Assembly: GCA_028276145.1 (NCBI GenBank)
Contig: JAPYWX010000003.1
Coordinates: 1 to 34,832, forward strand
Length of the DNA: 34,832 nucleotides
Source: Spirochaetota bacterium
Lineage (GTDB): Bacteria; Spirochaetota; Brevinematia; DTOW01
Direction of reading: 5' to 3'
Part shown: piece by piece, positions 1 through 34,832 of the stretch
How the letters are laid out: each line of letters starts with the position of its first letter
Position numbering within the stretch: the first letter of the stretch is position 1
Made by a program: the position numbers and the translations under genes
Notes under the pieces: model-generated
Told to the model about the DNA's origin: nothing
The model's database searches: none
The model's input: the letters and a program-made list of their open reading frames with translations, nothing else

Positions 1-1211
1 ATACTCTTCTTCTTATTTATCAAAACCAAAGAAGCTAAAATAAAGGGGGTTATAGAGTTTGAAAATATTTTGTAGGCAACCATTAATGTAGAAATAATAT
101 CCTTCCCATAAAGAGCTATAACAAGAGCAACTGTTATAGCAACCATAGAAAAAATCCTTACAAACACCAAAGATAATAACTTCTCTCTCACTTTCTCATT
201 TTTCACAATGTTAAAAAGAAAATCCCTAACAAGAAGAGCAGTAACAGTAACAAGAATTATATCAGCTCCAGAAAGAGGTATAGAAACAAGAAATACCATC
301 ATGAGTGGCTTAAGCCACTCAGGTAACAAATCAAGTGAAATCTCCAATATCACCTTATCAGGATTAGCAATATTCCCTAAATAGTACCTAGAAACTATCC
401 CCAATAGCACTATAAGCGTAGCTATAATCAAAATAAGAATGGAAGAGATAATCAAAGAAAACCTAGCAGTTCTCTCCGAGTTTGATGAGAATATCCTAGA
501 GTATATATCCGGACCAAAAAGATACGAAAGGAAAACAGCAACAAACAAAGAAAACCAAAAATCAAAAGTAAATTTATCATCAAACGAAAATGTTATATTC
601 CTTAGCTCCTTAACCCCCCCTAAATCAACCTTACCAAAAACAGCAAACAACAAAACGACTATAGCAGCTACCATCAATATCACTTGAAGAAACCCTGTTT
701 TCATTGTCCCCACTTGACCATACAAAACAGTATACCCCGCAAACAAAACAGTAAAAACAACATACCCTACAACTTTGTTCCCACCAAATAAATACGAAGC
801 TATATTACCACCTGCTATTATCTGACCCGCTAACACCGAAAGCCAAGCAATAAAAAGTATAGCACTAACCAAAACTTTCACTTCTATACCAAAAACCTTC
901 TCCACTACGTCAGATATAGTTACCCCCTTAACTTGATAAATAGCCCTAGAGAAAAAAATTGATAGAACCAGCAACCCAACAACTCCCGGTATTATCCACC
1001 ACAAAGCATTCCAACCAAACTTATACCCCCAACCAGCAAGCCCAAAAACCGAAGAAGCACCAAAAACTAAAGCAACTAAAGACATGCTAACTTCAAATAC
1101 ACCACCACTCCTATTAAAAACAAAATAGTGAGCCAACGAAAAACTATTCCTCAAAACATACAACAAAACAACCAAAAACAACAAAACAAAATAAATAATT
1201 ACATACACCAT
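1..1211 (-). CDS. Sodium:solute symporter (SSS) family protein, C-terminus cut by window edge
   Basis: Manual reverse-strand translation from ATG at 1211: MVYVIIYFVLLLFLVVLLYVLRNSFSLAHYFVFNRSGG...GWGYKFGWNALWWIIPG...VKGVTISDVVEKVFG...AWLSVLAGQIIAGG; multi-TM, SSS-like. Absent from the ORF track because it has no stop inside the window. Confidence 0.75.
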   Translation of the reverse strand, partial: MVYVIIYFVLLFLVVLLYVLRNSFSLAHYFVFNRSGGVFEVSMSLVALVFGASSVFGLAGWGYKFGWNALWWIIPGVVGLLVLSIFFSRAIYQVKGVTISDVVEKVFGIEVKVLVSAILFIAWLSVLAGQIIAGGNIASYLFGGNKVVGYVVFTVLFAGYTVLYGQVGTMKTGFLQVILMVAAIVVLLFAVFGKVDLGGVKELRNITFSFDDKFTFDFWFSLFVAVFLSYLFGPDIYSRIFSSNSERTARFSLIISSILILIIATLIVLLGIVSRYYLGNIANPDKVILEISLDLLPEWLKPLMMVFLVSIPLSGADIILVTVTALLVRDFLFNIVKNEKVREKLLSLVFVRIFSMVAITVALVIALYGKDIISTLMVAYKIFSNSITPFILASLVLINKKKS

Positions 1212-1278
1212 ATTAGTAAACACTTTTAAATGATATGTTTACACATTTTCAAAATGTATTGATTGTCTTGAAAAAATT

Positions 1279-1362
1279 AACAGGCTATACCTGTATCAGG
1301 CTAATGCTTGTTTCTTAACAGGCTAGTGCCTGTTTCTTAACAGGCCAATGCCTGTTTCTTAA
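1279..1362. repeat. AACAGGC-type palindrome array including a 22 bp tandem repeat x3
   Basis: 1297-1318, 1319-1340, 1341-1362: CAGGCTAATGCTTGTTTCTTAA / CAGGCTAGTGCCTGTTTCTTAA / CAGGCCAATGCCTGTTTCTTAA, each with a CAGGC..GCCTG-type dyad. Confidence 0.9.
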
Positions 1363-1370
1363 TCAATAAA

Positions 1371-1432
1371 GTGCTTAAAGCACAAAGTGCTTAAAGCACG
1401 AGTGCTATTTAGCACGAGGTGCTATGAAGCAC
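1371..1432. repeat. GTGCT..AGCAC palindrome array x4
   Basis: GTGCTTAAAGCAC 1371-1383 and 1387-1399; GTGCTATTTAGCAC 1402-1415; GTGCTATGAAGCAC 1419-1432. Confidence 0.95.
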
Positions 1433-1528
1433 CTCATTTTTATCGTAGAGATTCATAGTATCTCTGCACTATTAAAAAGTGAAGACAGGCAATACAAAAT
1501 TAAGCAGTCTACAGGATTCAAAAATTGA

Positions 1529-1573
1529 GTGTTTTAAACACTGAGTGTTTTAAACACATAGTGTTTAAAACAC
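1529..1573. repeat. GTGTTTTAAACAC palindrome array x3, 16 bp period
   Basis: 1529-1541, 1545-1557, 1561-1573 with spacers TGA and ATA. Confidence 0.95.
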
Positions 1574-1662
1574 TGAGTATGTAAAAATTACACAGCTACG
1601 AGATAACATCTCTTTACCGTGAAGGAAAAGTTTTTTCAACAGAATTCAATAATAAAGCAAAA

Positions 1663-2205
1663 TTATTTGTTCGTAGCCTTTGGTATATATTTTTTGATCA
1701 CATACTCAAAGCTTTCAAATGTTCGTGCTCCTATTATTCTCTCAACTATTTTACCTTCGGTGTTTATGATAAATGTGGTTGGTATTGATGAAATACCACC
1801 GTAGAGATACGCTATTTCACCGTATCTGTCCCAAATTATGGGATAATTGAATTTGTTTTCTCTATAGTTTTTTACATCGCCTAGACTCCTATCAAGAGAC
1901 ACACCAATTATTTGTATTTTATCCTTATAAACTTTCTGTAGCTTTATTAGTTCAGGTATTTCAAATCTACAAGGCGGGCACCATGTAGCCCAAAAGTTAA
2001 CAACTATTATCTTCTTGCCAAGGTAATCAGCCAAATTTACTTTATTACCCTCTATGTCCTTCGCTGAGAATATAAACGCTGGTAAATTCTTTTCACTTTC
2101 TTTTCCTATAGCTTTCTCAACTCCCATCAAATGGATTGGTGAAGATACAAACAATATAGTAACCAAAACTAGTAATGTAACTTTAAAGTTTGATAGCTTT
2201 CTCAT
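1663..2205 (-). CDS. TlpA/ResA-like exported thioredoxin-fold protein
   Basis: N-terminal hydrophobic segment; VVNFWATWCPPCRFEIPEL CxxC motif; IPTTFIINTEGKI cis-Pro motif. Confidence 0.9.
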   Translation of the reverse strand: MRKLSNFKVTLLVLVTILFVSSPIHLMGVEKAIGKESEKNLPAFIFSAKDIEGNKVNLADYLGKKIIVVNFWATWCPPCRFEIPELIKLQKVYKDKIQIIGVSLDRSLGDVKNYRENKFNYPIIWDRYGEIAYLYGGISSIPTTFIINTEGKIVERIIGARTFESFEYVIKKYIPKATNK

Positions 2206-2218
2206 ACTTCAGTTCCCA

Positions 2219-3208
2219 CTATTTCTTTGATACTTTTTGTTTTATTTTATCAACATACTTCTCTGCTGCAACTGCTGCTATTGCTCCGTCTGCTGCTGCA
2301 GTTATTGCCTGCCTCAGGAACTTAGAAATACAATCTCCCGCTGCAAAAACTCCCGGTATATTAGTACTCATATCATAGAGGTTAACTTTTATATAACCAT
2401 ACTCATCCTTTTCTAAATCTTCAAACATCTGAGTATTCGGAACCATACCGATAAATACAAAAACACCATCTGTCTTTACCTCACTAATCTCTCCAGTTTG
2501 AACATTCCTTATCTTTACAGCCTCAACCTTCTCGTTACCTATAATTTCCTCTACAACAGAATTGAATATAAATTTAAATTTAGGATTAGCAAAAACCCTC
2601 TCCTGTAAGATTTTTTCAGCTCTAAAAGAATCCCTTCTGTGAATAATAGTAATACTTCTAGCAAAGTTTGCTATGAAAAGTCCTTCATCCAAAGCAGTAT
2701 TTCCCCCACCAACTATGACAACATCCTTATCCTTAAAGAAAGCAGCATCACAAGTAGCACAGAATGAAACCCCCCTACCTATGAACTTCTCCTCTCCCGG
2801 TACTCCAAGTTTCTTATAATCCGCACCAGTAGCAATTATAACACTATACGCTTTTAGCTCTTTACCACTAGCCAACTTAACTGTTTTCAATTCTTCCTTC
2901 AAATTAACTCCCTTTACCTCGTCAAGAATAACCTTAAGCCCATGCTTCCTAGCCTGTTCCTCTAACTTAAGTCCCAACTCATAACCATTTATCTCTGGAA
3001 TCCCTGGGTAATTCTCAACTACATTAGTTGTTGCTATCTGACCACCAGGACCTAACTTTTCAACTAAAACAGCATTCATCCTAGCTCTCGAAGCATAAAT
3101 ACCTGCAGAAAAACCAGCAACCCCACCACCTATTATAACAACATCAAAAACATCATCATAGTTTATCTCCTCCTTAGGCTTACTCAAATTCATAATAGTT
3201 ATATCCAT
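2219..3208 (-). CDS. trxB: Thioredoxin-disulfide reductase
   Basis: GGGVAGFSAGIYASRA FAD motif, CATCDAAFF redox CxxC, GGGNTALDE NAD(P) motif, GVFAAGDC motif. Confidence 0.93.
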   Translation of the reverse strand: MDITIMNLSKPKEEINYDDVFDVVIIGGGVAGFSAGIYASRARMNAVLVEKLGPGGQIATTNVVENYPGIPEINGYELGLKLEEQARKHGLKVILDEVKGVNLKEELKTVKLASGKELKAYSVIIATGADYKKLGVPGEEKFIGRGVSFCATCDAAFFKDKDVVIVGGGNTALDEGLFIANFARSITIIHRRDSFRAEKILQERVFANPKFKFIFNSVVEEIIGNEKVEAVKIRNVQTGEISEVKTDGVFVFIGMVPNTQMFEDLEKDEYGYIKVNLYDMSTNIPGVFAAGDCISKFLRQAITAAADGAIAAVAAEKYVDKIKQKVSKK

Positions 3209-3410
3209 ATACTCCCCCCATGTATTTTATAAAAATATACAAAAGTTAAAATCTTTTTTCAACAGGTTAATACCCGAACAGGTTAACACCTGTTTTAACA
3301 CTTTATTCTAAAGGTAATTATTCACCTACTAGCAACAAGACGTTTTTACAGCTAAGCTCGTAGGGAAATAGTTTTTCTCTCCACATCTAGCCTATTTTTA
3401 TCCATTCATT

Positions 3411-3434
3411 TAAGGGATGCTAACGCATCCCTTA
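3411..3434. repeat. Perfect hairpin, 10 bp stem and 4 nt loop, in divergent trxB/BFN intergenic region
   Basis: TAAGGGATGC-TAAC-GCATCCCTTA. Confidence 0.85.
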
Positions 3435-3524
3435 GAAGGAAAATTTTTAAGCATAATTCTACTCAGCATATGTAAGGAAAAATATTTGACTAGAGTATTT
3501 TCATTTGTTTATCTTTAAAAGGGA

Positions 3525-4166
3525 ATGGATGAACTTGTAAGGGTTGAAATTGATGACATAATAATGACGAATACTGGCTTTGCGATGGTTCTTATTGATA
3601 GAGAAAAAGAAAGAGTACTCCCTATATTCATAGGACCATTTGAAGCAAACGGTATTCTAATGAAGCTTCAAGGTGTTTCTTTTCCTAGGCCTTTAACATA
3701 CGATTTAATAAAAAACATCATTGAAATGATGCAGGGATACGTAGAGAAAGTAGTTATAAACGACCTTAGAGACGGAACATTCTACGCAACACTATACATA
3801 GTAACCAATGACCAAGTCTTGGAAATAGATTCAAGGCCAAGTGATGCAGTAGCAATATGTGTGAGGTCTGGTGCTCCTATATATGTTACCGAAAAAGTTA
3901 TGGCAATGTCCTCCATCCCGCTCGAAGAGTATAGCAGCAAAAAAGGATTCAAGTCACAAGAAGAGATTGAAGAAGAAGCATCAAAAGAAAAAGAAGAACC
4001 AAAACTTTATCAAACCAAAGAAGAAAAAACAAAGCAACAAGCAAAGAAAAAAGAAGTTTTAATTGAAGAACTTAAAAAAGAGCTAGAGAAAGCAGTAAAC
4101 GAAGAAAGATTTGAAGATGCAGCCAGAATAAGAGACGAAATAAAGAAACTAACAGAGGAACTATAA
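3525..4166 (+). CDS. Bifunctional nuclease (BFN/DUF151) domain protein with C-terminal UVR motif
   Basis: VLPIFIGPFEANGI...RPLTYDLIKNII...IDSRPSDAVAICVRSGAPIYV is BFN/DUF151-like; NEERFEDAARIRDEIKKL is a UvrB/UvrC-type UVR motif. Confidence 0.9.
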   Translation: MDELVRVEIDDIIMTNTGFAMVLIDREKERVLPIFIGPFEANGILMKLQGVSFPRPLTYDLIKNIIEMMQGYVEKVVINDLRDGTFYATLYIVTNDQVLEIDSRPSDAVAICVRSGAPIYVTEKVMAMSSIPLEEYSSKKGFKSQEEIEEEASKEKEEPKLYQTKEEKTKQQAKKKEVLIEELKKELEKAVNEERFEDAARIRDEIKKLTEEL

Positions 4167-4607
4167 CTTCTCTATAAGTTCTCTTACTGTCCTTTTAGCT
4201 TCTGGTATCGCTCTCAGGACAACATCAGATATTTTTTCTTCAAATATCTGAATATTTTCAACTGAGATGCCGACTATTACCACCTTCTTCCCTTCAAGAA
4301 ATCCCATTTTCTTGGCTACTTCTATAGCAAAAGGTACCTCAAACCCATGAGATGAAATAGGCTTTAGATACTTTGGGTAAGAATCCTGATCAACAACAAA
4401 GACTTTACCAGGTTCATCAGCTAACACAGCATCAACAATTACCATTTTTTCGCTATCCTCAGCTAAGTATATGATTCTAGAAGGGTCATTAGTAGTTACA
4501 AATTCAACTTCATCAGAATCTATTTCATCTGAAAGTTCCTCAACTACCTTTATACCTATGTAATCGTCACCACCTAAAGCGTGCCCAACACCTATTACGC
4601 GAATCAT
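4161..4607 (-). CDS. Hydrogenase maturation protease (M52)-like protein
   Basis: IGVGHALGGDDYIGIKVVEEL resembles the GxGNxLxxDDGxG motif; VIVDAVLADEPG; SSHG segment. Confidence 0.75.
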   Translation of the reverse strand: MIRVIGVGHALGGDDYIGIKVVEELSDEIDSDEVEFVTTNDPSRIIYLAEDSEKMVIVDAVLADEPGKVFVVDQDSYPKYLKPISSHGFEVPFAIEVAKKMGFLEGKKVVIVGISVENIQIFEEKISDVVLRAIPEAKRTVRELIEKL

Positions 4608-5149
4608 AACCTAGCAAAAAGCTCATACCCCACCTTTGCAGCATTTTGGTTGAGTAATACTAGATTGGCTCTCCCCTTCTGCCCAAAAAACTTTTCTATT
4701 CCCTTCAATAAATGCTCAAAAGGATAAAGTTTAGTAATTGCTATAAGGGCTCCCAACATTATCATGTTAGCAAACCTAACATCTCCAAGCTCTAAAGCAA
4801 GTTTATTAGCATCTATAGAAAAAGTCTCTATATCATCTCTTTTTGGCGGGTTATTTACCAAAGATTTGTTGTATATCAAAAAACCACCTTTCTCAACCCA
4901 ATTCTCAAACTTATTCACAGAAGGCTGATTCATGCATACAACAATGTTAGGAGACTGAGTAACCGGCGAAGCTACTTCTTCATCATCTATAACAACCGTA
5001 CAATTAGAAGTACCGCCTCTTTGCTCAGCACCATACGAAGGGAAAAAGGTAGGATACTTACCAGCAAACATAGCACCATAACTGAGTACCATTCCAGCCG
5101 AAAGCACCCCCTGTCCACCAAAACCGGATATTATTACTCTATTCTCCAC
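4604..5149 (-). CDS. 2-oxoacid:acceptor oxidoreductase gamma subunit
   Basis: RVIISGFGGQGVLSAGMVLSYGAMFAGKYPTFFPSYGAEQRGGTSNCTVVI is characteristic of KorC/PorG gamma. Track ORF extends to 5191; a GTG at 5149 preceded by AGGAAAG is the likelier start. Confidence 0.85.
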   Translation of the reverse strand: MENRVIISGFGGQGVLSAGMVLSYGAMFAGKYPTFFPSYGAEQRGGTSNCTVVIDDEEVASPVTQSPNIVVCMNQPSVNKFENWVEKGGFLIYNKSLVNNPPKRDDIETFSIDANKLALELGDVRFANMIMLGALIAITKLYPFEHLLKGIEKFFGQKGRANLVLLNQNAAKVGYELFARL

Positions 5150-5248
5150 GGCTTTCCTCCTCACTAAAAGTAGTACCTTGCAATAATACAAGTATAAAAC
5201 AAATCTACAAAAAACTCAAAAAAAGAAGATTATGTTGGACTAAGGTGT

Positions 5249-5278
5249 TTGAAAAAGGTTTAGTATTGAATTTATAAT
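5249..5278 (+). promoter_or_regulatory. Sigma70-like promoter upstream of tsf
   Basis: TTGAAA (5249-5254), 18 bp spacer, TATAAT (5273-5278); downstream AAGGAGGGG SD before ATG 5323. Confidence 0.55.
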
Positions 5279-5322
5279 TACACTCAAAATTTTAATCTCT
5301 TAAGGATAAAGGAGGGGTAAGT

Positions 5323-6144
5323 ATGGCAGATATGGAGACGATAAAAGCACTCAAAGAAAAAACTGGTGCTGGTCTCATGGATTGTAAAAAAGCTCTAGAG
5401 GAAGCGGGCGGGGATGTCGAAAAAGCAATAAAGATATTAAGAGAGAAAGGATTCGCTGCTGCAGAGAAAAAAGCTGACAGAGAGGCAAAAGAAGGGCTTG
5501 TTTATATCAATATCTCCGGCGACAAAGGCATAATAATTGAGGTTAACTGCGAAACAGACTTTGTCGCTAAAAATGAAGAGTTTAGAGAATTTGTCAAAAG
5601 AGTAGCTTCTTACATACTTGAAAAAGGATTAACATCAATTGATGAAAAAGTAGAAAAAATGAGAAAGGAAGCTATAATGAAATTCGGAGAAAACACAATC
5701 GTAAGAAGATGGGAAATATTAAAACTTGAGAAAGGCAATATTTTTGATACTTATCAACATGGTGATAAACTTGGAGTAGTTGTCGAAGGTAAGATAGATT
5801 TATCCTCAGAAGAGTCAAAATCTCTCCTACATGATATTGCTTTACAAATTGCTGCTATGGCTCCGCAAGTTGTAAAGAGTGAGGACTTAGACAAGGATTT
5901 CGTAGAGTCCAAGAAAAAGGAATTCATCCAAGAGATGATAAATCTCGGTAAACCAGAGAACATAGCAGAAAAAGCAGCAATGGGTAAACTACAAAAGTTA
6001 TTCTCCGAACTATGCTTGTATGACCAACCATTCATAAAGGACGAAAAAGGAGAAAAAACCGTTAAGGACATCATAAACGAATACAAGAAGAAAACAGGAA
6101 AAGAATTTGAAGTTGTAAGGTTTATAAGGTTTCAAATTGGGTGA
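5323..6144 (+). CDS. tsf: Elongation factor Ts
   Basis: METIKALKEKTGAGLMDCKKALEEAGGDVEKAI and VNCETDFVAKNEEF are EF-Ts signatures. Confidence 0.96.
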   Translation: MADMETIKALKEKTGAGLMDCKKALEEAGGDVEKAIKILREKGFAAAEKKADREAKEGLVYINISGDKGIIIEVNCETDFVAKNEEFREFVKRVASYILEKGLTSIDEKVEKMRKEAIMKFGENTIVRRWEILKLEKGNIFDTYQHGDKLGVVVEGKIDLSSEESKSLLHDIALQIAAMAPQVVKSEDLDKDFVESKKKEFIQEMINLGKPENIAEKAAMGKLQKLFSELCLYDQPFIKDEKGEKTVKDIINEYKKKTGKEFEVVRFIRFQIG

Positions 6145-6192
6145 TAAAAAAAGATTTTGCCCATTATTTTGGTGTATGGTTAGGGGGTAAAA

Positions 6193-7449
6193 ATGTTTAT
6201 TTACAATCTTTTCCCTAGGCTCTATGGGCCATTTAGCAAGTGGATAGACGACTTAGATAGAATAAAGGAGTTGGGAGTAGACTGGATATATATAAACCCA
6301 GTATCTTACCCTGGGTTTTCCGGCAGCTTGTACTCAATAAAAGATCATTACAAATTCAACCCTCTGTTCCTAGACTCTAATTCAAAAAAATCACCAGAGG
6401 AACAATTCAGAGATTTCATTAAAGCGTGTAAATCAAGAGGAATAAAAGTAATCGTTGATTTGGTAGTCAATCACACAGCTATAGATTCCGTACTTGTAGA
6501 CAAACATCCTAACTGGTACAAAAGAGACGAAAACGGGCAAATAAAGAGACCAGGTGCATGGGATAATGGCGTATGGGTTGAATGGGGTGATTTAGCAGAA
6601 CTAGATAACGAGAACAGTCCTGACAAAAGAGCATTATGGAACTATTGGAAAGACTTAGTAGAATGGCATATAGACTTGGGAGTTGATGGGTTTAGATGCG
6701 ACTATGCTTATAATGTCCCTGTAGAATTATGGGAGTTCCTAATAAAGAACGCAAAATCCAAGAAAGAAGATGTTGTATTCTTAGCAGAGATACTCGGAGG
6801 TCCCTTTGACAAAAACCTAGAAGTTGCAAAAGCTGGCTTTGATTATGTATTTAGCAGTGCTAAATGGTGGAATTTCTCAGACGCTTGGTTCATAGAACAA
6901 ACAAGAGAGTTCTCAAAATATGTTAAAGCAATAGCATTTCCTGAATCTCATGACACACCAAGGTTGAATTCGGAGTACGAAGAAGATTTAGCAAAAATAA
7001 AGCAAAGATTCATATTTACAGCATTCATAAACGAAGGATTAATGATACCTGTAGGATTTGAGTTTGGCTTTGTTAACAAGCTAGATGTGGTAAAAACAAC
7101 CCCAGACTGGTGGGAAATACCATCTTATGACATTTCTAAGTTTATAAAACACATAGTTGAAATCAAAAAAAAGCATCCCATATTGTCGTATGACGCTACA
7201 TCAGTAGATATGCTAGAAAACAACCCTGACATTTCAATGTTTGTTAAAAGGAACAAGCTAACAGACCAAATTGCACTTTTCGTAGTTAACAAAAACACAA
7301 CCTCAAAAGTAAAGAGAATAATAGATTTCCCTAGTGTATTCGGTTATTACGATGCTATAGATGTAATAGATAACGTTGTAATGCCTAAGTACGCTGAAGT
7401 AACAGTACCGAGAGCAGGTATAAAAGTTTTCGTAAACAAAATACACTAA
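6193..7449 (+). CDS. Alpha-amylase family (GH13) protein, cytoplasmic (no signal peptide)
   Basis: VIVDLVVNHTA, GVDGFRCDYAYNVP, VFLAEILGG, AFPESHDTPR correspond to GH13 conserved regions I-IV. Confidence 0.88.
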   Translation: MFIYNLFPRLYGPFSKWIDDLDRIKELGVDWIYINPVSYPGFSGSLYSIKDHYKFNPLFLDSNSKKSPEEQFRDFIKACKSRGIKVIVDLVVNHTAIDSVLVDKHPNWYKRDENGQIKRPGAWDNGVWVEWGDLAELDNENSPDKRALWNYWKDLVEWHIDLGVDGFRCDYAYNVPVELWEFLIKNAKSKKEDVVFLAEILGGPFDKNLEVAKAGFDYVFSSAKWWNFSDAWFIEQTREFSKYVKAIAFPESHDTPRLNSEYEEDLAKIKQRFIFTAFINEGLMIPVGFEFGFVNKLDVVKTTPDWWEIPSYDISKFIKHIVEIKKKHPILSYDATSVDMLENNPDISMFVKRNKLTDQIALFVVNKNTTSKVKRIIDFPSVFGYYDAIDVIDNVVMPKYAEVTVPRAGIKVFVNKIH

Positions 7450-7453
7450 TTAT

Positions 7454-7527
7454 TCGGGCCAGTGGGACTTGAACCCACGACCTCACGCGCCCGAAGCGTG
7501 CGCGCTAGCCATCTGCGCTATGGCCCG
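7454..7527 (-). tRNA. tRNA-Pro (anticodon CGG)
   Basis: Reverse strand CGGGCCA...GCGC..GCGC, CACGC-TTCGGGC-GCGTG anticodon arm, GTGGG-TTCAAGT-CCCAC T arm, TGGCCCG; cloverleaf closes. CCA not encoded. Confidence 0.93.
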
Positions 7528-7596
7528 TCCCATTACAAATATAATAAATGTTTAAATAATCTCTATACAATTTAGTTTGATCTTGTTGAGAAATTC

Positions 7597-7641
7597 AACA
7601 GGCTTAGCCTGAACAGGCTTAGCCTGAACAGGCTTGGCCTG
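7597..7641. repeat. AACAGGCTTAGCCTG tandem x3, 15 bp period
   Basis: CAGGCTTAGCCTG at 7599 and 7614, CAGGCTTGGCCTG at 7629, separated by AA. Confidence 0.95.
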
Positions 7642-7680
7642 TGACAAGCTACTACATGTTCCTCAATTTAAAACAAGAAT

Positions 7681-7749
7681 GTGCTACTAAGCACAACGTG
7701 CTATGAAGCACTCCACCCTCTAATTGATGTAGAGAGGCAAAGCCTCTCT
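7681..7749. repeat. Two GTGCT palindromes (17 bp period) followed by AGAGAGGC hairpin
   Basis: GTGCTACTAAGCAC 7681-7694, GTGCTATGAAGCAC 7698-7711, AGAGAGGC-AAA-GCCTCTCT 7731-7749. Confidence 0.93.
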
Positions 7750-7960
7750 ATACTCTACAATGTTTAATAAGGAATTGCCGTTAGGACCCTACGAAGTACT
7801 TTCAAGTATTTATAAGAAGGTGCTATTAAGCACCATACTTACTTTTATTGCAAATATGCGTATCATCCTCTGATGTCTAGCATCTCCATGCTTAGAAGGT
7901 TTGCCAAAAAAATATCCCGGCAACACAGAATACAAGAAATTTAACAATTTAAAGAACCAA

Positions 7961-8026
7961 GTGTTTAAAACACTCGGTGTTTAAAACAAAACACTTTGTG
8001 TTTAAAACACTTTGTGTTTAAAACAA
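7961..8026. repeat. GTGTTTAAAACAC palindrome array x4 (two degenerate)
   Basis: Units begin at 7961, 7977, 7998, 8014; array ends 6 bp from the amidase stop codon. Confidence 0.9.
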
Positions 8027-8032
8027 TAGTAC

Positions 8033-9238
8033 TTAGTTCTTGCTAAATGTAAAGCCCTGTGTTTGATTATAAGCTGAAATAAAGTCAAGGATACCATCAG
8101 AAACGAGTTCTGCAATTCGCTTTTGATAGGTCTCATCAACTAACAATTTAACAGATTCAGGATTTGATATATACCCAACTTCCAAAAGAACAGAAGGGAC
8201 AGGTATGTACTTTATAACGTAAAAAGGTCCTCCCTTTATCTTCAATCCTTCGTCAACACTTCTTAGTCGATTTGCCACTTTTTCCGATAAAATCCTACTC
8301 TCCTCCATAAGAGCAACACTTCTTATCTTACCTATTACCTTCTCAAGTTCCCCTGCTTTCTGAAGCTCTTTTTTATCAATAAACGCATTTTCAAATGCTA
8401 ATGTCTCTCTAGCTTCACTATCAACTGCCTTGTCACTTATAAAGTAAACTTCTACTCCTCTTTTCGATTTCAAAGGTGAGGCATTCATGTGAATACTGAT
8501 GAAGAGTCCATACCCTCCCGTACTTCTCAAAAGGCTATTAGCCAAATTAGCTCTCTCTTCAAGAGAGAGATAAATATCTCTATCTCTACTCATATAGATT
8601 TTCACATCCTTAGGAACTTTTTTTAGCAATTCATTATATATCACTTTAGCATATTTCAGTGTAAGTTCTTTCTCCTTGATACCATTATGCATCGCTCCGG
8701 GGTCCTTACCACCATGCCCCGCATCAATAATAACAAACCTTATCGGTACAAAATTACTATTACCTGAAACTGAATTTGAAGTTAAAGTTACCTGGGAATA
8801 TGAAATATCAGTATTCTTAGTTCCACTTATGGGAATAAATTTGTTCTCATTAGTATCAGTAACACTAGTAGTACCCAAAACTTTGGGTTTATCAGTAGAA
8901 TAATTACTTAAAATACAAGGAATTTCAAGAACAGAAACTATGTAATCAACTTGTGAAATAGAAAGATAATAGTTGAAATTTGACTTAACTAAGGGAGAAG
9001 GAAGAATAAAGTTAGAATTTATAATCCCAACACCTCTATTTTCAAAAAACTCTATAGTATTTGTGCCAAATCTCAACGAAATTAATGATTTGTAAGGGTC
9101 ATAACTAATCTCAGCACCAATAAACTTGGAAAAAGAAATTAAATCAATAAGATTATTTGTAAGACTAATCACAAGCGAACTACCTAAAAGCGGAAAAACC
9201 AAAATGATAAAAACCAAAACTAAAAGTTTCCTGCACAT
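8033..9238 (-). CDS. N-acetylmuramoyl-L-alanine amidase (Amidase_3), exported
   Basis: FVIIDAGHGGKDPGAMHNGIKEKELTL; SRDRDIYLSLEERANLAN; FISIHMNAS; VLLEVGYISNPES; N-terminal signal segment. Confidence 0.93.
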   Translation of the reverse strand: MCRKLLVLVFIILVFPLLGSSLVISLTNNLIDLISFSKFIGAEISYDPYKSLISLRFGTNTIEFFENRGVGIINSNFILPSPLVKSNFNYYLSISQVDYIVSVLEIPCILSNYSTDKPKVLGTTSVTDTNENKFIPISGTKNTDISYSQVTLTSNSVSGNSNFVPIRFVIIDAGHGGKDPGAMHNGIKEKELTLKYAKVIYNELLKKVPKDVKIYMSRDRDIYLSLEERANLANSLLRSTGGYGLFISIHMNASPLKSKRGVEVYFISDKAVDSEARETLAFENAFIDKKELQKAGELEKVIGKIRSVALMEESRILSEKVANRLRSVDEGLKIKGGPFYVIKYIPVPSVLLEVGYISNPESVKLLVDETYQKRIAELVSDGILDFISAYNQTQGFTFSKN

Positions 9239-9320
9239 AACTAAGATTATAAACTACTAAGTAAAACAATATAAAATTTCCTGGAATAGGGGGGCTACCG
9301 CCTCCCCTAAAACCTTAAAT

Positions 9321-9379
9321 GTGCTTAATAGCGCTTGTGCTACAAGCATTTGTGCTACAAGCACTTGTGCCATAGGCAC
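9321..9379. repeat. GTGCT..AGCAC array x4, 15 bp period for the last three
   Basis: GTGCTTAATAGCGC 9321, GTGCTACAAGCAT 9337, GTGCTACAAGCAC 9352, GTGCCATAGGCAC 9367; TT spacers. Confidence 0.92.
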
Positions 9380-9400
9380 TTTTGCTCGAATAATCTCTAG

Positions 9401-9697
9401 CTAAGCCAAAAGGTATATAATTCTAACCAAAATGTAATAAATGAGTTCCAAAATTAGGAATAACCAAAGAACAGACAAATCCAAAAAACCAATTCTAGAA
9501 GGTATGTGACGACTTATGAAGTCTAAAATGGGGTCAGTAATGTACGAAATTGCTTGAAAAACTTTAGATGAGTAAATGTTAGGGTTAAACATACCAATCC
9601 ATGAAAATATAACTCTTATGAATAAGATAAACTCATAGACCCTTACAAGATTTGCAAAAATCAATAGAATAGTACCAAAGGTTGACATTCCTTCCAT
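9401..9697 (-). CDS. YggT family membrane protein
   Basis: 98 aa; two hydrophobic halves; VIFSWIGMFNPN...ISYITDPILDFISRHIPSRIGFLDLSVL is YggT-like. Confidence 0.85.
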   Translation of the reverse strand: MEGMSTFGTILLIFANLVRVYEFILFIRVIFSWIGMFNPNIYSSKVFQAISYITDPILDFISRHIPSRIGFLDLSVLWLFLILELIYYILVRIIYLLA

Positions 9698-9816
9698 AGA
9701 ACTCTAATTATCAAGAAATATTAATACTTAAATCAATAAAAAAATTCCGCTGAAAAAATCTCATGCCATGTAGCACTCTCAGTAGGGAAGGGCTATATAC
9801 AATCATAAAAAATAAA

Positions 9817-9834
9817 AAGGGGCGAAGCCCCCTT
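9817..9834 (-). terminator. Rho-independent terminator of the por operon
   Basis: Reverse strand AAGGGGGCTTCGCCCCTTTTTATTTTTTAT: GC stem with UUCG-type apex followed by a T-run, just downstream of the porB-like stop. Confidence 0.75.
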
Positions 9835-9842
9835 ATACAGAT

Positions 9843-10781
9843 TTATGCAACTCCACAAAGTTTCTTATACTTCTCGTAGTTACTGATAACATCCTGCTTA
9901 AACTTTTCAAGAAGTTCAGGATTCTTAAGCAATTTAGCAAATCTCTTTTGGGATGCTAAAAATTCTTCTATTGGCTTAAGTTGTTTTGGATTTGCTGAAC
10001 TCCACTTGTATACGCCATTTTCGTACTCGACTAACGGCCAATAACCTGTTTCAACCGCAGCCTTCGCTAAAGATACGGCATCACCAACCGGCATATTCCA
10101 ACCAGGGATACAAGGTGTCAGAGAAAGTATAAATGTAGGTCCTTCTACAGTTAACGCTTTTTGGATTTTTGTTATGAGGTCATTCCAGTGATATATGCTA
10201 ACGGTTGCTGCGTATGGTATACCATGAGCAACAGCAATTGCGAACAAATCTTTTCTTGTTTGTGTTTTTCCTGGGATTTTTTTACCAAACGGTGCAGTGG
10301 TAGTATCAGCATACAGAGGTGTAGCACTACTTCTCTGATAACCTGTATTCATGTAAGCTTCGTTATCGTAAGCAATATAAAGTATATTGTGTCCTCTCTC
10401 TAGAGCACCCGACAAACTCTGTAAACCTATATCGAAGCTAGCACCATCACCACCAATGGCAACGAATTTTACCTTTCTGTCATCTTTTATCTTTCCTTTA
10501 GCCTTAAGAGCATAATAAGCTCTTTCCACACCTGATATTGCAGCAGGAGCATTCTCAAATGCCACATGTAACCAAGGGTATTTCCAAGCACTCTCGGGAT
10601 ACACACTACTTGTAACTTCCAAACATCCTGTAGCATTAGCTATAACAACATCAACACCAGCAGTCTTCGAAGCAATAAATAGTTCTCTAACGAAAACAGC
10701 AACACCACAGCCAGCACACATTCTGTGCCCTTTAACATAAGCAGCTTCCATTCCAGCAATTTGCTTTAAATTAATAGCCAT
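9843..10781 (-). CDS. porB: Pyruvate:ferredoxin oxidoreductase beta subunit (TPP-binding)
   Basis: GHRMCAGCGVAVFVREL, IANATGCLEVTSSVYPESAWKYPWLH, GGDGASFDIGLQSLSGALERGHNILYIAYDNEAYMNTGYQRSSATP. Confidence 0.93.
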   Translation of the reverse strand: MAINLKQIAGMEAAYVKGHRMCAGCGVAVFVRELFIASKTAGVDVVIANATGCLEVTSSVYPESAWKYPWLHVAFENAPAAISGVERAYYALKAKGKIKDDRKVKFVAIGGDGASFDIGLQSLSGALERGHNILYIAYDNEAYMNTGYQRSSATPLYADTTTAPFGKKIPGKTQTRKDLFAIAVAHGIPYAATVSIYHWNDLITKIQKALTVEGPTFILSLTPCIPGWNMPVGDAVSLAKAAVETGYWPLVEYENGVYKWSSANPKQLKPIEEFLASQKRFAKLLKNPELLEKFKQDVISNYEKYKKLCGVA

Positions 10782-10784
10782 AAA

Positions 10785-12005
10785 CTACCTCCCTAAAAGA
10801 TTAGGATTTAATCCTACATAAACAATTTGGCCAGAGATACCTTCTTTCAAAGAATATTCTGCATGCTCGTACATCTCGTAAGCATCATCATCGGTGAAAT
10901 CTCTACCACCTAAACCATAGATGTAATCATTAACCAAAACAATTCTTTTATTAGCAAAAAGTCCTGAAGTTATGTCTTGATAAAGTGGTGAACCAGTAGT
11001 ACCTATACTAAGAGCTCTATCCATGACAGCAATGAATTTAGCCGAAGGTATCAGCTCTAAGAACTTTTCGACTACAAAAGGTCTATAGACCCTGACCTTG
11101 ATAACACCTACCTTCTTCCCTTTCTCTCTCAATTTGTCAACTACATACCTTATAGTTCCAGCAGTAGAGTTCATAACAACAAAAACTATCTCCGCATCTT
11201 CCGTTTTGTACGCCTCAAAGAAATCCATCTTTACACCTGTTTCTTTATAAAACTCTTCAAAAACTTTTTCTATTACGCCTACTGACCTATCCATAGCTTT
11301 TTTCATGTCAACTCTAAATTCAAAGTAATGAGAAGGCATTGCCCACTCACCGGCAGATATAGGATTATCAAAGTCAAGAATGTTATAAGGTGCTTTATAT
11401 TCCCCTACGAAATTCTTCACAAAAGAGTCCTCAAACACATCTACAGCCTCAACGCAGTGGCTTGTGATAAATCCATCCTGGTTGACCGCAACAGGCAAAA
11501 ATACATCTGGATGCTCACCTATTCTAAAAGCAACAATATTGTTATGATAAACCTCTTGTGGATTCTCTGAAAATAGCATTATCCATCCCAAATCTCTGAT
11601 AGCCATAGCGTCAGAGTGGTCACAATGGATGTTAAGAGGAGCTGAAATAGCTCTATTCACAATGTTCATAACAATTGGTAATCTCATCGAAGAAGCAATA
11701 GCCACTACCTCCCACATCAGAGCTAATCCTTGAGAAGATGTCGCAGTCATAGCTCTAGCGCCAGACATTGCTGCCCCAACAACTGCACTTAAAGCACTAT
11801 GCTCAGACTCAACCTGTATCATTTCAGTATTAACAAGTCCATCAGCTACAAATTGAGCGAATTCCTGAACTATCGGTGTCTGAGGAGTAATAGGATAAGC
11901 AGCAACTACATCAGGCTCAACCTGCCTCATAACCTCAGCAGCAGCTTGAGCACCTGTCAAAGCTTTCCTAACAACAGATACTTTTGATACTACACCATCA
12001 CTCAT
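10785..12005 (-). CDS. porA: Pyruvate:ferredoxin oxidoreductase alpha subunit
   Basis: GAQAAAEVMRQVEPDVVAAYPITPQTPIVQEFA; VESEHSALSAVVGAAMSGARAMTATSSQGLALMWE. Confidence 0.94.
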   Translation of the reverse strand: MSDGVVSKVSVVRKALTGAQAAAEVMRQVEPDVVAAYPITPQTPIVQEFAQFVADGLVNTEMIQVESEHSALSAVVGAAMSGARAMTATSSQGLALMWEVVAIASSMRLPIVMNIVNRAISAPLNIHCDHSDAMAIRDLGWIMLFSENPQEVYHNNIVAFRIGEHPDVFLPVAVNQDGFITSHCVEAVDVFEDSFVKNFVGEYKAPYNILDFDNPISAGEWAMPSHYFEFRVDMKKAMDRSVGVIEKVFEEFYKETGVKMDFFEAYKTEDAEIVFVVMNSTAGTIRYVVDKLREKGKKVGVIKVRVYRPFVVEKFLELIPSAKFIAVMDRALSIGTTGSPLYQDITSGLFANKRIVLVNDYIYGLGGRDFTDDDAYEMYEHAEYSLKEGISGQIVYVGLNPNLLGR

Positions 12006-12015
12006 AAATACCTCC

Positions 12016-12303
12016 TTAAACCTCTGGTACCATACTTATAGCTTTTGTCGGGCAAACATTTGAACATAAAGAACAACCTTTACAATAATCATAATCAAAT
12101 CCTAACATCTGACCATCCTTAACAACTATGCTATCATCTGGACAATTTAACCAACATATCATACAATTCACGCATTTTTCCTTATTTAAAACTGGTCTAA
12201 ACGACCTCCAACCACCTGTCTTGTTTTCAAGAGAAGTACCACCTTTAGCATAGCCACCCGGATTTATAGAAAAAGATACTATCTCCTTGTCTACCTTCAA
12301 CAT
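12016..12303 (-). CDS. porD: Pyruvate:ferredoxin oxidoreductase delta subunit (2x[4Fe-4S])
   Basis: CVNCMICWLNCPDDSI and CKGCSLCSNVCPTKAI ferredoxin motifs; GGWRSFRPVL; operon position. Confidence 0.92.
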   Translation of the reverse strand: MLKVDKEIVSFSINPGGYAKGGTSLENKTGGWRSFRPVLNKEKCVNCMICWLNCPDDSIVVKDGQMLGFDYDYCKGCSLCSNVCPTKAISMVPEV

Positions 12304-12305
12304 AC

Positions 12306-12908
12306 CTACCCTCCTATAATTTCACTCATTCCCTTATCAAATGCTAACAAGTTTTTATTGACCCCTTCCTCACCTAACTTCTTAATAAACTTCTTCCTTA
12401 TACTCTCTTTAACCTTCTCGGGATCTATTATACCAACTATCTTAACCGTAGCTCCCAAAAGAGGAATATTAGCAAAATTTTTACCAAAAAGGTCAAGAGC
12501 TATTTTCGTAGCGTTCACAGTGTAAACTTTCACATTACTAGGAATATTATACTTCTTCCTAACAGTATCCGGTGAATCAGAAGTATTAACAATAATACAA
12601 GAATCCTCTTTAATACCTTCCAAAACATTTTCAGCATGGAACAAACTCTCATCCATAACAACAACTACATCAGGCTTCGTTATCTGATAATGAACAGATA
12701 TTTTATCTTTGGAAATCCTACTATACGCCTTCATTGGTGCTCCAGTTCTCTCAGCACCAAACTCCGGAAATGACTGAGCATACATGCCTATGTCTATAGC
12801 AGCCTCTGCAAGAAGCTGAGCTGCTGTCTTGGCACCTTGACCAGCCCTACCGTGTATCCTTATATCATAAAACTCTTTCACCCCAACCATAACACCCCCT
12901 GATTTCAA
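12306..12908 (-). CDS. porC: Pyruvate:ferredoxin oxidoreductase gamma subunit
   Basis: IRIHGRAGQGAKTAAQLLAEAAIDIGMYAQSFPEFGAERTGAPMKAYSRI; operon position. Start may be internal at MVGVKEFYD. Confidence 0.92.
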   Translation of the reverse strand: MKSGGVMVGVKEFYDIRIHGRAGQGAKTAAQLLAEAAIDIGMYAQSFPEFGAERTGAPMKAYSRISKDKISVHYQITKPDVVVVMDESLFHAENVLEGIKEDSCIIVNTSDSPDTVRKKYNIPSNVKVYTVNATKIALDLFGKNFANIPLLGATVKIVGIIDPEKVKESIRKKFIKKLGEEGVNKNLLAFDKGMSEIIGG

Positions 12909-13231
12909 ATTATAACAATTTTAACATTAACTAATCAAAAACTATGAAAATAAAATAAATACTACTTAAATTGTATAATTTTAGCTTTGAAGAAAACCCG
13001 AATTCCTCCCAAATTCACTAAGCTAAACAACAATTCAAACTTCTTACCTCTTCTTTTTAGTGCTACAACACTTATTCCTTCAAACACTTTAGACTACACG
13101 AATAAAAATGCACTATGAGCACAATGCACTTCAAAGCACAACACGCTACTAAGTACTAAATAATGACTCTTTCTCTACTTCTTAGAACGCCTGAAGTAAT
13201 ATTAAAAAGGCTATCAACTTTAAAACTCTAA

Positions 13232-13249
13232 GGGAGGCTATCGCCTCCC
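13232..13249. repeat. GGGAGGC-TATC-GCCTCCC hairpin
   Basis: Perfect 7 bp stem, 4 nt loop. Confidence 0.85.
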
Positions 13250-13294
13250 CTAACTCTATAAGTATCATCAAAAATCAAGTTTTACTAACAAAAA

Positions 13295-13355
13295 GTGTTA
13301 TAAACACAGTGTGTTATAAACACTTTGTGTTATAAACACTCTGTGTTATAAACAC
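13295..13355. repeat. GTGTTATAAACAC x4, exact 16 bp period
   Basis: Starts 13295, 13311, 13327, 13343; spacers AGT, TTT, TCT; ends 5 bp before the adjacent stop codon at 13361. Confidence 0.97.
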
Positions 13356-13360
13356 TCAAA

Positions 13361-14251
13361 CTAGAAAGTAAAGACTAAGAATTCAAATAACTTGACAGTG
13401 AAGTAAAAGCCAACCTTTATGATAATCGCTAATGCTACTCCACCCACGATAATGTAGAGAGGCATAAGTACCGAACTTTTCCTCATTCGCCACATCCAAC
13501 CAAAAGTTATACTGAATAGCATGAAAATAAAACCTATTGTAGGCATAAATATTTTCTCATAAAGAACAAGGTTTATAGGTGATGGTTTTATTTCAAAAAC
13601 AGTAAATGAGTCCCTAACTACTGGGAACTCCCAAATACTCATGAAATTTTCTTTCGAAATGTAAAACAGAAGAACTTTCTCAAGGTCACCGTCAAGTTTG
13701 TAACTCTTCTTACCTAAAATTAGTTCTCTAGTCCCCAGTATGTAAGAAGCAACAGCAAAAAATTCTTTTTTTGAAAAGCTACTCTTATCCACAAGATAAA
13801 CATTTCTTAAAATTATGTTTTTAGACTTACTGTCACACTGAGCTTTACCTATCATAAGGTAATTTCTCTTATCAAATCCTACAATGATATCTTTCAGCCC
13901 TTCATTATAAAATCTCTGTTTTACCAATGTAGGCATTACCAATTCTTGTAGGGCAACAATAGCAAGCAGAACAAATATTGTTAGCAAGACCGAAGGCACA
14001 AATAATCCTGCCGGTGAACTTGAAGAAAGCGAAGACAGCCTATTATCTGGGAGCATGAAAGTATAAACAACAAATACAGCAACACTGCCTGCTACCGGAA
14101 GCTCTAAAACGATTATCCTCAACAAATTAAAAATCCTATTTTTCTCATCACTCAACGAGTTAGTTACTAAACCAGTGAATATAACAAGAACGACAAGAGC
14201 TATTATGAAGGAAATGATTACTCTACTACTAACATAGCTTTGAGGTTTCAT
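13361..14251 (-). CDS. Membrane protein with LptF/LptG-like topology
   Basis: About 3 N-terminal TM segments, ~100 aa soluble domain, then ~3 C-terminal TM segments; 4 nt ATGA overlap with the upstream gene of the same architecture. Confidence 0.5.
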   Translation of the reverse strand: MKPQSYVSSRVIISFIIALVVLVIFTGLVTNSLSDEKNRIFNLLRIIVLELPVAGSVAVFVVYTFMLPDNRLSSLSSSSPAGLFVPSVLLTIFVLLAIVALQELVMPTLVKQRFYNEGLKDIIVGFDKRNYLMIGKAQCDSKSKNIILRNVYLVDKSSFSKKEFFAVASYILGTRELILGKKSYKLDGDLEKVLLFYISKENFMSIWEFPVVRDSFTVFEIKPSPINLVLYEKIFMPTIGFIFMLFSITFGWMWRMRKSSVLMPLYIIVGGVALAIIIKVGFYFTVKLFEFLVFTF

Positions 14252-15336
14252 ACGCCTACTTTCCCCTTAAGAATAGAGTTTACTTTGCTCGCAGCAATAA
14301 CAATAAGTACACTCAAGAAGAAAGCCATTATACCAGATATCACCTCATTAACTCCCTTGAGCAACGAATTTGAAGCCATAAACTCAAATATGCTCCCAAA
14401 GAAACCTACTAGCGTCGCCCCTAATACCGCCCAAAGAAGAGAAAGTAATATTACCTTCGTTTTTGATTCATCTTTGAAAATCCAAGCTAAATATATTATA
14501 ACTAGCGATAAAGCTTGTGAATAAAGCATAAGGTTAATAAATCCTAAAATATTCATTTTCCTTATGTAATCCAATATTGAGAATTGCGAAGATATCTTCA
14601 AAGAAGCTCTAAAGAGCTTCTCATAAGGCAATCCATAACTACTCGGAACAATCTTTTCATAAGGTATCACAAATATTACTTTATTGTCAGATTTTAGCTT
14701 AATACCCTCGTCAACAACAGAAATTTTTGTAGTATAAAGCTGAACACTTTGGTTTTTTACTGTCGCTATTCTAACCCCACCTTTATATACATTAATAGGT
14801 ATTATTGCTTGACCCTCAACTACATGAATTTTATTTGGTACAAAAATCATACTAGGGTTTGCCTGAGAAGTTGAGAATTTTCTTATAGAGTCTCTAACTA
14901 ACTTGTCTACCGTAGGTTTGAAAATAAGAGATACAAAAAATATTATGTACACAACTAAGCCCAAAACCACTGAAAACTTTATAACATCACCAGAAAGCTT
15001 ATACCTAAACAAACTATACCCAGTCACAAAGAGAGAGAAAATAACTATAAAAGGCACAACATTTAACATATTATTCAGTCCATATATCACAACTACATCC
15101 CAAAAAGTCGGTTTTTCCAAGATGTAAGTCGCTTTTATTACATCGTTTATTCCATAGAAAAACGAAAAACAAAGAAAAACTAAGAAAAACCACAGAAAAG
15201 TGAGTATGAATTTCACAGAATTCGAAAGATAATCAATAATCTCCCTAGGAGATATATTCAATTCCAACTTCACCATACATGTATAATTATCGTTAACTAA
15301 ACCATCAAAAATAAAGTAACATTGTAAAAAATTCAA
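14248..15336 (-). CDS. Membrane protein with LptF/LptG-like topology (pair partner)
   Basis: 3 TM + soluble domain + 3 TM. Track start at 15336 is TTG; internal ATG at 15276 (MVKLELNISPREII) is plausible. Confidence 0.5.
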   Translation of the reverse strand: MNFLQCYFIFDGLVNDNYTCMVKLELNISPREIIDYLSNSVKFILTFLWFFLVFLCFSFFYGINDVIKATYILEKPTFWDVVVIYGLNNMLNVVPFIVIFSLFVTGYSLFRYKLSGDVIKFSVVLGLVVYIIFFVSLIFKPTVDKLVRDSIRKFSTSQANPSMIFVPNKIHVVEGQAIIPINVYKGGVRIATVKNQSVQLYTTKISVVDEGIKLKSDNKVIFVIPYEKIVPSSYGLPYEKLFRASLKISSQFSILDYIRKMNILGFINLMLYSQALSLVIIYLAWIFKDESKTKVILLSLLWAVLGATLVGFFGSIFEFMASNSLLKGVNEVISGIMAFFLSVLIVIAASKVNSILKGKVGV

Positions 15337-15356
15337 GAGCCTACGGCTCTTTTTTA

Positions 15357-15377
15357 TTAAGTGCTTTGAGCACTTAA
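15357..15377. repeat. TTAAGTGCT-TTG-AGCACTTAA palindrome
   Basis: Perfect 9 bp stem, 3 nt loop. Confidence 0.85.
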
Positions 15378-15731
15378 CAAAAAGTATTATTTAGCACACT
15401 ATTTTAAGTAGTCCCATTTACTTCTTTAATCGTAGAAAGCTTTGACCTCTTCTCACTCTCCATCTCCAAAGCATGAAAAGAGTTTATTAACTTAACAGTT
15501 AAGTGCTACTAGCACGCTACTATTAGTAATCCCCATCACCCACCCTATTTAATTGTCAAGAGTTTTCACCTCTCAACACTCCTCTACCGAAACATGAAAA
15601 TAAAAGAAGTGCAATCTAGAACCCATCCACTCTGCTTTATTGCTGTAAACGAGTTTTCCAACACCTTTTACTTATCAAAAAGGCTATTAAGCAAATGAGC
15701 TTTAAGGTACTTAGAACACTAAATAAAAGAG

Positions 15732-15835
15732 GTGCTTTAAGCACAGGTACTACATAGCACAAGTGCTACACAACACAAGTGCCACATAGCACAGGTATTT
15801 AGAAAATATAATTTTTCGGGAGGCGGAGCCTCCCG
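15732..15835. repeat. GTGCT-type array x4 followed by CGGGAGGC-GGA-GCCTCCCG hairpin
   Basis: Units at 15732, 15747, 15763, 15779; hairpin 15817-15835, 15 bp from the nrdJ stop. Confidence 0.9.
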
Positions 15836-15850
15836 GTAGAAAATCAATAT

Positions 15851-18442
15851 CTATGAACACTTTGTATAGCCACAATTCTTACATACAAAGCATCCATTTT
15901 CATTAACTAATGCCTTCTCACCACAGCTAGGACATTTCTCCATTTTGGCATTTTCAACTTTTAATTTAACAGCCTGAACTTGATTTTCACTCGATTTATC
16001 AGCAAGCGAAAATGTTCCATTGCCGTTATTAGTACCGTGGGCGTGATCAACAGAATCAGTAATATCATCTCTTTCCTGCTTTTTGTGAGTTGTTTTTTCT
16101 GAAACTTTGATATCTTCTTTGTACTGCCCTTTGTATATTATCATAAGTGCCTTAGAAACAGCATCAGGTATGGAATGTAATGCTATTCCCTGGTCCCAAA
16201 AAGTCTCACTTCCTTTTATCCCTTCTAACTGCTCTATAACAGTCTCTATATCCCCCCCATTCTGGAGATATATACTTATCAGCCTACCAATTGCTTCAGC
16301 ATCTGCCTTCTCATCACCACCACTCTTACCTATGTTTATAAAAACTTCTTTTATCTGATTATTCTCATCTTTGTTCACTGTAACATAAAGGCTTCCTTGA
16401 GGCAACCTAAACTTTACAGTCTCACCAACCATTATTCTAGGTCTCTTAAAGGAAGGCTTAGCCTCTTCTTTCTTTTCGCTAGCTTTTTGCTCAGTTATCA
16501 ACACTCCTTCCCTACTGCCTTCCCTGTAAACTGTTATACCTTTACACTTTAGTTTCCAACTATAGAAGTATATATCACTTATTGTTTTCTCAGTTGTATC
16601 GCTCGGCAAGTTAACTGTACTACTAATACTATGGTCTATATGCTTCTGTATTGTTGCCTGCATTTTAACCCTGAAATAAGGGTCAATCTCATGAGCCGTA
16701 ACAAAGAAGTCAGGTAACTCCTCCTCACTCTTGATTCCGTACTTCTCCATATACCTCTTAACAAGAGGATGATAAACCTTAAAGAACTCCTTACTTAAGC
16801 TTTCACTTCTTCTAACATACGATAGAGCAAACACAGGTTCTATACCACTAGTCACTCCTGCCAAAAGTGCACCACTACCAACAGGGGGAACCGTAAGCAG
16901 CGCTACATTTCTAAGCCCATACTCTTTTATCCTCTCTTGAACCTCTTTATCTAACTTCTTTATGAATGGGCTTTTTAAGTGTTTCCTTGGATCAAACGCT
17001 GGAAACTTACCTTTTTCTATAGCTAAGTTAACACTTTCATCATATGCAATGTTCTTTATTCTATCAAAAAGCTCATCAACAAAATCTATAGCTTCATCAG
17101 AATCGTATTTTATCTGCATCTTTATAAGCATATCGCCAAGCCCAGTAAATCCAACTCCAATTCTTCTAGATCTCATTGATGCTTCACTTTGTTCCTTCAA
17201 AGGATGTCTATCCCTGTTATAATCCAAGACATTATCCAAAAACCTTACAGTATACCTTACTGCCTTTTCTAAGTTTTCCCAGTCCACCTCTGCATTATTC
17301 GTAAACTCATTCAAAACAAACCTCTCAAGGTTTATATTCCCAAGACAGCAATCACCATAAGGCTCAAGAGGTATCTCACTACAAGGATTAGTAGTAAGAA
17401 CATACATATCATCATATTCACTAGTTGAGTTCTTCTTCATCGTTGAGATAAATATCACGCCAGGCTCAGCTGAAGCCCAAGCATTGTGTATTATCTTATT
17501 CCATATATCTTTAGCCTTGACTACCTTGTAAACTTTCCTCTTCCTTATTTCATTTTTGTTAGTAACATAGAAGTAAACTTTAGGTGTAGGTGTATGAAGC
17601 CACATGTCATAGAAACTTCTCTTTGCTAAATCTATAGCAACAAAATCTTCTCTACCTTGCAACTTAGAAAGAACCTCATTAATATCACTTGTACCAAACT
17701 CCTTAATAAGGTCACTTTCTCTCATTATATCAGGATACCAAAGTTCCCAATCATCATCGTTCAATACAGCATTCATGAACTCATCAGTTATTTGAACTGA
17801 AATATTAGCATATCTAACCTTCATTCTAAGTGGGTCATTCTTTATTGTAATGAATTCCTCAACATCAGGATGTTGACAATTAATGGTTATCATTAGTGCT
17901 CCTCTCCTACCACTTTGCCCTATTGTACCAGTAGTCAAGGAGTATAGGTCCATGAAAGAGACAGCACCTGTTGAGGTGTAGGCTGCGTTATTGACTGGCG
18001 AACCTTTAGGCCTCAATACCGAAATGTCTATACCAACACCACCACCAAAGGAATATGTTCTAGCCATTTCCTTCATAGTTTCATATATATCTTCTATGCT
18101 ATCCCCTTTTATAGGCAGGACATAACAATTAAGCAAGGTTGCCTTTCTTTGCTCCTGCCCAGCTCCAAACATTATTCTACCACCGGGAACCATCCTAAAG
18201 TCCTCTAAAAGCCAATAAAACTTCTCATACCACTCCTGCTTTTTCTCCTCCGTTTGCTCAACACTAGATATAGCCCTTGCTACTCTTCTCCACATCTCAG
18301 GTGGAGTTCTTTCTATAATATTTCCATTATAGTCCCTTAAAGCGTACTTCTCTAGAAAAACTCTAGCTCTAAGCTCATCATTTTCAAACCATTCCAAAGT
18401 TTCCTTTGGTAAATCAAGAAGTTTACTCATATACCCCCCCAC
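15851..18442 (-). CDS. nrdJ: Vitamin B12-dependent (class II) ribonucleoside-diphosphate reductase
   Basis: RVFLEKYALRD, PGGRIMFGAG, LLNCYVLPI, GGGVGIDISVLRP, TNPCSEIPLEPYGDCCLGNINL, SISSTVNLPSDTT; C-terminal Zn-ribbon CPSCGEKALVNENGCFVCKNCGYTKC. Confidence 0.94.
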   Translation of the reverse strand: MGGYMSKLLDLPKETLEWFENDELRARVFLEKYALRDYNGNIIERTPPEMWRRVARAISSVEQTEEKKQEWYEKFYWLLEDFRMVPGGRIMFGAGQEQRKATLLNCYVLPIKGDSIEDIYETMKEMARTYSFGGGVGIDISVLRPKGSPVNNAAYTSTGAVSFMDLYSLTTGTIGQSGRRGALMITINCQHPDVEEFITIKNDPLRMKVRYANISVQITDEFMNAVLNDDDWELWYPDIMRESDLIKEFGTSDINEVLSKLQGREDFVAIDLAKRSFYDMWLHTPTPKVYFYVTNKNEIRKRKVYKVVKAKDIWNKIIHNAWASAEPGVIFISTMKKNSTSEYDDMYVLTTNPCSEIPLEPYGDCCLGNINLERFVLNEFTNNAEVDWENLEKAVRYTVRFLDNVLDYNRDRHPLKEQSEASMRSRRIGVGFTGLGDMLIKMQIKYDSDEAIDFVDELFDRIKNIAYDESVNLAIEKGKFPAFDPRKHLKSPFIKKLDKEVQERIKEYGLRNVALLTVPPVGSGALLAGVTSGIEPVFALSYVRRSESLSKEFFKVYHPLVKRYMEKYGIKSEEELPDFFVTAHEIDPYFRVKMQATIQKHIDHSISSTVNLPSDTTEKTISDIYFYSWKLKCKGITVYREGSREGVLITEQKASEKKEEAKPSFKRPRIMVGETVKFRLPQGSLYVTVNKDENNQIKEVFINIGKSGGDEKADAEAIGRLISIYLQNGGDIETVIEQLEGIKGSETFWDQGIALHSIPDAVSKALMIIYKGQYKEDIKVSEKTTHKKQERDDITDSVDHAHGTNNGNGTFSLADKSSENQVQAVKLKVENAKMEKCPSCGEKALVNENGCFVCKNCGYTKCS

Positions 18443-18531
18443 TTACATTTTGTAATTATTAAACCATTTTTCAAAAAAAATCAAGAACAAAAAAATCCGG
18501 GTAGAATCCGAGACATTACCTAATCAACTTC

Positions 18532-19137
18532 TTAATTTGAAATAGCAATTAGCTTCAGGTCAACCAATCTACCCTCAACAGAAACATTTGTAAACTTACC
18601 AATTCCAACACCTTTTAAGAAGAATCTGTCAATTAATGTCAAATCTGAAACCCTTTTCACTTTTACCCAGCTATTCCCGTAAACATATCCACTGGTAAAA
18701 TTCGTAAGAGAAATGCTTTTTATCTCTCCACCATAATATATATTAACATTACCGCTTAAATCTCCTCTAGACAAACTCCAAACAAAAGATGATACATCAA
18801 AAACCTTTCGTGTGCCATCGTTTGTAAAAGATAATTCATTAGTTAATTCGCTGTAATAGAAGCTTATATGTGAGAAATTCAAACTCCCAGATTTATCAAA
18901 TGATGAAATTTGAAATGAATGAATATCCAAATAAGGCGGAACACCCCTTAGAGATTTCGTTACTACTTCAGACTTAATAATACCTTCTTTAAGCATCTCG
19001 TAATCATATTTAATCAAAGCCTGATACCTATATTTTGAATCCACTATGAAGTCATAAGTTACCAGCAGTATATAATTTTCTGCAAAAGCAAAAGAAGAAA
19101 CCAAAAACAAAAGAAGTAAAAGTAATTTCCTTAGCAT
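18532..19137 (-). CDS. Exported protein of unknown function
   Basis: N-terminal MLRKLLLLLLFLVSSFAFA signal peptide; no recognised domain. Confidence 0.7.
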   Translation of the reverse strand: MLRKLLLLLLFLVSSFAFAENYILLVTYDFIVDSKYRYQALIKYDYEMLKEGIIKSEVVTKSLRGVPPYLDIHSFQISSFDKSGSLNFSHISFYYSELTNELSFTNDGTRKVFDVSSFVWSLSRGDLSGNVNIYYGGEIKSISLTNFTSGYVYGNSWVKVKRVSDLTLIDRFFLKGVGIGKFTNVSVEGRLVDLKLIAISN

Positions 19138-19174
19138 GCTAATATTTTCGTATTATGTAGAGAAATTTGAAGTT

Positions 19175-20032
19175 CTAGAATCTTTCAAAGAACAAGGTCA
19201 GTGAGGCATAAGTCGCTTTGTCAGTTGAGTAGATTCTAAAAATTGTTTCTATATCCCTTGATTTCATATCATCAGTAAAGAACTTAATAAAATAAAGTCC
19301 TAACCCTGCCCCAAGCTTGTCTTCTTCAAAAGACTCCTCTGAAAAGCCATCAACTATAGTAGTTATATCAGCTGTAGCTTTCTCCCTAAGTAACTTAGCT
19401 TGTTCAGGAGTCAATAGTGTATTGTTTGAAACCTCAACTTTGAATATCTCCTTTGAAAACTTCCACGAAATGGTTACCCACTTGTCTCGTATAACACAAA
19501 GATGAGCTATCTCTTTTCTGTGTTTTGTAACAAATTCAACTTGACTCAGAGGAGTATCTAATTTCTCAGATTCAATAACATTTGTAAAGTTAGCCTTCTC
19601 AGCATTATCAACAAGCTCCATTATAACATTATTAATATGCACAATATCAGTTTTACCTATAAAATCAAGAATTCTATTCGTTATGTACTCTATCAAAACT
19701 CTCTGGTCGTGTGGAGCATACAATTTAAGACTTATACCCTTTGTATAAATCAAAAGCTTTTCTAAGTCTAAAAGAGTCTTTAATGCCTTCTCAGATAGAT
19801 TTATATAAAGATTCGGCAAATTTGAAGGGTCATACTGCCCCCTCTTATCAGGGGGCAGTATATTGTTAAATTTTATAAAACCTAGCTTATTGAGAACAAT
19901 GCTCAGCGTGTCCTTAGGTGTACAAAGTTTCAGCGCTCTAATCAAATCCTCTTCACTAACCCTACTCAACTCCATTAGGTTATCATAAATGAAATAAGCT
20001 CCAACATCAACAATTTTAGAACTTAACTTCAA
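19175..20032 (-). CDS. Orphan GHKL/HATPase_c-type ATP-binding protein
   Basis: N-box-like INNVIMELVDNAEKAN and G-box-like DKLGAGLGLYFIKFF; no histidine-containing DHp domain visible; apparent TTG start. Confidence 0.75.
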   Translation of the reverse strand: MKLSSKIVDVGAYFIYDNLMELSRVSEEDLIRALKLCTPKDTLSIVLNKLGFIKFNNILPPDKRGQYDPSNLPNLYINLSEKALKTLLDLEKLLIYTKGISLKLYAPHDQRVLIEYITNRILDFIGKTDIVHINNVIMELVDNAEKANFTNVIESEKLDTPLSQVEFVTKHRKEIAHLCVIRDKWVTISWKFSKEIFKVEVSNNTLLTPEQAKLLREKATADITTIVDGFSEESFEEDKLGAGLGLYFIKFFTDDMKSRDIETIFRIYSTDKATYASLTLFFERF

Positions 20033-21839
20033 TACCTCCCCAAATCCACCTTCTAGGCATCTTCACTTTGTTTACATCCTCATACTCAACATCCCCCAAG
20101 TTCTCACCCTCAACAAATAGCTTAACACCTGAAAGCAATTCATAGGAAACTTTAGCATTTATCAAAGTGTATGTCGTGTATGGTAGCAAATTACCATTCG
20201 CATCCTTCCCTTCAAATCTATTCCTAAAGCTTACAAGAGTATAAATACCAAAACCATATAGGTTTTGATAAACAACTAAATTAGCTTGATGCTCTAGATA
20301 CTTATCATACCTGAATGTGTAATTATCAGGTACCCCAGAATCAAACTTCGAGTATGAATAGAATACCTTAAGTAAGCCACCCTCAAGGAAGTTATGACTA
20401 AAATTCAACCCAACTTCAACACCACCACCACTAATCCACCTTATATTTTGTGCCTCAAACCTTAATCCAGGAATAGATTTATCATCAGCAAAATCTATAA
20501 CATTCAAAGCATCTCTCCAGTACCCAGAAACAAACAAATAAGAACTCTGTTCTTCATTAAGGAAGTAAAATAGATTTAGCTCATAATTCCATCCTTCTTC
20601 GGGCTTTAGGTTAGTGTTACCGAATGCTATGCCATCATAATAGTAAAGTTCAATATAGGTAGGTACTCTAAAGAACCTTGAAGCACTACCTGAGACTTTG
20701 ATAGAGTCTATTATGTAATAGTATCCTTTCAAGGAAGGTGACGGAACAACACCATAAACTCTATCACCCAAATACCAAATATCATTTCTTAGCCCAATAG
20801 AAAGAGAAGACTTATCAATAGGTGAAAAGCCATATTCAAATACAACTCCAAAAGGTACATCGTACCTGTTACCAAGTAAATTTGTCTCACCGTTTGTCGT
20901 ATAAGCTTTACTGTCAATAATGTTACCTCTCCCCTCAGCTCTCACAAACAACGAACCATAGTTACCAAAATCAAACGTGTTCTCAACACTCAAAACAGAT
21001 TGATACTTAACATGATTGTTTGTCTGAGTAGTAGGAGATGAAATATTGACAATATAGTTATCTATAGCACTCTTTGCAAGTAGGTTAACCTTGAATTTGC
21101 CAAAACCAAAACTAGCAATCCCTAATGTACCTACTTCACTTTCCCTAGCTTCAGTACCATAAAATAAGCTAGCACCATACTTCTTTTCAATATGTCCAAC
21201 AAATAAAACAAATTCTCCACCAAACAACTTCGAGACAAAAGTCGTATTCAAAATCCACTCATCAAAATCAGTGTTAAACTTCCATCCATCGCTTGTTTTC
21301 TTATCAAACGAAAACCTAAAACCAAGTACACCAAACCCCTTAGAAACCGAAAAAGTACTTCCAAAAAGCCCATAACCACCAACATAACTCCTTATATTAA
21401 CACCTTCAACAATCTCTTTCGATATATCAAAATTAATAACCCCTCCAATAGCATCACTACCATAAATAGTCGAATTACCTGACTTCTGAATAGAAACAGA
21501 ATCAATATCATAAACAGTAAAAGGCAAAGACAAATTCAAATGCCCCGTCTGAATATCATTGAAAGAAACACCACTCAAAGCGAAAGAAACCTGACTAAAC
21601 CTGCTACCCCTAATACTTACATCACTCTGAATATCAAAAGGAGCTCTATTCTGTAAATAAATACCGCTAGCCTCAAGCAAAGACCTAAAAGACACATAAT
21701 TATTGACATTCGTTAGTACCTCAACCACCGAGTACCCTTCACTAACCCTAGTATCAACAACATACTCCTCTAACTCAGTCCCAAAAGTAAAAGCATTCGC
21801 CACTAAAACCAAAAATAAACTTGCTAATAATCTTCTCAT
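20016..21839 (-). CDS. TonB-dependent outer-membrane receptor
   Basis: Plug-like LLEASGIYLQNRAPFDIQSDVSIRGSRFSQVSFALSGVSFNDIQTGHLNLSLPFTVYDIDSVSIQKSGNSTIYGSDAIGGVINF; C-terminal beta-barrel ending in aromatic F. Start reassigned from 21908 to ATG 21839 (MRRLLASLFLVLVANAFTFG signal, preceded by GGAGGT). Confidence 0.9.
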   Translation of the reverse strand: MRRLLASLFLVLVANAFTFGTELEEYVVDTRVSEGYSVVEVLTNVNNYVSFRSLLEASGIYLQNRAPFDIQSDVSIRGSRFSQVSFALSGVSFNDIQTGHLNLSLPFTVYDIDSVSIQKSGNSTIYGSDAIGGVINFDISKEIVEGVNIRSYVGGYGLFGSTFSVSKGFGVLGFRFSFDKKTSDGWKFNTDFDEWILNTTFVSKLFGGEFVLFVGHIEKKYGASLFYGTEARESEVGTLGIASFGFGKFKVNLLAKSAIDNYIVNISSPTTQTNNHVKYQSVLSVENTFDFGNYGSLFVRAEGRGNIIDSKAYTTNGETNLLGNRYDVPFGVVFEYGFSPIDKSSLSIGLRNDIWYLGDRVYGVVPSPSLKGYYYIIDSIKVSGSASRFFRVPTYIELYYYDGIAFGNTNLKPEEGWNYELNLFYFLNEEQSSYLFVSGYWRDALNVIDFADDKSIPGLRFEAQNIRWISGGGVEVGLNFSHNFLEGGLLKVFYSYSKFDSGVPDNYTFRYDKYLEHQANLVVYQNLYGFGIYTLVSFRNRFEGKDANGNLLPYTTYTLINAKVSYELLSGVKLFVEGENLGDVEYEDVNKVKMPRRWIWGGIEVKF

Positions 21840-21864
21840 ACCTCCCTCCTTCAACAAAAAGAAT

Positions 21865-21899
21865 ATTAGTAAACTTCTTTGTTTTTCAAGTTTACTAAT
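21865..21899 (-). promoter_or_regulatory. 12 bp perfect inverted repeat upstream of the TonB-receptor RBS
   Basis: ATTAGTAAACTT - 11 nt - AAGTTTACTAAT. Confidence 0.6.
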
Positions 21900-21910
21900 G
21901 TAAAGCATCA

Positions 21911-22239
21911 GTGCTTCATAGCACTAGTGCTTCACAGCACTTTTTTATCAACCATTGAGAATTGCAGAGAGCCGGAAACCTCTTGACATCAAACATAACA
22001 AGATTCTTATTGTTCTTAATTACTTTGTTCCAATAGCATATTGTGCTTATAACAAATTTTTGACAAAAAACGGGTTAATCGGGAGGCTAAACATCTATAT
22101 TAGATGGGTTAAAGTGCTTCGTAGCACTTTGTGCTTAGTAGCACTTTCTTAATGTTTTGGAGAGTGAAGAGGGGCGAAGCTTCTTTTCAAATAATTAGGA
22201 CGTGCGGAGTGCTTATTAGTACCTAGTGCTTACTAGCAC
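21911..22239. repeat. Three GTGCTT..AGCAC doublets (16 or 17 bp period)
   Basis: 21911/21927, 22114/22131, 22209/22226. Confidence 0.9.
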
Positions 22240-22346
22240 TTACTTAATTAACTCGTGCTCCATAGAACTAATCAATGGGACAGAATCATAGAACTCATTC
22301 TGTAAGAATTACTTAATATAATTGCCATTAAGCAATTTCGCATTCT

Positions 22347-22718
22347 CTACCTGTTGCTTTCCCTTAGCTTTTCACTTACTATCTTAGCTGTGACATTATC
22401 GACTTTTTCAACTACTTCGGGATTTGGCTTTAAAGTATAGGATATTTGGTAGGAATTTATTGCAGATTCGTATTGAGAAACTTTTTCGTAGACATCCCCT
22501 ACTTTCTCGTACTTTGAAGCCATTTCATTGATTTGTCTAGTATTTTCAGTATTAGAAGGGGTATTTACATCTCTTTCTACTTCCCTTTTTTGTTCTCTAA
22601 CCTGATTTTGAGTGTTTCTTTCGTTTCTTGACTCTGGAACAACGTTAGAGACAATATTGATATTTCTTATGTCTACAAAATTAACCCTCTCCATAACACT
22701 ACAATTATTATTATACAA
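22347..22718 (-). CDS. Small hypothetical protein with TPR-like C-terminal segment
   Basis: ASKYEKVGDVYEKVSQYESAINSYQISYTLKPNPEVVEKV is TPR-like; start may be MERVNF at 22694. Confidence 0.55.
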   Translation of the reverse strand: MYNNNCSVMERVNFVDIRNINIVSNVVPESRNERNTQNQVREQKREVERDVNTPSNTENTRQINEMASKYEKVGDVYEKVSQYESAINSYQISYTLKPNPEVVEKVDNVTAKIVSEKLRESNR

Positions 22719-22772
22719 ATAAAATTCATCTCTTTCAATAAGATTTGATTGTATAACTCTCTCCTATTAAGA

Positions 22773-22817
22773 GTGCTTAAAGCACATAGTGCTTAAAGCA
22801 CGTAGTGCTTAAAGCAC
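22773..22817. repeat. GTGCTTAAAGCAC x3, exact 16 bp period
   Basis: 22773-22785, 22789-22801, 22805-22817; spacers ATA, GTA. Confidence 0.97.
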
Positions 22818-23046
22818 AGTGTACCAGACTTGTTCCTAATAACACTTTTTACTAAACACTGGTGAGTGAAGAGAGGCTTTGTAACTCTAAAATAATTAGG
22901 ATGGGTAAGGGTGCTTATAACATCCTTAATTGAGTACTTAATAGCATTTTCTCAGTTATTCTAGAAAACGTGGAGAGGTGAAACCTCTTCATATTAAATT
23001 TGAATCTAAAAAAACACTCTTTTATATTTGCTTCAAGGAGGAGTGT

Positions 23047-24783
23047 ATGCATAGGAAGATTATGTTTTTCCTTCTCTTCTTAACTGTTTCTCTAAGTTTT
23101 GCTTTTGGTCAAGAACAAGGAGTAGAGAAGTTAACAGTTAGTGACAAAGACTCGAAGTGGTGGAACGAGGTTTTCACCATAAAGAATCCACCTGATTGGG
23201 CTAAGGGAATAGGATATGAGATATTCGTAAGAAGTTTTTATGACTCAAATGGTGATGGTATCGGTGACTTTAACGGAGTAACTGAAAAGCTAGATTATTT
23301 AAAATCTCTAGGAGTAACACATATTTGGCTAATGCCTATTCACCCTTCTAAGAACTATCATGGATACGATGTACTTGACTACTATGCTGTCAATCCACAG
23401 TATGGAACGATGGAAGACTTTGAAAACTTAGTTAAGGAAGCTCACAAAAGGGGAATAAAAGTTTTGATAGACTTCGTTTACAACCACACTTCAAAAGATC
23501 ACCCTTGGTTCATAGATTCGGCAACTAATGAAAACTCAAAGTACAAAGATTGGTATGTATGGACAAATGTTGACCCTGGCGACTGGCCAAATCCTACTGG
23601 CCAATCAAAACAAAGAGTTTGGAATAAGTTTGACTTCATTAAGGGAGCATACAGAGAAGGATGGTATTTCTACTCAGCATTTAACTTTACCATACCAGAC
23701 TTGAATTTAGAAAATCCTGAAGTCATAAAGGAGCTAAAAAACATAGCCAAGTTCTGGATTGACAAGGGAGTTGATGGCTTCAGGATAGATGCAGCAAGAT
23801 TTGCAATAGCTAAAGGTCCAGATGCACAAGCAGACACACCCGAAACAATAGCTTTCTGGAAGGACTTCATGGGATACCTCAAAAAAGTAAAACCAGATAT
23901 ATATGTTGTTGCTGAGATATTCGCAGGACCTGACATAGTACAAAAATACTATCAAGGTGGTACTACATTCACCCATGGATTTAATTTTGAGTTCTCAACA
24001 TCTTTCGTTATACCTCTACTAGTGGCATCAAAGGTAAAAGTTCCAAGTGCAAAAATGCTAAGCTGGTACAACAGTAAAGCATTTCCTATAACCTTCTTAG
24101 CGCCTTTCCTCTCAAACCATGATGTAGGGAGATTCGCAACTAAAATAAGAAGTGAAGATTCACACAAGATAGCACTAACTCTACTATTAACAACTCCTGG
24201 TGGATTACCATTCCTTTACTACGGAGATGAAATAGGCTTACCAGAAGATTCAAAAGTCATCATAGGTGACGGAGGCATGAGAAGCATAATGATGTGGACA
24301 GATGAACCATTCGGTGGATTCACCAAAGGCACTAAAATATGGCACGCAAGATTTGATACTAACCTTGTCAACATCTCCGTCAAAGTCCAAGAAAACAATC
24401 CTAACTCAATACTAAACTACTACAGAAAATTAGTAGAGGTAAAAAGCTCATCAAAAGCTTTATCACAAGTAGCTGATTTCAAAGTGCTTGAAACTTCCGA
24501 CCCAATACTAGCATACGCTAGGAAATACGAAGATGAGTACGCAATAATAATTTGCAATCTATCCAAGAGAGACCCCAAAGATGTTGTTCTAGACTTAGGA
24601 GAAGTCCTAAAAGATGTAAAATACGATAAAGGCATTTCCTCCCTAATTGATACAGATGTTAACGCAATAGGTCAAAAACTAGCATCAACAGGACAAGCAG
24701 AGATAGCCCTAAAACCAAAAGAGATAATAACCCTAACATTCAAATCAAACAAACCTGTTAAAACAGAACCAAGCAAGAAATAA
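23047..24783 (+). CDS. Exported alpha-amylase family (GH13) protein
   Basis: Signal MHRKIMFFLLFLTVSLSFAFG; YEIFVRSFYDSNGDGIGDFNGVTEKLDYLKSLGVTHIWLMPIHPS, VLIDFVYNHTS, GVDGFRIDAARF, FLSNHDVGR. Start reassigned from 22978 to 23047, preceded by AAGGAGG. Confidence 0.93.
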   Translation: MHRKIMFFLLFLTVSLSFAFGQEQGVEKLTVSDKDSKWWNEVFTIKNPPDWAKGIGYEIFVRSFYDSNGDGIGDFNGVTEKLDYLKSLGVTHIWLMPIHPSKNYHGYDVLDYYAVNPQYGTMEDFENLVKEAHKRGIKVLIDFVYNHTSKDHPWFIDSATNENSKYKDWYVWTNVDPGDWPNPTGQSKQRVWNKFDFIKGAYREGWYFYSAFNFTIPDLNLENPEVIKELKNIAKFWIDKGVDGFRIDAARFAIAKGPDAQADTPETIAFWKDFMGYLKKVKPDIYVVAEIFAGPDIVQKYYQGGTTFTHGFNFEFSTSFVIPLLVASKVKVPSAKMLSWYNSKAFPITFLAPFLSNHDVGRFATKIRSEDSHKIALTLLLTTPGGLPFLYYGDEIGLPEDSKVIIGDGGMRSIMMWTDEPFGGFTKGTKIWHARFDTNLVNISVKVQENNPNSILNYYRKLVEVKSSSKALSQVADFKVLETSDPILAYARKYEDEYAIIICNLSKRDPKDVVLDLGEVLKDVKYDKGISSLIDTDVNAIGQKLASTGQAEIALKPKEIITLTFKSNKPVKTEPSKK

Positions 24784-24798
24784 TTAAAGGAAAAACTC

Positions 24799-24822
24799 TA
24801 CCGGGGATAACATTCCCCGGTA
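24799..24822 (+). terminator. Hairpin after the GH13 gene
   Basis: TACCGGGGA-TAACAT-TCCCCGGTA, 15 nt after the stop codon; no clear T-run so terminator role is uncertain. Confidence 0.45.
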
Positions 24823-24944
24823 TCCAATTAATCAAAATAATTTCAACAATACTTCCATCAAACTTACTTACGGTAAAGTCAGGCATATCCTTAGTGTGAC
24901 ACGGTCTAGAAACAGCTATCAATTTATTGTTTTGAAAAATTCAA

Positions 24945-24972
24945 CAGGCTAAGCCTGCCACAGGTAAACCTG
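24945..24972. repeat. CAGGCTAAGCCTG + CAGGTAAACCTG doublet
   Basis: 24945-24957 and 24961-24972, CCA spacer. Confidence 0.9.
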
Positions 24973-25071
24973 TCTCTCTTCAATCACCAGAGTAGGAATT
25001 TTCACCTGTCTTAAATGTTTAGTAAGTAAAAGCGCTTAAAGAACGAAATTTTATATTTTATAAATACAATA

Positions 25072-25092
25072 ACAGGGACGTAAAGTCCCTGT
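25072..25092 (-). terminator. Hairpin downstream of the TPR-like gene
   Basis: ACAGGGAC-GTAAA-GTCCCTGT; reverse strand continues TATTGTATTTATAAAATATAAAATTT. Confidence 0.5.
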
Positions 25093-25116
25093 GATAAAAA
25101 CATTAGCAATAGAAAA

Positions 25117-25827
25117 CTACAAAGATGAGAGTAGTTTCTTAAGAATCCTCATCTCATCTTCATCGGCTATAGGCTCAGAATCATTAAACGGCAAGCTAAG
25201 ACCTTTTTCTACAATTTCCTTTGCTTTCTTTTTATCACCAATATCTATAAGGAATTCAGCGTAAAACCTATAAGACATCCTATTATTATACTTTATAGCT
25301 TCCTCAAAATCTTTCTTAGCTTTATTTTTATCGCCTACACTTACAGGCCACCCCGGAGCTTTGTGGTAAACTCTACCTCTAACAGCGTAAGCAGCACCAT
25401 CTCTAAACTTAGGGTCTAAACTTATAACTTTAGTCATCTCATCAACTATGGGACCAGCTAGAAAGAGGCTATTCATTATACCTGTAGCTTCAGCCCACGA
25501 ACCATAAGCAACTCCTAAATAATAATGCCCCTCAACTCCCCCAGGATTAACCTTAGTAGCAAACAGAGCGGCATCCTTTGCCTCTTCAAATATCTTTTTC
25601 TTCTCCTCTACCACTTTAACAAAATAATTTCCGAAAAACCTGGCAACAGCAGAAAACTTCCAAGCAGAATCGTAATCTTTCTTTGAAAGATACTCTGACT
25701 TGTAATAATCATAAGCCCTTTTAGCTTCATCATAATTCGTAAGAGACCTGAATATATCTACTCCAAAACCATACCTAACAAAACAAACAAAAAGAACTGC
25801 AAAGACAAATAAGAATCTCCTTTTCAT
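25117..25827 (-). CDS. Exported TPR-like protein
   Basis: Signal peptide MKRRFLFVFAVLFVCFVRYGFG; helical repeat content GVEGHYYLGVAYGSWAEATG..., KKDFEEAIKYNNRMSYRFYAEFLIDIGDKKKAKEIVEKGL. Confidence 0.7.
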   Translation of the reverse strand: MKRRFLFVFAVLFVCFVRYGFGVDIFRSLTNYDEAKRAYDYYKSEYLSKKDYDSAWKFSAVARFFGNYFVKVVEEKKKIFEEAKDAALFATKVNPGGVEGHYYLGVAYGSWAEATGIMNSLFLAGPIVDEMTKVISLDPKFRDGAAYAVRGRVYHKAPGWPVSVGDKNKAKKDFEEAIKYNNRMSYRFYAEFLIDIGDKKKAKEIVEKGLSLPFNDSEPIADEDEMRILKKLLSSL

Positions 25828-25900
25828 AAATCCCTCCTTAAAGGTATCATATTAATCAAGAAGTAGAATTTCAACAAATCACAAAATATCATTATAAAGT

Positions 25901-26458
25901 ATGAAAAAACAAATACGAACATACGCCTTGAAAAGGAGAAACATAATCCCCCCCTTGGAACAAATAGAATCTTCCTCCAAAATAATATCAAACCTCACTA
26001 AATCTGATTTATGGAAAAACACAAAAAGTGTTATGTTATACATGTCAGTAGGCTCTGAGGTGTTTACGTTACCTCTATTGTCTAAAGCAATAGAAGAAAA
26101 CAAGAAAATAATTTTACCGAAAGTAAAGGGAAGACACATAATTCCCACAGAAGTTGAGGGAAAATTTAGACTAATTAGCGGTTTTGGTGGTATACTCGAA
26201 CCAGAAGCTGAAGAAATATACACAGGCATAATTGAACTATGTATACTACCATTAGTTGCATTTGATAGCCAAGGCTACAGATTAGGATACGGTGGAGGAT
26301 ATTACGACAGATTCCTCAAAGAATACGAAAGCAAAATAAAGTTTAAAATAGGGTTGGCATACGAAAAACAGAGACTAGAAGAAATACCTACTGAAGAACA
26401 CGATGTTACTCTTGATGCCATATGTACTGAAAACGGAATAACACTATTTAGAAAGTAG
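25901..26458 (+). CDS. 5-formyltetrahydrofolate cyclo-ligase
   Basis: VMLYMSVGSEVFTLPLL, ELCILPLVAFDSQGYRLGYGGGYYDRFL signature. Confidence 0.93.
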   Translation: MKKQIRTYALKRRNIIPPLEQIESSSKIISNLTKSDLWKNTKSVMLYMSVGSEVFTLPLLSKAIEENKKIILPKVKGRHIIPTEVEGKFRLISGFGGILEPEAEEIYTGIIELCILPLVAFDSQGYRLGYGGGYYDRFLKEYESKIKFKIGLAYEKQRLEEIPTEEHDVTLDAICTENGITLFRK

Positions 26459-28943
26459 CTCTTCTGTACTTGTAAGTTGAAATATTAAACCTTTCGCAAA
26501 TGTCTAATAATCTCTTTATCTTCTCCAACTTCTCTTTATTTCCCTGAGCTTCCTGGATAAGCTTCGAGATACCTGTAGGTGACTCCAGAAATTCATAAAG
26601 CTTATCTTCTATTTCTCTTCTATTGTATATTTCTATTCCAGCCTGAGAAACAAAATCCATCACACTGATTATTTCTTTACACCCTGAATCTGCATTAGAC
26701 GATATCACTTCATCTACTTTCTTACTCAAAAACTCATAAAGCCCTTTCTGTAAGGACACGAGAGGAACATTTAAGTTGTTTTCTTTTGAAATCTTTATAA
26801 CCTTAAGAAGATAATGAGTATTCAAATCCTTACCCTCAAGCAATAGCTGCGACTGGTTATCCACATACTCCTTGAACAGATAAGAAATAAGTATTTTCTC
26901 TTCTTCCGGTAGTTTCACACCTAGCAAATAATAGCTCTCTATGACTTTCATATATTCTGAAATATCAAAATCTGTCCTTAGCCTCAATGACTTAAATTGC
27001 TTCTCGAAGAGTTTGTAAAGTATAGATTCTCTGACCTCATACTTGAGGTCAAGTAGCGTATATCCTCCAGAGAACCAATCATTGAAAAACCTCTTCACTT
27101 TCGTTAACTCCAACTCCTTTATAACTTTTTCAATGTAGTTTTCAATACCGTCATATAAATGTTCCTTGGTGTAAATGTATACCTCTCCAGTGCCGTAAGA
27201 TAGGAAAATGTAATATATATAATCTGCCCTTTCCAGCGTTATGTTGTTAGCCAATCTCACTATACCTCCCAAAACTTCAAAGCCATCAGAAACAAAAGAG
27301 CTACTTTTTTGCGGAATAATTGTATAAAAGTAATAGTTTTCAGGTTTCTGAATGTTTTTCTCACCTAGAAGGTACTTATACAACACATACTGAGCAACTA
27401 TCCTTTCAGGAGTAAATTTATACTTTTCTATCCAATTCTCAAATATCCACCTACCGTCATTAAACTGCCTTATATTACTCTTAGCCTTACTTAAGATATC
27501 TAGGAACTTATCTTTCACTTCAGTTCTTATATGGTCTCTGAGCAAGTAGAAAATATACGAAGCATATCTCATTACCTGTACTGTTTCAATACCAGAGATA
27601 TCAGCAAAAAACCAACCACAGCTTGTATACATAAGCATTTCATTATACAATGCTTCAAGGAACTTCAAAACTGTTTCCTTCTGTTCCTTTGTCAATTCTT
27701 GAGCTTTATGCTTGCTCAAGAACTCCTCAATATACTTTTCCCACTGATTTGGTGGCACAGAAGGACGAATAAAAACTAAATCTATGTAGTCATTTCTAGC
27801 TTTCCATATATCCTTGAGATAAGAGCCTATCGTGATTTCTGACAAAGAATACAGTTCATCTCTAAGGTAATCAAAAGCATTTCTCAAAGGTTCCCTCCAT
27901 GCTTGATTCCAGCCAGGCTGGCTACCTGTAGTACACCCACAATCTCTATACCATCTATCAACTCCATGAGCACAACTCCAAGAAGTACCTAAATTATTGT
28001 GTCCCTTCTTAAGTATAACCTCTTGAGAAGGCTTAATTATATCCAAAACATTAGCAAAGTTTGTAAAGTTAAATACTTTTTCTCGTTCATTCATCGTCAC
28101 CAAGTAAGAAAGGCACATATCGCCAAATGGTTCATGATGGCCATATACTTCACCATCAGTTGCTATTGAGACAAAAACCTTCGGACCATGCAGATGAGAA
28201 ACTTGAGACAAAATAGCAGATTTAAAAGCTTCTGCACTCCTCAGAAGATGATTAAAGCTAACAGCATGAGACAAATAACCATTGTAGAAGAAAACGGCTA
28301 TTTCACCATTCGGTTCTTTCAAAATGTATGGCTTAGAAAAATCTATGTCTCCTTTCGAAACATCAACCCAATTCTGACCAACCTTAACCTTTTCAACCTG
28401 ATGGGGTGAAAGTATTATGAATTTTACACCGTATTCTATCAAAAATTGAACAACAATATCATTAACAGCAGCCTCAGGCAACCATATACCCTCAGAAGGT
28501 CTACCAAACCTCTTTTCAAAATCTCTCAACCCCCACTCTATTTGTGTTATCTTATCTCTATCAGAGGCCAAAGGAAGTATCATATGATTATAAGCCTGTG
28601 CTATAGCATTACCATGACCATTGTTCCTATTTCTACTGTTATAATCTGCCTCAAGTATCTTCTCGTAAACTTTCTTATGATACTTTTCGAGATAGCTAAG
28701 AAGAGTAGGACCAAAGTTGAAACTTATATACTCGTAGTTATTGACAATTCTTTCAATTCTACCGAAGTCATTAAGGACCCTTGAAAAAGCCATTGACCTA
28801 TAACATTCATCAGTTATTCTCTCGTTCCAATCATGCCAAGGATAAGCAGAATCCTGTAAATCAATCTCACCAGTGTAAGGATCTTCCCTAGGTGGCTGGT
28901 AAAAATGCCCATGAATAACGAGATAAATCTCCTTGTGCTCCAT
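26448..28943 (-). CDS. Glycoside hydrolase family 57-like protein with long C-terminal region (DUF3536-like)
   Basis: YLVIHGHFYQPPREDPYTGEI, FGRPSEGIWLPEAAVN, VFVSIATDGEVYGHHEPFGDM. Confidence 0.88.
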   Translation of the reverse strand: MEHKEIYLVIHGHFYQPPREDPYTGEIDLQDSAYPWHDWNERITDECYRSMAFSRVLNDFGRIERIVNNYEYISFNFGPTLLSYLEKYHKKVYEKILEADYNSRNRNNGHGNAIAQAYNHMILPLASDRDKITQIEWGLRDFEKRFGRPSEGIWLPEAAVNDIVVQFLIEYGVKFIILSPHQVEKVKVGQNWVDVSKGDIDFSKPYILKEPNGEIAVFFYNGYLSHAVSFNHLLRSAEAFKSAILSQVSHLHGPKVFVSIATDGEVYGHHEPFGDMCLSYLVTMNEREKVFNFTNFANVLDIIKPSQEVILKKGHNNLGTSWSCAHGVDRWYRDCGCTTGSQPGWNQAWREPLRNAFDYLRDELYSLSEITIGSYLKDIWKARNDYIDLVFIRPSVPPNQWEKYIEEFLSKHKAQELTKEQKETVLKFLEALYNEMLMYTSCGWFFADISGIETVQVMRYASYIFYLLRDHIRTEVKDKFLDILSKAKSNIRQFNDGRWIFENWIEKYKFTPERIVAQYVLYKYLLGEKNIQKPENYYFYTIIPQKSSSFVSDGFEVLGGIVRLANNITLERADYIYYIFLSYGTGEVYIYTKEHLYDGIENYIEKVIKELELTKVKRFFNDWFSGGYTLLDLKYEVRESILYKLFEKQFKSLRLRTDFDISEYMKVIESYYLLGVKLPEEEKILISYLFKEYVDNQSQLLLEGKDLNTHYLLKVIKISKENNLNVPLVSLQKGLYEFLSKKVDEVISSNADSGCKEIISVMDFVSQAGIEIYNRREIEDKLYEFLESPTGISKLIQEAQGNKEKLEKIKRLLDICERFNISTYKYRRATF

Positions 28944-29166
28944 AATTTAACCTCCAAAGAGTATAGACTATTATAATCACATATTCAACAAGAATATGTC
29001 AAATTTTTAGATTGTGTTGGAAATAGGCTAGCACATTGCTATTAGATGTTTCACCTCTCTTTACCCTCAAACACCTTTCACTTACCAAAGAACACAAGTG
29101 CTATTAACACTCAAGAAGGTGTATTTAGCACTTTACTTTTAGTAGCCCCCAATCTATTTGATTGTT

Positions 29167-29290
29167 GAGAGGTTTCACCTCTCTTCATTCTTCAATGTGT
29201 AATAAGAATGTGTTACTAAGCACAACGTGCTATGAAGCACGACGTACTATGAAGAACAAAGTGCTATGAAGCACAAAGTGCTATAAGCAC
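29167..29290. repeat. GAGAGGT-TTC-ACCTCTC hairpin plus five palindromes in exact 17 bp register
   Basis: Hairpin 29167-29183; units start 29210, 29227, 29244, 29261, 29278; array ends 4 bp before the miaB stop. Confidence 0.96.
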
Positions 29291-29294
29291 ACAG

Positions 29295-30587
29295 CTATGA
29301 ATTTATTATTTCTCCTATTAGAGTACTACCGCTAAGTTCTTTAATTCTGACACTAACGAACTTACCTATCAAATTTTCTTTTGATTCTACGGCTACCATC
29401 TTATTGTACGTAGTCCTACCAATATACTGATTCTCGTATTTACCTACATCCTCTACCAGTATTTCAAAAGTTTTTCCTACATCTTTCAGGTTACTTTCGC
29501 GGCTTATTGAATGCTGAAGATTTATTAATCTCTGTATTCTCTCAGTTTTAATCTCTTCGGGCACTTGTTCTGGCATTGAAGCGGCAGGAGTTCCTTCCCT
29601 AGGGTTAAAGACAAACATGTATGAAAAATCAAACCTAACTTCTTCAACAAGCTTCAATGTCATCTCAAAATCTTCTTCAGTTTCCGAAGGGAAACCAACT
29701 ATTATATCTGTTGAGATTGCAGCATCAGGCATTCTGCTCCGTATGTAATTTATCATGTCAACATAGTACTCATAAGTGTAACCTCTCTTCATAAGCTTGA
29801 GTATCCTATTAGAGCCACTCTGAACAGGCAGATGGAAATACCTACACAACTTATCCAATTCAGATATTGTATCAATCAAATCTCTCCTAAAGTTAACAGG
29901 ATGAGAAGTCAAAAACCTTATTCTTCTAAGCCCTTCTATCTTATTAACCTCTTTTAGTAGTTCTTTGAACGAAGTACCTATATCCCTACCGTAAGAATTC
30001 ACATTCTGCCCCAAAAGCAACACCTCAACAACCCCATTATCAACAAGCCTTTTTATATCGTCAATTATATCCTTCATTGGCCTACTTACTTCCCTACCTC
30101 TAGTCTTAGGAACAATACAGTAGGTACAAGCATGATTACAACCATGTATTATTGTGACAGAAGCCTTAAAAGGGTAAACATAATCAATCGTTGAAGGCAA
30201 AAACTCATACCTATCCATCCTTATATCTACAACCTGGTTTTGGCCACTCATTATTGCTTCAAGCATCTTACTTCTACTGTATGTCCCAAAAACACCACTT
30301 ATATGCTGAGCCTCCTTCAATAGCCTCTCTCCCCAGTTCTGAGCCATACACCCAGTAACAAAAATCCTAAGATTCGGCTTTTTCTTCTTTAGCCCTTTGA
30401 GATAACCAAGCCTACCAAATACCCTTTCCTCAGCCGTATTCCTAACACTACAAGTGTTTATGATTATAACATCAGCATCTTCCTCGTTATCTGTGTAATT
30501 AAGCCCAGAAGACTGTAACAAAGTCCTAAGCTCAAAAGAATCAGACATATTCATCTGACATCCATAAGTCTCTATGAAAAATTTCAT
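29295..30587 (-). CDS. miaB: tRNA-2-methylthio-N6-dimethylallyladenosine synthase
   Basis: FIETYGCQMNMSDS; IHGCNHACTYCIVPKTRGREVSRP radical SAM CxxxCxxC; LLGQNVNSYG; FHLPVQSGSNRILKLMKRGY; C-terminal TRAM. Confidence 0.95.
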   Translation of the reverse strand: MKFFIETYGCQMNMSDSFELRTLLQSSGLNYTDNEEDADVIIINTCSVRNTAEERVFGRLGYLKGLKKKKPNLRIFVTGCMAQNWGERLLKEAQHISGVFGTYSRSKMLEAIMSGQNQVVDIRMDRYEFLPSTIDYVYPFKASVTIIHGCNHACTYCIVPKTRGREVSRPMKDIIDDIKRLVDNGVVEVLLLGQNVNSYGRDIGTSFKELLKEVNKIEGLRRIRFLTSHPVNFRRDLIDTISELDKLCRYFHLPVQSGSNRILKLMKRGYTYEYYVDMINYIRSRMPDAAISTDIIVGFPSETEEDFEMTLKLVEEVRFDFSYMFVFNPREGTPAASMPEQVPEEIKTERIQRLINLQHSISRESNLKDVGKTFEILVEDVGKYENQYIGRTTYNKMVAVESKENLIGKFVSVRIKELSGSTLIGEIINS

Positions 30588-30724
30588 ACCTTCACCAGAA
30601 ACATTATAAAAATACTATATAAATTGTAGAGATTTTTCTAATAATAAATCAAATTAGCAACAGGCTAGACCTATTACTTACAGGTTAAACCCAGCTTCTA
30701 TAAAAAAGAATTTCATATTCATCG

Positions 30725-30745
30725 CAGAGAGGCGTAGCCTCTCTG
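30725..30745. repeat. CAGAGAGGC-GTA-GCCTCTCTG hairpin
   Basis: Perfect 9 bp stem, 3 nt loop. Confidence 0.9.
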
Positions 30746-30773
30746 TACTCTTATAAAAATAATTTAATAATCC

Positions 30774-31328
30774 TCACTCAAACTCAACTTCTTCGGAAGG
30801 TACTAACTTAACATATCTATTCTTACCGAAGTAGAATATAGGTGAAACTTTGTTTAAGATGGGTCTTTCGTTTTCATCAAAAACATCAGGATTTATATGA
30901 ACAGTTAGAACCTCTCCAATTATCAAATTATGATCTCCAATCTCTTCATCTTTGACAACTTTACATTCATACACAGCATAGGAGATAGGTAGAATGACAA
31001 TTCCATCGTTTTTACCTTCTTGCACAGGAATATTAAACTTAGAGATTTTGTCTACTTCCCTGCCAGAAACAGAACCTATGTTATCAACCAATTTTAGGTA
31101 ATCCCAGCTCAAAAAATTAGCAGAGAATTTCTGAGATTTTTTTATTAGCTCGTAGGTGTATCTTTTCTTAGCTATCATTACAGCAAAATACCTAGGATTT
31201 GAAGAAACGCCAGAATTCCAAGCAACTGGCATTAAGTTGATTTTATTCTCAAACTTCGTAGCTACGACAGTAACAATATTAGGGTAAAAATGGTAAAATT
31301 TATTACTCTTACTTTCAACTAGCTGCAT
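30774..31328 (-). CDS. Flavin reductase-like domain protein
   Basis: VTVVATKFENKINLMPVAWNSGVSSNPRYFAVMIAKKRYTYELIKKSQKFSANFLS. Confidence 0.88.
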   Translation of the reverse strand: MQLVESKSNKFYHFYPNIVTVVATKFENKINLMPVAWNSGVSSNPRYFAVMIAKKRYTYELIKKSQKFSANFLSWDYLKLVDNIGSVSGREVDKISKFNIPVQEGKNDGIVILPISYAVYECKVVKDEEIGDHNLIIGEVLTVHINPDVFDENERPILNKVSPIFYFGKNRYVKLVPSEEVEFE

Positions 31329-31330
31329 AA

Positions 31331-31903
31331 CTATATTCTTTCAGCTTGGTCAAAATATATATTCACTGGTGTTTCCCTGTTAAATATTTCTACGATTACC
31401 TTTAGCTTGAACTTATCATTGTGAACCTCAGCTACTCTTCCAACAAGCCCCTTAAACGGACCATCCGTTATTCTTACTTGATCTCCAACCTCAAATGTAG
31501 ACGATAGATCCAGAAAAGCCTTACTCTTAAACTCTCCTATCCTCTCGAATATTGACCTAACTTCCTCAAATGACAATGGCTTTGGTGGCTTCCTCAAAGA
31601 CTTCGTTCCAAGGAATCCAATAACTCCTGCTATTCTTTTTATTGCCGCCATGAACCTCTCTAGAAGATGCTCATCCTGTGGTAAATCCAATTCCATCAAT
31701 ATATATCCAGGGTAAACTCTTTGTTTCTTAATAATTTTTTGATTTGTTTTTGGGTTTTTTACCTCAACATTCTCAGTAGGTATCTTTACATTTATTACTA
31801 TCTTCTTAAAATCCTCATCCGACAATATTTCCTTTTTTATCCTCTCAACAACTTTATTTTCCATTCCGGAGACAGCTTGTAGCACATACCATGCTCTACC
31901 CAT
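31331..31903 (-). CDS. nusG: Transcription termination/antitermination factor NusG
   Basis: RAWYVLQAVSGMENKVVERIK; VYPGYILMELDL; GFLGTKSLRKPPKPLS; FEVGDQVRITDGPFKGLVGRVAEV KOW. Confidence 0.96.
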   Translation of the reverse strand: MGRAWYVLQAVSGMENKVVERIKKEILSDEDFKKIVINVKIPTENVEVKNPKTNQKIIKKQRVYPGYILMELDLPQDEHLLERFMAAIKRIAGVIGFLGTKSLRKPPKPLSFEEVRSIFERIGEFKSKAFLDLSSTFEVGDQVRITDGPFKGLVGRVAEVHNDKFKLKVIVEIFNRETPVNIYFDQAERI

Positions 31904-31910
31904 AAAACAC

Positions 31911-32096
31911 CTACCTAAGAAGCAGTCCTATCAAAGTAGAAGCTATAAAATCGACTAATCCTAGAATTAGCGATAAGATTAATATAAAAACAATAGTAAC
32001 TGTAGATGAGGCAACAACCTCTTCCTTGGAAGGCCAAGAGACCTTCCTCATTTCATCTATTACACCTTTAAAAAAATCAATAAGTCTTCTAAACAT
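31911..32096 (-). CDS. secE: Preprotein translocase subunit SecE
   Basis: FFKGVIDEMRKVSWPSKEEVVASSTVTIVFILILSLILGLVDF. Track start 32135 would overlap tRNA-Trp, so start reassigned to ATG 32096. Confidence 0.93.
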   Translation of the reverse strand: MFRRLIDFFKGVIDEMRKVSWPSKEEVVASSTVTIVFILILSLILGLVDFIASTLIGLLLR

Positions 32097-32108
32097 AATC
32101 TTATCCTT

Positions 32109-32183
32109 CAGGTCTGGTGGGGCTCGAACCCACAACCTCCGGATTTGGAGTCCGGCGCTCTAGCCAGTTAGAGCTACAGACCT
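32109..32183 (-). tRNA. tRNA-Trp (anticodon CCA)
   Basis: Reverse strand AGGTCTG...CCGGA-CTCCAAA-TCCGG...GTGGG-TTCGAGC-CCCAC-CAGACCT; position just upstream of secE. Confidence 0.95.
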
Positions 32184-32189
32184 AAGTAA

Positions 32190-32272
32190 TGGGGATGGAG
32201 GGACTCGAACCCTCACGGGTTTTCACCCAGGGGATTTTAAGTCCCCCGCGTCTGCCATTCCGCCACATCCCC
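32190..32272 (-). tRNA. tRNA-Leu (anticodon TAA)
   Basis: Reverse strand GGGGATG...GGGGA-CTTAAAA-TCCCC, variable arm TGGGTGAAAACCCGT, GAGGG-TTCGAGT-CCCTC-CATCCCC-A. Confidence 0.94.
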
Positions 32273-32281
32273 ATCAAAAAA

Positions 32282-32311
32282 ATTATACAAAACAACGAAA
32301 AATAATTTCAA
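32282..32311 (-). promoter_or_regulatory. Sigma70-like promoter for tRNA-Leu/tRNA-Trp/secE/nusG
   Basis: Reverse strand TTGAAA - 18 bp - TATAAT, ending 10 bp upstream of the tRNA-Leu 5' end. Confidence 0.65.
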
Positions 32312-32338
32312 ATTGTACAGATTGTATTGAAAAACTAT

Positions 32339-32357
32339 AGAGAGGCTCCGCCTCTCT
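32339..32357. repeat. AGAGAGGC-TCC-GCCTCTCT hairpin
   Basis: Perfect 8 bp stem, 3 nt loop. Confidence 0.9.
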
Positions 32358-32422
32358 GGAATAAAAAGCTAAAAATCAAATTATTTACTCAAATACATTC
32401 ATGAAAAACCGATCTCTTCAAC

Positions 32423-33709
32423 TTAGCTAACAGTATATACCACCTTACCACCAACAACTGTATATTTAACAATCCCATAAACCTCGAAACCAAGAAAACA
32501 CGAATTTTTCCCCTTAGAAACAAAAAATTCTTCGTCTATTACATACTTCTTTCCAGGGTCAAATACTACTATATCGGCATCTGCACCTTCTGAAATATGT
32601 CCCTTCTGTGAAAGCCCTAAAATTTTCGAAGGATTAAATGAAAATACTTTTATTAATTCCATAAAATCCAAAATTCCTTCCTTCACTAACTTCGTAAACA
32701 CAATAGGTAACGCAGTTTCAAGCCCAATTGTCCCAAAAGGTGCTTCCTGTAGTGTGAGAGATTTTTCAAACTTAGTATGCGGAGCATGGTCCGTTGCTAT
32801 CACATCCACTATTCCATCTTTCAAAGCCTCAATAAGAGATTCCCTATCTTCTTCAGTTCTTAAAGGGGGATTCATCTTCTTATTTGTATCTAAATGCCCT
32901 AATATGTCATCTTCCGTGAGAACCAAATGATGGGGTGTAACCTCACAGGTAACATTAATTCCCATGCTTTTCGCCCACCTTATTAGTTCAACAGATTCTT
33001 TAGTAGATATATGCTGTAAGTGTAACCTACTTTCAGACTCTTTGGCCAAGAGTACATCCCTTGCAACAGCAGTAGACTCTGAAGAATTAGGTATACCCTG
33101 TACACCTAATTCCAAAGATTTAACACCTTCGTTTATTACACCTCCAGAAGACAAACTGACATCCTCTGGATGCTCCAAAATAAGAACATCAAAATTTCTA
33201 GCGTACACAAGAGCCTTCTGCATTATTCTAGCGTCGTAAACAGGCTTGCCGTCATCAGAAAATGTAATACATCCTAGCTCTTTGAATAATCCCATCTCAG
33301 TTATTTCCTTGCCTTCCATATTCTTTGTTATAGTAGCGGATTGCAAAACATTGACCACCGATTTTTTCTTTATCCTCTCAACAACATCTATGTAAACCTC
33401 AGGCAAGCTTATAGGCGGGTTAGTATTAGCCATAGCAACGATTGTCGTTATACCTCCTTTAGCTGCAGCTTTCGTGCCTGTTTCTATGGTTTCCTTATTT
33501 TCAAACCCGGGCTCTCTCAAATGGACATGCATGTCAATCAAACCAGGGAAAACAAACATTCCACTTGCATCAATCACTTCACATTCATAATTCAAATTCT
33601 TTCCAACCTTTGCAATTTTACCATCAGAGATGAGAATATCTAAACTCTCACCGTTAATTTTATTCTTATAGCAGTATACAGACCCATTCTTTATAAGAAG
33701 ATTTGCCAT
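32423..33709 (-). CDS. pyrC: Dihydroorotase
   Basis: FPGLIDMHVHLREPGFENKETIETGTKAAAKGGITTIVAMANTNPP; ATDHAPHTKFEK; GADADIVVFDP. Confidence 0.95.
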   Translation of the reverse strand: MANLLIKNGSVYCYKNKINGESLDILISDGKIAKVGKNLNYECEVIDASGMFVFPGLIDMHVHLREPGFENKETIETGTKAAAKGGITTIVAMANTNPPISLPEVYIDVVERIKKKSVVNVLQSATITKNMEGKEITEMGLFKELGCITFSDDGKPVYDARIMQKALVYARNFDVLILEHPEDVSLSSGGVINEGVKSLELGVQGIPNSSESTAVARDVLLAKESESRLHLQHISTKESVELIRWAKSMGINVTCEVTPHHLVLTEDDILGHLDTNKKMNPPLRTEEDRESLIEALKDGIVDVIATDHAPHTKFEKSLTLQEAPFGTIGLETALPIVFTKLVKEGILDFMELIKVFSFNPSKILGLSQKGHISEGADADIVVFDPGKKYVIDEEFFVSKGKNSCFLGFEVYGIVKYTVVGGKVVYTVS

Positions 33710-33846
33710 ATATAAAGTTTAAAAGATTTCAACAGCATCATTACCAATTTCCTAAAAAACTACTACCTACTTACCACTTTCACAACTGTACTATACTTAA
33801 CCTAATTACTAAGTAAAAAGCCTCAATATAGTCATAAATATGCTTC

Positions 33847-33964
33847 ATTAGTATTAAACACTAGAGAGTAAAGAGAGACGAAGTCTCTCTTCAAACAATT
33901 AGGGTGGAAGAGTGAGGCCACTAGAAGTAATGTTCTAATTCATAATCAAGTGCTAAAAGCACTT
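33847..33964. repeat. Dispersed core repeat (reverse orientation) with AGAGAGAC hairpin, plus AAGTGCT-AAA-AGCACTT palindrome
   Basis: AAGAGAGAC-GAA-GTCTCTCTT 33871-33891; AAGTGCTAAAAGCACTT 33948-33964, 8 bp from the ispD stop. Confidence 0.85.
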
Positions 33965-33972
33965 ATATGCTT

Positions 33973-34674
33973 TTATACAATTTTAAACTTTTCAATGTAG
34001 TATTCCATCAATTCTACATCATCCCTTGTTGTTATCTTTATATTCCTAACCTCACCTTCAACAACATAAATTTCAGAAATCCCAAGGTATCTAACCACCG
34101 AACTATCGTCAGGGAAACTCATGTTCCCACTTTTCGTTAACTTTTCGTAAGCCTCTAATATAATCTCATACTTAAACCCTTGGGGAGTCTGCACTTGTAA
34201 TATTTTATCTCTATCAAGAAAACTAGTAACTTTTCCGTCAGAAACTTCAACCAGAGTATCAAAAACTTTCAAACACGGTATCACAGCTCCCTTTTCAGGA
34301 ATAGCTTCAACAACTCTGCCTATTAGTTCTTGTGATACCAAAGGTCTTGCCCCATCATGTATGAGTACAAAACTATCTTTATTTTCAATAGCCAACAAAC
34401 CATTAATTGATGACTCTGTTCGAGTATTACCTCCTTCAACAATTTTAGATACTTTCCTAAAATTTTTCACCAACTCCCTTGTCTCATTTATGAATTCTTT
34501 AGATGAAACAATGATTATCCTATCTACATATTTACTCTTCTCAAAAGCTTCCACAGAGTACTCTAATATTGTTTTACTCTTGACTAAGAAAAACTGCTTT
34601 GGTCTATCCCATCCGAACCTTTTACCTACACCACCAAAGAGTACTATAGCAATTACTTCTTTAGCGTTTATCAT
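33973..34674 (-). CDS. ispD: 2-C-methyl-D-erythritol 4-phosphate cytidylyltransferase
   Basis: AIVLFGGVGKRFGWDRPKQFFLVKSKTILEYSVEAFE; VLIHDGARPLVS; LQVQTPQGFKYEII. Confidence 0.94.
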   Translation of the reverse strand: MINAKEVIAIVLFGGVGKRFGWDRPKQFFLVKSKTILEYSVEAFEKSKYVDRIIIVSSKEFINETRELVKNFRKVSKIVEGGNTRTESSINGLLAIENKDSFVLIHDGARPLVSQELIGRVVEAIPEKGAVIPCLKVFDTLVEVSDGKVTSFLDRDKILQVQTPQGFKYEIILEAYEKLTKSGNMSFPDDSSVVRYLGISEIYVVEGEVRNIKITTRDDVELMEYYIEKFKIV

Positions 34675-34677
34675 TAT

Positions 34678-34832
34678 TTAGAAAATTAAAGTTCCTTCCA
34701 TCAACTCCTTGTATATACTCTGTGGCAGGAAACTAATACTTCTAACATCATCAGAATAATACCTTGTTTTTAGATTGCATGTTCTGTAACTTATTCTCGG
34801 ATTATAGAGTTTAGAGCCAATAGATATTGTCC
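34678..34832 (-). CDS. C-terminal fragment of an unidentified ORF cut by window edge
   Basis: Reverse strand reads open from the edge: ...TISIGSKLYNPRISYRTCNLKTRYYSDDVRSISFLPQSIYKELMEGTLIF*; 3 bp from the ispD start. Confidence 0.5.
   Translation of the reverse strand, partial: TISIGSKLYNPRISYRTCNLKTRYYSDDVRSISFLPQSIYKELMEGTLIF

Follow-up and report, generated by a model that had tools for sequence, protein, structure and literature searches.

The closest described relatives of the element reported here are small intergenic repeats of several kinds. REP/BIME repeats of the GTAG and CGTC families are short intergenic palindromes with alternative complementary stems, occur in clusters and mosaics and are unevenly distributed between relatives (PMC3733652). 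The CGTC families also lack a dedicated transposase (PMC3733652). The intrastrand triplex repeats BoxC, PIT and TM-ECO consist of a hairpin and a one-sided third homopurine strand and are found as many near-copies in intergenic DNA (PMC4666352). The GGGAATC repeats of Xanthomonas and Nostoc are intergenic, lineage-enriched and quadruplex-capable (PMC4692102), and MITEs are small, dispersed and non-coding.

All of these traits recur in the present element, which differs from each system in specific ways. In contrast to REP/BIME repeats, it carries neither a GTAG/CGTC tag nor a RAYT, has further modules in the form of a mirror purine prefix, G tracts and GTGC borders, and has a unit length of about 110-130 bp compared with 20-40 for REP. 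Under the scheme of Holder et al. (PMC4666352), the order prefix-purine arm-pyrimidine arm makes the G strand class I and the C strand class III, whereas BoxC, PIT and TM-ECO have the order Y-R-R (class II). Further, the element has many stem sequences instead of one consensus and is joined to G tracts. The BoxC/TM-ECO consensus 5'-CCCTCNCCC N3-6 GGGNGAGGG N3 GGGNGAGGG differs from it in both order and sequence. GGGAATC repeats are tandem heptamers, whereas the one-base-loop G tracts of the element are one module of a hairpin composite. Unlike a MITE, the element lacks the terminal inverted repeats (TIRs) of the insertion sequence (IS) resident in its genome. In the literature covered, which included few subscription papers, the separate ingredients were found and the combination of hairpin, mirror purine strand and G tracts was not. 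The composite of these three parts and their three-way co-variation is new.

Copies in the window and across genomes

The window is a stretch of 34,832 nucleotides from a Spirochaetota bacterium (contig JAPYWX010000003.1, positions 1 to 34,832). Its genes are ordinary (EF-Ts, ribonucleotide reductase, amylases, IspD and others), and an Rfam 15 scan returned three tRNAs and no other family at gathering score. A preliminary description had placed a dispersed repeat of ~60 bp at 29140-29205; the repeat is present and the sequence quoted for it occupies 29148-29208. The five further copies listed there were all confirmed, at 7714-7773 and 15539-15600 on the plus strand and at 22145-22204, 22846-22905 and 33848-33908 on the minus strand. 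Reading the flanks of many copies revealed that the orientation then called forward is the C-rich strand, and copies are oriented below by their G-rich strand. Three features had gone unmentioned: the conserved CCCACCC flank is the G tract of the opposite strand, a CTCTCC tail tracks the stem and GTGC palindromes border many copies.

Two covariance models were used: R1, built from the six window copies, and R2, a broader composite model trained mostly on copies outside the window together with two window copies (33857 and 7708). The copy at 29144-29208 (minus strand) is matched by R1 at 29148-29208 (+, E=5.3e-12) and, as a held-out copy, by R2 at 29144-29199 (-, E=1.5e-6). Its core hairpin, GAGAGG-TTTCA-CCTCTC at 29167-29183, shows compensatory changes between copies. 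The purine prefix, GAAGAA on the minus strand at 29188-29193, is the mirror partner of the purine arm and is degenerate in this copy, and the G tracts have decayed to a single run of five (C at 29146-29150). Tandem GTGCTNNNNAGCAC-type palindromes with a period of 16-17 bp adjoin it at 29207-29292.

The copy at 7708-7773 (minus strand, hairpin 7732-7748; R2 E=4.6e-10 as a training copy, also matched by R1) lies between a tRNA-Pro and an amidase gene and is touched by two GTGC palindromes at 7681-7711. At 15535-15600 (minus strand; R2 E=1.1e-7, held out; also R1) a copy adjoins the ribonucleotide reductase gene and retains partial G tracts, AGGGTGGGTGATGGGG on the minus strand. On the plus strand, the copy at 22145-22208 (R2 E=4.9e-8, held out as 22153; also R1) has GTGC palindromes on both sides (22114-22144 and 22226-22239). 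The copy at 22846-22909 (plus strand) has an imperfect stem; it is matched by R1 at E=1.2e-9 as a training copy and is recovered weakly by R2, for which it was held out as 22855 (E=0.03). R2 thus recovers the other three held-out copies at E<=1.5e-6. The best-preserved copy, at 33848-33912 (plus strand; R2 E=1.8e-14 as a training copy, R1 E=6.3e-12), has a prefix, AGAGAG, that is the exact mirror of the arm GAGAGA, and one full G tract remains. Generally, the six copies have kept the hairpin and mostly the mirror prefix, and their G tracts have decayed. Because most G tracts are lost in these copies, the one at 29144-29208 is a degraded member. R2 added two members absent from the preliminary description, both on the minus strand: one at 13210-13265 with stem class GGGAGGC..GCCTCCC (E=4.7e-5) and one at 30714-30759 of the CAGAGAGGC..GCCTCTCTG class (E=6.5e-5).

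The host genome is a metagenome-assembled genome (MAG) of 1.57 Mb in 202 contigs, 82.7% complete, in which the short contigs L136, L143, L175 and L183 consist entirely of N. Its GH57 protein has Brevinematales MAGs among its closest named relatives, and the closest genomes compared were four from another genus of the same family. The preliminary description had proposed a scan with a covariance model of the six copies and had made the recovery of further copies decisive; R1 found many in the host genome. At least 108 matches reach E<=0.001 among the best 150 of about 1200 candidates scored, and 119 reach E<=0.01 in 783 kb. With R2, at least 139 matches were found at E<=0.001 in the whole genome among the best 150 of 1721 candidates scored, and 203 at E<=0.01 in 772 kb, some of which are one hairpin read on both strands. 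These copy numbers are far above chance. The sample covers about half of the genome, and it should be noted that its densities are biased upward, since half of the sampled contigs were chosen for having matches. R1 gave zero matches in 17 other genomes of the class and in 197 other genomes of the phylum, and the best R2 match in 484 kb of relatives had E=0.68. Searches of viruses, phages and plasmids also returned no copy. The copies are genuine and, among the genomes examined, confined to one.

Composite anatomy and covariation

On the G strand, the element begins with a GTGC palindrome (GTGCTNNNNAGCAC), followed by a short AT stretch, a six-base purine prefix, a four-base linker, the purine arm, a loop of 3-5 bases, the pyrimidine arm, an AT spacer and GGG tracts with one-base loops. 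The tracts are followed by a stretch such as ACTACTTAAAGTA or run directly into another GTGC palindrome. A GTG palindrome lies close by on the 5' side in 73 and on the 3' side in 81 of 142 composite matches. The exact palindrome GTGCTNNNNAGCAC occurs 572 times in the host genome, the reversed-pattern control 0 times, and each relative has 0-2 copies. In the host it is found in tandem at a 16-17 bp period.

Other palindrome arrays occur in the window. Tandem GTGTTTAAAACAC / GTGTTATAAACAC arrays at window positions 1525-1586, 7948-8025 and 13296-13359 are a variant of the GTGC palindrome with changed arms. A second repeat system, consisting of tandem CAGGCNNNGCCTG palindromes with a 15-bp period beside TGTTGAAAAATTCAACA-type palindromes, is present at 1285-1350, 7576-7642 and 24922-24964 and often sits at the edge of an intergenic array. 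CAGGC palindromes number 34 in 783 kb, with 0 in open reading frames (ORFs).

The hairpin stem has 11 bp and exists in at least six sequence classes, with 10 of the 11 pairs changed on both sides. Stem changes are compensatory between copies. In R1 matches, 89% of stem cells are paired and double changes number 167, compared with 64 in shuffles. The covariation score is 0.359 against 0.179 in shuffled alignments and at most 0.109 in slid registers. Stem classes in alignment A4 differ widely (GAGAGG, GAGAGA, GAGATG, GGGAGG, GGGATR, GGAARG and others); the 97% pairing of A4 partly reflects its selection for good arms, of which alignment A3 is free. The classes share ancestry, so that copies are not independent. 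Stem mismatches read on the G strand comprise 65 G.T and 39 A.C, an excess that lends weak support to the G strand as the folding strand.

The purine prefix changes together with the purine arm, of which it is the mirror image, the signature expected of an intrastrand triplex. When reversed, it matches the arm at 4.77/6 in exactly one register, and all other registers tried, mirror or direct, stay at or below 3.28/6; the prefix played no part in choosing the hairpins scored. In a class-level permutation with one vote per stem class, 0 of 50,000 reached the observed mirror total. The mirror match is 3.63/4 in elements compared with 1.34/4 in other intergenic hairpins of the same genome, and the excess over permutation persists in 110 matches outside model training. 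Mutual information between prefix and arm in 147 composite matches peaks on the mirror diagonal (0.57, 0.12, 0.11, 0.28 and 0.18 at positions 2-6), and one off-diagonal cell reaches 0.31; the bases are predominantly A and G, most of the signal comes from position 2 and strong support is limited to a few triplet positions. An origin of the prefix by Watson-Crick slippage or direct duplication was rejected: the any-register direct match is weaker (3.85 compared with 4.50 for the mirror), as is the class-level match (49 compared with 58). Ordinary direct or inverted duplication does not yield mirrors; a mirror is what pairing of the prefix as a third, reverse-Hoogsteen purine strand would require. 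The class I/III triplex motif (mirror third strand, arms of at least 6 nt, loops of 1-6 nt) is present in a subset, the mirror being 6/6 in 29 and 5/6 in 54 of the 147 matches, with a linker of 4 nt and a loop of 3-5 nt. The prefix lies four bases off the stem foot; since this linker is itself paired when the stem is extended, triplex and full hairpin would compete.

The G-tract module follows the pattern GGGHGGGHGGG(HGGG), with three to five GGG tracts. Sites with at least three tracts and one-base loops number 51 in 783 kb, 0 of them in ORFs, compared with 0.05 expected for three-tract sites under a dinucleotide Markov model; none were found in 400 kb of the sister genus. Four-tract sites number 29 in the host genome and 0 in 17 relatives. 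Across 82 copies aligned on the first run, G makes up 91-100% of the first two G runs, where the anchor itself requires part of both. The one-base loops vary between T, C and A, and the third and fourth runs decay, four tracts being kept by a minority of copies only. The quadruplex pattern of four GGG tracts with short loops occurs in a subset of copies and in none of the six in the window. From this match we infer that quadruplexes may form. Maintenance of the element for a joint triplex-quadruplex DNA fold, in which three strands would have co-evolved through several stem classes, seems rather unlikely on present evidence.

Genomic context and mode of spread

Core matches are outside ORFs in 117 of 119 cases under a simple ORF call, and elements are present in co-oriented, divergent and convergent gaps. 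In the sister genus, 31 gene pairs are still adjacent; 0 of them have an element and all are tight operon joints. No element-bearing gap is held in common, hence there is no empty-site pair. Within the host genome, stretches of 90-277 bp are near-identical (85-99%) at different loci, and several of these homologies stop at a GTGC palindrome or inside G tracts, with different hairpin classes beside the same neighbour. Homology ends fall in palindromes at 0.44 compared with 0.35 background and in G tracts at 0.05 compared with 0.02, a modest enrichment overall. Breakage of contigs at elements was considered and set aside, 5 of 74 ends carrying one compared with 0.046 at random, no clear excess. 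An exact direct repeat of ~106 bp at contig ends (L171:4054-4305 and L123:1-89) is unrelated to the element.

Tentatively, and somewhat short of probable, we regard the element as a non-coding and non-autonomous intergenic repeat that is specific to one lineage, belongs to the REP/BIME kind, consists of modules able to adopt non-B DNA and has spread by template switching or slippage. We favour template switching at structure-prone modules as the mechanism, with a missing transposase as the main rival. The G strand, when single-stranded during replication or transcription, would fold into the hairpin, one arm of which may then take up the third purine strand to give a class I intrastrand triplex, with a parallel quadruplex next to it. 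Polymerases would stall at the folded structure, and if repair then proceeded by slippage or template switching from one of the ubiquitous palindromes or G tracts to another, it could copy and shuffle modules. These would spread and diversify in intergenic DNA, where insertions are tolerated, and the element would persist as largely selfish or neutral DNA. A link between triplex repeats and instability has precedent (PMC4666352).

Alternatively, a REP- or MITE-like miniature element could have been moved in trans by a lost, diverged or unassembled transposase that, like the enzymes of the IS200/IS605 group, reads the hairpin and purine prefix in single-stranded form. This would account for the explosive copy number in one genome with none in the sister genus, for both orientations and for near-identical dispersed copies, and the CGTC families offer a precedent for REP families without a dedicated transposase (PMC3733652). 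It nevertheless appears unlikely. The REP/BIME-type nature proposed in the preliminary description holds in part: in the general sense we accept it, as the element is short, palindromic, intergenic, clustered, mosaic and high-copy with compensatory stems, but assignment to REP proper is unsupported, RAYT and GTAG/CGTC tag being missing. Alignment A4 has no invariant GTAG or CGTC tag unpaired at the hairpin foot; the foot reads TGTA, TGAA, TGTT or TTAA and is paired within the stem. The suggested search for a RAYT/Y1 transposase found no Y1_Tnp (PF01797) in the 82.7%-complete genome, the same search being positive in 5 of 14 control genomes. No TnpB and no reverse transcriptase (RVT_1) were found there either. 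RAYT/Y1 mobilisation was rejected on the missing Y1_Tnp and TnpB, and retro-type copying on the missing RVT_1. None of the 675 ORFs belongs to a high-copy transposase-like gene family, and a transposase could reside in the missing 17% of the MAG. Further, the stem differs widely by class, unlike the recognition site of one enzyme.

Among the transposase families searched, the sole IS family found encodes a 313-aa DDE transposase (DDE_Tnp_1) between TIRs GAGRGTGTTCCAAAA (L132:484-1467, with the end of a second copy at L125:5036), and an apparent MITE of this IS, ~150 bp with the same TIRs, lies at L169:2413-2571. At L115:~11283, an IS-type end, GAGAGTGTTCCAA, joins a GTGC palindrome array directly, as if the array had replaced or invaded the IS interior. 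The TIRs are absent from the element, which leaves the proposed MITE-type reading unsupported, and the search for IS ends sharing its flanks returned only this IS, whose ends are unrelated. GAGRGTGTTCC occurs at 7 sites in 783 kb, 0 of them at element ends and one abutting a GTGC array. A derivation of the element as a MITE of the resident IS was accordingly rejected, and GAGAGTGTT in the TIR was judged to resemble the element prefix and linker by chance.

A role at the RNA level is less likely still. Here, a hairpin-then-quadruplex transcript in 3' or 5' untranslated regions would make mRNA more stable, end transcription or prevent read-through. In 58 co-oriented gaps, the G strand has the sense of both flanking genes 42 times and is antisense 16 times, a bias that may reflect such a role; the G.T excess in G-strand stems is expected if that strand folds, and hairpin plus G4 is the fold favoured by an RNA model that includes G4 energies. 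However, the strand bias also follows GC skew, and because skew tracks gene strand (r=0.81), transcription and replication are inseparable as its source. GTGC palindromes and hairpins are common in divergent gaps too, where there is no gene read-through, and distances to stop and start codons are not fixed. Triplexes of the purine motif are not formed by RNA (PMC4666352). The element also does not resemble an intrinsic terminator, as no T run lies 3' of the hairpin on either strand; an AT spacer and G tracts follow it on one strand and a CACTCTC-type tail on the other.

Host-protein binding sites (nucleoid organiser, partition or uptake signal) with GTGCTNNNNAGCAC as operator would fit the strongly conserved GTGCT/AGCAC arms (333 of 386 GTG-N8-CAC units) and their 16-17 bp phasing, but are very improbable, as they explain the flanking palindromes only and not the stem classes, and as the palindrome, unlike uptake signals, is nearly absent from genes (6 in ORFs compared with 333 intergenic) and from all relatives.

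Significance

Bacterial intrastrand triplexes have, in the available literature, so far been argued from abundance and oligonucleotide biophysics. The many diverged copies of the present element in one genome allow covariation to ask whether the third strand matters, and the sequence, by its single mirror register, suggests that it does. The three-way co-variation thus makes the triplex idea testable. Were the joint fold indeed maintained, evolution would provide evidence that an intrastrand triplex is active in a living genome and is coupled there, within a single mobile unit, to a G-quadruplex. The coupling of quadruplex and tandem palindromes, in a burst confined to one lineage and with no evident transposase, provides a test case for the multiplication of non-B DNA and for how such DNA shapes intergenic regions.

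Follow-up and report, generated by a model that had tools for sequence, protein, structure and literature searches.

A palindrome array beside miaB as one module of a high-copy intergenic hairpin mosaic in a Spirochaetota genome

The array beside miaB and the composite element

The window, i.e. the whole stretch of DNA analysed, has 34,832 nucleotides and is contig C32 of a genome bin of 1.57 Mb (1,573 kb), which is in 202 contigs, 82.7% complete and unclosed. The bin has two FlaA genes, FlaA being typical of spirochaete periplasmic flagella; a search for a 16S rRNA gene gave no match in this 82.7% complete bin. The miaB gene (NCBIfam TIGR01574) is on the minus strand at 29295-30587, and thus the five short palindromes that adjoin it lie on its 3' side. 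Relatives of this MiaB found in a search of genome contigs match at only 37-47% and are spread over many phyla, with no close organism among them.

The original prediction described five palindromes of 13-14 bp in an exact 17 bp register, ending at the miaB stop, with AAC, GAC, AAA and AAA between them. Unit positions (Table 1) are exact to the base, and the spacers are as claimed, each 3 nt. The array does adjoin the gene, but the last unit ends at 29290, 4 bp past the stop. The 17 bp register holds locally; genome-wide it is 15, 16 or 17 bp (31, 62 and 63 unit-start spacings, respectively, in a 503-kb sample). The variation comes from loops of 3 or 4 nt and spacers of 2 or 3 nt.

What is the unit of this repeat system? 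The first reading described the array. It was right that the feature is recurrent, not CRISPR and unlike any named family tested, but it was incomplete, as the array belongs to a larger, polar composite whose central stem-loop covaries strongly. Alignment of flanks places a C-rich tract, a stem-loop of 10-11 bp and a linker, in this order, between two palindrome arrays, with a consensus on the C-rich strand of GTGCTATTTAGCAC-ATTACTTTTAGTAGTCCCACCCNCCCACCCTAATTTATT-GTAGAGAGGC-TTC-GCCTCTCTAC-ACTCTCTAAATTATTAAGAAA-(GTGCTATTAAGCAC-AAN)n. The miaB array is the right-hand module of such a composite core and no stand-alone feature. The core beside it consists, in order, of a palindrome end, TTACTTTTAGTAG, the C-rich tract, the stem-loop, the linker and the array start.

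Cores were located by a profile search; a flank-only stem scan at permissive thresholds yielded mostly noise and was discarded. At E<0.01 the profile matches 214 places in 935 kb but none in the reversed sequence, and the 214 reduce to 209 non-redundant cores, none centred in a called gene. A covariance model of the core finds at least 137 places in this genome among the best 150 candidates scored. The palindrome/3-nt-spacer architecture recurs at many further loci in the window, as had been predicted (Table 1).

Table 1. Palindrome units, arrays and composite cores in the window
Feature	Position	Strand	Remarks
Palindrome unit 1, GTGTT-ACTA-AGCAC	29210..29223		one arm mismatch (GTGTT/AGCAC)
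Palindrome unit 2, GTGCT-ATGA-AGCAC	29227..29240		perfect arms
Palindrome unit 3, GTACT-ATGA-AGAAC	29244..29257		one arm mismatch (GTACT/AGAAC)
Palindrome unit 4, GTGCT-ATGA-AGCAC	29261..29274		perfect arms
Palindrome unit 5, GTGCT-ATA-AGCAC	29278..29290		perfect arms; 4 bp from miaB stop
Composite core beside miaB array	29127..29213	+ (C-rich strand)	nhmmer E=4.2e-15; covariance-model match 29146-29200, E=4.7e-9
Central stem-loop GAGAGGT-TTC-ACCTCTC	29167..29183		strongly covarying module
Small hairpin TACT-TTT-AGTA within core	29134..29144		sequence; without covariation support
Degenerate second composite copy, same intergenic region, upstream	29044..29107	+	69% identity, weak E=0.044
Composite core copy, palindromes 7681-7711	7711..7778	+	profile search
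Composite core copy	15393..15473	+	profile search
Composite core copy, same direction as neighbour 15393..15473	15510..15592	+	profile search
Composite core copy, palindromes 22114-22144	22140..22215	-	profile search
Composite core copy, array 22772-22818	22842..22916	-	profile search
Partial composite core copy	22944..23000	-	profile search
Stem-only match; may be isolated terminator-like hairpin	30717..30752	+	profile search
Composite core copy, compensated stem GAGAGAC-TTC-GTCTCTC	33853..33936	-	profile search and covariance model
Palindrome array, 13-14 bp units	1370..1432		palindrome scan
GTGTT/AACAC variant array, compensated arms, period 16	1526..1586		palindrome scan
GTGTT/AACAC variant array	7961..8025		palindrome scan
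GTGTT/AACAC variant array, period 16	13287..13355		palindrome scan
Degenerate palindrome array	15740..15797		palindrome scan
Two-unit palindrome array, 5' side of minus-strand gene 20016-21908	21910..21941		palindrome scan

Several smaller points of anatomy can be added. The two-unit array at 21909-21941 is directly before the predicted start of gene 20016-21908, at the expected ribosome-binding site, and this start may be misplaced. The opposite strand of the C-rich tract is GGGTGGGAGGGTGGG, a four-tract quadruplex motif (e.g. L133 4716-4829); 21 of the 25 quadruplex motifs in 935 kb are within cores, and all four tracts are present in only 20 of the 214 core matches. The longest intergenic regions, e.g. 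L138 3700-4750 and L128 5870-6790, are strings of composite modules. These two loci have a 191-bp block in common (L138 3949-4140 and L128 6427-6617, 91% identity), in which alternative stems GTTGGGATGC/GCATCCCAAC and GTTGGAAAGC/GCTTTCCAAC replace the GAGAGG stem.

Abundance and genomic location

The motif GTGCTN4AGCAC, with up to 2 mismatches, is found 28 times in the window vs 7.8±2.7 times in shuffles, which is far above chance. There are 599 exact copies in the 1.57 Mb genome and 0 of the reversed-pattern control, and tandem pairs in the 17-bp register number 154. The commonest gap from one 5-bp hairpin to the next is 3 nt, with 224 vs 13 in one shuffle (503-kb sample).

Most genome-wide figures cover 935 kb of the 1,573 kb. 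Here 605 perfect units are present, the search definition requiring a complementary partner arm; arms are GTGCT in 511, GTGTT in 57, GTGCC in 22 and GTGTC in 15. There is a pronounced intergenic bias, as 585 of the 605 are outside called genes and 20 are inside them, with genes called by a simple codon-usage script made for this analysis. Units occur in about 55-76% of intergenic regions >200 bp and in 2% of those of 40-100 bp. Together, core and palindrome units account for 2.6% of the sampled genome and ~20% of its non-coding DNA. Convergent, co-directional and divergent intergenic regions have similar densities, but close to gene starts (within 40 bp) units are depleted (12 vs 32).

Covariation, polarity and spread

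Paired arms vary in step, so that hairpin shape is kept as the letters drift. In 28 aligned copies of the central stem, 47 cells are double-changed vs 15.6±3.2 in shuffles (partner slid, 4-10). All 209 copies give 285 double-changed Watson-Crick cells vs 104±7 shuffled, and one copy per intergenic region gives 186 vs 62±6. The shuffles ignore the relatedness of copies, but the slid controls preserve it, and these have no excess of double changes. The array arms behave similarly in part. With units picked by register and similarity, not by palindromy, compensated doubles number 13 at pair 4 and 23 at pair 5, the two pairs next to the loop, vs ~3 expected; covariation in the outer three pairs is not clearly over expectation, and within the arm the second pair, T-A, is conserved best. 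Compensated arms are of the GTGTT/AACAC, GTGCC/GGCAC and GTGTC/GACAC types. The small hairpin within the core has 6 double changes vs 3.3 expected.

Loops have a direction. On the C-rich strand, 4-nt loops relative to their inverse are ATTA 24:0, ATGA 14:1 and ATTT 8:0, and loop polarity matches that of the nearest core by 224 to 5. Arrays and core thus constitute one directional element. Interstrand template switching would leave inverted loops, and of these there are hardly any among oriented 4-nt loops.

Position is not wholly neutral, as there are leanings with gene direction and replication as well as the depletion near starts. The G-rich strand is more often the leading strand (100 vs 61 intergenic regions, p=0.003) and, in co-directional gaps, the gene-sense strand (44 vs 20 intergenic regions, p=0.004). 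Replication drives the GC skew at third codon positions (r=0.82 between the two strands' genes on a contig). Lagging-strand genes, as a test of transcription against replication as the cause of the polarity, offer only 14 informative intergenic regions, which divide 8 to 6.

How did the copies spread? Adjacent units have the same loop in 43% of cases vs 6% for random pairs, and neighbouring cores have the same direction in 76 of 80. There are 64 pairs of intergenic regions with common blocks of at least 80 bp at 85% identity or more, the longest being 273 bp; blocks start and stop at different modules, and element ends vary. Same-loop neighbours, co-oriented cores and common blocks fit local duplication plus block copying.

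The family appears confined to a narrow lineage, being known so far from this one uncultured bacterium. Among 394 further genomes of the phylum (4 of the same family, 14 of the same class), none has a tandem pair. A DNA search with the core gives nothing in 60 relatives, nor does the covariance model in 20 relatives (best 150 candidates per genome scored), and phage, plasmid and viral-contig searches are empty. Gene pairs conserved with same-family genomes are nearly all tight operon pairs (gaps <100 bp) without elements, and they yield no empty sites. The material is a single genome bin, 82.7% complete, with no sister strain for an insertion or empty-site comparison.

Known repeat systems and possible mechanisms

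The spacers of 2-3 nt set the arrays apart from CRISPR, which requires unique spacers of ~25-45 bp. As predicted, no named repeat family fits among those tested: Rfam 15, at the gathering score in the window plus 8 rich contigs, gives tRNAs only, and the REP hallmarks are absent. No description of the family turned up in Rfam, phages, plasmids, viral contigs, relatives or open-access papers, but this is no proof that it is unpublished. The repeat is best read as a lineage-specific interspersed hairpin mosaic of the BOX/BIME/RHE kind, nearest in design to BOX and organellar RHE.

We know of no polar composite core of the present kind in RHE. RHE of sponge and fungal mitochondria are likewise short hairpins that invade the intergenic DNA of one lineage and are absent from relatives, and their multi-hairpin blocks are copied as units (PMC2800124). 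They are in organelle genomes, however, and the present case shows that bacterial genomes, too, can undergo an extreme hairpin expansion like that of organelles. The Streptococcus BOX element (boxA-boxBn-boxC) is also composite, intergenic, hairpin-forming, high-copy and lineage-restricted, with a variable-number tandem sub-module plus fixed modules (PMC3049150). The tandem sub-module here is only 13-17 bp, is on both sides of the core, where that of BOX is in the middle, and has compensated arms; and density in convergent gaps is not raised, whereas BOX is over-represented there (PMC3049150). This comparison is one of described design.

Other likenesses are more distant. REP, BIME and REPIN sequences are short extragenic palindromes, high-copy and clustered (PMC3733652, PMC3116915), but the unpaired terminal GTAG tag of REP/REPIN is absent here; GTAG is within the stem and varies to GAAG, GTTG and GCAG, its second base pair being T-A in 65 and A-T in 61, and no Y1 (RAYT) transposase is found in the 83%-complete bin. 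Borrelia plasmid intergenic stem-loops, probably of the same phylum, are repeated and intergenic and have compensatory changes. They have some nine to eleven copies for each sequence type, are on plasmids, with some tied to particular genes, and are without palindrome arrays of the present kind (PMC2674063). The LIMP palindromes of Lobosphaera mitochondria are palindromic, internally repetitive and lineage-specific, but each is a single long hairpin of pentanucleotide repeats, in 19 copies, compared with the strings of short separate hairpins here; the LIMP loop is in both orientations and the present loops have one polarity (PMC4524435).

The array probably belongs, as one module, to a high-copy family, restricted to a species or genus, of polar hairpin mosaics between genes, which are amplified and kept palindromic at the DNA level. 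We infer a mechanism of growth, copying and palindromy along the following lines. Local tandem duplication (replication slippage) would lengthen and shorten palindrome arrays, and multi-hairpin blocks might be copied from locus to locus by a conversion-like or other mobilising process. Palindromy could be kept in DNA if a hairpin in one strand templates correction of the other arm, i.e. by intrastrand template switching, which would leave loop orientation intact; such switching has been reported to make compensatory changes with the loop kept (PMC8794818). Or the element-copying process may favour hairpin-forming DNA, or selection may act on DNA hairpins. A locus-specific regulatory role would be unnecessary, and transcript-end effects would be side effects. 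Selection for function would yield the same covariation. Do palindromes that drift with pairing kept reflect structural selection, or mutation by arm-to-arm copying? With several hundred dispersed copies, oriented loops and many array lengths, the two causes could be separated quantitatively given a second strain.

Could the copies instead be non-autonomous transposable elements, MITE or REPIN-like, mobilised by a hairpin-recognising transposase? High copy number, dispersal, polarity, hairpins and blocks common to several loci would all be accounted for. MITEs, however, have fixed ends, terminal inverted repeats and target-site duplications, and the common blocks here have variable module boundaries. 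In the 83%-complete bin, no Y1 transposase (PF01797) is detected at E<=0.001 and no reverse transcriptase is found; at this completeness the enzyme could be missing and the absence of Y1 is not final. One intact DDE transposase is present (L097 472-1413), and its inverted ends, GAGRGTGTTCCAAAA, are unrelated to the palindromes, this being the one DDE family tested. Such an origin is possible but on the whole improbable. A more speculative and likewise improbable idea is that a trans-acting activity, e.g. a hairpin-recognising nuclease, a recombinase or a polymerase-linked process, but not Y1 or reverse transcriptase, spreads the mosaics and keeps them palindromic; if so, the mosaics would represent a new class of mobile non-coding element.

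It is unlikely that the hairpins work chiefly as RNA, ending or stabilising transcripts as REP/BIME or intrinsic terminators do. Strong stem covariation would fit, as would the 44 to 20 lean of polarity towards gene direction between co-directional genes and the T-rich side on the sense strand (78 vs 39), an intrinsic terminator being at 3' ends with a U tract. But density is equal in divergent gaps, where no transcript should end, and both orientations are common. The minus strand folds as RNA better than shuffles (z=-4.4), but for that stretch folded as DNA the score is no less extreme (z=-5.2). Transcribed-strand mismatches are G-U in 55 vs A-C in 38 (p=0.10), and so there is no clear wobble asymmetry and no strong RNA-level signature. 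Similar density across gap types and the weak G-U bias favour the DNA-level explanation. The GAGGC hairpins that stand alone near stops are probably genuine terminators, in a different context from the arrays. Isolated hairpins of the GGGAGGC or GGGATGC type, at 3413-3435, 9288-9310, 13231-13253 and 15817-15836, look like ordinary terminators, and some have arms in common with the composite stem.

Tandem operators bound by a protein dimer, whether of the nucleoid or regulatory, would explain two-fold symmetric sites of 13-14 bp in arrays, as well as the conserved second pair T-A. Length varies between 13 and 14 bp, however, and register between 15 and 17 bp, so that half-site geometry is not fixed; compensated arm changes are predicted by base pairing and not by half-site recognition, and loop polarity is conserved. 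Operators are thus very improbable. An assembly or binning artefact, or chance, is hardly credible: the bin is fragmented (202 contigs) and units are enriched at contig ends (16.3% vs 8.9% of bases) as is to be expected of repeats at which an assembly breaks (such arrays do break short-read assemblies), but there are 599 exact motifs vs 0 in the reversed control, units are on 73 of the 86 contigs of at least 5 kb, and loops and arms diverge between copies.

Tandem hairpins of the same kind with different arms are also seen in the window: CAGGC-N-GCCTG arrays are present at 1294-1362 and 7597-7641, with periods of 22 and 15 bp.
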